Positions 1-42,114 of a DNA stretch of 42,114 bases are shown here, piece after piece. The position numbers and the translations under genes were made by a program. Within the stretch, counting starts at the first letter, position 1. Each line of letters starts with the position of its first letter. The DNA is from Candidatus Moranbacteria bacterium RIFOXYB1_FULL_43_19 (GTDB taxonomy: Bacteria; Patescibacteriota; Minisyncoccia; Moranbacterales; UBA11712), in NCBI GenBank assembly GCA_001784875.1, contig MFSH01000013.1, positions 1-42,114 of the forward strand, given 5' to 3'. The notes under the pieces were generated by a model, which ran no database searches, was not told the origin of the DNA, and saw only the letters and a program-made list of their open reading frames with translations.

Positions 1-83
1 AAAAAGTTCAATCAAATCAACTCAGGCTGTTTAAATTTTAACAGGATACCCCGCAGCTTGCTGCGGCTGGGTAATTCATTTCC

Positions 84-113
84 TTGACACTCGAAACAAG
101 CCTATGCTACATT
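84..113 (+). promoter_or_regulatory. Putative sigma-70 promoter for ftsZ
   Basis: TTGACA at 84-89 and TACATT at 108-113 with an 18-base spacer, about 48 bases before the ftsZ start. A small hairpin with a CTTG loop (CCGCAG 51-56 with CTGCGG 61-66) lies just upstream but has no T-run, so it is not called a terminator. Confidence 0.55.
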
Positions 114-160
114 ATTTTACTAGCCAAATAAGGCTTGTTTAGACTTCAAAAAATAATTTT

Positions 161-1375
161 ATGGCTGAAGTAAAACCAGACGTAGAAACATTTGCCCGAA
201 TCAAAGTTGTGGGCGTTGGAGGATCAGGCACAAACGCGATTAGCCGCATGATTGAGTGCAAGCTTAAGGGCGTGGAGTTTGTGGCGATAAACACCGATGC
301 CCAGGCCCTCCATCATTCGAAAGCATCGGATAAAATACATATTGGAAAAAATCTTACCAAGGGTCTTGGAGCTGGAATGAATCCGGAGATAGGCCGCCAG
401 GCCGCCGAAGAAAACCGGGATGAAATCCACGAGGTTCTTAAGGGTGCTGATATGGTTTTTGTCACCTGCGGTCTTGGTGGAGGAACCGGAACGGGAGCAT
501 CTCCAATCGTGGCCGAAGCGGCCAAGGAAGCCGGCGCGCTCACCATTGCCGTTGTGACAAAGCCCTTTGTTTTTGAAGGAGCCCAAAGAAAAGCTATCGC
601 CCTTGAGGGCATGGAGAATCTGAAAGACCGGGTGGATGCCTTGATTGTCATTCCAAATGACCGGCTTCTCCAGATTATTGATCGCAAAACTACCCTCGTG
701 AACGCTTTCCGGGTTGTAGACGATGTTCTTCGGCAAGGCGTTCAGGGGATATCAGATCTTATTACCAAGCCCGGAATAGTAAACGTCGATTTTGCTGATG
801 TACGGACTGTTCTTCAGGATGCCGGATCGGCTCTTATGGGGATCGGCACAGCCAGTGGTGAAAACAGGGCGGCTCAAGCGGCCAAAATGGCAATCAACAG
901 CCCGCTGCTTGAATTTTCAATTGATGGCGCAAAAGGAATACTTTTCAATGTTCATGGCGGATCGGATATGACTATGCTTGAAATAAACGAGGCGGCCAAT
1001 ATCATCACTGAAAGCATTGATCCGAATGCCAAAGTGATTTTCGGCGCGACCATCGACGAATCAGCCAAGAAAGGGGAAATCAGCCTCACAGTCATTGCGG
1101 CCGGTTTCGACTCGGATATGGTGGGAGAGCCCCCTGTTTCTGCTCCGCTAAGCGCAGCGAAAAGCTCTTTCCAGGAAACAAAAAAAACAACTCCTGAAGA
1201 GCCTTTGGCGGATTTTGGAATTAGGGAAGAAAAGCCGAAATTTATTATTGAAGAAAAGGTGGCTCCCAAACCGAAAAGAAAAATCCAATTTGAATCCAAA
1301 GTCAGTTCTGTTGGAGAAGATGAAGATGATGAATTGGAGATTCCGGCGTTTATTCGGAGGAAGATGAAGAAGTAA
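161..1375 (+). CDS. ftsZ: Cell division GTPase FtsZ
   Basis: FtsZ polymerises at mid-cell as a GTP-dependent tubulin homologue and organises the division machinery. The 404-residue protein has the GTP-binding glycine loop GGGTGTG at residues 106-112, the N-terminal nucleotide-binding strand around [11 protein letters not shown] (16-26), and a T7-loop region around NVDFADV. After the globular core comes a variable linker rich in K, E and P. The protein ends in an acidic stretch and a conserved-type C-terminal peptide, [12 protein letters not shown], which in other bacteria binds FtsA or ZipA. Length is normal for the family. There is no SD before the ATG. The gene appears to be a single unit, with its own promoter and a strong terminator at 1401-1423. 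Confidence 0.97.
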
Positions 1376-1400
1376 AATTCATAATCTCAAAGATATTTTT

Positions 1401-1423
1401 AAAAGCGGGTTGTGCCCGCTTTT
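1401..1423 (+). terminator. Rho-independent terminator after ftsZ
   Basis: AAAAGCGGG (1401-1409) and CCCGCTTTT (1415-1423) form a 9-bp stem with a 5-base loop and A/T flanks on both sides, 26 bases after the ftsZ stop. Confidence 0.85.
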
Positions 1424-1471
1424 AAATTATGAATGTGGATAACTTTCAAGTTATAAAATTGGAGCCTCTTG

Positions 1472-1552
1472 ACCCCGCACCAATTCTAAGCATAAACAAG
1501 GGAAGAATTATGGAAAAATCAATATGGGAATTATCGAGAATTGGTGCGGGGT
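1472..1552. repeat. Long-arm inverted repeat, CCCCGCAC type
   Basis: Perfect 16-bp inverted arms ACCCCGCACCAATTCT (1472-1487) and its reverse complement (1537-1552) enclose 49 bases. The last base of the right arm is the first base of the -35 box of the nrdR promoter. Related arms starting CCCGCAC occur at 37690-37793 and 30575-30668. Confidence 0.7.
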
Positions 1553-1581
1553 TGACAGGCTTTTTTGAGTTGTGATAAAAT
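1552..1581 (+). promoter_or_regulatory. Promoter of the nrdR-nrdD-nrdG region
   Basis: TTGACA at 1552-1557 and TAAAAT at 1576-1581 with an 18-base spacer. An NrdR-box-like palindrome begins 12 bases after the -10, so it would cover the start of transcription. Confidence 0.65.
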
Positions 1582-1592
1582 GACTATAACGA

Positions 1593-1608
1593 ACACAAGA
1601 TATAGTGT
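1593..1608 (+). promoter_or_regulatory. NrdR-box-like operator
   Basis: ACACAAGATATAGTGT fits the known NrdR box pattern (ACAC, AT-rich centre, GTGT). It sits just downstream of the promoter at 1552-1581 and 91 bases before nrdR. This suggests that NrdR represses its own operon when dATP is high. NrdR usually binds two boxes about three helical turns apart; a clear second box was not found, so this would be a single-box operator. Confidence 0.7.
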
Positions 1609-1699
1609 GAAAAGGGGTCCTTGCGGATATCCCTTATTATTTCCCGAAATTTTCAAATAAATTCTCAATTCCCAATTCTAAATTCTTAATTCTCTAAGC

Positions 1700-2152
1700 A
1701 TGGTTTGTCCCTTTTGCAATAATCCGGAAACAAAAGTGATTGATTCCCGCGAATCCGGCGATGGGAAAGTGATCCGGCGCCGTCGGGAATGTTTGAAATG
1801 TCGGAAGCGCTTCTCGACTTATGAACAGCTGGAGCTTCTCAATTTTGTGGTCGTCAAAAAGGACGGACGCAAAGAAGACTACAAAAGAGAAAAGCTCGAA
1901 ATGGGGTTCAAAAAGGCGCTTGAAAAAAGGCCGGTAGACGACAAGAAAATCGATGAAATGATTGACGAAATTGAATATAAGCTGCATCAAAAAGGGAACT
2001 GCGAGATACCCTCGAAAGAGATCGGAGGCTTGGTTCTTGAAAAATTGAAGACAGTTGATGATGTGGCCTATCTTCGTTTCGCTTCGGTCTACAAGTCTTT
2101 CGGTAGCGCGGAAAGCTTCAAAAAGGAAGCAGAAAAACTTTCGCAAGCGTAG
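1700..2152 (+). CDS. nrdR: Transcriptional repressor NrdR
   Basis: NrdR represses ribonucleotide reductase genes by sensing dATP/ATP. The 150-residue protein has the family layout: an N-terminal zinc ribbon with cysteine pairs C3/C6 and C31/C34 followed by RKRFSTYE, and an ATP-cone domain from about residue 49 (VVVKKDGRKEDYKREKL onwards). Length is typical. It is the first gene after the promoter at 1552-1581 and lies 160 bases ahead of nrdD, the gene it would be expected to control. No SD precedes the ATG. Confidence 0.97.
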   Translation: MVCPFCNNPETKVIDSRESGDGKVIRRRRECLKCRKRFSTYEQLELLNFVVVKKDGRKEDYKREKLEMGFKKALEKRPVDDKKIDEMIDEIEYKLHQKGNCEIPSKEIGGLVLEKLKTVDDVAYLRFASVYKSFGSAESFKKEAEKLSQA

Positions 2153-2300
2153 CCTGCGAAGGTAAATCCTAAATCCTAATTTCCAAACTCTAAACACAAT
2201 TAAAATCCGAATGATCAAAATATTTATTCATTTGGATTTAGAAAATTTGAATTTGTTTAGGATTTGGTGCTTAGAATTTAGAATTTAATTAACCGGGGGT
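2153..2300. repeat. Word-like AT-rich inverted region between nrdR and nrdD
   Basis: The spacer is built from repeats of short words (AAATCCTAA, TTAGGATTT, TTAGAATTT). The first half (about 2164-2195) is roughly complementary to the second half (about 2236-2290), so it could fold into a long imperfect hairpin. No gene is visible in it. Similar word-like spacers occur at 1660-1699, 5259-5384, 13206-13335, 22796-22862 and 40244-40378. Confidence 0.5.
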
Positions 2301-2312
2301 AAAAACAAAAAC

Positions 2313-4490
2313 ATGATTGCCGTAAAAAAGGGCCAGAAAATGGTCGAGAAATATGAGAGATCCGCCTTAGGCGGAAAAAACCGCATCACTCGCGTTGTGA
2401 AACGCGATGGACGGGTCGTCAAATTCGAAGAGGAGAAAATCACAAAAGCTGTCCTGAAAGCTTTTGTGGAAACAGGCGAAGGCAAGGAGCCGGAAGCCAA
2501 AAAAGTTTCGGCGAAAGTTGTCCAGCTTCTCAACAAAAACTATAAAAAGGGAAATGTTCCCGAAATTGAAGAAATCCAGGATCTCGTAGAGCGGGTGCTG
2601 ATGATTTTGGATTTTGAGGAAACGGCTAAAGCCTACATTCTGTATCGAGAGCAACACCGCAAAATCCGAGAATCTGAAGAGGCGCTCAAAGAAGCAGTTG
2701 ATCTCGTTGACAAATACATCCAGGAAATTGACTGGCAGGTGAAAGAAAATGCCAACATGAGCTATTCCCTTCAGGGACTCAATAATTATATTTCTTCAAT
2801 CGTCAGCTCGAAATATTGGCTCAACCGCGTTTATTCGAAAGCCATTCGTGACGCGCACGACGAAGGGGATTTCCATATCCACGACCTCGACAAAATTGCC
2901 GCCTATTGCTGCGGCTGGGATCTTCAGGACCTTTTGCGCCGCGGTTTCACCGGCGTGCCTGGAAAAATCGCCTGTAAACCGCCCAAACATCTCCGGACAG
3001 CTATCGGACAGATGGTTAACTTTTTCTATACCCTCCAGGGAGAAGTAGCCGGAGCGGAAGCCTTTTCAAATTTTGACACGCTTCTGGCCCCGTTTGTCCG
3101 CTTCGACGGACTTTCTTTCAAAGATGTGAAACAATGCATGCAGGAATTTGTTTTCAATGTCAATGTCCCGACCCGGGTTGGATTTCAAACTCCATTCACG
3201 AATATAACTTTGGATATCGTTCCTCCAAAAAATATGGCGGATGAGTCGGTGATTATTGGCGGAGTGCCCCAAAAAGAAAAATACGGAGAATTTCAGGAGG
3301 AAATGAATATGATCAACAAGGCCTTTGCCGAAGTGATGGCCGAAGGCGACGCCAATGGGCGAGTTTTCACTTTTCCTATTCCGACATACAACATAACCCG
3401 GAATTTCAACTGGGATGATGATCATTTGAAGCCGATTTGGGAAATGACCGCCAAATACGGCATTCCCTATTTTGCCAATTTCATCAATTCAGATATGGAT
3501 CCGGACGATGCGCGTTCGATGTGCTGCCGGCTTCGAATCGACAACCGCGAGCTCCACAAGCGCGGCGGCGGACTCTTCGGAGCCAATCCTCTGACCGGGT
3601 CAATCGGCGTCGTCACCATCAACATGGCTCGCATCGGGTATCTCGCGAAAAACAAAAAAGATTTTTATGCGCGCCTTGACAAGATAATGGATCTCGCCAA
3701 AGAGAGCCTCGAGACAAAGAGAAAAATCATCGACAGCTTCATGAAAAAAGGGCTTTATCCCTACGCGAGATTTTATCTGGACAGCATCTATAAGCGCCGG
3801 GGAAATTATTGGGCGAACCACTTCTCAACTATTGGAATCATCGGGATGAATGAAGCCCTCAAAAATTTTATGGGGGAAACAACGGCCACTGAAAAAGGAG
3901 TGAAGCTTGCCGAAGAAGTCTTGGTGCACATGCGTGAAAAAATGATTAAGTATCAGAAGGAAACCGGAAATCTTTATAATCTGGAAGCTACTCCAGGCGA
4001 AGGCACTTCCTACAGGCTGGCTATAAAAGACCGTAGAAAATATCCGGATATGATTTTCGCGAACGGCCAAATCGGGAAAAGAAAAAATATCGAACCCTAT
4101 TATACCAACTCCACCCAGCTTCCTGTCGGCCATACCGAAGATTTTTTTGAAGCGCTGGAGCTTCAGGAGCCCCTTCAGACAAAATACACCGGCGGAACAG
4201 TTCTTCACGGATTTATGGGCGAGCGCATCCAGGACACCGAAACGACAAAAAAACTGGTTAGAACAGTTTCCGAAAAATACGCCCTTCCTTACTTTACTAT
4301 ATCTCCGACTTTCAGCATCTGCCCGTCGCATGGGTATCTTGTCGGTGAACACAAACTTTGCCCGAAGTGCGTTGTGGAGCAGAAGTGCGAAGTTTATTCG
4401 CGCATCGTCGGCTATATCCGTCCTGTCGAGCAATGGAACGCCGGAAAAGCGACCGAATTTGGTGACAGGAAAGAGTTTGTAGTGGCATAA
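2313..4490 (+). CDS. nrdD: Anaerobic (class III) ribonucleoside-triphosphate reductase NrdD
   Basis: NrdD makes dNTPs from NTPs using an oxygen-sensitive glycyl radical. The 725-residue protein starts with an ATP-cone regulatory domain (about residues 26-115), which senses dATP. The glycyl-radical barrel follows, with a segment DEGDFHIHDLD and several conserved cysteines. The C-terminus carries a zinc site (C670, C683, C686, C692) and then SRIVGYI, where G700 is the expected radical glycine. It is activated by the radical SAM protein encoded next (nrdG). Initiation could be at 2313 or at the internal ATG at 2340; the ATP cone is complete with either. A 15-base odd palindrome encoding SALGG lies at 2361-2375, in the variable N-terminal lead. 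Confidence 0.96.
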   Translation: MIAVKKGQKMVEKYERSALGGKNRITRVVKRDGRVVKFEEEKITKAVLKAFVETGEGKEPEAKKVSAKVVQLLNKNYKKGNVPEIEEIQDLVERVLMILDFEETAKAYILYREQHRKIRESEEALKEAVDLVDKYIQEIDWQVKENANMSYSLQGLNNYISSIVSSKYWLNRVYSKAIRDAHDEGDFHIHDLDKIAAYCCGWDLQDLLRRGFTGVPGKIACKPPKHLRTAIGQMVNFFYTLQGEVAGAEAFSNFDTLLAPFVRFDGLSFKDVKQCMQEFVFNVNVPTRVGFQTPFTNITLDIVPPKNMADESVIIGGVPQKEKYGEFQEEMNMINKAFAEVMAEGDANGRVFTFPIPTYNITRNFNWDDDHLKPIWEMTAKYGIPYFANFINSDMDPDDARSMCCRLRIDNRELHKRGGGLFGANPLTGSIGVVTINMARIGYLAKNKKDFYARLDKIMDLAKESLETKRKIIDSFMKKGLYPYARFYLDSIYKRRGNYWANHFSTIGIIGMNEALKNFMGETTATEKGVKLAEEVLVHMREKMIKYQKETGNLYNLEATPGEGTSYRLAIKDRRKYPDMIFANGQIGKRKNIEPYYTNSTQLPVGHTEDFFEALELQEPLQTKYTGGTVLHGFMGERIQDTETTKKLVRTVSEKYALPYFTISPTFSICPSHGYLVGEHKLCPKCVVEQKCEVYSRIVGYIRPVEQWNAGKATEFGDRKEFVVA
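2361..2375. repeat. In-frame odd palindrome in nrdD
   Basis: TCCGCCT-T-AGGCGGA: 7-bp arms around one central base, encoding S-A-L-G-G near the N-terminus of NrdD. A related TCCGCC..GGCGGA unit is inside the tRNA-like remnant near 25376. Confidence 0.5.
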
Positions 4491-4511
4491 AGCCGCATAA
4501 AACACACAGCA

Positions 4512-4531
4512 CACAACACCTAACATTTTTG
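4512..4531 (+). repeat. 20-base word shared with the nrdG coding sequence
   Basis: CACAACACCTAACATTTTTG occurs here, in the spacer before nrdG, and again exactly at 4693-4712 inside nrdG. The spacer copy is followed by GTTATGTGTTATGTGTT, roughly its own reverse complement, forming a hairpin-like spacer. Confidence 0.75.
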
Positions 4532-4556
4532 TTATGTGTTATGTGTTCCATGTTAC

Positions 4557-5258
4557 GTGATTATTGGTGGTTTGCAAAAACTAACCCTCATTGACTATCC
4601 CGGTTATATCGCGACAACCGTTTTCACCGTGGGTTGCAACTTCCGCTGTCCGTTTTGCCACAATCCCGAGCTGGTTCACACAACTCACAACTCACAACAC
4701 CTAACATTTTTGGAAGAGGAATTCTTTAAGTTATTGAGAGAAAGACAGGGAAAGCTTGAGGGGGTTTGCGTCACTGGCGGAGAGCCGACAATCCAGCCAG
4801 ATTTGCCTGAATTTATAAGGAAGATTAAGAACTTAAGCTATAAAGTAAAACTGGATACCAATGGCGCCCGCCCCGATGTTTTGAGGCTTTTATATAAAGA
4901 AAAACTGCTTGATTTTGTGGCGATGGATATTAAGAGCAGCCTTGCGAATTACGAAAAAACGGCGAATTCAAAAATAGACATTGAGCGTATTAGGCTAAGC
5001 GTGGAATTGATCAAAAACAGCGGTATAGATTATGAATTTCGGACAACGGTAGTTCCGGGATTGCATAAAGAAGACGATCTCTTGAAAATTGGGAAATGGC
5101 TTGATGGTTCAAAAAAATATGTCCTCCAAGCTTTTGAAGACAAGGGTAAAATTCTCGACCCGCGCCTCTCGAAAAAAACAAAAGGCAAAAAATTGGATCT
5201 CGAAAAAATAGCGAAAAATATCGGGAAATATTTTGGGAAAGTGGAGATAAGGGAATAG
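4557..5258 (+). CDS. nrdG: Anaerobic ribonucleotide reductase activating protein (radical SAM)
   Basis: This enzyme uses a 4Fe-4S cluster and S-adenosylmethionine to generate the glycyl radical on NrdD. Starting at GTG 4557 gives 233 residues beginning VIIGGLQKLTLIDYPG, the normal family start; the in-frame codons upstream (4536-4556) only translate the repetitive spacer. The cluster ligands are C27, C31 and C34 (CNFRCPFC), followed by the SAM-binding VTGGEPT. Just after the cluster motif, the segment HTTHNSQHLTFL is encoded by the same 20-base word found in the spacer upstream (4512-4531), so repeat DNA seems to have entered the coding region in frame. Confidence 0.92.
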   Translation: MIIGGLQKLTLIDYPGYIATTVFTVGCNFRCPFCHNPELVHTTHNSQHLTFLEEEFFKLLRERQGKLEGVCVTGGEPTIQPDLPEFIRKIKNLSYKVKLDTNGARPDVLRLLYKEKLLDFVAMDIKSSLANYEKTANSKIDIERIRLSVELIKNSGIDYEFRTTVVPGLHKEDDLLKIGKWLDGSKKYVLQAFEDKGKILDPRLSKKTKGKKLDLEKIAKNIGKYFGKVEIRE

Positions 5259-5384
5259 GTCATTGGCAACAAGGCTTGTGGCTGTGAGACGGGTCATTGG
5301 TCATTGGCTGTGAGAAAATTTTCCAATGACTAATGACCCAAGACTAAACCCACTGCTCACTGCCTTGTGACTCACAGCTTTCGA
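5259..5384. repeat. Word-like spacer with large imperfect palindrome (TCATTGG words)
   Basis: Repeated GGTCATTGG, GGCTGTGAG and their complements CCAATGAC, CTCACAGC are placed symmetrically around AAAATTTT near 5320. The whole spacer could form a long imperfect hairpin. The same vocabulary (CCAATGAC, ACCCACTGCC) recurs at 13206-13335 and partly at 22796-22862. No gene is seen. Confidence 0.55.
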
Positions 5385-5389
5385 TAAAT

Positions 5390-5644
5390 ATGCTAAAAAA
5401 ACTATTTCTAATCATCATAATCCTCGCAATTGCTATCGCCTTTCTCGGCGGGATTTTTTCGGTGAGTTTTTCTCCGTTTGCCCTCACGATTCAAAAGCCG
5501 GAAAAAGATTTCTTGAAACGTGCTGCGCGAAAAGCGAAAAGCATCATCTATCGCGAAGCGACCATCCACAATCCGCCCGGCGATCTCGTTCCCGACCAAA
5601 TTGACGACAGTATGAAAGGAAAACTGAAAGAAATCATAAATTGA
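5390..5644 (+). CDS. Hypothetical single-pass membrane protein
   Basis: An 84-residue protein whose first 30 residues are strongly hydrophobic (LFLIIIILAIAIAFLGGIFSV), suggesting an N-terminal membrane anchor or signal. The remainder is short, basic at first (KDFLKRAARKAKS) and then polar. It does not resemble a family I can name. The gene lies between a word-like spacer and a hairpin-forming repeat that probably ends its transcript. Real-gene status rests on the convincing membrane segment and the absence of a competing frame. Confidence 0.6.
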   Translation: MLKKLFLIIIILAIAIAFLGGIFSVSFSPFALTIQKPEKDFLKRAARKAKSIIYREATIHNPPGDLVPDQIDDSMKGKLKEIIN

Positions 5645-5690
5645 TCCAAATCTTTGATATCTTTTTTCTAAGACTTCTGCCCTAAGATCT

Positions 5691-5717
5691 CTGTCCTAAG
5701 ATCCGATCTTGGGACAG
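5691..5717 (+). terminator. Hairpin of the CTAAGATCCGATCTT repeat family, likely terminator
   Basis: A 13-bp stem (CTGTCCTAAGATC with GATCTTGGGACAG) closes on one central C. It is flanked by further copies of the same words (CCTAAGATCT before, ATCTTGGGACAGA after) and then TTTTTT at 5731-5736. The 16-base core CCTAAGATCCGATCTT also occurs at 15755-15770. Confidence 0.65.
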
Positions 5718-5742
5718 ATCTTGGGACAGATTTTTTGAAGCA

Positions 5743-6102
5743 ATGTTTGGGAAATTGAGAAAAAACAGCGTTAAAATTATTGTCTTCGGGATAAATATTG
5801 CTCTAGCCGCGGTTGCGGTTTTTGCTATCCGTGGAAAAGATCAAGCAAGGCTTGAAGAAAATTCCCAGAAAGAAAATTCCGCAAACGAAAATACAGAAAG
5901 TAATCTTCTTCCAAGTTTCAAAAACAGCTTGAATGCGGGAGAGGAACCGGAAAATACGGATATGCCAATCCAGATTCCGCCGGCTGAAAACGCGACAGTG
6001 GTTCCTGCAGATTCGGCTTCGGCCAGTCCTGTTCCGGTGGCTCCTGCTCCCGCGCCGGCAGCCAAAACAAATCCGTCCAACGCTAAAACCAAGACTTCGT
6101 AG
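5743..6102 (+). CDS. Hypothetical membrane-anchored Pro/Ala-rich protein
   Basis: A 119-residue protein with one membrane segment near the N-terminus (IIVFGINIALAAVAVFAI) followed by a low-complexity outside part rich in E, N, S, P and A, ending in a PVPVAPAPAPAA-type linker. Such tails usually act as flexible spacers through the cell envelope. It sits 29 bases before apbE and may be co-transcribed with it. It has no recognisable FMN-binding domain, so being the substrate of ApbE is only a contextual possibility. Confidence 0.6.
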   Translation: MFGKLRKNSVKIIVFGINIALAAVAVFAIRGKDQARLEENSQKENSANENTESNLLPSFKNSLNAGEEPENTDMPIQIPPAENATVVPADSASASPVPVAPAPAPAAKTNPSNAKTKTS

Positions 6103-6131
6103 TACGAATTATGATTTAGGATTTAGGAATT

Positions 6132-7067
6132 ATGAAAACAACGACTGTCGCAAGATCCGATTTTCAGGCGCTGGGGACTGAAATATGTGTCCAAATTGTT
6201 GCTAAAAACGAAAAGACAAATAACGCAGCTGAGGATATCTTGAAAGTAAAAAGTATTTTTTCAAATAAACAAAAAATTTTCTGCCGTTTCAATCCCGAAA
6301 GCGAACTTAGCAAACTCAACAAAAATATAGGCGCATGGCAAAAAGCCTCACCGGATATCATTTATCTTGCTGCGCGCGCTCTTTTTTACAACAAAATAAG
6401 CGGCGGGTTATACGATCCGCGAGTCATTGAGATCCTTGAAAAAATAGGCTACGGGAAAGATTTCCGGAAAGCAGACTTTTCGAAGATGAAAACGCCGGCG
6501 GATTTTGATAAAATAGGGAAAGACTTGATCAATGATCTCAAAATCAAAGAAGGAAAAATATTTTTTGCGCGCCGGATGGATTTTTCCGGAATTGCAAAAG
6601 GATACATCACCGATCGCGCGGCGAAATTTCTGAAATTGCGGGGCTGGAAAAATTTCCTCGTTGATTCCGGCGGGGATATGTTCGCGGCCGGGAAAAATGC
6701 CAAGGGGGAAAAATGGAGGATTGAAATCGAAGGCGTACCCAAAGAAAGGCTGATGCTCGAGCTTTCCGATAAGGGGATTGCCACTTCCGGAATCAGCCGG
6801 AAAAAATGGCAGATCGGCGAAAAAAAATTCCATCATCTCGTGAATCCAAAAAATCCGAACAAATTTTCATACGAGCTCCGGACTGTTTCTGTGATTGAAA
6901 AAAATACGGAGAACGCCGATGGCCAGGCAAAAGTTCTGGTGCTGATGGGGAAAGAAAAAGGCTTCCAGTTTGCGGAAAAAAACAATATCGCGGCGATTTT
7001 TTTTGATTATAAAGGAAATGTTCTTATCTCTCCCGAAGCAAAAAAATACATCCTAAAAGAAAATTAA
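6132..7067 (+). CDS. apbE: FAD:protein FMN transferase (ApbE family)
   Basis: ApbE attaches FMN covalently to Thr/Ser of exported redox proteins, using FAD as donor with Mg2+. The 311-residue protein has the family blocks in order: GGLYDPRV (91-98), FSGIAKGY (151-158), LVDSGGDMFAAG (about 177-188), GIATSGISRKKW, then HHLVNPKN and ENADGQAKVLVLMG near the C-terminus. There is no signal peptide or lipobox, so it may act inside the cell or be released in another way. The ferric-reductase-like haem protein that follows suggests a small electron-transfer module at the membrane. An ATG at 6132 gives the full family start. Confidence 0.9.
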   Translation: MKTTTVARSDFQALGTEICVQIVAKNEKTNNAAEDILKVKSIFSNKQKIFCRFNPESELSKLNKNIGAWQKASPDIIYLAARALFYNKISGGLYDPRVIEILEKIGYGKDFRKADFSKMKTPADFDKIGKDLINDLKIKEGKIFFARRMDFSGIAKGYITDRAAKFLKLRGWKNFLVDSGGDMFAAGKNAKGEKWRIEIEGVPKERLMLELSDKGIATSGISRKKWQIGEKKFHHLVNPKNPNKFSYELRTVSVIEKNTENADGQAKVLVLMGKEKGFQFAEKNNIAAIFFDYKGNVLISPEAKKYILKEN

Positions 7068-7070
7068 CAG

Positions 7071-7201
7071 CTTACAGTATACTAGCCCGCCTGCTTTGAA
7101 ATGTTTGTTTTCATGATATTTATTCCTTAGTAAGTTTGAGTCTTTGTTGTCTTTTATAATCTTTGTAAAATACAAAGCATTTCGGGCAGGTATACTGTAA
7201 G
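7071..7201. repeat. 131-bp element with terminal inverted repeats
   Basis: CTTACAGTATAC (7071-7082) and GTATACTGTAAG (7190-7201) are perfect 12-bp inverted ends. The similarity continues inward with CCCGCC/GGCGGG-like words (TAGCCCG at the left, CGGGCAG at the right). An inner hairpin CTTTGTA..TACAAAG lies at 7171-7187. TTAA is found next to both ends. It fills the apbE to ferric-reductase spacer, carries no gene, and looks like a small non-coding mobile element or a large hairpin. Confidence 0.6.
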
Positions 7202-7232
7202 TTAATATTCAGGGATAATTTTGGAAAAAATT

Positions 7233-7889
7233 ATGCCGTCAGAAATTCAAATTCCCTGGGACTGGTATATCGTGAGGGCGAGCGCACTCGTCGGATTTCT
7301 TCTTCTCTACGTTTCAATTTTCATCGGGACGGTTTCGTGCCTGCCGGGAATAAAAAAATATTTCCTGCGCCTCAAGAGCCTCAACTTCCACTGCTGGATT
7401 TCGCTCCAGGCGCTCATTTTTGCGCTTTTTCATGGAGTGGCGCTTCTGTTTCACCAATTCATAAAGTTCAGTTTCGCGGATGTTTTTGTCCCTTTTCATT
7501 CGAGCTTTGAGCCGATTCTGGTCGGGCTGGGGACAAGCGGCTTTTATCTCATGCTCATTCTTGTCGCGACTTCCTACGCGCGGAAATATATTTCCGCCAA
7601 AATTTGGCGCTCGATTCATTTTTTGAACATCGGGCTGTATATAGTTGTGATAATCCACGCTTTTTATCTCGGAACTGATCTTAAAACAGGGCTTCTCCGT
7701 GAAATTTTTATCTGGGCGAACGGTTTTTTGATTTTGCTTTTGCTGCTCAATATGATTAACCGAATTTGGTCGAGAGCCAAAAATCTTCCGATAATTTGCG
7801 AAAATCCAATATTAAATGAGAATTTACGTCCGGGTTACCCCGCGGGCGGGGAAAAACGAAGTCCTGAAAATTTCCGAAGGAGAATATAA
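7233..7889 (+). CDS. Ferric-reductase-like transmembrane protein
   Basis: A 218-residue membrane protein, taken from ATG 7233, with about six hydrophobic segments. Histidines lie within the helices at spacings typical of a b-type haem-binding ferric reductase or MsrQ-like domain (HCWISLQALIFALFHG, then RSIHFLNIGLYIVVIIHA). These proteins pass electrons through the membrane. It follows apbE and may receive or deliver electrons to a flavinylated partner. The last 24 codons overlap the YggU gene in another frame by 74 bases, and the C-terminal tail there (PGYPAGGEKRSPENFRRRI) looks unlike the rest. The stop may therefore have been lost and the frame run on into the next gene. Confidence 0.8.
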   Translation: MPSEIQIPWDWYIVRASALVGFLLLYVSIFIGTVSCLPGIKKYFLRLKSLNFHCWISLQALIFALFHGVALLFHQFIKFSFADVFVPFHSSFEPILVGLGTSGFYLMLILVATSYARKYISAKIWRSIHFLNIGLYIVVIIHAFYLGTDLKTGLLREIFIWANGFLILLLLLNMINRIWSRAKNLPIICENPILNENLRPGYPAGGEKRSPENFRRRI

Positions 7890-8034
7890 AGTGAAAGTCA
7901 CTGCCCCGCCGGAAAGGGGGAGGGCCAATGAAAAAGTCATCGAACTTTTGGCGTGTCATTTCGAGGTTCCCAAGAGTTTGGTGAAGATAATCGCCGGAAA
8001 GACGGCACGGGTGAAGATTATTGACGTCGGGTAA
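7816..8034 (+). CDS. YggU / DUF167 family protein
   Basis: A 72-residue protein covering a whole DUF167 domain: MRIYVRVTPRAGKNEV at the start, KVTAPPERGRANEKVIELLA in the middle and KIIAGKTARVKIIDV at the end. The cellular role of this widespread small family is not settled. It starts inside the end of the preceding membrane protein gene (74-base overlap), which suggests translational coupling or a recently extended upstream gene. Confidence 0.9.
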   Translation: MRIYVRVTPRAGKNEVLKISEGEYKVKVTAPPERGRANEKVIELLACHFEVPKSLVKIIAGKTARVKIIDVG

Positions 8035-8067
8035 ACATCATATCCAACACAAGGAGGAAGAGTGTCT

Positions 8068-8136
8068 ATGAAAGGACTTGCTCTCTGGATTATCGGGCTT
8101 ATTTTGTTGTGGGCGTCGGGAAGAAAAAAGGAGTAG
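8068..8136 (+). CDS. Very small membrane peptide (22 aa)
   Basis: A strong SD (AAGGAGGA at 8051-8058) precedes an ATG and a 22-residue ORF, MKGLALWIIGLILLWASGRKKE. The peptide is one hydrophobic helix with a basic tail, the layout of many small single-pass membrane peptides. It lies 33 bases after the YggU gene and before a terminator hairpin (8202-8230). The function is unknown. The SD is far stronger than at the neighbouring larger genes, which favours real translation. Confidence 0.55.
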   Translation: MKGLALWIIGLILLWASGRKKE

Positions 8137-8201
8137 CTCTTTTGAGAGAAGCACAAGGATAAAAAATAGTAAAATGAAAAACAGTGCAGCTGCACTTTGC
8201 C

Positions 8202-8230
8202 GGGTAGGCCCAAGAGCCTACCCATTTTTA
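8202..8230 (+). terminator. Rho-independent terminator
   Basis: GGGTAGGC (8202-8209) and GCCTACCC (8216-8223) form an 8-bp stem with a 6-base loop, followed by ATTTTTA. A separate 14-base palindrome with the core GTGCAGCTGCAC lies at 8183-8196; the same core is in a palindrome at 19609-19634. Confidence 0.8.
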
Positions 8231-8286
8231 TAGGCGTGAAAAATACGGACGGAAACAAAAAGCGAGCCGAAACTTGCTTTTTTGCC

Positions 8287-8311
8287 TTGACGAAGGCTAA
8301 GCCTTCGTCAA
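8287..8311. repeat. 25-base odd palindrome
   Basis: TTGACGAAGGCT - A - AGCCTTCGTCAA: perfect 12-bp arms around one central base, in the spacer before the gene at 8414. A very similar unit (GACGAGAGCT - T - AGCTCTCGTC) is in frame inside the CapA gene at 12753-12773. Confidence 0.7.
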
Positions 8312-8336
8312 AACCAGCTGTGGATAGCTCCTCGGT

Positions 8337-8366
8337 TTGCAGGGGGGGGGATTTATCTGATAGAAT
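8337..8366 (+). promoter_or_regulatory. Possible promoter with a G9 tract in the spacer
   Basis: TTGCAG (8337-8342) and TAGAAT (8361-8366) are 18 bases apart; the spacer is mostly a run of nine G (8342-8350 including the last -35 base). If real, a change of one G would alter the spacing. The -35 match is modest. Confidence 0.35.
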
Positions 8367-8413
8367 AACTCCAAGAAACCTTTCCAAGCCAAAAAATCCA
8401 AAAAAAACCAAAA

Positions 8414-8758
8414 ATGCTCTACGAACCTCCCAAAACAAAAAAATATATCCTTATCGGAGCCACTGCCGTCGTTTTGGCTGTTTTGGTTATCATAGCTGCT
8501 CCACTGTTATTCAAAAACAAAACAACTCAAACCCCAACCGCCAATCTTCCTCTGACAGCCGAGCAGAAAAAAATGCAAAAAGAGCAGGACAAACTCATTG
8601 AAATGGCAAAAAAGGAAAAAGACAGCCTTCCTTCACAAGAATATCTGAAAAAAGAATCAGACAGGCTCATCGAAGAAGCCAAAACCAGCGGAGCAGGAAA
8701 ATCACAGGAAGAAATTGCAAAAGACCAAGAAGCCATGATAAACGCAGCTAAAAAATAA
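8414..8758 (+). CDS. Hypothetical membrane-anchored helical protein
   Basis: A 114-residue protein with a short cytoplasmic head, one membrane helix (YILIGATAVVLAVLVIIAAPLLF) and a Lys/Glu-rich, probably coiled-coil, outside part (AEQKKMQKEQDKLIEMAKKEKD and so on). No named family is recognised. It ends 11 bases before the next surface-protein gene, so the two are probably one transcript. The upstream region has the G9-containing promoter candidate. Confidence 0.65.
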   Translation: MLYEPPKTKKYILIGATAVVLAVLVIIAAPLLFKNKTTQTPTANLPLTAEQKKMQKEQDKLIEMAKKEKDSLPSQEYLKKESDRLIEEAKTSGAGKSQEEIAKDQEAMINAAKK

Positions 8759-8769
8759 ATTTAAATAAT

Positions 8770-9315
8770 ATGAAACAAAAAATGAAGAAAATCTTCGAAA
8801 ACGCTGTCTGGTGGTCAGGAGTAGTGATGGTGGGTCTTGTTCTCGGTATTTCCCTGCAAGTCGTAAAAGCTTGGACGGAGCCAACTGAAGCGCCTCCCGG
8901 CGGAAACGTGGGAGCGCCGATAAATACAAGTCTGGTTGGACAGTGGAAAAAAGGTTTGCTGCAATTAGGAGCGCTTACTCTTTTCAATGATCCAGCCGTG
9001 AGCGGAATTGATGTAACCGGGAAAGTTCTCACCGCTCAAAACGCCTATGGGGCGACTGCTTGGGCGGCGGGCGGAGGGGGAGGAACCTGCTACACTAACT
9101 TCGGAGGATCGGAATGCGGTTTGGGTTTTACAGCCGCTTTAACGGGCTACGCAACGTATTATTACAACAGCGGTGGAGCATCTGTACTAGGAGGATTGAT
9201 ATGCAGCTCAATCAAGCACGATTCAATTTCAGGAGGTCTCGGTTTTGCTGGGGTGTCAGATACATCAAAGTATTCAAATGTTCGCAATGAGTCGTGCGCC
9301 ATTTGTTGTAAATAA
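8770..9315 (+). CDS. Secreted/surface protein with the WTEP..GGNVGAPINTS segment
   Basis: A 181-residue protein. An N-terminal membrane/signal segment (WWSGVVMVGLVLGISLQVV) is followed at once by KAWTEPTEAPPGGNVGAPINTS, a segment I recognise as common at the start of exported Patescibacteria proteins; the gene at 41784 has almost the same N-terminus. The rest is Gly/Ser/Thr-rich with several Cys and ends in a Cys cluster (SCAICC). The N-terminus recalls pseudopilin-like or sorted surface proteins, but the export route is not shown by the sequence. A strong terminator follows at 9348-9376. Confidence 0.75.
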   Translation: MKQKMKKIFENAVWWSGVVMVGLVLGISLQVVKAWTEPTEAPPGGNVGAPINTSLVGQWKKGLLQLGALTLFNDPAVSGIDVTGKVLTAQNAYGATAWAAGGGGGTCYTNFGGSECGLGFTAALTGYATYYYNSGGASVLGGLICSSIKHDSISGGLGFAGVSDTSKYSNVRNESCAICCK

Positions 9316-9347
9316 CCATTCCTAAAGTTAAACTTAAGGAATCTAAG

Positions 9348-9376
9348 AAAAAAGCGGGTTTCGACCCGCTTTTTTT
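9348..9376 (+). terminator. Rho-independent terminator before comEC
   Basis: AAAAAAGCGGG (9348-9358) and CCCGCTTTTTT (9365-9375) form an 11-bp stem with a 6-base loop, ending in a T-run. The comEC -10 box TATAAT starts three bases later (9379-9384). Confidence 0.9.
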
Positions 9377-9378
9377 GA

Positions 9379-9391
9379 TATAATTATATCG
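9379..9391 (+). promoter_or_regulatory. -10 box suggesting a leaderless comEC transcript
   Basis: TATAAT at 9379-9384 is only six bases before the GTG start at 9391, so a normal start of transcription would be at or next to the start codon. No good -35 is seen. Confidence 0.4.
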
Positions 9392-10926
9392 TGAGCAAAT
9401 CGAGGATTTTTTTTATTCTGTCTTTGGCTTTTTTGGCGGGTGTTTTTTTGGCATCGTTTTTTCAAATTGAAAAGTATATTCTTTTGCTCCTTGTCACTTC
9501 GGGGATTATTGTTTTCGTCATAAATTACAAAAACAAAAAAGTCATCGTCGCCAGCGCGGCGGTTTTGTTTTTGGCGCTCGGGATTTGGCGGACGAATGTT
9601 TCGCTCGACGCGGTAAAAAATAATTTAGCCGACCAAAAAATGGGCCCGTCGGAATTTGTCGGTATAGTTTCAAAAGAGCCGGAGATTGCTGAGCAGAACC
9701 AAAAAATAACAATTGAGTCCATGAACCATGACAACCACTACCGTATTACAGAATACGGTAGTGAAATGGTTGGTGGTGGAAAAAGCAGGATGAAGATATT
9801 AATGAACGTTTCTGCTTATCCCAGATATCAATATGGAGATGAAATGAAAGTAAGCTGTGTTCTGCAAAAGCCGGAAAATTTTTCTGAAAATTTCGACTAT
9901 CAAATGTATCTCGCCAAAGACGGAATCTATCGCCTTTGCGACAAGGCGCAAATAACTGTCGTTTCGAAAAATCGGGGAAATAAATCATATACTTTCATTT
10001 TGTCGGTTAAAAACAAATTCGAAGAAAAACTTTCGGCGATATTTCCCGATCCGGAAGGGGCATATCTCAAGGGGCTTCTGCTTGGCGGAAGTAAAAGAAT
10101 GACCAAAGACTTGAGTGACGCATTTCAGAAAACAGGAACGACGCACACGGTCGCGGTTTCGGGCTATAACGTGACAATCGTCGCCGCGTTTTTGATGTGG
10201 CTCGGGATCTGGCTGGGCCTTTGGCGCCAGCAAGTTTTTTCTTTTGCGGTTATTGGAATAGTTTTGTTTGTTCTCATGACCGGTGCACCGAGTTCGGCCG
10301 TGCGGGCGGGTATAATGGGAACCCTTGTCATCTGGGCGATGAAAGAGGGGAGGCTGGCCAATTCCACGAACGCGATTTTGCTCGCGGCCGGTGCAATGCT
10401 CCTGATCAATCCGCTGCTTCTCCGATACGATGCAGGATTCCAGCTTTCTTTTTTGGCGACGCTTGGAATTGTTTATCTGTCTCCCCTCTTGGAAAATTTT
10501 TTTTGGCGAGGGGGGAGAGCGCCGAAGCTGATTCAGGAAACAGTTATCCTCACCATGTCGGCAATGATTTTCGTTTTGCCAATTATTCTCAATTCTTTTG
10601 AAAAACTTTCTTTGGTCTCCCCTATTGCCAATTTTTTGATTTTACCGGTGATACCGGCGATAATGGGTATGGGGTTTGTGGCGGGGATGATCGGATTTGT
10701 TTTCGTTCCGTTGGGAAAACTCGTTGGATTCGTCCCTTATATTTTCCTCAAAATTGAATTGTTTGCGGTTCAATGGATGGCGAGTTGGAGCTGGTCATCG
10801 GTTGAGATCAAGAATTTTGGATGGGAACATATCACAATATATTATTTGATTTTATTTCTAGCGATATATTTTTATAAAAGAAAAAGCCGCCCGAAGGCGG
10901 CGGTGAGTCCAGAAATAATAATATAA
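9391..10926 (+). CDS. comEC: ComEC/Rec2 DNA-uptake channel (without the hydrolase domain)
   Basis: ComEC forms the inner-membrane channel for single-stranded DNA in natural competence. The 511-residue protein has the N-terminal hydrophobic segments, a soluble OB-like domain (about residues 75-200), and the competence domain with GLLLGGSKRMTKDLSDAFQKTG followed by HTVAVSGYNV and many membrane helices. The usual C-terminal metallo-beta-lactamase domain is missing here and is encoded by a separate gene at 11251. Translation starts at GTG without SD. A 12-bp-stem palindrome (9736-9763) is in frame within the soluble domain, adding NHYRITEYGSEMV-type sequence. Confidence 0.92.
   Translation: MSKSRIFFILSLAFLAGVFLASFFQIEKYILLLLVTSGIIVFVINYKNKKVIVASAAVLFLALGIWRTNVSLDAVKNNLADQKMGPSEFVGIVSKEPEIAEQNQKITIESMNHDNHYRITEYGSEMVGGGKSRMKILMNVSAYPRYQYGDEMKVSCVLQKPENFSENFDYQMYLAKDGIYRLCDKAQITVVSKNRGNKSYTFILSVKNKFEEKLSAIFPDPEGAYLKGLLLGGSKRMTKDLSDAFQKTGTTHTVAVSGYNVTIVAAFLMWLGIWLGLWRQQVFSFAVIGIVLFVLMTGAPSSAVRAGIMGTLVIWAMKEGRLANSTNAILLAAGAMLLINPLLLRYDAGFQLSFLATLGIVYLSPLLENFFWRGGRAPKLIQETVILTMSAMIFVLPIILNSFEKLSLVSPIANFLILPVIPAIMGMGFVAGMIGFVFVPLGKLVGFVPYIFLKIELFAVQWMASWSWSSVEIKNFGWEHITIYYLILFLAIYFYKRKSRPKAAVSPEIII
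9736..9763. repeat. In-frame palindrome in comEC
   Basis: CACTACCGTATT (9736-9747) and AATACGGTAGTG (9752-9763) form a perfect 12-bp stem with loop ACAG, inside the coding region of the soluble domain. Confidence 0.75.
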
Positions 10927-10933
10927 GATCAGG

Positions 10934-11182
10934 CTAAGCCGATCCGATGGCCAAGACGAATTTCACTTTGTGCGGCTGGAGAGTCCTAAGATGCTTTACT
11001 TTTTCCTGTTCATTGAGTGGAACATTTTCCGGGTCTGTCCAACAGCTACCGCGGGTTGTCTTAAGATTCTTTTTGCAGCACTGGTGGTGTTTCACGCACC
11101 AGCCCTTGGCGTGAAGACCACATTTATTTCTTATGGACCACACGGCGCTCCAGTCATTTGCTTCGGGTTTGCCCGTCGTCAT
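10934..11182 (-). CDS. Small Cys/His-rich orphan protein between the comEC halves
   Basis: An 82-residue ORF on the opposite strand between comEC and its hydrolase half. A strong SD (TTTAGGAGGTTCAG before ATG) decides the start. The middle is Cys/His-rich (NKCGLHAKGWCVKHHQCCKK, then a Cys in GSCW), which could bind a metal. No family is recognised. A -35 TTGACA with a weak -10 on the minus strand lies just upstream, overlapping the start codon of the hydrolase gene, so the two are expressed divergently. Its 3' end faces the end of comEC. Confidence 0.65.
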   Translation of the reverse strand: MTTGKPEANDWSAVWSIRNKCGLHAKGWCVKHHQCCKKNLKTTRGSCWTDPENVPLNEQEKVKHLRTLQPHKVKFVLAIGSA

Positions 11183-11222
11183 CTGAACCTCCTAAATCAA
11201 GATGAATTCTGAACCTGAGAAT

Positions 11223-11251
11223 AAATAAGCATTTTTCAAATGCATTGTCAA
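11223..11251 (-). promoter_or_regulatory. Minus-strand promoter for the Cys/His-rich gene
   Basis: Read on the minus strand: TTGACA (11251-11246), a 17-base spacer, TTATTT (11228-11223). The -35 box shares its first base with the ATG of the divergent gene at 11251. Confidence 0.5.
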
Positions 11252-12099
11252 TGAAAATTCCAAGATATTATTATTTCGCGGTAGCAATTCTTTTCATACT
11301 ATTTGCCTATTTTTCGTACCAAATTTTCGTAGCGGTTCAACCGCTACAGGTGGTTTTTTTCGATGTCGGGCAGGGGGATTCGATTTTAATCCAAAAAGGA
11401 ACGCAGCAGATTTTGATTGACGGCGGTCCGAGCGGAAAAACGGAACTCGCGAAACTGGGAAAATATCTTCCCTATTTCGACCGCGAGATTGAAATTGTCA
11501 TTGCCACGCATCCGGATAAGGATCATATCGCCGGACTGGTCGAAGTAGCGCGCAATTATAGGATAGGCAAAGTTCTCGCGACCGGCGCTGAAAAAGATAC
11601 CCAAGTTTACAAAGAATGGAAAGATGTTCTTTCGTATAACAAGATCGAAACACTTGAAGCTGCAAGGGGAATGGAAGTGAAATTCGAGAATTTCGATATG
11701 AAAATTATTCATCCTCAAGCGAAAGTGAATGCGTCAGTCGGAGATGCAAACAATGATTCGATTGTCATGCGGCTTGATCATGGCGAAAATTCATTTCTTT
11801 TCACAGGCGATATTGAATCAAGCGCCGAAAATGAGATTTTGGATAGCGGGGAGAATATTGATGTTGACATTCTGAAAGTCGCCCACCACGGGTCGAAATA
11901 TTCCTCAAGCGATGCGTTTCTCGACGCGGCCAGTCCGGAAGAAGCCGTTATCTCGGTGAGTAAAAATAATTCCTATGGCCATCCGACAGAAGCGGTGCTG
12001 AAGTCGCTCCAAGCGAGAAATGTTGAGATTTTTAGGACGGATAAGAATGGAGATATAGCATATAAATGTTCTAATTCAAGCAAGCAATGTATAAATTAG
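11251..12099 (+). CDS. ComEC-type metallo-beta-lactamase domain protein
   Basis: In most bacteria this domain is the C-terminal part of ComEC and is thought to degrade the non-transported DNA strand. Here it is a separate 282-residue protein with its own N-terminal membrane helix (about residues 7-24). Motifs: VVFFDVGQGDSILIQ (34-48), the metal-binding THPDKDH (86-92) and AHHGSKYSS further on, then SYGHPTEAVL. It lies downstream of comEC, separated by a gene on the other strand. The start is set at ATG 11251; an in-frame TTG is present six bases earlier. A 19-base odd palindrome (11329-11347) encodes part of the residues between the membrane helix and the domain. Confidence 0.9.
   Translation: MKIPRYYYFAVAILFILFAYFSYQIFVAVQPLQVVFFDVGQGDSILIQKGTQQILIDGGPSGKTELAKLGKYLPYFDREIEIVIATHPDKDHIAGLVEVARNYRIGKVLATGAEKDTQVYKEWKDVLSYNKIETLEAARGMEVKFENFDMKIIHPQAKVNASVGDANNDSIVMRLDHGENSFLFTGDIESSAENEILDSGENIDVDILKVAHHGSKYSSSDAFLDAASPEEAVISVSKNNSYGHPTEAVLKSLQARNVEIFRTDKNGDIAYKCSNSSKQCIN
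11329..11347. repeat. In-frame odd palindrome in the hydrolase gene
   Basis: GTAGCGGTT - C - AACCGCTAC: 9-bp arms around one central C, encoding the junction (VAVQPLQ) between membrane helix and catalytic domain. Confidence 0.65.
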
Positions 12100-12167
12100 G
12101 CTCCATAATAAGGTGTTAGATATGCGCATATGCTGAAAATTGACACCGATATAATATTAATAAAGCC

Positions 12168-13205
12168 ATGAGAAAATTCAGGAGTATCTATTTATGGCTC
12201 GGATTAATTTTGATGGTTTTTGCGCTGGCCGGTTGTGCGAGGAATGTCGACTTGCGCCAGCAGGCGAAGGAAGAAAAAACACAGGAGCAAAAAAGCATAA
12301 CATCGATGCAGGAAGCGGCTGATTCGCAAGACGGTTTTGGACATCCGATGTCCAGCGGGACATCGGATGTCTTGAATAGCGATCCAATGAAAATTCTTTT
12401 CGTCGGCGATATGATGTTTGACCGGCATATTCGGGAAACGGTCGGAAAATATGGGAATGGCGACTGTAATAACATCCTTGAACCGCTCAAAGAAAAATTG
12501 TCGGAATATAATCTCGTTGTTGGCAACCTCGAAGGGCCGATTACGGATAAAGAGTCAGTGAGTACGAACACAAAAATGGATGAAAGCAAAAATTTGATTT
12601 TTACTTTCGATCCGGCGGTGGCAAAAACTCTTTTCGATAATAATATAAAATTAGTCAATCTTGGAAACAATCATATTCTGAACCAGGGAGAAAAAGGCGT
12701 GGAGCAAACCAAAAAATTTCTGGATGAGGCGGGCGTGGAGTATTTCGGCTACGACGAGAGCTTAGCTCTCGTCAAAGAATTTGGCGGCGTGAAAATTGGA
12801 TTCGTTGGTTACAACTATTCTGTTTCGGGTTCAGCTGATGTAACGGTTGAAAACATCAAAAAAGCAAAAGAGCAATCGGACATTGCGGTAGTCTTGCCTC
12901 ATTGGGGAGCGGAATACAAAACGGGCGAACCGGGAGCGAGCGTTCGCGCACTCGCCTATCGTTTCATTGACGCGGGCGCAGATGCGGTCATTGGAACCCA
13001 TCCGCATGTCATCCAAAATTCAGAAGAATATAACGGCCAGAAAATATATTATTCTCTCGGCAATTTCGTCTTTGACCAGTATTTTCAGAAAGAAACAATG
13101 GAAGGGCTGGGAGTGGAAATGACAATCAATCCCGACCGCACGATGGAATTTGGCGAATTGAAATTCGAAATGACGAAAAAAGGGCAAACCGTTTTAGGTC
13201 AATAG
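12168..13205 (+). CDS. CapA-family lipoprotein (poly-gamma-glutamate synthesis type)
   Basis: A 345-residue exported lipoprotein: a signal peptide ends in the lipobox LAGC with C23 as the lipidated residue. A polar linker follows, and then a CapA/PgsA-like calcineurin-type phosphoesterase fold: KILFVGDMMFDRHIRE, LVVGNLEGPITD, LVNLGNNHILNQGEKG, VVLPHWGAEYKTGEPG, GADAVIGTHPHVIQ and YSLGNFVFDQYF. CapA relatives take part in capsule or poly-gamma-glutamate export; the substrate here is not known. Two palindromic repeats are in frame: one in the linker (12340-12371, encoding HPMSSGTSDV) and one in the domain (12753-12773, encoding DESLALV). Confidence 0.88.
   Translation: MRKFRSIYLWLGLILMVFALAGCARNVDLRQQAKEEKTQEQKSITSMQEAADSQDGFGHPMSSGTSDVLNSDPMKILFVGDMMFDRHIRETVGKYGNGDCNNILEPLKEKLSEYNLVVGNLEGPITDKESVSTNTKMDESKNLIFTFDPAVAKTLFDNNIKLVNLGNNHILNQGEKGVEQTKKFLDEAGVEYFGYDESLALVKEFGGVKIGFVGYNYSVSGSADVTVENIKKAKEQSDIAVVLPHWGAEYKTGEPGASVRALAYRFIDAGADAVIGTHPHVIQNSEEYNGQKIYYSLGNFVFDQYFQKETMEGLGVEMTINPDRTMEFGELKFEMTKKGQTVLGQ
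12340..12371. repeat. Double palindrome (P + P') in the CapA gene
   Basis: P = GACATCCGATGTC (12340-12352), linker CAGCGG, P' = GACATCGGATGTC (12359-12371). Each half is an odd palindrome and P' is the reverse complement of P, so the unit can form one long or two short hairpins. It is in frame in the linker after the lipobox. Confidence 0.75.
12753..12773. repeat. In-frame 21-base odd palindrome in the CapA gene
   Basis: GACGAGAGCT - T - AGCTCTCGTC, 10-bp arms around one T. Confidence 0.75.
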
Positions 13206-13335
13206 TCACAAAGGTCATTAGCTGGAGGACAGGCCATTAGTCATAAGTCTTTGGTCTTTGGAAAAAAGCCAATGACTCATGACTCATAACCAGACCCACT
13301 GCCAAAAACCTAGTTACCAACGACTAGACCAAAAT
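13206..13335. repeat. Word-like spacer (TCATTAG / CCAATGAC words)
   Basis: GGTCATTAG, GCCATTAGTCAT, GTCTTTGGTCTTTGG, then after AAAAAA the complementary CCAATGACTCATGACTCAT and ACCCACTGCC. The arrangement mirrors the spacer at 5259-5384. A short outer pair TAGACCA..TGGTCTA follows at about 13325-13355. No gene is seen. Confidence 0.5.
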
Positions 13336-13402
13336 GTTCTATTGGCAATGGTCTAAAATAAAGCCTTAGATAAGCTATTTTTATCGATTGTTTCACACAC
13401 AG

Positions 13403-13431
13403 TTGACTTCCGGCTTTTTTTATGATAAAAT
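13403..13431 (+). promoter_or_regulatory. Sigma-70-type promoter
   Basis: TTGACT (13403-13408), a 17-base spacer, TAAAAT (13426-13431). The leader contains a hairpin of GTGCG and CGCAC and leads to the strong SD of the gene at 13509. Confidence 0.75.
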
Positions 13432-13508
13432 AACACATTGCTTTAGTGCGTATTGCGCACGGGCAATAAAATTAAAAAATATTCCCAACAAGGGGAGGTT
13501 TGGGGATC

Positions 13509-13910
13509 ATGAAGAAAATAAATGTGAAAAAAGTCTTGGTCAGAGGAATTATCACCTGTGCGTTAATTGGCTTGATATGGTTTGTGTGTTGGGCAATTTT
13601 TGCGCCCTACATGACTATCTCAATTGTAAACAGCACGCCTGCCAGCTTACTCGCCATTAACAAAGCCAATGTTGAGCCTGCAAAGTGGAATATAACCTTC
13701 ACCTATGCCATTCGCATTGTCGGCGCAAATTTTGACCTAAAGCGTTATCGCCTGGAATACCCTGGCGATGTGGCATACGAGGCTCTGCCGGATGAGTCAC
13801 GCAATGTGTTTGTAATCATGACCAACAACGATTTCCGTGACTTATTGCCGTATATTGATCGCTTTGTTAAAGCAGTGGAGTATCGTCCGCAAACTAAGGC
13901 TAAGCGATAG
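13509..13910 (+). CDS. Hypothetical single-pass membrane protein with strong SD
   Basis: A 133-residue protein starting MKKINVKKVLVRG, chosen because AAGGGGAGG ends 10 bases before this ATG. One membrane helix (IITCALIGLIWFVCWAIFAPY) is followed by about 100 residues predicted to lie outside, with alternating beta-like segments (WNITFTYAIRIVG, RYRLEYPGDVAYEAL). No family is recognised. It has a near-consensus promoter and heads a group with two very small ORFs downstream. Confidence 0.75.
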   Translation: MKKINVKKVLVRGIITCALIGLIWFVCWAIFAPYMTISIVNSTPASLLAINKANVEPAKWNITFTYAIRIVGANFDLKRYRLEYPGDVAYEALPDESRNVFVIMTNNDFRDLLPYIDRFVKAVEYRPQTKAKR

Positions 13911-13944
13911 GCATTAAACTATTATTAAAAGTGAGGTGATGTCC

Positions 13945-14031
13945 ATGCATTCCGGCCAAGTTGCCCCGTTGAGAATTTCTCCGGAGCGTAGTTCTTATTT
14001 AGCTCTTTCGTCCCGATGCGGAACATTGTGA
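13945..14031 (+). CDS. Very small ORF (28 aa)
   Basis: GAGGTGATGTCC precedes the ATG; the peptide starts MHSGQVAPLRISPERSS and ends in CGTL. It lies 34 bases after the 13509 gene. The SD supports translation, but the peptide has no recognisable feature and could be a leader peptide for what follows. Confidence 0.35.
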   Translation: MHSGQVAPLRISPERSSYLALSSRCGTL

Positions 14032-14064
14032 TCGGGAAGCGCACCGGACGCGCGAGGAGGAAAC

Positions 14065-14094
14065 ATGTTCGGATATTTTTCGGGGTTTAACTGA
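14065..14094 (+). CDS. Tiny ORF (9 aa), possible leader peptide
   Basis: MFGYFSGFN follows a strong SD (GAGGAGGA, 8 bases spacing). It is followed within 40 bases by the terminator at 14129-14160, an arrangement seen in leader peptides. There is no known family. Confidence 0.25.
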   Translation: MFGYFSGFN

Positions 14095-14128
14095 AGAAAC
14101 TAACAAACTTGCAGAAAAACCCCCGATC

Positions 14129-14160
14129 GCCCGCAGTGCTTTATGGCTGCGGGCTTTTTC
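14129..14160 (+). terminator. Rho-independent terminator
   Basis: GCCCGCAG (14129-14136) and CTGCGGGC (14147-14154) form an 8-bp stem with a 10-base loop, followed by TTTTTC. A further AT-rich hairpin (ATTATGAA with TTCATAAT) lies at 14182-14221. Confidence 0.9.
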
Positions 14161-14247
14161 TTTTCCGCCTAGTTTATTAAAATTATGAAATGTATATTTC
14201 ACATGCTATCGCATTCATAATATATTTTTTACAAAAATGCTTTTTTC

Positions 14248-14276
14248 TTGCCTCAAAAGAATATATTTGATAATAT
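14248..14276 (+). promoter_or_regulatory. Sigma-70-type promoter
   Basis: TTGCCT (14248-14253), a 17-base spacer, TAATAT (14271-14276). The leader has a GGTG..CACC outer pairing around AGGC..GCCT before the SD at 14331-14338. Confidence 0.65.
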
Positions 14277-14347
14277 ATTTCTATTCTCTTCGGTGGAGGC
14301 GTGGGAGCCTACGAGGAGACACCATTCTACAAGGAGGAAAGCGTCCT

Positions 14348-14410
14348 ATGAATGCACTGTGCTCCAACGTGGCCAAGTCTTCGATCATCTCCGATCTGTG
14401 CGCCTGGTGA
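14348..14410 (+). CDS. Very small ORF (20 aa)
   Basis: A perfect SD AAGGAGG about 10 bases before the ATG and a 20-residue ORF, MNALCSNVAKSSIISDLCAW. It is followed 33 bases later by a second small ORF with an equally good SD. The function is unknown; it may be a regulatory leader peptide or a small protein. Confidence 0.4.
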   Translation: MNALCSNVAKSSIISDLCAW

Positions 14411-14443
14411 CCAGCCGCGGTTCCGACTTAAGGAGGTTAGGCG

Positions 14444-14509
14444 ATGGCCTGGCAAAGTTTTCCGGCGGTGGCTTGTTCTTCCCGCGATTACTTTGCGGGA
14501 TTTACTTAA
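14444..14509 (+). CDS. Very small ORF (21 aa) with SD in a hairpin
   Basis: AAGGAGG at 14430-14436 precedes the ATG of a 21-residue ORF, MAWQSFPAVACSSRDYFAGF plus T. The SD region TAAGGAGGTTAG (14428-14439) is complementary to CTAACCTCTTA (14531-14541), so the SD can be hidden by downstream RNA. Confidence 0.4.
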   Translation: MAWQSFPAVACSSRDYFAGFT

Positions 14510-14541
14510 CGTTCTTTATGTTCTTTTCGGCTAACCTCTTA

Positions 14542-14565
14542 CCCGGTCAACTGGCCGGTTTTTTC
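14542..14565 (+). terminator. Rho-independent terminator
   Basis: CCGGTCA (14543-14549) and TGGCCGG (14552-14558), with one G-T pair, are followed by TTTTTTC. A weaker hairpin (TTAGCG..CGCTAA, 14602-14618, then TATTTTTA) follows before adk. Confidence 0.75.
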
Positions 14566-14652
14566 TTGCTCAAAATATATTTCTTTGCTAATATTATGCT
14601 GTTAGCGGGGTTCGCTAATATTTTTATAACTTCATAAAAAAGAAAACGACCC

Positions 14653-15732
14653 ATGAAATACGAAAAAGAATTTCCGCTTTTCAAAACGAAAGTGGAGGGG
14701 ATCGCCAAAAAGTTCAATCTTTCAGACCTTAATGATAGAAAAGCCTATTTCGAAGCCAAGGCGGGAGACGACATCGCCAAACTCAAAAAATATTTCGATG
14801 AAGGAAAAACTTTCATCGTCTATCTTCTCGGCAAAAAAAACGCCGGCAAAGGCACCTATACCAAACTCCTCATGGAAATTTTCGGCCGGGACAAGATTGC
14901 CCATCTTTCCGTCGGCGACATTGTGCGTGATCTTCACGCGGCGGTGGAAGACGAAAGTTATAAAAAAGAACTTCTTGATTATCTTCGCAAGAATTATCGC
15001 GGCTACATCACTCCGGAGCAGGCGCTCGAGGCTCTTCTCGGACGCGACCAGAAGACGCTTCTTCCCAATGAATTCATCATGGCGCTAGTAAAGCGGGAGA
15101 TCGACAAAATCGGCAAGAAAACAATTTTCATTGACGGTTTTCCAAGGAATCTGGACCAGGTTTCTTATTCTATGTTTTTCAAGCAGCTTATTGACTACCG
15201 TGAAGATCCGGATATTTTCATCGCTATCGATATTCCGGAAAAAGTCATTGACGAACGGATGAAATACCGCCGGGTCTGCCCGATTTGCCACACGCCGCGG
15301 AACCTGAAGCTCTTCACTACCCAGGATGTCGAATACGACGAAAAAGACGAGAAATTTTATCTAATCTGCGACAATCCAGATCACGAAAAATCAAGAATGC
15401 ACGGTAAAGAGGGAGACGAAATGGGAATCGAATCGATCCGTGACAGGCTGGAGCTTGATGACAAGCTCATTGCGAAGATATTTTCCCTCCACGGAATCCA
15501 AAAAGGGCTGATTCGAAATGCCGTTCCGGTTGAAAAAGCCAAAGCTTATGTCGATGATTATGAAATTACGCCAGCTTATGAATATGAATACGATCAAGCA
15601 AGTGGCAAAGTAAAAACAATCGAAAATCCTTTTGTAGTGAAAGACGATGAAGGAGTCGAAGTCTGCAGTTTGCTTGCTCCACCTGTGGCGCTTTCGCTAA
15701 TTCGGCAGCTGGTGGAAATTTTAGGATTATAA
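14653..15732 (+). CDS. adk: Adenylate kinase-like nucleoside monophosphate kinase, extended
   Basis: Transfers phosphate between ATP and a nucleoside monophosphate, most likely AMP. The P-loop is LGKKNAGKGT (59-68), followed by SVGDIVRD and FIDGFPRNLDQ, which are standard adenylate kinase blocks. The LID region has cysteines and histidines (CPICH and CDNPDH) that suggest a zinc-bearing LID. At 359 residues it is much longer than the usual 210-220, with about 50 extra residues at the N-terminus and a long C-terminal part after the LID. It is the first of four nucleotide/folate genes. It could also act on another NMP, since the family is hard to separate by sequence alone. Confidence 0.85.
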   Translation: MKYEKEFPLFKTKVEGIAKKFNLSDLNDRKAYFEAKAGDDIAKLKKYFDEGKTFIVYLLGKKNAGKGTYTKLLMEIFGRDKIAHLSVGDIVRDLHAAVEDESYKKELLDYLRKNYRGYITPEQALEALLGRDQKTLLPNEFIMALVKREIDKIGKKTIFIDGFPRNLDQVSYSMFFKQLIDYREDPDIFIAIDIPEKVIDERMKYRRVCPICHTPRNLKLFTTQDVEYDEKDEKFYLICDNPDHEKSRMHGKEGDEMGIESIRDRLELDDKLIAKIFSLHGIQKGLIRNAVPVEKAKAYVDDYEITPAYEYEYDQASGKVKTIENPFVVKDDEGVEVCSLLAPPVALSLIRQLVEILGL

Positions 15733-15753
15733 TTAAAAGTTTGGCTTTTGAGC

Positions 15754-15798
15754 TCCTAAGATCCGATCTTAGGACGCTCCTAAGATCGGATCTTAGGA
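15754..15798. repeat. Double palindrome (P + CGC + P') before thyA
   Basis: P (15754-15774) has 10-bp arms TCCTAAGATC / GATCTTAGGA around a central C. P' (15778-15798) is its exact reverse complement with a central G. The linker is CGC, giving GGACGCTCC at the centre, also present in the element at 39621-39657. It may also act as a terminator or mRNA hairpin; thyA starts 3 bases later. Confidence 0.8.
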
Positions 15799-15801
15799 AA
15801 A

Positions 15802-16791
15802 ATGCATCCCGAATACCAATATCTCAATCTTCTCAAGGATATTCTTGAGAATGGCTCGGATAAAAAATTGTTCCTCACCCCTGAAGTCCAGGAGCAATAT
15901 CGAAAAAAAGGCGAAGAGTTGCCTTTCATCCGTTCGGTTTTTGGCCGGATGATGAGGTTTGACCTCGCAGAGGGATTTCCCCTGCTTACCACCAAAAAAG
16001 TTTTTTATCGGGGAATATTCGAGGAACTGCTTTGGTTTCTCATGGGCGATTCGAACATAAAATACCTTGTCGACCGCGATGTTCACATCTGGGACGAATG
16101 GGCCTGGAAAAAATACCACAAGTGGGCGCTTGAGAACGCGCCGGACAAAGATATGGAACAAAAAGATTTCATTGCCAAGCTTAAATCAGAACCGGCCGAT
16201 AGCGAGTTTGTGAAAAGGTGGGGCGATCTTATCACAATATACGGCCGCATGTGGCGCCGCTGGCCGGCCTCGGACGGGCGCGAGATCGACCAGTTGGGAT
16301 ATTGCATTGACGGCCTCAAGGACAAGCCTTATCGAAAATCATACGTGGTTTCTGCCTGGAATCCGGATTTCATATATAAAATGGCTTCTCCCCAAAACCG
16401 GAACGAAGTGCCCCCTTTTTGCCACACGACCTACCAGTTTGCGGTTGTGAACGACAAATTGAATCTAGGCCTCTATCAAAGGAGCGCGGATGTCTTTTTG
16501 GGCGTTCCTTTCAACATCGCGAGCTACGCCCTGCTTCTTCTCATGGTGTCTCAAGTCGTGGGTATTCCAGCCGGTGAATTCATTCATATTTTCGGGGATG
16601 TCCATATTTACTCCAACCATTTCAATCAGGTGAAAGAGCAGATATCCCGCGAGCCAAAACCCTTTCCGACACTGAAACTGAATCCGGACAAAAAAGAAAT
16701 TGATGATTTTGTCTATGAAGACTTTTCGCTCGAAGGCTACGACCCGCACCCGGCAATCAAAGCGGAAATAGTGAATGTTGGCGGCTCCTAG
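15802..16791 (+). CDS. thyA: Thymidylate synthase ThyA
   Basis: Methylates dUMP to dTMP using methylene-tetrahydrofolate. The 329-residue protein has RSVFGRMMRFDLAEGFPLLTTKK near the N-terminus, then FEELLWFLMGDSN, and the catalytic cysteine C207 in VPPFCHTTYQF. QRSADVFLGVPFNIASYALL and HIFGDVHIYSNH follow, all family hallmarks. An insertion of about 40 residues relative to the short E. coli form lies around 105-145. It is followed by dihydrofolate reductase, which regenerates the folate it oxidises. The start codon lies right beside the double palindrome at 15754-15798. Confidence 0.96.
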   Translation: MHPEYQYLNLLKDILENGSDKKLFLTPEVQEQYRKKGEELPFIRSVFGRMMRFDLAEGFPLLTTKKVFYRGIFEELLWFLMGDSNIKYLVDRDVHIWDEWAWKKYHKWALENAPDKDMEQKDFIAKLKSEPADSEFVKRWGDLITIYGRMWRRWPASDGREIDQLGYCIDGLKDKPYRKSYVVSAWNPDFIYKMASPQNRNEVPPFCHTTYQFAVVNDKLNLGLYQRSADVFLGVPFNIASYALLLLMVSQVVGIPAGEFIHIFGDVHIYSNHFNQVKEQISREPKPFPTLKLNPDKKEIDDFVYEDFSLEGYDPHPAIKAEIVNVGGS

Positions 16792-16892
16792 AATTTTCGC
16801 AAAACATCCGCTTTTTCGAGTAGGCTACCTGTTTGTTTTGCAAACAGTCTCACGCGATACTCTCAAAATCGGATGTTTTACTTAGAAATTGT

Positions 16893-17393
16893 ATGAAAAT
16901 AATTCTCATGATGGCAATGACAGCTGACGGAAAGATCGCTAAATCGAGCGATCATTTTCCTAATTGGACCTCGAAAGAAGACAAAAAAATGTTCATGGAA
17001 GTGACGAAAGAGCACGGCACGGTAATCATGGGAGATAAAACTTTTTTCACTTTTCCAAAACCTTTACCGGATCGGCTGAATGTCGTCTTTACTCTGCTTG
17101 AGAATCCACCGGAAACAGAAAACGTGAAGTGGGTAGGCGGCGATCCGGAGCAAGTTCTTTTGGAGCTCAAAAAAATGGGATACAAATCCGCGGTTCTGGG
17201 CGGGGGAAAATATATGAATTCCCAATTTCTGGAAAAGAAACTCATTGATGAAATCTGGCTCACCATCGAGCCCAAAATTTTCGGCGATGGCCTCGGAGTT
17301 TTCAGCGGCGATTTCAATATCGACTTGAAACTTTTGGATGTGGAAAAAATAAACGAAAATTCAGTAGTGGTGAAGTATAAAGTAATGAATTAA
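16893..17393 (+). CDS. Dihydrofolate reductase-like / RibD C-terminal family reductase
   Basis: A 166-residue NADPH-dependent reductase of the DHFR/RibD fold. It starts MKIILMMAMTADGKIAKSSD, has GTVIMGDKTFFTFPKPLPDRLNVVFT (nucleotide-binding region) and AVLGGGKYMNSQFL, and ends with a DEIWLTIEPKIFGDGLGVF segment. The ADGKIA start and the IEPKIFG.G block are nearer to RibD-like DHFRs than to classical FolA. Its position between thyA and fhs supports a role in reducing dihydrofolate. The ATG at 16893 gives the expected N-terminus; upstream in-frame codons are not protein-like. Confidence 0.85.
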   Translation: MKIILMMAMTADGKIAKSSDHFPNWTSKEDKKMFMEVTKEHGTVIMGDKTFFTFPKPLPDRLNVVFTLLENPPETENVKWVGGDPEQVLLELKKMGYKSAVLGGGKYMNSQFLEKKLIDEIWLTIEPKIFGDGLGVFSGDFNIDLKLLDVEKINENSVVVKYKVMN

Positions 17394-17402
17394 CTAAATT
17401 TG

Positions 17403-19073
17403 ATGTTATCCGACATCCAAATCGCCCAAAAATCGAAAATGAAACCCATTCGGGAAATCGCCAAAAAAATCGGAATTGGCGATAATTTTTTGGAATTGTA
17501 TGGAAATTATAAGGCGAAACTTACTCCCGAACTTTGGGGAAAAATAAAAAAAAGACCGGACGGAAAACTTATTTTGGTGACGGCGATCACTCCAACTCCT
17601 GCCGGCGAGGGAAAAACGACAACTTCAATCGGGCTCGCGCAGTCTTTTTGGAAACTTGAAAAAAAGGCGGTTCTGGCGCTTCGCGAGCCGTCTCTCGGGC
17701 CCTCAATGGGCATGAAAGGCGGCGCGGCGGGAGGGGGATATGCCCAGGTGATGCCAATGGAAGACATCAATCTCCATTTCACAGGGGATATCCACGCGGT
17801 GACCGCGGCCAATAATCTTCTCGCTTCTCTCATCGACAACCATATTTATTTTGGAAATAAACTCGGAATCGACCCCAAAAAAATTTTTTGGAAGCGGTGC
17901 TTGGATCTAAATGACCGGGCCTTGCGAAAAATTGAACTAAAGATTGACAAAAAATCGAGAAACTATTCACGCAAAGAGGCATTCAATATTTCCGTCGCAT
18001 CGGAAATTATGGCAATTTTGTGTCTTTCGGAAAACGTCGCCGACCTCAAAAGAAAACTAGGAAAGATTGTCATCGGCCTCAATTGCTCCGGGAAACCTGT
18101 TTACGCGCGATCTCTCAAGGCCGAAGGAGCCATGGCAGCGCTTCTCAAAGACGCGCTCAAGCCAAATCTCGTGCAAACGCTCGAAAATACTCCTGCTATC
18201 ATTCATGGCGGCCCGTTTGCGAACATTGCCCATGGGTGCAACAGCGTGCTTGCGACAAGATATGCCCTGAAGCTTGGAGATTATGCGATAACCGAAGCCG
18301 GCTTTGGAGCCGATCTCGGCGCGGAGAAATTTTTCGATATCAAATGCCGGCTGGCAAGGCTAAAACCCGACGTGGCAGTGATTGTGGCGACGATCCGGTC
18401 ACTGAAACATAACGGCGGAATGTCAAAAGAAAATCTCAAAAAAGAAAATCCGGGAGCCCTTTCGAAAGGGATCGCGAATCTTGAAAAACATCTCGAAAAT
18501 ATCCAAAAATTTGGTGTTCCGGCAATTGTGGCTCTCAACGTTTTCCCGACTGATACTAAGAAAGAAATTGAATTGGTTGAAAATACTGTGAAAAAAATGG
18601 GAGCAAGAATTTCCCGCTCCGAAGTCTGGGCAAAAGGTGGCCAGGGCGGAACAGAGTTGGCGAAAAAAGTTTTGGAAACAATAAAAAGCGAAAAAAGAAA
18701 ATTTGCTCCGCTCTACAGCGAAAAGAAATCTATCAAGGATAAAATCAACATTATCGCCAAAGAAATATACGGCGCCGGAAATGTATTTTTTTCCAAGGAA
18801 GCCAAGGGGCAGATGAAAATGATCGAGCGCGAAAGGCTAGACAAAGTTCCTGTCTGCATTGCCAAAACGCAATTTTCCCTTTCAGACGATCCGAAAAAAC
18901 TGGGCCGGCCTCAAAATTTCACTTTGAATATCCGGGAAATCCGCGTCTCAAACGGCGCCGGCTTCATTGTGGCCATCGCCGGTGAAATCATGACTATGCC
19001 AGGCCTTCCCAAATCTCCCGCGGCAGAAAGAATTGATGTGGATGGAGAGGGAAGGATAAAGAATCTTTTTTAG
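17403..19073 (+). CDS. fhs: Formate-tetrahydrofolate ligase
   Basis: Makes 10-formyl-THF from formate, THF and ATP, feeding one-carbon units to purine and dTMP synthesis. The 556-residue protein has the N-terminal TPAGEGKTTTSIGLAQ P-loop-like motif (about 65-80), EPSLGPSMGMKGGAAGGGYAQV, then NIAHGCNSVLATRYALKLGDY and TEAGFGADLGAEKFFDIKCR, all typical. Length is normal. It lies 9 bases after the reductase gene, so the two are almost certainly co-transcribed. No SD is seen at either candidate start (17400 TTG, 17403 ATG). Confidence 0.97.
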   Translation: MLSDIQIAQKSKMKPIREIAKKIGIGDNFLELYGNYKAKLTPELWGKIKKRPDGKLILVTAITPTPAGEGKTTTSIGLAQSFWKLEKKAVLALREPSLGPSMGMKGGAAGGGYAQVMPMEDINLHFTGDIHAVTAANNLLASLIDNHIYFGNKLGIDPKKIFWKRCLDLNDRALRKIELKIDKKSRNYSRKEAFNISVASEIMAILCLSENVADLKRKLGKIVIGLNCSGKPVYARSLKAEGAMAALLKDALKPNLVQTLENTPAIIHGGPFANIAHGCNSVLATRYALKLGDYAITEAGFGADLGAEKFFDIKCRLARLKPDVAVIVATIRSLKHNGGMSKENLKKENPGALSKGIANLEKHLENIQKFGVPAIVALNVFPTDTKKEIELVENTVKKMGARISRSEVWAKGGQGGTELAKKVLETIKSEKRKFAPLYSEKKSIKDKINIIAKEIYGAGNVFFSKEAKGQMKMIERERLDKVPVCIAKTQFSLSDDPKKLGRPQNFTLNIREIRVSNGAGFIVAIAGEIMTMPGLPKSPAAERIDVDGEGRIKNLF

Positions 19074-19137
19074 TGAAGAATCTTATCATTAAATTATTTT
19101 TCTTCTAACATTAAATTTTAGGAGGTTTTAACTGTAT

Positions 19138-19165
19138 TTGACTTTTTTTAGTGATAGTTTAATAT
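19138..19165 (+). promoter_or_regulatory. Sigma-70-type promoter
   Basis: TTGACT (19138-19143), a 16-base spacer, TAATAT (19160-19165), followed by a short leader and the SD CAGGAGG before the gene at 19224. Confidence 0.6.
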
Positions 19166-19223
19166 TGTTCCACGACGAAAAGTTATTATTTTGGTTCGGT
19201 AAAATTTTTGCAGGAGGTGATTT

Positions 19224-19664
19224 ATGGAGGGTCAGGGAATGAAAAGGATTATCATTGTCGTGAATCCACCCGATTTCGATCCCGTGCATGTCAGGCCGGA
19301 ATTGGTCGGGGATCGACTTTTCCAGCGTCGGTTTGCTCTATTAAAGCAGGTAGAGTCAGATGGCTTATCCAGTCTTTTGCCAATCGACCTGGCCGACCGG
19401 GAAATTGCCGAGTTGGAGAAATTTCTCGAACACAGGTATATCAAGGCATCTCTCGGCAGGATTGGTCTAGTTCGCAATTCCTTTATTGCCGATTGCCAAA
19501 GTTTGATTGGCAACGGAATGACTGGTACAATTAGAAAAATTCGCAGGGCGATTCAGGAATATTTCGGAGTTGAAACTCGAATGTCCTGTCTCAACTGCCT
19601 GGCACACAGGCAGGTGTGCAGCTGCACACCTGCCTTAGACTCTGCCCTTAATTTATGTTTTTGA
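19224..19664 (+). CDS. Orphan protein with strong SD and C-terminal Cys cluster
   Basis: A 146-residue protein; GCAGGAGGTGATTT lies directly before the ATG (an alternative ATG is at codon 6). No family is recognised. The body is predicted helical (FQRRFALLKQVESDGLSSLL, DREIAELEKFLEHRY). The C-terminus is Cys-rich (MSCLNCLAHRQVCSCTP) and part of it is encoded by a perfect 26-base palindrome (19609-19634), so the natural C-terminus may have been changed by a repeat insertion. It has its own promoter and terminator, like the other small genes in this part. Confidence 0.7.
   Translation: MEGQGMKRIIIVVNPPDFDPVHVRPELVGDRLFQRRFALLKQVESDGLSSLLPIDLADREIAELEKFLEHRYIKASLGRIGLVRNSFIADCQSLIGNGMTGTIRKIRRAIQEYFGVETRMSCLNCLAHRQVCSCTPALDSALNLCF
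19609..19634. repeat. 26-base perfect palindrome at the end of the 19224 gene
   Basis: GGCAGGTGTGCAG (19609-19621) and CTGCACACCTGCC (19622-19634) form a 13-bp perfect palindrome within the coding region. The core GTGCAGCTGCAC is shared with the palindrome at 8183-8196. Confidence 0.8.
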
Positions 19665-19674
19665 AAGAAAAAGT

Positions 19675-19705
19675 AAGCCGGATTGGAGGAGCCGGCTTTT
19701 TATTT
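19675..19705 (+). terminator. Rho-independent terminator
   Basis: AAGCCGG (19675-19681) and CCGGCTT (19692-19698), followed by TTTATTTTT. Confidence 0.8.
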
Positions 19706-19783
19706 TTATAAAAAAGCATAATTTCTTTTTTCCAATGCTCCAAGGTATTGGAACAAATTAAAAAATAGTTTTTGAATATTATT

Positions 19784-19819
19784 ATTTTACATATCATGCT
19801 ATAGCATAATATGTAAAAT
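19784..19819. terminator. AT-rich palindrome between convergent genes, TGCTATAGCA core
   Basis: ATTTTACATAT..ATATGTAAAAT arms enclose TGCTATAGCA; T-rich on both strands, so it may end transcripts from both sides (19224 gene and the M24 peptidase). The same core sits in the hairpin at 37579-37625. Confidence 0.65.
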
Positions 19820-19837
19820 TATTTCTGCATTTTTTAG

Positions 19838-20953
19838 CTACGGGATAACCAGTTTCTTGGGATGATTTGTCAAATTCTGGAAACTGGTTTTGGTGACGAG
19901 GATCATATCTTCAAGCCTGATACCGCCTAATCGGGAATAATATAATCCCGGCTCAATGGTTATAATATTCCCTGTTTCCAGAATATCCTCCGAATTTGCC
20001 TTGAGACTGGGTTTTTCATGAATGTCGAGTCCGACTCCATGGCCGAGACCGTGAATAAATCCATAGTCGCCAATATGATATCCGTTTTTTAAAATAACAT
20101 TTGCCGTAATATCATAAATTTCTTTCGCACTCACTCCGGAGCGGATTTTTTTTATGGCCGCGTTTTGCGCGCGCAAAACTGCCGCATACATTGTTTGGAT
20201 TTCGGGCGATGGCCTCCCTTTTACATAAGTCCGGGTCATGTCGGAAAAATAGCCGGACGCGCGATGGCGGGGAAAAATATCGCAAACGATCGGCTGGTGA
20301 GGCAAAATCGGTCCGAAGCCGATGTGATGCGGGATGGCAGTTTGTTTTTCGGTTGAGATGATCATGCCAAGGAGGTCGAACATTCCTTTTTCAATGAGCG
20401 CTTTTTCGGCTTCCTGTTTCAAGAATTCGCTGGTGAGGATTTTATTCTGATAATAAATTTTATTTTTTCTTATCCTTGATCGGCGGAGAATATTTTCAAT
20501 GATCCGGAAAGCCATTTTTGTGTGGGCGAGGCTTTCTTTGATATATCTGATTTCTTCTTTTGTTTTCACGGCCCTTTCCGGAAAAAAAGGAAAAGCGGGA
20601 ACAAGCTTTGCCCCTTTTCTGCGCAAAAAATCGGCCATATCGAGCGGGAAATGGATGGGAATTTGAACCTTCCTTCCCATCAAGCCATATCTTTTGAAGA
20701 TATAATAGGCGAGTTTATTGCGGTCGCTGGTTTTCAGGCGCAATTTTTTGGCTTCTTCCGAAAAGGGATTGAGAGGAACTGATTTTATTCTTAAGTTTTT
20801 GGGAATAATGCTAAAGTCAACTTTGTCGAGCAAGGCATATTTTTTACCACGAGTTTCCAAATAAAAAAAAGAGCTTGTGACAGGCGTCTTCACCGCGTAG
20901 TGCATATCAGAGTCTTTTGTGCTTCCGAAAATAACTTTATTCATATTAGACAT
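19838..20953 (-). CDS. M24-family metallopeptidase (Xaa-Pro aminopeptidase-like)
   Basis: A cytoplasmic aminopeptidase of the pita-bread fold, probably removing an N-terminal residue next to proline. The 371-residue protein has an N-terminal creatinase-like domain and a C-terminal catalytic domain with the five metal ligands in order: D in IVCDIFPR, D in SDMTRTY, H in GHGVGLDIHE, E in TIEPGLYY and E in IRLEDM. Length fits. It is read from the opposite strand and its promoter region faces that of the 21175 gene. ATGs at 20953 and nine bases later are both possible starts. Confidence 0.9.
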   Translation of the reverse strand: MSNMNKVIFGSTKDSDMHYAVKTPVTSSFFYLETRGKKYALLDKVDFSIIPKNLRIKSVPLNPFSEEAKKLRLKTSDRNKLAYYIFKRYGLMGRKVQIPIHFPLDMADFLRRKGAKLVPAFPFFPERAVKTKEEIRYIKESLAHTKMAFRIIENILRRSRIRKNKIYYQNKILTSEFLKQEAEKALIEKGMFDLLGMIISTEKQTAIPHHIGFGPILPHQPIVCDIFPRHRASGYFSDMTRTYVKGRPSPEIQTMYAAVLRAQNAAIKKIRSGVSAKEIYDITANVILKNGYHIGDYGFIHGLGHGVGLDIHEKPSLKANSEDILETGNIITIEPGLYYSRLGGIRLEDMILVTKTSFQNLTNHPKKLVIP

Positions 20954-20962
20954 AATAAACTC

Positions 20963-20991
20963 TTGACGGATAATTTCAAGCTTGATAGAAT
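20963..20991 (+). promoter_or_regulatory. Sigma-70-type promoter for the attenuator leader
   Basis: TTGACG (20963-20968), a 17-base spacer, TAGAAT (20986-20991), predicting a transcript start near 20998. Confidence 0.75.
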
Positions 20992-20997
20992 ATTTTT

Positions 20998-21148
20998 GTA
21001 ATGAACACTAGTCAAGCTAAAACTTTTTTCTTCAGCTATTTCTGGTTTACGCACCAGGCCGGTTTTGGTTTGAATGGAATTTTTGCAAAAAGATAAAGTC
21101 TCGAAGAAATTGCAAGCAAACCAAAATCGGCCAGCGAGCCGGTTTTTT
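20998..21148 (+). promoter_or_regulatory. Structured leader with terminator/antiterminator design
   Basis: A small hairpin CTGGT..ACCAG lies at 21042-21057. GGCCGGTTTTGGTTTG (21057-21072) pairs with CAAACCAAAATCGGCC (21117-21132), with one mismatch. The second strand of that pairing is also the 5' side of a terminator: AAAATCGGC (21123-21131) with GCCGGTTTT (21138-21146), then more T. The two foldings exclude each other, as in attenuators and riboswitches. The SD of the next gene begins 13 bases after the T-run. Confidence 0.65.
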
Positions 21149-21174
21149 AGTTATTTCCCAAAAGGAGGCAGTCA

Positions 21175-21744
21175 ATGGCTAAAGCTCGAGAGGAAATGGA
21201 TAGGCTGATAAGCGAGATATTGAACCCACCACCCGAAATTGGGGAGAATCAACTTTTCAACAGAAATTACAAGTTGGCTCATGAGAATCTTTTGCCTCTT
21301 GTGGCAGAAGCGCCGCTGGTATATTTCGATCTTCTCAAGGATTATTGCCGGCGTGGGAAAATTCCTACGGATCTGAGCAAGGGTTCGGCCGGTTTTTTCC
21401 CCTTAACGGTCGCCGTGCAGGGAATGCCGCAATGGCGCGTCAAGCAGCTTGCCCAGATGCTTGAGTGGCCGGAAGTGTACGGGCGTTATGATTTCTCAGT
21501 ACTGGCGCCTCTTATAGACCGGGTGGCGGAGATTCAAAATATCGATGCGATTCCGCATCTTCGGAAATGCGCTGACCTGATCAAAGTGAGCGCCCATGCC
21601 GCCGACACTGACGGGAGATTGCGGCCGAGGGTGAAGTGGATGGTGGCAAAAATCAGGAAAGCGATTATCGGATGTAACGGTCTTAAGAAAAAAGCGGTTG
21701 ATGCGATGCCGGAAGCGTTCCTTTGGCAATCAGCCGGTCGATGA
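21175..21744 (+). CDS. Orphan helical protein controlled by a structured leader
   Basis: A 189-residue soluble protein with AAAAGGAGG before the ATG. The composition is that of an alpha-helical protein (AREEMDRLISEILNPPPE, WRVKQLAQMLEWPEVYGRY, PRVKWMVAKIRKAIIG). There are only two cysteines, no membrane segment and no recognised domain. Directly upstream are a promoter and a leader that can fold as a terminator, so expression seems conditional. A two-tier terminator follows at 21780-21824. Confidence 0.7.
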   Translation: MAKAREEMDRLISEILNPPPEIGENQLFNRNYKLAHENLLPLVAEAPLVYFDLLKDYCRRGKIPTDLSKGSAGFFPLTVAVQGMPQWRVKQLAQMLEWPEVYGRYDFSVLAPLIDRVAEIQNIDAIPHLRKCADLIKVSAHAADTDGRLRPRVKWMVAKIRKAIIGCNGLKKKAVDAMPEAFLWQSAGR

Positions 21745-21779
21745 TTTTTGAATGCGCCAACGCGCGCCAAAATTTCACG

Positions 21780-21824
21780 AAGTCCTTTCAAGGTCAGCCG
21801 ACCTTGGGAGGACTTTTCTTTTTG
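21780..21824 (+). terminator. Rho-independent terminator with nested stems
   Basis: An outer stem AAGTCCT/AGGACTT and inner stem AAGGTC/GACCTT, followed by TTCTTTTT. Confidence 0.85.
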
Positions 21825-21858
21825 TGCTAGAATGTTATTAATCGATTAAATCAAATAT

Positions 21859-22797
21859 ATGGTGAATAAATCAAAAAATTTGGCAATCGCGGTGGATATT
21901 GGAGGAACTAACCTGCGGACGGCGTTTGTGGACGAAAAAGGAAAAATTATTGCAAAAAATATCGTTAAAACGGTTCGCAAGGGAAGAAGCGGAAATATTG
22001 TTGCAGAACAAGCAATTGGAGAAATAAAAAAAATAATCGGCGATAGCGGTGTCAGAAAATATGCGGGCATCGGGGTGAGCGTTGCCGGACCGATTGATCC
22101 GAAAAAAGGTGCGAGCGTGAATCCACCGAATATGAATTTCCGCTTTGTGCCAATTGTTGCGCCTCTGAAGGAAGAATTTCGAATACCGGTTTATATTATG
22201 AACGACTGCATCGCGGGCGTGCTGGGGGAAAAGCATTTTGGCGCGGGAAAGAAATTCAGCAATCTGGTCTATATCACAATGTCTTCTGGAATTGGCGGAG
22301 GCGCAATCGCAAACAGAAATCTGCTTATGGGGAGGGGCGGAAACGCGGCGGAAATCGGGCACATGACGGTGGATACGAAATTTGATTTGCCCTGCAGCTG
22401 TGGGAAAGGCCGGGGGCATTGGGAAGCCTATGCTTCCGGGAACAGTATCCCGAAATTTTTTCGGATTTGGGCGAAAAATTGTCGCTTGGAAGCCGAACTT
22501 CCAAGCGAGGCGAAAGCTATTTTCCAGGCGGTACGGAATAAAGACAAAATCACTTTGAAATTCATGGAAGAACTTGGAAAAATAAACGGGCGGGGAATAT
22601 CGAATGTCATTGCGGCTTACGACCCGGGAATCATTATCCTGGGCGGAGCGGTAGCGCTCAGTAGTGGGGATTTGGTGCTTAGATATGCGAAAAAAAATAT
22701 TGACAAATTTTTGCGGCTGCCGGAAATCAAAATATCAAATCTTGGCGAAAACGCACCCCTTCTCGGCGCGGCGGCTATGGTTCTTAACAAGCAGTGA
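21859..22797 (+). CDS. ROK-family sugar kinase (glucokinase-like)
   Basis: A 312-residue ROK protein: ATP-binding AVDIGGTNLRTAFVDEKG at the N-terminus, GVSVAGPIDPKKG, the sugar-binding region with NDCIAGVLGEKHFG, and the ROK zinc signature CSCGKGRGHWEAYASG. Most single-domain ROK proteins phosphorylate glucose or related sugars. No DNA-binding domain is present, so it is not a ROK repressor. A palindrome (22482-22508) is in frame and encodes CRLEAELPSEA, a probable insertion in a surface loop. No SD is present. Confidence 0.9.
   Translation: MVNKSKNLAIAVDIGGTNLRTAFVDEKGKIIAKNIVKTVRKGRSGNIVAEQAIGEIKKIIGDSGVRKYAGIGVSVAGPIDPKKGASVNPPNMNFRFVPIVAPLKEEFRIPVYIMNDCIAGVLGEKHFGAGKKFSNLVYITMSSGIGGGAIANRNLLMGRGGNAAEIGHMTVDTKFDLPCSCGKGRGHWEAYASGNSIPKFFRIWAKNCRLEAELPSEAKAIFQAVRNKDKITLKFMEELGKINGRGISNVIAAYDPGIIILGGAVALSSGDLVLRYAKKNIDKFLRLPEIKISNLGENAPLLGAAAMVLNKQ
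22482..22508. repeat. In-frame palindrome in the ROK kinase gene
   Basis: TCGCTTGGAAG (22482-22492) and CTTCCAAGCGA (22498-22508), 11-bp stem with loop CCGAA. Confidence 0.75.
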
Positions 22798-22862
22798 ACA
22801 ATGACCAATGATCAATAAAATTTCAAAATTATTGTTCATTGTTCTTTGGTCTTTAATCACTG
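22796..22862. repeat. Word-like palindromic spacer
   Basis: AACAATGACCAATGATCAAT and, after AAAATT, complementary ATTGTTCATTGTTCTTTGGTC. CAGTG and CACTG close the outside. It belongs to the TCATTGG word family of 5259-5384. Confidence 0.5.
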
Positions 22863-22882
22863 ACGCTTGTGGATAACCTCTC

Positions 22883-23096
22883 TTGACCAGCCGTCCAAGA
22901 TAATATATCCTCATAACTGTTATGCAATCTGCCATTGCGAAAAATTCTTTCCACACGATGCTTGTCCTTATGCTACTACTCGTCGTAGTCCGTTTTTCGC
23001 TGGGCAGAGTGTTTTATAAGATAACCAATTAGCAAATTTCGATAAAACACATAGAACTCTCCGCCCGGCGCAAAACCTAAAGCGCCGAGTTTTTAT
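22883..23096 (+). promoter_or_regulatory. Promoter and structured leader ending in a terminator hairpin
   Basis: TTGACC (22883-22888) with TATCCT (22906-22911) is a possible promoter. The leader has ACTAC..GTAGT, a GTGTTTTAT..ATAAAACAC pairing (about 23011 to 23051), and a final terminator-like hairpin CGGCGC (23066-23071) / GCGCCG (23082-23087) followed by AGTTTTTATTTT. The SD AAGGAGG of the next gene follows directly. Confidence 0.5.
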
Positions 23097-23114
23097 TTTA
23101 AGGAGGGAAAGCGT

Positions 23115-23435
23115 ATGCCTGAAAATCCGGCGGGGTTGGGTTATAAGGAGGAAAAAATCGTTCATTTTCAAAAAAATATATCCGTGGCGGAAAAGTGCCG
23201 AGATTGCAACGGATACAAGACAGAAGAAAAGACATTCTGTCCTCGTTGTATCGCTCGGGGAAGGGCCGAAAGGCTTCAGGAAACGGAAATCGTTTTCTAT
23301 TGCCTGGAGTGCTGTTTCCGGTGCCTGCCGGGAGCATACGCGCTTTATCGGGCGACAGCAATGCGGTTTTTATGCTCCTGCCAAAAGTTGATTGCGCAGG
23401 GCTTCAAAGAACCGGCGATAACAAAACTCATCTAG
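23115..23435 (+). CDS. Small Cys-rich, probably zinc-binding protein
   Basis: A 106-residue protein with a strong SD (AAGGAGG) 8 bases before the ATG. Cysteine pairs CRDC and CPRC (about residues 28-43) form a likely zinc ribbon, followed by a second set in CLECCFRC and CSC. No named family. It is followed after 16 bases by another small Cys-rich gene with an SD, so the two form a small operon under the leader at 22883-23096. Confidence 0.7.
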   Translation: MPENPAGLGYKEEKIVHFQKNISVAEKCRDCNGYKTEEKTFCPRCIARGRAERLQETEIVFYCLECCFRCLPGAYALYRATAMRFLCSCQKLIAQGFKEPAITKLI

Positions 23436-23451
23436 TGGAAAGGGAGGAGAA

Positions 23452-23616
23452 ATGCGTGATAAAAATCAAAATCCGTATCCGGAATGCGAACAATGCGAGA
23501 AGCATGCAGGACTGGATGGCTGCAGCTTGATAGCGGATAAGCGCCTCTGTCCGCCGCTTCGCTTTCGGAAACCGGCGAAAAACGGAGGGCAAAAGCCCGC
23601 GGTGAAATTGAACTGA
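23452..23616 (+). CDS. Small Cys-containing protein (54 aa)
   Basis: A GGGAGGAG sequence precedes the ATG. The 54-residue product starts MRDKNQNPYPECEQCEKHAG and has a CxxC pair followed by further cysteines at GCSLIADKRLC, so a compact metal site is likely. The C-terminus is basic. It is probably co-translated with the Cys-rich gene just upstream. Confidence 0.6.
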   Translation: MRDKNQNPYPECEQCEKHAGLDGCSLIADKRLCPPLRFRKPAKNGGQKPAVKLN

Positions 23617-23673
23617 AAAAGAATCACGCAGGGTGCGGGGGCTCGGGACGCAAGTCGGACCAGCCCTTTTTTA

Positions 23674-23701
23674 TTGACAATTTCTTTCAGATATATATAA
23701 T
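23674..23701 (+). promoter_or_regulatory. Near-consensus sigma-70 promoter
   Basis: TTGACA (23674-23679), a 16-base spacer, TATAAT (23696-23701). Confidence 0.8.
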
Positions 23702-23707
23702 TGTATT

Positions 23708-23838
23708 CAATGAACCACAGAACTTTTTTCAAAATTATTGCCAGCATTATTATCCGGCCGCAGTTGCCCGGCAAGTTTTCATTTTAAGTTGACAAGAAAC
23801 TTGAAATCGAAACTGGCCCGGCAACGGCCGGTTTTTTT
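23708..23838 (+). promoter_or_regulatory. Structured leader or small RNA ending in a strong terminator
   Basis: CCGGCCGCAGTTGCCCGG (23754-23771) pairs with CCGGCAACGGCCGG (23818-23831), and inside it CAAGTTTT pairs with GAAACTTG. A T7 run follows. Transcripts from the promoter at 23674 would tend to stop here, giving an RNA of about 130 bases unless the terminator is opened. The first 30 bases share AATGAAC and AACTTTTTTC with the leader at 20998. Confidence 0.6.
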
Positions 23839-23889
23839 ATGTTCCTTTGCCCGCTGATTCGGTGATTTGAAAAAAAATGAGAGGTGGCT

Positions 23890-24120
23890 ATGCGTTTTGA
23901 TTTTCCCGACAGATGCGGAAGAGTTCTCGCTGACGCCTTAAAATATAGCGAGGACGCGGCTTTTAACAGGTTTCCGTCCAGCAGAAAGGAGAAATTTGAA
24001 AAAGATTTGAAGGAAACAAATTTCCCGCTTCGCCATTTATGCAGCCAGTTTGATGGTTGTCCCGTAGAAGTGCGGATAATTTGTGAAGAGAGAATCCAGC
24101 AATTCAGATCATGTCCTTAG
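23890..24120 (+). CDS. Small orphan protein (76 aa)
   Basis: The start is set at ATG 23890 because GAGAGG lies 7-8 bases before it. The 76-residue product starts MRFDFPDRCGRVLADALKYS and contains four cysteines (RCGR, LCSQFDGC, RIICEE, SCP region), with a mixed helical composition. No family is recognised. It is probably translated together with the gene 11 bases downstream, and its expression depends on passing the strong leader hairpin. Confidence 0.6.
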   Translation: MRFDFPDRCGRVLADALKYSEDAAFNRFPSSRKEKFEKDLKETNFPLRHLCSQFDGCPVEVRIICEERIQQFRSCP

Positions 24121-24131
24121 GAGGGGGCATA

Positions 24132-24332
24132 ATGGAAAAAATTCGCGAAAAACTTGATCGGGGGAAAATTTTTCCCGAAGGCTGTGGGGTAAAAGAAATT
24201 GTAATGGCCGAGCCGGGGAAAGCGGGGCAGGTTACTGCTGATATTCTCTGGCTGATTGGTTTGCCGGCCGGTGGGAATATCTGCCTCGTCTGCGGGGAAA
24301 CCAGCCTGTGCAAAGCGAGAAGGGAAAGCTAA
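24132..24332 (+). CDS. Small orphan protein (66 aa)
   Basis: TTAGGAGGGGG lies before the ATG. The 66-residue product starts MEKIREKLDRGKIFPEGCG and ends in CLVCGETSLCKARRES, giving a C-terminal CxxC plus Cys. No family is recognised. Second gene of the two-gene unit starting at 23890, closed by the terminator at 24341-24380. Confidence 0.6.
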   Translation: MEKIREKLDRGKIFPEGCGVKEIVMAEPGKAGQVTADILWLIGLPAGGNICLVCGETSLCKARRES

Positions 24333-24340
24333 TCGGCAAA

Positions 24341-24380
24341 AAGAGGGGAGGGCCAATGTGCCTTCCCCTTCTGTTTTTTT
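24341..24380 (+). terminator. Rho-independent terminator
   Basis: AGGGGAGG (24344-24351) and CCTTCCCCT (24361-24369) with one bulge, followed by TTTTTTTT. Confidence 0.8.
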
Positions 24381-24425
24381 TGTGATAAGTTGGATAAGAG
24401 AAACATAATGATTAGGTGAAAAAAA

Positions 24426-25010
24426 ATGAACGGATATACAAAAAAGAGCCTGGAAACGATGGGCGAAAAAGGCCCGAGCGAAAATCAGGAATCGAAAAAT
24501 CCGGATCAGGCACCGGATAATTCGCCGGAAAACTCCGAAGAAGGGAAAAAAGAAAGAAAAGATAGGCCGCCGCTTGAGGCCAAAACTTTTGAAGATCGTA
24601 TTGCCCTCTGCCATGCTTGCGCTGAAAAAATGGCGGGAGACATACCGGTGCTTCGGGATGTGTATAGGATGCTGACGGCGGGTGTTTTTGTCGCTGAAAA
24701 AGAGGGAACATCAGAATATATAGAGGCAAAGAAGAAATTTTATAAGGATAATTACTCGCTTTCTGAAATAGTGGTATACCTTCTGAAAAATTATCCAGGA
24801 AATCCAGAAGGTGGAAATAAAGAGAATGGAAACAAAGGGGGCGGCGAAAGCCTAACGATAGGCAAGCCAGTCGAAATGGAAAAATTGGAGCGTTTGCAGG
24901 GGGCTGACGCGCAAGACACAGAAGCAAGAATACGCGGAGTGCGACAAGAGCTGGGCCTTCCGGAGCAAACTGCCGAAGGCGCGACGGGAGCAGAAAAAAG
25001 ATCAATTTGA
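24426..25010 (+). CDS. Hypothetical acidic protein
   Basis: A 194-residue soluble protein with disordered, E/N/K/P-rich ends and a compact middle (about residues 50-110: KTFEDRIALCHACAEKMAGDIPVLRDVYRMLTAG is split here as helical segments with an ALCHAC cysteine pair). No known domain. Both ends are low in hydrophobic residues. It is followed 27 bases later by a coiled-coil gene; both are probably one transcript. Confidence 0.6.
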   Translation: MNGYTKKSLETMGEKGPSENQESKNPDQAPDNSPENSEEGKKERKDRPPLEAKTFEDRIALCHACAEKMAGDIPVLRDVYRMLTAGVFVAEKEGTSEYIEAKKKFYKDNYSLSEIVVYLLKNYPGNPEGGNKENGNKGGGESLTIGKPVEMEKLERLQGADAQDTEARIRGVRQELGLPEQTAEGATGAEKRSI

Positions 25011-25037
25011 AGAGAATTTAAGAATTAAGAAAAAAAT

Positions 25038-25286
25038 ATGGATCTAAGAGAACAGGCGGCAGAAATGTCCCAGGAAATCAGAAAGCAAAGCGAAGCAATG
25101 GGTGAATTTTCCGGAAAGCTGGCAAAATTTTCCGAATTGGTGAGCGGACTGGAAGCCGAAGGCAAAAAACTCCGGGAAGAAAACCTCAAACTGATTGAGG
25201 AGAAAAAAGAGCTAATGGCAGAAAATCAAAAAATTCAAGAAACGAACAAGGGCTTGCAGAGCGAAATAACCAGTCTGAAAAAATAG
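25038..25286 (+). CDS. Small coiled-coil protein
   Basis: An 82-residue protein that is nearly all predicted coiled coil, with heptads such as LAKFSELVSGLEAEGKKL and ENLKLIEEKKELMAENQK. There is no membrane segment. It may multimerise or bind the preceding acidic protein. The type is too general to name a family. A hairpin of the GATGTC repeat type follows at 25292-25313. Confidence 0.6.
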   Translation: MDLREQAAEMSQEIRKQSEAMGEFSGKLAKFSELVSGLEAEGKKLREENLKLIEEKKELMAENQKIQETNKGLQSEITSLKK

Positions 25287-25291
25287 ATATC

Positions 25292-25313
25292 GTAGACATC
25301 ATCGGATGTCTAC
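25292..25313. repeat. Palindromic repeat, GACATC/GATGTC type
   Basis: GTAGACATC (25292-25300) and GATGTCTAC (25305-25313), 9-bp stem, loop ATCG. The same words form the double palindrome in the CapA gene (12340-12371). No T-run follows. Confidence 0.6.
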
Positions 25314-25351
25314 AGAATATCGGGCTGTATCCCCGCACTATACAAGTAAGC

Positions 25352-25408
25352 GCGGGGTGAATATATCGGTAGTATCCGCCAAAGGCGGACAGGCGCAAGG
25401 CTGGGTGA
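25352..25408 (+). pseudogene. Remnant of the 5' half of a tRNA-Pro gene with an inserted palindrome
   Basis: GCGGGGTGAATATATCGGT and AGTAT resemble the acceptor/D-arm of the tRNA-Pro that follows at 25419. GCAAGGCTGGGTG resembles its anticodon arm start. Between the two parts lies CCGCCAAAGGCGGACAG, a small palindrome. No T-arm or 3' acceptor follows. Assignment is by eye and the similarity is modest over the first part. Confidence 0.4.
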
Positions 25409-25418
25409 AAATATTATC

Positions 25419-25489
25419 CGGGATGTAGTATAGTGGTAGTATGCAAGGCTGGGGGTCTTGTAGCGGGAGTTCGATTCTCCCCATCCCGA
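25419..25489 (+). tRNA. tRNA-Pro (anticodon GGG)
   Basis: Folds as a full cloverleaf: acceptor CGGGATG/CATCCCG (7 bp), D-arm GTAT/GTAT with two G-T pairs, anticodon stem CAAGG/TCTTG with loop CTGGGGG (anticodon GGG, U33, purine 37), a 4-base variable loop, T-arm GGGAG/CTCCC with loop TTCGATT, discriminator A. C1-G72 is typical of tRNA-Pro. CCA is not encoded and must be added after transcription. Confidence 0.93.
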
Positions 25490-25610
25490 AAATAATAATC
25501 TGGGTTTTAACCCGCCTGAATTTTGCGATGCAAATTTTGGCGGGCGATTCCCAGCAGCGCGAATTTTTTCAGAAATATTTTTAAGATAATAACTAGTCGT
25601 CGCAAAAAAT

Positions 25611-26708
25611 ATGCTTCGCGAACCATTTTACGATCCAAAGAAATCATACGAAGAAAATTATGCAAGAGGGCCATTCGGCGCTTTTGCTGAAACCGAAAAG
25701 TTTCAAAATCGAGGCCCGTCTTCGCAAGGCCCCGACGAGGCAAGTGAACCGAAGTATGATTTTTTGGGCAACAAAGTTTATCTTCCTTTTGGAATTCCGG
25801 CCGGGCCGCTTCTCAACGCCCGTTTCGTAAAAGCAGCGCTTGATATGAGATTCGATATCGCCACATATAAGACTGTTCGAACCCAGGAATATCCCTGCCA
25901 TCCTCATCCGAATGTTGTGGCTGTTGACTTTGAAGGTAATTTGTCTGTGGAAAAAGCGGCCGGGGGGCTCACCTCGAAAGAAAATTACGACGAACCTCTC
26001 TCCATCACCAATTCTTTTGGCGTTCCCTCAACCGATCCGGAAATTTGGCAAAAAGACCTCGCGGATGCGGTGAAATATGCCGGAACCGGTCAAGTGGTGG
26101 TTGGTAGTTTCCAGGGAACGAAAAAAGGGGACGGGAACGTGGAAGGATTTGTTTCGGATTTTGTGCTGGCGGCGCGGCTTGTGAAAGAAACCGGCGCAAA
26201 AATTTTGGAAGTCAATTTTTCCTGTCCCAACGAAGGAACAGCCCATCTTTTGTGTTTCGATATTCCGATGGTGCGAAGAGTGAGCGAGGCAATCAAGAAT
26301 GAAATTGGAGATACTCCCCTCGTGATAAAAATTGCCTACTATGAAGACCAGAAGGCGCTCAAGAAATTGGTTCAAGATGTCGGAAATATTGTGGACGGGA
26401 TTTCGGCCATCAACACAATCGGCTCGGCGGTGAGAACCAAGAGCGGCGAGCAAGCTCTTCCCGGTGAAGGGCGACTGGTGAGCGGCGTTTGCGGAGAGGC
26501 CATCAAATGGGCTGGACTTGAGATGACGGAAAGGCTAGCGAAACTGCGCGAAGAACTTGGAATGAAATTTGCGATCGTCGGCGTGGGAGGAGTTTCCAGC
26601 GTGGAGGATTTCAAAAAATATCGCGCGGCGGGCGCGGACGCGGTGATGAGCGCTACTGGTGCAATGTGGAATCCCCTGCTTGCCCGGGGAATCAAAAAAG
26701 AATTATAG
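25611..26708 (+). CDS. pyrD: Dihydroorotate dehydrogenase family protein
   Basis: Oxidises dihydroorotate to orotate in pyrimidine synthesis, using FMN. The 365-residue protein has the barrel blocks FGIPAGPLLNARFVKAAL, TNSFGVPS, EVNFSCPNEG (the NxSCPN signature near the substrate), PLVIKIAY, ISAINTI, FAIVGVGGVSSVEDFKKY and GADAVMSATGAM (phosphate-binding end). It is somewhat longer at the N-terminus than class 1 enzymes and has no membrane anchor. No other pyrimidine gene is in the window. A close FMN-barrel relative such as dihydropyrimidine dehydrogenase-type cannot be excluded. Confidence 0.85.
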   Translation: MLREPFYDPKKSYEENYARGPFGAFAETEKFQNRGPSSQGPDEASEPKYDFLGNKVYLPFGIPAGPLLNARFVKAALDMRFDIATYKTVRTQEYPCHPHPNVVAVDFEGNLSVEKAAGGLTSKENYDEPLSITNSFGVPSTDPEIWQKDLADAVKYAGTGQVVVGSFQGTKKGDGNVEGFVSDFVLAARLVKETGAKILEVNFSCPNEGTAHLLCFDIPMVRRVSEAIKNEIGDTPLVIKIAYYEDQKALKKLVQDVGNIVDGISAINTIGSAVRTKSGEQALPGEGRLVSGVCGEAIKWAGLEMTERLAKLREELGMKFAIVGVGGVSSVEDFKKYRAAGADAVMSATGAMWNPLLARGIKKEL

Positions 26709-26857
26709 ATTGTTTCCTTATAAGCAGACAGAAAATCGGAGAATTTTTTCCTTCGGTTTTTTTGTGGAATTTTTCCTGCAAAAATGACGTAATAGCAGAC
26801 AGGCAGAACCCTGGAAGGCGAATTTTTCACAAGAGAAAAATACAAGGGAGAACCGAT

Positions 26858-27103
26858 ATGGTCAGATATGCGAAAGGAAGAAAAAGGGACTGGACAAAAG
26901 TTGATCCAAGGATTGTAGAGGAAATTTTACTGGATCTCATCACGCAGCCGGATATTATGACAGCAGAAGAGTGTGGATCTGCCTGTCTCCAACTAAATTT
27001 CCAGAGAACCCAATTTCGGATTGATCGTCTTCCTCTCTCCATCGCCCGGAAAATTCCGGCTTTAGTTAGTAAGATCCACGAGCTGTCCCAAGTACCTTTT
27101 TAG
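26858..27103 (+). CDS. Small orphan protein with strong SD
   Basis: An 81-residue protein starting MVRYAKGRKRDWTKVDPRI, with AAGGGAGA before the ATG. It is helical and basic at the start (GRKRDWTK) and has no recognised domain. The 150-base spacer upstream includes T-rich tracts and short complementary words, and the gene is closed by a good terminator at 27131-27166. It fits the small-gene class of this region. Confidence 0.6.
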   Translation: MVRYAKGRKRDWTKVDPRIVEEILLDLITQPDIMTAEECGSACLQLNFQRTQFRIDRLPLSIARKIPALVSKIHELSQVPF

Positions 27104-27130
27104 GCTCTGAATTCGGGGCCCCAACCGAGG

Positions 27131-27166
27131 AGCCCGCTAACATTGTTAGGGGCTTTCTGTTTTTTC
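27131..27166 (+). terminator. Rho-independent terminator
   Basis: AGCCC-G-CTAAC and GTTAG-GGGCT form a 10-bp stem with one bulge and a 3-base loop (27131-27154), followed by TTCTGTTTTTTC. Confidence 0.85.
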
Positions 27167-27224
27167 AGCTTTGATCGTGCTGGCGGGGCAAAATGTGCTA
27201 ATATACATATTATCAATCAAAAAA

Positions 27225-27791
27225 ATGGACGTTTTTTCCCACGGGCTTTGGGCGGGGGCAGGAGCCAAAGCCGTCAATTTGAAAAAGAAAAAGCCGCTCC
27301 GTCTATGGCTCGCGATGGCCTGGGGATTTTTCCCCGATGTTTTTGCCTTTGCCCTGTCTTTCATATATCTCAATTATTTCCGCATTACGTCCGGCGGGAC
27401 ACCTTTCGCGATTCGTCCCGGAGAAATTGAACCGCCGATTGGCCAGCAGCCCTTCATTCTTCGCTTGACACATTATCTCTACGACGCGAGCCATAGTTCG
27501 CTTGTTTTTCTTGTTATTTTCGGTTTGGTGGCCTGGTATTTTCGCAAACCAGTTTGGGAGTTGGGAGGATGGTTTCTTCACATTCTGATGGATATTCCGA
27601 CCCACTCATTTGCTTTCTTCCCGACGCCTTTTCTTTGGCCGCCTTCAGACTTCATGGTCAACGGGACGCGCTGGGGAACGAGGGCTTTCATGCTGACCAA
27701 TTATTCTTTGCTGGCTTTTGCCTATGGGCTGATTTGGCTGATTGGAAGAGCAAAAAAGAGAAAGGAGAAGAAAGTATGGACAAAAAAATAA
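27225..27791 (+). CDS. Membrane protein of the YdjM / metal-dependent hydrolase type
   Basis: A 188-residue membrane protein with four hydrophobic segments. It starts MDVFSHGLWAGAGAKAV and has WGFFPDVFAFALSFIYL, DASHSSLVFLVIFGLVAWY and FLHILMDIPTHS; the conserved His/Asp residues (SHGLW, FFPD, SHSS, HILMDIPTH) fit the inner-membrane YdjM/DUF457-like hydrolase family. The biochemical substrate is unknown. The ATG at 27225 gives the family start. The last 16 bases overlap the M23 peptidase gene, indicating coupled translation. Confidence 0.75.
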   Translation: MDVFSHGLWAGAGAKAVNLKKKKPLRLWLAMAWGFFPDVFAFALSFIYLNYFRITSGGTPFAIRPGEIEPPIGQQPFILRLTHYLYDASHSSLVFLVIFGLVAWYFRKPVWELGGWFLHILMDIPTHSFAFFPTPFLWPPSDFMVNGTRWGTRAFMLTNYSLLAFAYGLIWLIGRAKKRKEKKVWTKK

Positions 27792-28495
27792 TCATTCTTG
27801 CTGGAGCTATCACTGTTTTTGCGGCGGTTATAATTTATAACCTCTACAGCATCGTTTCCGTCAAGCAAACTGTCGTCGAAAATAATCTGCCAAGCAAAGT
27901 CAAGGACATTGTCACTAATCAAATTTCCCCCGGACAGAAAAATCCGCCAGCCCCGGCGCCTGTTTTTAGCGCTCCTCTTGAGAAGGCCGGGGAACGTGTC
28001 ACGAAAAAAATTTTTGGGCAATATATCACTCCCCAAAATTCTCCTGTTCGGCCGGAAAAGTTCCGGGGCTATCACACCGGGACAGATTTTGAAATTTTTC
28101 CGGAGGAACTGAATACTGATGTTCCGGTGCGTTCCGTTTGCGACGGGAAAATCGCGCTCAAGAAAACAGCCACCGGATACGGCGGTTTGTTGGTCCAAAA
28201 TTGTGGACTAGATGGTCAACTTGCCTCGCCGGAGCTCGGCGACGGGCCGATTTCGGTGATTTATGGCCACTTGAAACTCACGAGCATCACAAAAAAAGCT
28301 GGCGACGCGCTGCCCTTGGGTGAAAAAATCGGAATTTTGGGAAAAGCTTTTAGCTCTGAAACGAGCGGCGAGCGCAAACACCTGCATCTGGGGATTCACA
28401 AAGGCAGTTCTGTGAATATCTTGGGTTACATCCAAAACCAATCGGAGCTTTCGGGATGGATTAATCCATGCAGCCTTGATGCGGTTTGCCAGTGA
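27776..28495 (+). CDS. M23-family peptidase (LytM-type), membrane anchored
   Basis: Likely cuts peptide cross-links in the cell wall. The 239-residue protein has an N-terminal membrane helix (IIILAGAITVFAAVIIYNLYSI), a linker, then a LytM domain with the zinc ligands H100 and D104 (GYHTGTDF) and HLHLGIH near the end. The ATG at 27776 follows AAAGGAGAAG and overlaps the preceding gene by 16 bases. Cysteines VRSVCDG and QNCG, and NPCSLDAVC near the C-terminus, may form disulfides outside. Confidence 0.9.
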   Translation: MDKKIIILAGAITVFAAVIIYNLYSIVSVKQTVVENNLPSKVKDIVTNQISPGQKNPPAPAPVFSAPLEKAGERVTKKIFGQYITPQNSPVRPEKFRGYHTGTDFEIFPEELNTDVPVRSVCDGKIALKKTATGYGGLLVQNCGLDGQLASPELGDGPISVIYGHLKLTSITKKAGDALPLGEKIGILGKAFSSETSGERKHLHLGIHKGSSVNILGYIQNQSELSGWINPCSLDAVCQ

Positions 28496-28539
28496 TTTGA
28501 GAAATATCTATTATAATAATTGTAAAGATTAAAAAACAT

Positions 28540-28695
28540 ATGGCTAAAAATGTATCCCGCACCGGCTCGGTGAAAAAGCGCGACCAGGTCTGGAATCCGC
28601 GCACGAAGCGCTGGACGAAAAGAAAAAAACAGACCGGCCGTTTTATGGACCAAAAAGCGGACAAAAAACCGTTCAAGCGAGTGAGGAAGAAATAG
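28540..28695 (+). CDS. Small very basic protein (51 aa)
   Basis: A 51-residue protein, MAKNVSRTGSVKKRDQVWNP onward, with about one third Lys/Arg and the block NPRTKRWTKRKKQTGRF, ending KPFKRVRKK. This resembles small nucleic-acid-binding or ribosome-associated proteins. I recall near-identical short proteins in other Patescibacteria but cannot name a family. TATTATAATAATTGT upstream contains a possible -10. The frame is well supported by composition. Confidence 0.65.
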   Translation: MAKNVSRTGSVKKRDQVWNPRTKRWTKRKKQTGRFMDQKADKKPFKRVRKK

Positions 28696-28834
28696 AAGAT
28701 ATTAGATAGAAAACAGAAGATAGGATTTTATCTTCTGCTGGTTTATAAATTTGCAAACATTTCAATTCTTTAATGAATTAAGAGGTTTGCTTTTTTTATT
28801 GCTCTTTTGTTTATATCGAATACCGACATTGATT

Positions 28835-28990
28835 CTACTTCACCAGAGAACTGGAATCTTCGCAATGAAAATTTGCTATGTTCTTTTTTGCCAATACAAC
28901 CACGCTACCAATGATGGTAGTATATGCAAAATAGGAGCCGATGAGTTTTTCTTGGAAATAAATTTGCAAAAAGAAAACCGCCAGCCCGGA
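28835..28990 (-). pseudogene. Possible remnant of a transporter C-terminus
   Basis: On the minus strand an open frame without a good start reads LQIYFQEKLIGSYFAYTTI then IGSVVVLAKKN and stops. This resembles the last helix pair of EamA-type transporters. No upstream part is found. The rest of 28696-29048 shows no gene; a weak small hairpin (AGAAGATA..TATCTTCT) lies at 28710-28737. Confidence 0.2.
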
Positions 28991-29025
28991 GTCCAAAAGC
29001 GGTTGTGCCTTTGGCGGACTGGCGG
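28966..29025 (-). terminator. Rho-independent terminator of the minus-strand pair
   Basis: On the minus strand CCGCCAG (29025-29019) and CTGGCGG (28984-28978) close a structured hairpin with an inner CCAAA..TTTGG pairing, followed by TTTTCTTTTT. Confidence 0.75.
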
Positions 29026-29048
29026 AACAATATCCTGCTGGTTATTTT

Positions 29049-29162
29049 TCAGTTGCTTCTTGTGGGCGAAGCCGGGTGTTTTTCTAATGATGCGAGGCTT
29101 AATAAAACGGATCCACAGTCTATTCTTTCCCCGGTGATGCGCTTGAGAAATTCCTGTCGCAT
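29049..29162 (-). CDS. Small orphan protein (37 aa)
   Basis: GAGGAGA precedes the ATG (read on the minus strand). The 37-residue product starts MRQEFLKRITGERIDCGSVL and ends PASPTRSN. It follows the 29386 gene by 20 bases in the same direction, and a terminator follows it. No family is recognised. Confidence 0.45.
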   Translation of the reverse strand: MRQEFLKRITGERIDCGSVLLSLASLEKHPASPTRSN

Positions 29163-29182
29163 GTTGTCTCCTCTGGCTCGGA

Positions 29183-29386
29183 TTAAAAGGAATTTGCAGA
29201 GTTCTTGAAGGTTTTGAGATCTGGCGGCGGTTGCCGGCGCTGTTCAGCGGGGTAAGTTAATTTCCCACTTTCTTCGGCGGCGAGGAGTTGTTGCAGCGGA
29301 TCGTTAAAGTTACCGTGACCTTGGGCGCACAATTCATGCTCGATCCCTGAATGTGGCAATCTTATTTCTTTTTTCCGTACCGGCAT
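29183..29386 (-). CDS. Small orphan protein (67 aa)
   Basis: A GAGAGGA SD precedes the ATG on the minus strand; the product starts MPVRKKEIRLPHSGIEHELC and is polar, rich in Q, P and E. A perfect sigma-70 promoter (29453-29481) lies upstream, and the leader has a hairpin directly before the SD (29410-29425). First gene of a two-gene minus-strand unit with its own terminator. No family is recognised. Confidence 0.6.
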   Translation of the reverse strand: MPVRKKEIRLPHSGIEHELCAQGHGNFNDPLQQLLAAEESGKLTYPAEQRRQPPPDLKTFKNSANSF

Positions 29387-29409
29387 AACTTCCTCTCATT
29401 TTATAAAAT

Positions 29410-29425
29410 AGCGGATTTTTCCGCT
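29410..29425 (-). promoter_or_regulatory. Leader hairpin before the SD
   Basis: AGCGGA/TCCGCT 6-bp stem followed by ATTTTAT on the minus strand, 14 bases before the SD, like a weak attenuator. Confidence 0.4.
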
Positions 29426-29452
29426 TTACTGCCGAAAATTAAGGAACTGCCT

Positions 29453-29481
29453 ATTATATTACTTTTTCTCCCGCATGTCAA
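29453..29481 (-). promoter_or_regulatory. Perfect sigma-70 consensus promoter
   Basis: On the minus strand: TTGACA (29481-29476), a 17-base spacer, TATAAT (29458-29453). This is the strongest promoter match in the window, in front of a small orphan gene. Confidence 0.85.
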
Positions 29482-29584
29482 TTCGAATATGAAATGAGCC
29501 CTGAAATAGGCTTTTTTTGATTATAGAAAATTTCTTCTGGCGGGGCAAGGCTTTTTGTGAGATAATGGGATAAATTGAATATTA

Positions 29585-29908
29585 ATGTCAAAAAATAATA
29601 TGCAAGTTACGGAGCTTATAAAAAGCAGCGAGACATATAAAAAAGTCTTGAACATAAAAGCAGAAATATCAGCCAAGAAACATGATCTTGAAATGGCCGA
29701 GGCGACTCTCAAAACGCAGGAAAGAAACAGGGAAAGTCTCATCAGTATTAGGGGAAGCATGAACGAAAACAGGGACGGAATGAGAGGAACAGAGGGGACA
29801 ATAGAAAAATTGAAAAGTGCAATTGAAAATCTGGAGCAGGAACTCAAGATTGAGGAGGAAAAACTTCAGGAAAATAAATCCGGCCAATCGGAGGAAGGAG
29901 AGAAATAA
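29585..29908 (+). CDS. Coiled-coil protein
   Basis: A 107-residue protein, almost all coiled coil (AEISAKKHDLEMAEATLK, GTIEKLKSAIENLEQELK), with an acidic end. No membrane segment. Followed by another small charged helical gene and a DUF5661 gene in the same direction. Divergent from the small minus-strand unit. Confidence 0.65.
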   Translation: MSKNNMQVTELIKSSETYKKVLNIKAEISAKKHDLEMAEATLKTQERNRESLISIRGSMNENRDGMRGTEGTIEKLKSAIENLEQELKIEEEKLQENKSGQSEEGEK

Positions 29909-29946
29909 TTTGTAAAAGTTTAATTCCTCGAATATAAAAATAATCC

Positions 29947-30276
29947 ATGGAAATTTTGAAAAATTTGTGGAGGGAGAAAAAACAAACAGAGGAATCTTTT
30001 CCGGCGGATCTGAAGGACCTGATCATACAGCGCCAAGAAAAAGAAAAAAATATCAAGGGACTTGAAACAGATATGGCTCTTACGGCATCAGACAGAAGCC
30101 AGAGAAGCTCTTTAGACGGGAAGAGATTGAGCGAGCTGAAGAGCCAGGATCGGAGAATAGCGAGGGAAATATTTGATCTTTGCGGGAAATATGGCATAGA
30201 AACCTCCAGGTTTTTGTCGCCTGATGAAATCAGCGAATTTTCTTCAAGCGAAGAAATTGAAAAAATAGCGGCATAA
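29947..30276 (+). CDS. Hypothetical helical protein
   Basis: A 109-residue soluble protein rich in K, E, S and D, with predicted coiled-coil (LIIQRQEKEKNIKGLETD) and a short C-terminal region (LCGKYGIETSRFLSPDEISE). No family is recognised. It lies 38 bases after the coiled-coil gene and 18 bases before the DUF5661 gene. Confidence 0.6.
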   Translation: MEILKNLWREKKQTEESFPADLKDLIIQRQEKEKNIKGLETDMALTASDRSQRSSLDGKRLSELKSQDRRIAREIFDLCGKYGIETSRFLSPDEISEFSSSEEIEKIAA

Positions 30277-30294
30277 TTTCTGAAAAATAATTTT

Positions 30295-30567
30295 ATGTCC
30301 ACAAAAAAAGTTTTCACGGCTGAAGAGGCCGAAGAAATCGGCGAAAAATTGGGAATCAAATGGGACAAGTTTGACGTCGAGCAGTTCCGGATGGGCCTCG
30401 ATGTCGAACTTGAGCACGGGACAGTTGACCCAAACACGAACGTGACCAATGATGATCCGCTGACGACTGGGAAAATCGCCCTGGCCCATCTCAACGAATT
30501 TCCAGATTATTACACCCGCCTTTATGCCATGGAAGAAGAAGCGGAGAAAGTTTGGGAAGGGAAATAG
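30295..30567 (+). CDS. DUF5661-type small protein
   Basis: A 90-residue acidic protein, with FTAEEAEEIGEKLGIKWDKF at the N-terminus, then EQFRMGLDVELEHG, VTNDDPLTTGKIALAHLNE and FPDYYTRLYAMEEE. I recognise this as a widespread small family of unknown function (DUF5661), frequent in Patescibacteria and phage-related DNA. Length is complete. Confidence 0.75.
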   Translation: MSTKKVFTAEEAEEIGEKLGIKWDKFDVEQFRMGLDVELEHGTVDPNTNVTNDDPLTTGKIALAHLNEFPDYYTRLYAMEEEAEKVWEGK

Positions 30568-30574
30568 TGTAAAA

Positions 30575-30668
30575 TCCCGCACTTTCCGGTTATCAATTTT
30601 CATTTCGTGAATTAAAATAATTATTTATAACAAACTTTTAACAAAATATCTTTGTTGAAAGTGCGGGA
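30575..30668. repeat. Inverted repeat, CCCGCAC type
   Basis: TCCCGCACTTTC (30575-30586) and GAAAGTGCGGGA (30657-30668) enclose 70 AT-rich bases and end 8 bases before the next start codon. Confidence 0.65.
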
Positions 30669-30676
30669 CAAGTAAT

Positions 30677-32728
30677 ATGGAGGAAACAACAAAAAAAGAA
30701 ACAAGTCCCAAGCATGTTTGGGCTATTTTGGTTGCAGTCGCGCTGGTTGCCGGCCTTGTTTTCATTTTTCAAAAAAACCAAAAAGAAAAGCCGATTTCAC
30801 CGGCCAGGACAAGAACGGCGGGGATCGACCAGCAAAAGGTGGCTGAAATAAAAAAATTTGGATCGGAGCAGGAATTCAAGGATTATATTGCCAAAGCCAA
30901 AAGCGCTTCCGGATTTTTTGGCGGAAGGGGAGGCGCGGGGGGACCGGGACTTTTGGAAATGAGCGCCAAAAGCAACGATGGGTTTGGCCTTCCGATGGCT
31001 GCCGCGCCTTCCCGGGTTTCCGAAACAAACGTCCAGGTGGCCGGCATAGACGAACCGGACGCGGTAAAAACAGACGGGAAAGAAATATATTTTTCCGTTC
31101 CCCGTCCGCAGGTCATGCCTTTTGACGACACGGTCGGAAGATCAGATGAATCGAGCGCGCTGTTTCCGCTTCAAGTCACGGGAGGAACAAAGGCCATCAA
31201 GGCCTTTCCCCCGGACAATTTGGCGGTGGATTACAAAATTGACAAAAGCGGAGACTTGTTGCTTGTTGGCAAGACGCTGGTTGTCATTCCCTCCGAGCGG
31301 TATTATTTCGCAAAAGACGCAAACAAAATATACGGCTTTGACGTTTCGGACCCCAAAAAGCCCAAAGAGCTTTGGAGCATTGAAATGAAAGAAGCCGTTT
31401 CCATTGCCGGTGCGCGGCTTTATAAGGGGAAAATATACCTGGCGACGAAAACTGACATTATTGACGAAAACAAATTTTGCACCATGGAGACTCTCGTTGT
31501 CAATGGCCAGCCCTGGCGGGTGAAATGCGCCGAAATTTATCATCCCACTGCCATTGTTCCGTCCGACGCAACTTATACTGCCATGGTGATCAATCCCGCA
31601 ACCGGCAACATTGAAAAAGACATTTCTTTTGTCGGATCGAGCGATTATACTTCCTCGGTAACCTATATGTCCGAAAATTCGCTCTATGTGAGCTACTATT
31701 ATCCCGGCGACCAGGTGAAGATTCTGAACCTCTTTTTTTCCGAAAACAAAAATCTTGTCCCGGAATGGTTCTTGGAAAAGCTTGGAAAGCTCGAAGAATA
31801 CGATATTTCCACCGCCGCTAAAACCACAGAAGTCTGGAATCTCATTGAAAGATACCAGAGCTCTCTGACGAGCGACGAGCGAATGAAGGCGGAAAATGAA
31901 ATAGAAAACAAAATGGTTGAATTCCTCAAAACGCACCGGCGCGAGCTCGACAGCACCGGAATTGTGAAGATCGATGCCGGAAATTTGAATGTGGACACAA
32001 TCGGCACCGTTCCGGGGAAACTCCTCAATCAATTCTCCCTCGATGAATACAAAGGCGATTTGCGCGCAGCCACCACTATCGGGCAGAATTTTTTTGGCTG
32101 GGGATTCGGCGCAGGGCGGACAAGCGAAACGGCAAACGATGTCTATATCCTCGGCGACAATATGAAAATCGAAGGTTCGGTGATTGATCTCGGGAGAGGG
32201 GAGAGGATTTATGCCGTTCGCTTCATCGAAGACAAAGGCTATGTCGTCACTTTCAAGCAAATTGATCCGTTTTATGTCCTCGATCTTTCCGATCCGGTGA
32301 ATCCGGAGAAGAAAGGAGAGTTCAAAATTCCGGGATATTCTTCGTATTTGCACCCGATCACCAAGGACAAAATTCTGGGAATCGGTGAAGAAGAGGGTCA
32401 GGTGAAAATTTCCCTTTTCGACGTCACCGATCCGGCAGATCCGAAAGAAATTTCGAAATATAATCTCGATGAATACTATTCCGAAATTTCCCAAACCCAC
32501 CACGTCTTTCTCCTTGACGCCAAACATGAAATTTTCTTCCTGCCGGGCTCAAAAGGCGGCTATATTTTCTCCTATGCCGGCGACAATTTGAATCTTGCTA
32601 AAACCATTTCTGAAACGGCGGTGAAAAGGGCCATCTATATGGACGATTATTTGTATGTGATCGGGGAAGATAAACTCGTCGTTTTGAACGAGAAGGATTG
32701 GGAGAGAGTGGGGGAGCTGGAGCTGTAA
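30677..32728 (+). CDS. Secreted beta-propeller domain protein (COG4880-like)
   Basis: A 683-residue membrane-anchored protein: an N-terminal helix (VWAILVAVALVAGLVFIF), a Gly/Ala-rich linker, then a beta-propeller domain of the type found in archaeal and bacterial proteins with a C-terminal beta-propeller. Recognisable blocks are TNVQVAGIDEPDAVKTDGKE, NKIYGFDVSDPKKPKELWSI, RGERIYAVRFIEDKGYVVTF, DPFYVLDLSDPVNPEKKGEF and HPITKDKILGIGEE. The function of the family is unknown; it probably acts on the cell surface. A palindrome follows at 32743-32764. Confidence 0.9.
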   Translation: MEETTKKETSPKHVWAILVAVALVAGLVFIFQKNQKEKPISPARTRTAGIDQQKVAEIKKFGSEQEFKDYIAKAKSASGFFGGRGGAGGPGLLEMSAKSNDGFGLPMAAAPSRVSETNVQVAGIDEPDAVKTDGKEIYFSVPRPQVMPFDDTVGRSDESSALFPLQVTGGTKAIKAFPPDNLAVDYKIDKSGDLLLVGKTLVVIPSERYYFAKDANKIYGFDVSDPKKPKELWSIEMKEAVSIAGARLYKGKIYLATKTDIIDENKFCTMETLVVNGQPWRVKCAEIYHPTAIVPSDATYTAMVINPATGNIEKDISFVGSSDYTSSVTYMSENSLYVSYYYPGDQVKILNLFFSENKNLVPEWFLEKLGKLEEYDISTAAKTTEVWNLIERYQSSLTSDERMKAENEIENKMVEFLKTHRRELDSTGIVKIDAGNLNVDTIGTVPGKLLNQFSLDEYKGDLRAATTIGQNFFGWGFGAGRTSETANDVYILGDNMKIEGSVIDLGRGERIYAVRFIEDKGYVVTFKQIDPFYVLDLSDPVNPEKKGEFKIPGYSSYLHPITKDKILGIGEEEGQVKISLFDVTDPADPKEISKYNLDEYYSEISQTHHVFLLDAKHEIFFLPGSKGGYIFSYAGDNLNLAKTISETAVKRAIYMDDYLYVIGEDKLVVLNEKDWERVGELEL

Positions 32729-32742
32729 ATCTTTACGAATTA

Positions 32743-32764
32743 CCAGCCTCGCCGGCGAGGCTGG
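32743..32764. repeat. 22-base perfect palindrome after the propeller gene
   Basis: CCAGCCTCGCC and GGCGAGGCTGG are contiguous and perfectly complementary, with partly complementary flanks ATTA..TAAT. No T-run, so it belongs to the palindrome family rather than being a clear terminator. Confidence 0.7.
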
Positions 32765-32799
32765 CTAATCTATTCCGAATATACAAAATTTAGATAAAC

Positions 32800-33308
32800 A
32801 TGATAAAAACAAAAATAAAAGATAGCTCACTTATTCCAAACGAGAGGATAATCAACCGCATATTCTTCATTCGCGGCAGAAAAGTCATGATTGACAGAGA
32901 TTTGGCAGAACTTTATGGGGTTGAAACAAGAACGCTTAATCAGGCCGTGAGAAGGAGTTCAAAAAGATTCCCGGGTGATTTTGTGTTCGAGCTTAACAAA
33001 CAAGAAATGGAAAATTGGAAATCACAAATTGTGATATCCAATCGTGAAAAATGGGTTTAAGGAAGCCTCCTCTTGCTTTTTCTGAACAAGGCGTAGCTAT
33101 GCTCTCGAGCGTTTTAAACAGCGAAAGAGCGGTTCAAGTGAACATCCAGATTATGCGGACTTTCACGAAACTGCGGGAAATACTTTCAACGCACAAAGAT
33201 TTGCGCGAAAAAGTAGAAAAAATGGAGCAAAAATACGACAAAAGATTCAAAATAGTTTTCGACGCCATTCGGCGGCTTCTCGAAGCCAAAAGAACTGAAA
33301 AACCGTAG
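32800..33308 (+). pseudogene. ORF6N-domain protein broken by a frameshift
   Basis: The first frame (32800-33060) has the ORF6N domain (IINRIFFIRGRKVMIDRDLAE, then LYGVETRTLNQAVRRSSKRFP) and stops after NREKWV. The second frame (from 33051) continues as [18 protein letters not shown] and ends in a coiled coil. Adding one A to the A5 run at 33047-33051 would join them as [17 protein letters not shown], the normal family sequence. So it is a -1 frameshift in a homopolymer, either real or a sequencing error. ORF6N proteins are associated with phage and mobile DNA. Confidence 0.85.
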
Positions 33309-33379
33309 CCAATGGGATTCCGGGACAGGAAATAGCTTTTGGAGCAGGTGCTTATTAACTAAATTACTTTATATAAAGC

Positions 33380-33411
33380 AAATTTGTCCAATCAGACTGG
33401 ACAAATTTTTG
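33380..33411 (+). terminator. Rho-independent terminator, overlapping a promoter
   Basis: AAATTTGTCCA (33380-33390) and TGGACAAATTT (33398-33408), 11-bp stem with a 7-base loop and TTG after. The right arm also holds the -35 box of the next promoter. Confidence 0.85.
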
Positions 33412-33426
33412 TTTTGGGTGTATAAT
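33398..33426 (+). promoter_or_regulatory. Promoter of the DGR target gene
   Basis: TGGACA (33398-33403), a 17-base spacer, TATAAT (33421-33426). The leader to the start codon is about 160 bases. Confidence 0.75.
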
Positions 33427-33470
33427 ACATCATTGAGCATAGCACCTTGATATTTTGTTTTTCACGGCAT

Positions 33471-33552
33471 ATCATTGCGGCTTTTGGCGAGCTTGCCCCG
33501 TGCGATGAGCTTTACGGGGTTTCTTGAAAAGTTTTCCAAAAACCGCAATGAT
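33471..33552 (+). promoter_or_regulatory. Large structured leader of the DGR target gene
   Basis: ATCATTGCGGCTTTTGG (33471-33487) pairs with CCAAAAACCGCAATGAT (33536-33552), 16 of 17 pairs. Inside is a hairpin CCCCGT (33496-33501) / ACGGGG (33514-33519) followed by TTTCTT, terminator-like. The SD GCAGGAGG is 25 bases after the outer stem. Confidence 0.65.
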
Positions 33553-33591
33553 GCGGCGCAGTCAAATTTATTTATTGCAGGAGGAACCGCC

Positions 33592-34233
33592 ATGTCGGAA
33601 CATGGAACCGCCTTCCAGCAAATGCCGGGATGGTATGTGGAATTTCAAATGGCAGTGCTTCGCGCATTGCCCCGTGACATTAATCGAGAAACCGCTGACG
33701 GTTGGCGGAATAACGGCGAGGCGCTTGCCAAAAATTTTCGGCAAATTTTGATTCCGCCGGATAGCAAACCGCTTGCACCGTCCGAAACTATCGATACTAT
33801 CATCCGTATTGACCGCTCGATCCGACCGGCTTATCCCGATTGGGTGCAAATGGTCATGCACCCCGAGCTTGAAGATACCGGACCAGCCGAGTTCGACCTT
33901 GCCGAGGTTGAACAGTGGCTGCACAACAAGCAAAAGCGGGGTGTGGTCGAGGGCAATGTCATTTATCAGTTTCTTAAGGATAACGATATGCTCAAAACAT
34001 GCCTTGGTCTGCGCGACGGCGAAGAAATCCAGAAGAAAGGTATTGATCTCTTCAGGAGATTCTTCAAAGGGAAAGCAGTTTATCTCTGGAAGTCTGTCGT
34101 TCGGGACCGCGATGGCTTCCTCGGCATTCCGTACCTCGGCGGTGGCGGCAGTGGGGTGATCGTGAGCAGGAGCTGGCTTGACCGCGACTGGTACTCCAGC
34201 GAGTCCGCGCTCCGTTTCGCAAATCAGCCCTAG
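33592..34233 (+). CDS. DGR target (variable) protein
   Basis: A 213-residue soluble protein, without signal peptide, whose last part is diversified by the retroelement. The ATG at 33592 is fixed by GCAGGAGG 7 bases before it. The N-terminal part (AFQQMPGWYVEFQMAVLRAL, GWRNNGEALAKNFRQIL) is not a domain I can name. The C-terminal part from about residue 160 has the look of a C-type-lectin-like diversified domain (VYLWKSVVRDRDG, then IPYLGGGGSGVIVSRSWLDR and ending ALRFANQP). VR spans residues of about 169-210. Variable codons are mostly AAC in the template. A terminator follows at 34283-34316. Confidence 0.88.
   Translation: MSEHGTAFQQMPGWYVEFQMAVLRALPRDINRETADGWRNNGEALAKNFRQILIPPDSKPLAPSETIDTIIRIDRSIRPAYPDWVQMVMHPELEDTGPAEFDLAEVEQWLHNKQKRGVVEGNVIYQFLKDNDMLKTCLGLRDGEEIQKKGIDLFRRFFKGKAVYLWKSVVRDRDGFLGIPYLGGGGSGVIVSRSWLDRDWYSSESALRFANQP
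34097..34222 (+). repeat. DGR variable repeat (VR)
   Basis: 126 bp aligning without gaps to the template 458 bases downstream. Of 126 positions, 105 are identical; of 21 differences, 18 are at template adenines (14 A to G, 3 A to T, 1 A to C) and 3 are elsewhere. The last 18 bases (CCGCGCTCCGTTTCGCAA) are the same in both, an initiation-of-mutagenic-homing-like end. Confidence 0.95.
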
Positions 34234-34282
34234 GATCTCGGAGTTTTAGCTCTTTTGGATCCTTTGGATTTTGTCCTTTCAG

Positions 34283-34316
34283 ACCCCCGTGCGGAAATGT
34301 GCGGGGTTTTTCTTTT
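34283..34316 (+). terminator. Terminator after the DGR target gene
   Basis: CCCCG (34285-34289) and CGGGG (34302-34306), followed by TTTTTCTTTT. Between VR and this is a weak 6-bp pairing AGGATC (34232-34237) / GATCCT (34258-34263), the place where some DGRs have a target-recognition hairpin. Confidence 0.65.
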
Positions 34317-34554
34317 GTGATAAAATAAAAAAGGTAGTAGGCGAATATGTGGGCGATTACGGTTTCCCGCTGCCGAATCCAGTATCTATACATCGAGAGT
34401 ATTCAAGATCAAGATTTTGAATAGGGTGGTGTATGCAGAAACTTCATAAAAAATGAAGATACTTGGTGCCAAATGCTATGCGATTTCAGATCGCGAATAA
34501 GATACAGCCTTGAGAGTTTTCAAGAGGCGGTGGTATAGACGGCATTTTGCACAT

Positions 34555-34680
34555 TCGTTCGGAACCGCAACGACAACCTCAACATTCCGTACCTCAACGA
34601 TGGCGACAGTGAGGTGATCGTGAACTGGAACTGGCTTGACAACGACTGGAACTCCAACGAGCCCGCGCTCCGTTTCGCAA
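34555..34680 (+). ncRNA. DGR template repeat (TR)
   Basis: A 126-bp template with 33 adenines, 18 of them substituted in VR. It contains ten AAC codons in the target frame, the codon best suited to adenine mutagenesis. It is expected to be transcribed and copied by the reverse transcriptase with errors at A. It lies between the target gene and avd/RT. Small hairpins (CTTCAT..ATGAAG 34442-34457, GCGAT..ATCGC 34480-34494) precede it. Confidence 0.95.
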
Positions 34681-34700
34681 CTCTCTTCATTTCTCCCTCG

Positions 34701-35042
34701 TTATTTTCCGGGGGAGTTTTGCTTGGAAAGCTGTCCGTTCCAACCGCCAAGCATCTGGCCGATTTCGCTCACTTTTTCGGAGAGAGCGATATATTTTTTG
34801 TTGTCCAAAGATTTTGTTTCCCAAAGAATCATAAGGAATATTTTGAGAGTGTCGGTTTTTCGGATGGCGAGCCGGACATAAGGCTGTTTTTCCTCGTGCG
34901 GCAAAAAACCGGCAATTGCGATAACCTCGATTATTTCCACGAGGAATTTATCAACTTTTTGTCCGAGGGTATAGCGGTGCGCTTTGGGCAAAACTTGATA
35001 ATAGCTATACCATAAAAGATATAAGAACTTCGCTTTCTGCAA
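34701..35042 (-). CDS. avd: DGR accessory variability determinant (Avd-like four-helix protein)
   Basis: Avd binds the reverse transcriptase and is needed for mutagenic homing in studied DGRs. The 113-residue frame (TTG start at 35042) has the family marks LPKAHRYTLGQKVDKFLVE, a long helical middle, KKYIALSEKVSEIGQMLGGW near the end. It is coded against the direction of the target gene and reverse transcriptase. The normal family N-terminus (LLPLLQKAKFLYLLWY) needs codons upstream of the TTG. They are open in this frame but have no ATG; the only ATG (35073) is separated by a C10 tract and is one base out of frame. With C9 or C12 it would give 123 residues or slightly more. Confidence 0.85.
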   Translation of the reverse strand: MQKAKFLYLLWYSYYQVLPKAHRYTLGQKVDKFLVEIIEVIAIAGFLPHEEKQPYVRLAIRKTDTLKIFLMILWETKSLDNKKYIALSEKVSEIGQMLGGWNGQLSKQNSPGK

Positions 35043-35058
35043 AAGCGGTAAAAGCGTC

Positions 35059-35068
35059 GGGGGGGGGG
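35059..35068. repeat. G10 homopolymer (C10 on the avd strand)
   Basis: Ten consecutive G on the plus strand, just inside the ATG at 35073 read on the minus strand. The run length decides whether that ATG is in frame with avd. Confidence 0.85.
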
Positions 35069-35109
35069 TTCATGGAAATGAAAAATTAAAAATTAAAAGT
35101 GAAAAATTT

Positions 35110-36144
35110 TTGAAAAGTCAGTTATCAAAGAAATTTGAGGATATAATTTCGCTGGAAAATCTTTTGGAGGCATGGAAAGAATTTGAGCGCGGAAAGAAGA
35201 ACCGGAAAGACGTGCAGGAATTTTCTTTGCGATTGCTGGACAATATCTTTTCGCTTCATCGTGACCTTCTCAATCATACGCATAAGCACGGCGGATATCA
35301 AGCGTTCAAGATCAATGATCCCAAACCGAGGGACATTTTCAAAGCGAGCGTTCGCGACAGATTGCTCCACCACGCCATTTACCGGATTCTTTATCCGTTT
35401 TTTGAGAAAACATTTATTGCTGATTCGTATTCCTGTCGGATCGGGAAAGGAACGCACAGAGCTATCAACAGATTTCGCGCGTTCGCATATAGGGCCAGCA
35501 AAAATAATACAAAGACCTGCTGGATTTTGAAATGCGACATCCGGAAATTTTTCGCGAATATTGATCATGGAATTCTTCTTTCAATTCTGTGTGAGTATAT
35601 TCCGGATAAAAATATAGTTTGGCTTTTTGGGAATGTGATCGAAAGTTTTTCATCCGCGAGGCTGGGCATTGGCTTGCCGCTGGGCAATCTCACTTCCCAG
35701 CTTTTCGTGAATATTTATCTCAATGAATTTGATCAGTTTATGAAACACAAGTTGAAAGCGAAATATTATATTCGCTATTGCGATGATTTCGTGATTTTGT
35801 CGGGAGATAAAAAGCGGCTGGAAAATATAATTTTCCCGATAAAAACATTTCTGAAAGAAAAATTAAGATTGGATTTGCATCCCGATAAAATTTATCTCAA
35901 AACTTTGGCTTCGGGCGTGGACTTTCTCGGAACGATTAATTTTTTCGATCACCGGATTTTGCGGACGAAAACCAAAAGAAGAATTTGGAGAAGGATAAAA
36001 GAGAAAAAATTTCTTCTGCGAGAAGATTTATTGTTGGAGGAATCTTTCAATCAAACACTGCAATCATATTTGGGAATATTGAAGCATTGCCGGGGATATG
36101 GTATCTTAAGGAGGATAAATGAAATAACGGAAGCTGTCTATTGA
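35110..36144 (+). CDS. DGR-type reverse transcriptase
   Basis: Copies the TR RNA into cDNA with errors at adenines; the product replaces VR. The 344-residue protein has the RT blocks: RDIFKASVRDRLLHHAIYRI, SYSCRIGKGTHRAINRF, KCDIRKFFANIDHGIL (first catalytic Asp at about 143), GLPLGNLTSQLFVNIYLNE (DGR-type GNLTSQ at 192-197), YCDDF (catalytic Asp pair at 225-226) and GVDFLGTINFFDHRIL. No maturase or other domain is present. The start codon is TTG 35110; no in-frame ATG precedes it. A terminator overlaps the stop. Confidence 0.93.
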   Translation: MKSQLSKKFEDIISLENLLEAWKEFERGKKNRKDVQEFSLRLLDNIFSLHRDLLNHTHKHGGYQAFKINDPKPRDIFKASVRDRLLHHAIYRILYPFFEKTFIADSYSCRIGKGTHRAINRFRAFAYRASKNNTKTCWILKCDIRKFFANIDHGILLSILCEYIPDKNIVWLFGNVIESFSSARLGIGLPLGNLTSQLFVNIYLNEFDQFMKHKLKAKYYIRYCDDFVILSGDKKRLENIIFPIKTFLKEKLRLDLHPDKIYLKTLASGVDFLGTINFFDHRILRTKTKRRIWRRIKEKKFLLREDLLLEESFNQTLQSYLGILKHCRGYGILRRINEITEAVY

Positions 36145-36172
36145 GCTAAGTCTGGCTTAGCTCACAATTTTT
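36142..36172 (+). terminator. Terminator of the reverse transcriptase gene
   Basis: TGAGCTAAG (36142-36150, starting with the stop codon) and CTTAGCTCA (36156-36164), 9-bp stem with a 5-base loop, then CAATTTTTG. Confidence 0.8.
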
Positions 36173-36186
36173 GTTTAATAGGATGA

Positions 36187-36771
36187 ATGCTCGATAAAAA
36201 CGACTGCAATGAAAAAAACGACGAAGAATTGGTCGCCCTGGCTCTCAAAAACCAGGATTTTTTTGCTTGTCTGGTGGAAAGATACGAACCCAAGCTCATG
36301 CGCTATGTCCGGCGGATTTCGGCTGCGACCCAGGAAGACGCAGAAGACCTTCTCCAGGAAATTTTCGTGAAAGTCTATCGCAATCTCAACGACTTCGATC
36401 CGGATCTCAAGTTTTCTTCCTGGATATACCGGATCGCCCACAACCAGGTAATCAGCTACTGGCGAAAGACGAAAGTCCGCCCGCAGGTACTAAAGTTTGA
36501 AGCCGACGAGGATTTCTTGAAGTTTATCGCGACTGACGAAGATCTGGCGCGGGACACCGAAAGGAAGTTTTCCGGCGAGGAAGTCCGGAAAATGATTGAA
36601 AATCTCGACGAAAAGTATAAAGAGGTTCTGGTTCTCAAGTTTTTGGAAGGAAAGGACTATAAAGAAATTTCGGACATTTTGGAAAAGCCTCTTGGAACGG
36701 TGGCAACTCTCATCAATCGGGCCAAAAAGCAGTTTGCGAAAATCACCAAGGAAAAGGGCATAAAATTTTGA
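36187..36771 (+). CDS. ECF-type RNA polymerase sigma factor
   Basis: A 194-residue sigma-70 family protein without regions 1 and 3. Sigma2: FFACLVERYEPKLMRYVRRI, EDLLQEIFVKVYRNLNDF and SSWIYRIAHNQVISYWRKT. Sigma4: YKEVLVLKFLEGKDYKEISD then GTVATLINRAKKQF (helix-turn-helix). It probably responds to envelope signals together with the membrane protein encoded next (anti-sigma-like). No SD is present. Confidence 0.92.
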   Translation: MLDKNDCNEKNDEELVALALKNQDFFACLVERYEPKLMRYVRRISAATQEDAEDLLQEIFVKVYRNLNDFDPDLKFSSWIYRIAHNQVISYWRKTKVRPQVLKFEADEDFLKFIATDEDLARDTERKFSGEEVRKMIENLDEKYKEVLVLKFLEGKDYKEISDILEKPLGTVATLINRAKKQFAKITKEKGIKF

Positions 36772-36830
36772 TAATAGGCTAAGGCGCCACCTTGGCCTTG
36801 GAGCCGAGGTTCGTTCTTGGCAAAAAAGGT

Positions 36831-37544
36831 ATGAAAAAGCTTTGCGACAGGGTACTCGACAAGATAAAGGATGAAAAAATTGAGCCGAAACCCCGGTGGC
36901 ATTTTTTGCTCAAGGACTATTTTATCTGGCTCGCATTTGCTGTTTCGATGATTGTTGGAGCCCTGGCTTTTTGCGTCACCCTTTCGATCACTGCCGACAA
37001 CGATTGGGATATCTATCGCTATTTGGGCTTGAGTCCGGCGAAGCACATCTTGCTTTCTTTGCCTTATGTCTGGATTATTTCGATTCTTCTTTTCTTGGGA
37101 CTGGCCTTATATAATTATAAGCACACGAGGAGTGGATACAGGCATGGAACATTTGTCGTTTTGGGGCTGAGTGTCATCGGAAGCGTGGTTTTGGGTTCGG
37201 TTTTCCATTCGCTTGGAATGGGGAGGAAAATAGACCAGATGTTCGCCCAAAATATTCCGCTCTATCAAAATTTACATTGTTGCTGCAACAGGAAGGATAT
37301 CTGGACCCAGCCGCAAAAAGGGCTTTTGGGCGGAAAAATAATGGATTTTTCGGGTCCGGACCACTTTCAGGTCGAGGATTTTGTCGGAAAATCCTGGGAA
37401 ATAGAGGGACAAAATATCTTTTGGCGTGGAAGCCTTGTTCCCCGAAAAGGAATTTTGATAAAGATGGTTGGTGAGAAAAGAAAAAACAATTTTTTCTGGG
37501 CGCGGGAAGTACGGCCGTGGAGTGGATGGGAAAACGAGGAATGA
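36831..37544 (+). CDS. Membrane protein, possible anti-sigma partner
   Basis: A 237-residue protein from ATG 36831 (preceded by AAAAAAGGT); an in-frame TTG is at 36792. It starts with a charged cytoplasmic part (MKKLCDRVLDKIKDEKIEPK), followed by three membrane helices (FIWLAFAVSMIVGALAFCVT, ILLSLPYVWIISILLFLGLA, HGTFVVLGLSVIGSVVLG), then an outside domain with HCCCNRKDIW and FVGKSWEIEG. The gene order sigma-membrane protein suggests an anti-sigma factor, but there is no ZAS-type zinc motif. It could equally be a sensor. Confidence 0.7.
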   Translation: MKKLCDRVLDKIKDEKIEPKPRWHFLLKDYFIWLAFAVSMIVGALAFCVTLSITADNDWDIYRYLGLSPAKHILLSLPYVWIISILLFLGLALYNYKHTRSGYRHGTFVVLGLSVIGSVVLGSVFHSLGMGRKIDQMFAQNIPLYQNLHCCCNRKDIWTQPQKGLLGGKIMDFSGPDHFQVEDFVGKSWEIEGQNIFWRGSLVPRKGILIKMVGEKRKNNFFWAREVRPWSGWENEE

Positions 37545-37578
37545 CAACAATTCCAAAAAACATCGTCGCAAAATTCAT

Positions 37579-37625
37579 AATGTCAAATAATTGTGCTATA
37601 GCAATTTTATTTGACATTTTTTTGT
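37579..37625 (+). terminator. Terminator with TGCTATAGCA core
   Basis: AATGTCAAATAA..TTATTTGACATT-type arms enclose TTGTGCTATAGCAA and a TTTTTTTG tail follows. Confidence 0.8.
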
Positions 37626-37689
37626 TTCTGAAAGATGAAAAAATGAAGTGCGTAGTAGGGAAAGAAGCCGGCCGCTTCCTTTTAAATTC

Positions 37690-37793
37690 ACCCCGCACCA
37701 CATAAAGCCATGAGAATAAGACTGTGGCAGGATGTGAAAAATGCCAAGGGGTGATAACTCATAACCACAGCTCAAAAAGATGTGGTGAGGGGT
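37690..37793. repeat. Inverted repeat, CCCCGCAC type
   Basis: ACCCCGCACCACAT (37690-37703) and ATGTGGTGAGGGGT (37780-37793), 13 of 14 pairs, enclose 76 bases with inner TGTGG..CCACA words. It ends 47 bases before the next gene. Confidence 0.65.
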
Positions 37794-37840
37794 CAACAAT
37801 TGAATATTGAACGAATTCCTAAAATTTAAAGCAAAAAAAG

Positions 37841-38260
37841 ATGACGCTGTCCAAAAAAATAATTTTTCCTATCGGAGTGATTGCTCTGGTTTCGGCTGCC
37901 GGAGTGGCCTATGCCGCTTATGCCTACCAGGGGGATCCCGGCCAGCGCGGCCCGAATTTTTCCCAGGAACGCCACGAAGCGATGCAAAAGGCTTTTGAGA
38001 GCAACGACTACAACGCCTGGAAAGAGCTTATGAACGGACGGGGCCGGGTAACGCAAATTGTCAATGAAGCCAATTTTGCCCGGTTTTCCGAAATGCACCG
38101 TCTGATGCTTGAAGGGAAGTATGACGAAGCCAACCAGATCCGCGAAGAACTTGGCTTGAGAGCGCAGAACCGTGGCCGCACGGGTGACGAAAACTACGAT
38201 TGCCCGGGCGGAGGATACCGAAAATCAGGCAACGGGCTGCGAGGAAATTCCCAAAGCTAG
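37841..38260 (+). CDS. Small exported protein
   Basis: A 139-residue protein with a clear signal peptide (MTLSKKIIFPIGVIALVSAA ending in AYAAYAY) followed by a polar helical part (SQERHEAMQKAFESNDYNAW, FSEMHRLMLEGKYDEANQIR) and a Gly/Asn/Arg-rich tail. The layout recalls small periplasmic stress proteins of the Spy/CpxP type, but no LTxxQ motif is present. Coming after the sigma/membrane pair, it could be under control of that sigma factor. Confidence 0.7.
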   Translation: MTLSKKIIFPIGVIALVSAAGVAYAAYAYQGDPGQRGPNFSQERHEAMQKAFESNDYNAWKELMNGRGRVTQIVNEANFARFSEMHRLMLEGKYDEANQIREELGLRAQNRGRTGDENYDCPGGGYRKSGNGLRGNSQS

Positions 38261-38338
38261 CCAAAATATTTTCAAAAATAGTCATTTATAATTCCAAAAA
38301 GCAATCCCAGCGCAATGACGATGGGGTTGTTTTTTGGC

Positions 38339-38368
38339 TTGACAAATTGAAAAATTTTTTGCTAGTTT
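38339..38368 (+). promoter_or_regulatory. Possible promoter
   Basis: TTGACA (38339-38344) with TAGTTT (38363-38368), 18-base spacer, before the gene at 38405. The -10 is weak. Confidence 0.45.
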
Positions 38369-38404
38369 CTTTATACTTTCTTTGTTCAAGGAGAATGTGA
38401 GACT

Positions 38405-38581
38405 ATGAGTGAAAGAATGGATCGTATGGAAAATCGGCTGGCGGAGAGTTTTTTCGGCGATAATAATCGCCGAAAAAAAACTTTCCAGCAAACGAAAGAG
38501 CCGATTGGGGCCGAAGAAATTGTCATCAATATCGACGGCGAGGAATTCCCATTTTTTCTCGGAGAAGAATCCGGGTGCTAA
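38405..38581 (+). CDS. Small orphan protein (58 aa) carrying a palindrome
   Basis: AAGGAG lies before the ATG. The 58-residue product starts MSERMDRMENRLAESFFGDN and ends EEFPFFLGEESGC. The acidic second half (EEIVINIDGEEFPFF) could be a small beta unit. A palindrome at 38449-38478 encodes SFFGDNNRRKK in frame. It is followed after 17 bases by the gene at 38599, with an SD starting at the stop codon. Confidence 0.55.
   Translation: MSERMDRMENRLAESFFGDNNRRKKTFQQTKEPIGAEEIVINIDGEEFPFFLGEESGC
38449..38478. repeat. In-frame palindrome in the 38405 gene
   Basis: TTTTTTCGGCGAT (38449-38461) and ATCGCCGAAAAAA (38466-38478), 13-bp stem with loop AATA. Confidence 0.7.
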
Positions 38582-38598
38582 AGGAGGAAAAGCGTTCA

Positions 38599-38915
38599 TG
38601 AAAAGCATGGGCATTAATCGGAGAATTGAGCTGCTCGCCCTCCTATTGGTTGATAGCGGGTATGCGGAGAATCTCCAGAAATTTTCGGAGGTGCTGGTTG
38701 ATGGCCGTCGCCGTCCCGTTAAGCTGAAAAAAACCACAAAAGCGTTGGCCGAAGGGCTTGTTTCGCATGTCACAAAAACAAGGAAAGCGCTTGCGGAAGC
38801 GGAAAAATATTTACTGGCCTGTTTTAAGCCCGCGAAGGCTATCCGGCTTCCGAAAAAGCGCCGCATTTCCCGCAAAGATGCAGGAGAAGAGAAGGCGGGT
38901 GATCGGGGGTGCTGA
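38599..38915 (+). CDS. Small basic helical orphan protein
   Basis: A 105-residue protein; AAAGGAGG overlaps the end of the previous gene and lies before the ATG, so the two are translated together. It is helical (INRRIELLALLLVDSGYAEN, KALAEAEKYLLACFKPAKAI) with a basic C-terminal tail (RLPKKRRISRKD). No family is recognised. A terminator-like hairpin GGGCAGG..CCTGCCC at 38943-38970 follows. Confidence 0.65.
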
Positions 38916-38942
38916 AGGGAGGAATATGGTGAAAATTTCTAA

Positions 38943-38978
38943 GGGCAGGCGGAAAAAAACCGACCTGCCCAATTTATT
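38943..38978 (+). terminator. Terminator-like hairpin
   Basis: GGGCAGG (38943-38949) and CCTGCCC (38964-38970), followed by AATTTATTT. Confidence 0.65.
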
Positions 38979-39073
38979 TAGGATAAAAAAGCACTTTCAC
39001 TCCGGAATGCGCTTATTTTTTTTGCATATTCTTTCAAAGCTAAGCTATTGGCTTCGTCCAGAGCCTGGCTTTT

Positions 39074-39607
39074 TCATTCCAAGCAGCAATCAACCGCTTT
39101 TTTGACAAGTTCGCCGAGTTTCCCAAGGAATCCTTTTTTTTCGGTGTCATGTTTGTTGACAGCCTCGGCGTCGATTTTTTTTATGTCGTCGGTCTTGATG
39201 AGTTTCATATTGAGTCCCCAAAAAAGGGAATAGCAGTCATAGGCTTTTTCAAAAAGATCTTCGGCTTCTTTCTTGTTGCCGGCTTTGTGCTGCTTGGTTC
39301 CCACTTCCATGAGGCGCATCGAGGCGGCGAGCAAATGTTTTGAAATGCACCAGACTTCGCCTTCGTACTCTTTGATTATTTTCCGGAGCAAATCTCCTCT
39401 CATTTTTCGCACTTCCTGGAGCATATCGTAGTATTCCGGTTTTCCGGTTTTGGCGCCGGTGAAAAAGAAATGCTCTTCAATCGAGACGAGGTTCATGATG
39501 GCAATCGACAAATCCTGGTCGGAAGAAAGGTCCATCTTGTCGGCTTTTTTCATTTCGTCGACTTTTTGGATCAACTCATTGATTTTTTGGAGTTTGTTGT
39601 CTTCCAT
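39074..39607 (-). CDS. Hypothetical helical protein
   Basis: A 177-residue soluble protein, nearly all alpha-helical (LQKINELIQKVDEMKKADKM, LDLS region, HLLAASMRLMEVGTKQHKAG), with C-terminal segments KKGFLGKLGELVKKAVDCC. The pattern is that of a helical-repeat or four-helix protein. I recall similar hypothetical proteins in other Parcubacteria but cannot name a domain. It is convergent with the small gene operon at 38405-38915. A double palindrome lies just upstream (39621-39657). Confidence 0.7.
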   Translation of the reverse strand: MEDNKLQKINELIQKVDEMKKADKMDLSSDQDLSIAIMNLVSIEEHFFFTGAKTGKPEYYDMLQEVRKMRGDLLRKIIKEYEGEVWCISKHLLAASMRLMEVGTKQHKAGNKKEAEDLFEKAYDCYSLFWGLNMKLIKTDDIKKIDAEAVNKHDTEKKGFLGKLGELVKKAVDCCLE

Positions 39608-39620
39608 TGTGATTTGTCAC

Positions 39621-39657
39621 AACATTCAATGTTGGGACGCTCCCAACATTGAATGTT
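39621..39657. repeat. Double palindrome (P + GGGACGCTCCC + P')
   Basis: P = AACATTCAATGTT (39621-39633), linker GGGACGCTCCC (39634-39644), P' = AACATTGAATGTT (39645-39657), the reverse complement of P. The linker shares GGACGCTCC with the element at 15754-15798. It sits between two genes of the same strand. Confidence 0.8.
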
Positions 39658-39663
39658 AAGCCT

Positions 39664-40239
39664 TTAACACGTGAAATATAAAATTATGCTTGCAATAAGC
39701 AAAAATCCTACCGGGAAAGCAATCTTTTGTCCCTTGAAATATGAAACGTTGTTGTTTCTCTTGCGGATATAGTTGTGAAAAAAAACTCCGGCAGCGAATA
39801 ACGCGCTTCCTAAGATTATACCGAACAGCAATTTATCAATTCCGCAAAGCCGGTTCAAGGGATGGCCGATTTTGCCTTTCCAGTAAAGGGGCAGGATTAC
39901 GATCCCGTAATATATCAAAAATATAAAAATATCGCGAATTTTTTCTCCAAAGCCCGGCTTTTTTGTCAAAGCTAAGCTTTTTCCTCCCGCCTCTCGCGAG
40001 AGGCGGGATTCCTCAAAGCTTAGCTTTTTATTCAGCCAATTGATTGTCCAAATCGACATGGAAACAATGAGAGCTCCGATCCAAAGACCGGAAATGGAAT
40101 CATCGATGCCAAAATATTCCGCCAGTCCCAATCCCGCGCCGACAGCGACGGTGCAGACGGGACAAACGGCAAATGCTGATTTGGCTATCAGTGATATTAG
40201 CACGGCAAAACTATAAATTATATATTTCCTGCTTGGCAT
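39664..40239 (-). CDS. Membrane protein with an N-terminal CxxC
   Basis: A 191-residue protein, starting at ATG 40239 (MPSRKYIIYSFAVLISLIAK); the upstream in-frame part translates repetitive spacer and is left out. After the first helix comes AVCPVCTVAVGAGLGLAEYF with a CxxC pair at the membrane face. Four or five helices follow (LWIGALIVSMSIWTINWL, IFIFLIYYGIVILPLYW, FGIILGSALFAAGVFF, FPVGFLLIASIILYF). It could be a redox or thiol protein of the envelope. Between helices it carries a 60-base palindromic element (39968-40027) read in frame as KLSFEESRLSREAGGKSLAL. Confidence 0.75.
   Translation of the reverse strand: MPSRKYIIYSFAVLISLIAKSAFAVCPVCTVAVGAGLGLAEYFGIDDSISGLWIGALIVSMSIWTINWLNKKLSFEESRLSREAGGKSLALTKKPGFGEKIRDIFIFLIYYGIVILPLYWKGKIGHPLNRLCGIDKLLFGIILGSALFAAGVFFHNYIRKRNNNVSYFKGQKIAFPVGFLLIASIILYFTC
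39968..40027. repeat. Composite palindromic element inside the CxxC membrane gene
   Basis: P = AAAGCTAAGCTTT (39968-39980), a 24-base perfect palindrome with arms TCCCGCCTCTCG / CGAGAGGCGGGA (39985-40008), and P' = AAAGCTTAGCTTT (40015-40027), the reverse complement of P. Confidence 0.85.
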
Positions 40240-40243
40240 ATGT

Positions 40244-40378
40244 TGAATTAAAAATTCAAAATTTAAAGTGCAAAATGACAATTTAAAATGCAAAATTTAT
40301 CTTTTTTTAATTTGTGGACATTTTTAATTTTACACTGTCATTTTGATTTTTGATATTTGCATTTTGCATTAATACTAT
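40244..40378. repeat. Word-like AT-rich palindromic spacer
   Basis: AAAATTCAAAATTTAAAGTG, CAAAATGACAATTTAAAATG and, after a T7 run, complementary ACTGTCATTTTGATTTTTG and GCATTTTGCATTA. It can fold into a long imperfect hairpin and may end transcripts. Confidence 0.5.
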
Positions 40379-40416
40379 ATCTCATTTCTCCATTTTTTAA
40401 AAGCCCTTGACGGGTA

Positions 40417-40445
40417 TTGCACACTTTTTGGGCATATTGTATAAT
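40417..40445 (+). promoter_or_regulatory. Sigma-70-type promoter
   Basis: TTGCAC (40417-40422), a 17-base spacer, TATAAT (40440-40445). Confidence 0.75.
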
Positions 40446-40450
40446 ATTGG

Positions 40451-40520
40451 CAGGAGTAAAAAACTAACTCCTGTGAAATAATCCGCCCTTAGCGGATTCC
40501 TGCTGCGCGGGATTTCACGG
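40451..40520 (+). promoter_or_regulatory. Structured leader of the surface-protein gene
   Basis: Hairpin CAGGAG..CTCCTG (40451-40474), then a second unit in which TGTGAAAT (from about 40473) pairs with ATTTCACG (from about 40512) and encloses AATCCGC..GCGGATT. The start codon is 15 bases further on. Confidence 0.5.
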
Positions 40521-40534
40521 GGCAAAAACAAAAA

Positions 40535-41740
40535 ATGAAAAACTCGAAAAAAAGAGGAACATTTGGCGTAGGGCGAAGGTTGTTTTTTACCTTGGCTCTT
40601 TTTCTTTTGGTCTTCGCCGCGGCGAGCATCATCAGAGTTCAGGCAGGAAATGAGCATTCGGTAACGGGTTGGTTATGGGGCGGAGGAGCTGGACCGAATG
40701 ATGGGACAAATACCAATGTTGGTTGGATTAGCGCGAACAATACAAATCAAGGTGGAACGAACAACTATGGCCTGAATATTCCCTCAAGTGACGGTGTAAT
40801 CACAGGCGGCAATAATTATGTATGGAGCGAAAATATCGGCTGGATAAGCTTTAATGAGGGAGATTTAACCGGTTGTCCTACCGGAGTATGCAATGCGAGA
40901 AGGGACGGCGATTACCTAAGGGGGTGGGCCCGAATTCTCTCCATTCGGGACGCAGGCGGAAATTCCGGGGGTTGGGACGGCTGGATAAGTTTGGATGACA
41001 AAATCGGAAATCTATACGCTGTCCAAATAAGCAAAATGTTGGGTGTGGGCAGTGGAAGCCACACATATGCATGGTCAGCTTCTGCTAGCGGTGCTGCGGA
41101 GCTGGGCTGGATTGATTTTGGGCAGGCAAATTTTCCACAAAATATCATCACTCTTGATCCTCCTAGCTTCGACTTGAGAGAATTCTCACTTCCTTCCCAA
41201 CCCATTTTTGTATCTGTCAGAAACGCAGCGGGTAATCCTGTCGCAGGGAAAACGGTTGATCTTTCCAACTCTAACCCTGCGAGATTCAGTCTGGGATCAA
41301 CTTCTTGCGTCACTGATATACGGGGTGAATGTCCGGTTAATAGCGTTTCCGCCTCAGATTTCACATCGCCAGCTTTGACTACGATTGTTGCAACCTGTAC
41401 GGGTTGCGTTTCAGATAGTTCGAGCGGATCAATTATCAAGACGCCTAACTGTAATATATCCTGTCCCGACTCTTTTACCATTCCTCCAGACGGAAAATGG
41501 CATGCCTATAGTTGCTCGGTAGGTGGAGATCCTGAATGTGTTGTTGGATCATGCTCAAAATTGAACGGAGGCTCAGAAAAAATAAACATTCAGAAAGGTT
41601 CTGTACAAAACACATGTGAAGCAATGGCTGATACCGCTGCTCGCTACGACACGGCTGTTTCACAAGCAAAAGCTGGCAATGCAACTGATAATACCAATAT
41701 TAATGTCCGCGCTCTTGGCTGGATTGAAACGAATCCGTAA
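40535..41740 (+). CDS. Secreted protein with ENIGWISF-type repeats
   Basis: A 401-residue exported protein: basic head, hydrophobic signal segment (LFFTLALFLLVFAAASIIRV), then several short repeats around a GWIS/GWID core (NVGWISANN, ENIGWISFN, WDGWISLDD, ELGWIDFG), which I know as common in surface proteins of Patescibacteria. An Ig-like segment (PIFVSVRNAAGNPVAGKTVD) and a Cys-rich C-terminal part (NCNISCPDSF, DPECVVGSC) follow. Probably on the cell surface, perhaps in contact with a host. A promoter and a structured leader precede it. Confidence 0.8.
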   Translation: MKNSKKRGTFGVGRRLFFTLALFLLVFAAASIIRVQAGNEHSVTGWLWGGGAGPNDGTNTNVGWISANNTNQGGTNNYGLNIPSSDGVITGGNNYVWSENIGWISFNEGDLTGCPTGVCNARRDGDYLRGWARILSIRDAGGNSGGWDGWISLDDKIGNLYAVQISKMLGVGSGSHTYAWSASASGAAELGWIDFGQANFPQNIITLDPPSFDLREFSLPSQPIFVSVRNAAGNPVAGKTVDLSNSNPARFSLGSTSCVTDIRGECPVNSVSASDFTSPALTTIVATCTGCVSDSSSGSIIKTPNCNISCPDSFTIPPDGKWHAYSCSVGGDPECVVGSCSKLNGGSEKINIQKGSVQNTCEAMADTAARYDTAVSQAKAGNATDNTNINVRALGWIETNP

Positions 41741-41783
41741 GATCACATAACACACAACATGTAACACGTAACAAATATATATT

Positions 41784-42114
41784 ATGAACCAAAAAACAAG
41801 AAAACAAACCATCCACTGGCTCAAGGTTGCGGTCATCGGCATCGCTCTGGGCTTTGCGCTTCAATTCGTTCGTGCCTGGACCGAACCGACCACGACTCCT
41901 CCCGGCGGCAACGTCGGCGCGCCGATCAATACGAGCGGGAATGCGCAGACAAAGGCGGGGAATTTCACGAGTAATGGAATTATATCAGCAGGCGATCAGT
42001 TTTGCCTGCGCGGGGTTTGTATTTCCGCCTGGCCGAGCGGAACAACCACAGATCCGGCTCCGGCACCGGCACCAGCACCTTGCCTGTGCAACACCGACCC
42101 ATTTGGAGGCGGAT
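41784..42114 (+). CDS. Surface protein with the WTEP..GGNVGAPINTS segment (partial)
   Basis: Only the first 110 residues are in the window; the 3' end is cut. After a signal/membrane segment (WLKVAVIGIALGFALQFV) comes RAWTEPTTTPPGGNVGAPIN, nearly the same as in the gene at 8770. Then a Thr/Ala/Pro-rich linker (TTDPAPAPAPAPCLCNTDP). The spacer before it (41743-41775) is word-like (CACATAACACACAACATGT) as before nrdG. Probably a surface or pilin-like protein. Confidence 0.8.
   Translation, partial: MNQKTRKQTIHWLKVAVIGIALGFALQFVRAWTEPTTTPPGGNVGAPINTSGNAQTKAGNFTSNGIISAGDQFCLRGVCISAWPSGTTTDPAPAPAPAPCLCNTDPFGGG

Follow-up and report, generated by a model that had tools for sequence, protein, structure and literature searches.

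The diversity-generating retroelement (DGR) of Candidatus Moranbacteria bacterium RIFOXYB1_FULL_43_19 appears to use a stand-alone template RNA, in which a structured scaffold 5' of the template repeat (TR) takes the place of the 3' spacer of Bordetella and Avd is the likely recogniser. We assign a probability of about 0.8 to this reading, which includes a functional-looking cellular DGR. The window analyzed here is the whole stretch of 42,114 nucleotides from contig MFSH01000013.1. DGRs are common in Patescibacteria (CPR), and this lineage is among those richest in them. By its content, the cassette is an ordinary CPR DGR of a type already known; what appears to be new is its template RNA.

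The cassette and its gene order

A sequence-only reading had described this locus as a complete DGR with an adenine mutagenesis signature, comprising a target gene with a variable repeat (VR), TR, an Avd-like gene and a DGR-type reverse transcriptase (RT). The locus was confirmed as a genuine diversity-generating retroelement, and the VR and TR coordinates and counts of that reading proved exact. The genes and repeats are as follows.

33592-34233, + strand: target (variable protein) gene, 213 aa; open reading frame with a ribosome site, homologues in CPR DGR loci
34097-34222, + strand: VR; 105 of 126 positions identical to TR, 18 of 21 differences at TR adenines
34555-34680, + strand: TR; aligned with VR over 126 positions
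34701-35042, - strand: avd (accessory variability determinant), matched by Pfam bAvd and PHROG; antisense between TR and RT
35110-36144, + strand: DGR reverse transcriptase; TTG start, motifs LGNLTSQ and YCDD

Adenines occupy 33 of the 126 TR positions, and the bias of the VR/TR differences toward them is highly significant (hypergeometric p = 3.2e-10). The changes at TR adenines comprised 14 A>G, 3 A>T and 1 A>C, and the three non-adenine changes were at 34113, 34168 and 34204; the TR codons changed in VR were mostly AAC, GAC or GAT. VR occupies the 3' end of the target gene, ending about 10 bases ahead of the stop, and no further copy of it was found in the rest of the 1.0-Mb genome. When 35 related cassettes were pooled, 585 of 660 VR/TR differences fell at TR adenines. 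Two similar copies could in principle arise as an ordinary duplicated gene end with a chance adenine bias, but this explanation is scarcely credible given the local p value and is contradicted by the pooled data.

The avd product scored 42 bits against Pfam bAvd, barely over the cutoff of 40, and matched the PHROG family "Avd protein of DGR" at 5e-14; against NCBIfam it remained under that database's own cutoff (56.8 versus 80 bits). The RT matched RVT_1 (3e-22) and PHROG (1e-104). Its nearest solved structure was 8ub7, "Reverse transcriptase" (1e-41), which we take to be the Bordetella bRT complex; the runner-up, a group II intron RT, was 20 orders of magnitude worse. In a phylogeny, a check that the sequence-only reading had proposed, the RT fell among other CPR DGR RTs. 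The TTG start of the RT sits in a T-run (35099-35113), where one extra T would fuse an upstream GTG; given this run, the start may be length-variable or reflect an assembly slip.

The order target (+), TR (+), avd (-), RT (+), which had been singled out for attention, is real at this locus. Since all related CPR cassettes with avd that we found share it, this unusual order is the rule in the lineage and not a peculiarity of the locus. The remaining genes of the window were, by reading of their translations, ordinary chromosomal ones (FtsZ, NrdR and anaerobic ribonucleotide reductase), and the cassette is therefore cellular. Just upstream of the target, at 32800-33308, an ORF6N-domain gene is split across two overlapping frames, predicted to be a frameshift or a relic.

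RNA structure on both sides of the template repeat

Comparison of TR flanks across loci showed that the approximately 200 bases ahead of TR are strikingly conserved for intergenic DNA. The following RNA elements were mapped around TR.

34321-34326, + strand: -10-like box TAAAAT with TGTGA ahead of it; probable promoter of the template RNA
34344-34554, + strand: structured leader RNA of the template transcript, about 210 nt; covariance model match, compensated pairs, held-out test
34349-34370, + strand: leader hairpin 1; held-out set, 98.5% of cells paired, double changes in 6 of 8 pairs
34388-34434, + strand: long leader hairpin 2, helices 2-4; held-out set, double changes in 16 of 16 pairs
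34451-34459, + strand: clamp 5' strand AAATGAAGA; pairs with 34684-34692
34466-34552, + strand: three-way element of the leader, helices 5-8; held-out test
34684-34692, + strand: clamp 3' strand TCTTCATTT; 9 bases between TR and the hairpin, 4 bases after TR
34693-34720, + strand: hairpin CTCCCTCG-loop-CGGGGGAG followed by TTTT; the template RNA probably ends here, and the structure is stable in 24 of 35 loci

In an alignment of 34 loci, compensatory double changes were present in 38 of 46 leader pairs, and the window leader folded better than 200 of 200 shuffles (z = -3.5). With 29 sequences as input, a covariance model gave a single real match in the window (cmsearch; 34344-34559, 207 bits, E = 7e-43), with the next at 6.9 bits. 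The structure was then evaluated in 33 held-out loci obtained by searches, all from genomes outside model building except L103 and L106, the genomes of which were in or near the training set. Here, 97.4% of cells were paired and 40 of 45 pairs showed double changes, in an alignment that was fitted to the model and so somewhat favors the structure. The margin over the controls was very large: 372 cells were compensated as opposed to 99 in shuffles, and sliding the partners by 1-3 columns lowered pairing to 38-52%. A 12-bp stem (34466-34477 with 34541-34552) closes the three-way element and stops 2 bases short of TR.

The covariance model matched the leader in 50 of 187 relatives. Among 380 genomes drawn from across the phylum, 67 carried a match, which nearly always lay next to a DGR. 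Within the 187-genome set, it was found in 44 of the 57 genomes with a strong DGR-RT match (E<=1e-60) versus 6 of the 130 others; the other 13 of the 57 had no leader match under strict filters. Most held-out loci had TR directly after the RNA, an antisense avd and RT downstream. The model found no leader in ten phage DGR loci, and searches of phage and plasmid records by DNA similarity turned up no real match either. Two IMG/VR matches, which might have placed the leader in viruses, were rejected as chance, consisting of a 20-base piece within coding sequence. Separately, two loci (L115, 1501-1717, and L136, 1501-1711) carry the leader RNA with no intact TR, avd or RT nearby; these are likely decayed cassettes, at least two such relics.

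None of the 4227 Rfam covariance models overlapped the leader (33000-36300, E<=1), and one sub-threshold match lay upstream of it (33274-33416). The passages on targets and ecology in Roux et al. 2021 (PMC8144416) make no mention of a conserved leader RNA, a clamp or Avd-RNA coupling. With respect to Rfam and to those passages the leader RNA is new, although surveys of CPR DGRs may describe it earlier.

The leader also pairs with the bases just past TR. In 34 loci, native clamp pairs were on average 2.2 kcal/mol better than swapped pairs (z = -7.3), and the repeat in 20 further loci gave z = -5.5, values possibly inflated by ancestry; in either set, 0 of 20,000 permutations were as extreme. 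Direct compensations were seen as GAAGC with GCTTC (L027 and L129). The 5' arm of the clamp is also able to pair locally within the leader. TR (34555-34680) is thus bracketed within a few bases, by the end of the 12-bp stem at 34552 and the start of the clamp at 34684.

Directly 3' of TR, a stem of 5-17 bp and then a T-run are present at almost all loci. The avd stop codon falls within the loop or close to it; in the window, it sits in the loop of the hairpin at 34693-34720. The sequence of this stem varies while its pairing is kept (CTCCTGC/GCAGGAG, CTCTCATC/GATGAGAG and CTCGCCCGAAC/GTTCGGGCGAG). The stems were found per sequence; a loose alignment on TR ends misaligned the hairpins, and RNAalifold gave no signal. 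If the template RNA ended at the hairpin, synonymous conservation of avd would be predicted to be highest at the overlap with it, and that is where the peak was observed.

These data bear on a different layout, a Bordetella-type RNA with a functional spacer 3' of TR, antisense to avd, and the leader as a regulatory or stabilizing 5' UTR. In its favor, bRT-Avd is recruited and cDNA primed by the 3' spacer in BPP-1 (PMC12875486), and transcription could read through from TR into RT. We nevertheless consider this layout unlikely: a terminator-like hairpin lies directly 3' of TR in nearly all loci, the dense compensatory change sits 5' of TR, and synonymous conservation is scarcely raised in the avd codons past the hairpin, on which grounds a functional spacer inside antisense avd was rejected. 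The idea that the template RNA primes with its U-tail on the end of TR was likewise rejected, as swapped-pair energies were unsupportive (z = 0.5); a base correlation between U-tail and TR end (Fisher p = 1.5e-4) may reflect ancestry.

On the 5' side, the -10-like box lies about 20 bases ahead of the leader in most loci. A box with at least 5 of 6 bases was present at a similar place in 31 of 35 loci, a level reached in 65% of shuffles, whereas exact TATAAT was found in 13 of 35 loci versus 7% of shuffles.

Covariation of leader and Avd, and a proposed mechanism

Over 54 loci, the distances between leaders were correlated with those between Avd proteins (r = 0.72, and still 0.72 as a partial correlation controlling for RT) but not with those between RTs (partial -0.06). 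Because leader distances follow Avd rather than RT, Avd is indicated as the likely recogniser of the leader RNA. The cassettes split into two Avd-leader subtypes that draw on one RT pool: mean Avd identity was 0.56 and 0.65 within subtypes as opposed to 0.40 between them, and mean RT identity was 0.62 and 0.69 within and 0.64 between. The correlation largely rests on these two subtypes. Inside the larger one it was r = 0.64, and inside the smaller one it was unclear (r = 0.19, p = 0.10, 13 loci). The same correlation could arise without binding if leader, TR and avd were exchanged as a block.

The genome under study carries one cassette of each subtype. The second is a complete DGR on another contig (L067, 9452-11922), with TR at 10406-10531, VR at 9973-10098, its own avd and an unrelated target. 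Between the window cassette and this one, the RTs are 79% identical, the Avd proteins 36% and the leaders 50%.

The leader could instead be a riboswitch-like or other control element of the cassette, with no scaffold role toward RT and Avd. Leader stems and terminators are able to act as switches, and the scaffold role is itself a prediction. However, the structure lies flush against TR, its clamp arm base-pairs immediately past TR, the leader follows Avd type, and no Rfam family matches it; we therefore hold a control element to be quite improbable.

Under the scaffold reading, the template RNA would be a transcript in its own right, about 390 nt long, running from a promoter at about 34321 to an end at about 34720 and consisting of the structured leader (34344-34554), TR and the intrinsic-terminator-like hairpin. 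Pairing of the leader with the bases just beyond TR would form a clamp and hold TR as a loop, bordered by the 12-bp stem on the 5' side and by the clamp and hairpin on the 3' side. Avd would most likely bind the leader and recruit RT, which would copy TR with errors opposite adenines. Copying would probably begin near the clamp or the IMH* end and stop at the 12-bp leader stem, and a stop there would set where TR begins on its 5' side. VR would then be rewritten from the cDNA, with changes to probable surface residues of the target protein.

The cassette resembles the BPP-1 DGR (mtd-avd-TR-brt) in its target with a C-terminal VR, TR, Avd, RT and A-to-N signature, and the window RT is closest in the PDB to 8ub7. 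The two differ in layout. In Bordetella, avd is upstream of the DGR RNA on the same strand, with a stop signal in the avd mRNA, and the 3' spacer is folded, brings in bRT-Avd and provides the adenine used for priming (PMC12875486). In the window, by contrast, avd is antisense between TR and RT and the structured RNA is 5' of TR; the BPP-1 layout is absent, as a terminator-like hairpin and T-run close the 3' side directly after TR. Every annotated avd in the ten phage DGR loci was also upstream of RT on the same strand, unlike that of the window. In retrons (msr-msd), too, a structured RNA encloses the template it carries, with the flanks on either side paired to each other. The window RNA is similar in this respect, but retrons have neither a VR/TR pair nor retrohoming, and the window RT groups with CPR DGR RTs.

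To our knowledge, the mechanism of DGRs is known mainly from one phage system. The design proposed here would offer a second, compact layout for targeted mutagenesis to compare with that of Bordetella. A structured template RNA found phylum-wide is a searchable marker for Patescibacteria DGR cassettes, and its structure indicates where the template should begin and end and points to contacts open to testing: Avd with the leader, the clamp and the stop stem. Should RT and Avd-RNA pairs prove to be separable modules, a cell with two cassettes, such as that of the genome studied here, could use a common RT and still keep the templates apart. A broader proposal is that Patescibacteria DGRs form a mechanistically distinct branch, with a clamp-closed stand-alone RNA, a 5' scaffold read by Avd, compatibility set by Avd-RNA pairs, exchangeable RTs and 8-nt repeats in place of the stem-loop signal. 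We offer it tentatively, at slightly less than even odds.

The target site and the target protein

Two features follow the target gene.

34234-34284, + strand: region after the target stop; approximately 8-nt direct repeats in related loci, CTTTGACC-like
34285-34306, + strand: terminator-like hairpin of the target gene; stable structure here in 24 of 35 loci

In BPP-1, a stem-loop follows the IMH at the target site. No such Bordetella-like stem-loop was seen just after VR in the 35 loci (mean z = -0.49, with 4 of 35 below -2). The region after VR instead showed an 8-base periodicity in self-identity (lag 8, z = 15.7; lag 16, z = 9.4; 35 loci). Repeats resembling CTTTGACC stand in tandem after VR in many CPR DGRs and are weak and degenerate in the window; our guess is that they might serve as a target-site signal.

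The weakness of these repeats, the three non-adenine VR/TR differences and the TTG start of RT near a T-run would fit a decayed relic in which VR editing has ceased. All reading frames are open, however, and the RNA, clamp and hairpin are intact, which makes decay an improbable account.

The target start is best placed at the ATG at 33592, just downstream of a GGAGGA ribosome site, and the stop at 34233. Homologues in CPR DGR loci were 45-56% identical; relatives with named records were mostly from Moraniibacteriota, and the family recurs in other Moraniibacteriota cassettes. It had no match in Pfam, PHROG or NCBIfam. The model of the N-terminal segment was of low confidence and partly helical, whereas the 154-aa C-terminal domain, which contains VR, was modeled by AF2 with a pLDDT of 92. 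Foldseek searches with two models gave no significant PDB match to this domain. Among weak matches covering at least 120 columns, the best TM-scores were those of snake C-type lectin-like proteins (0.32-0.41), and a divergent C-type lectin is a plausible reading of the modeled fold. By description, the cassette can be likened to the CPR-restricted DGR clade 2, the targets of which are said to be without recognizable domains in the passages on targets of Roux et al. 2021 (PMC8144416); it too is a cellular CPR DGR with a target without known domains.

The N-terminal part of the target was rejected as an order-wide family, since a search of 96 relatives returned only its own gene and one doubtful match; two matches were found elsewhere in the class (G147 and G167). 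Among other CPR DGR loci, the targets of L034, L039, L049, L055, L067 and L077 carry similar short N-terminal segments on differing VR domains, a pattern that suggests module exchange among CPR DGR targets.
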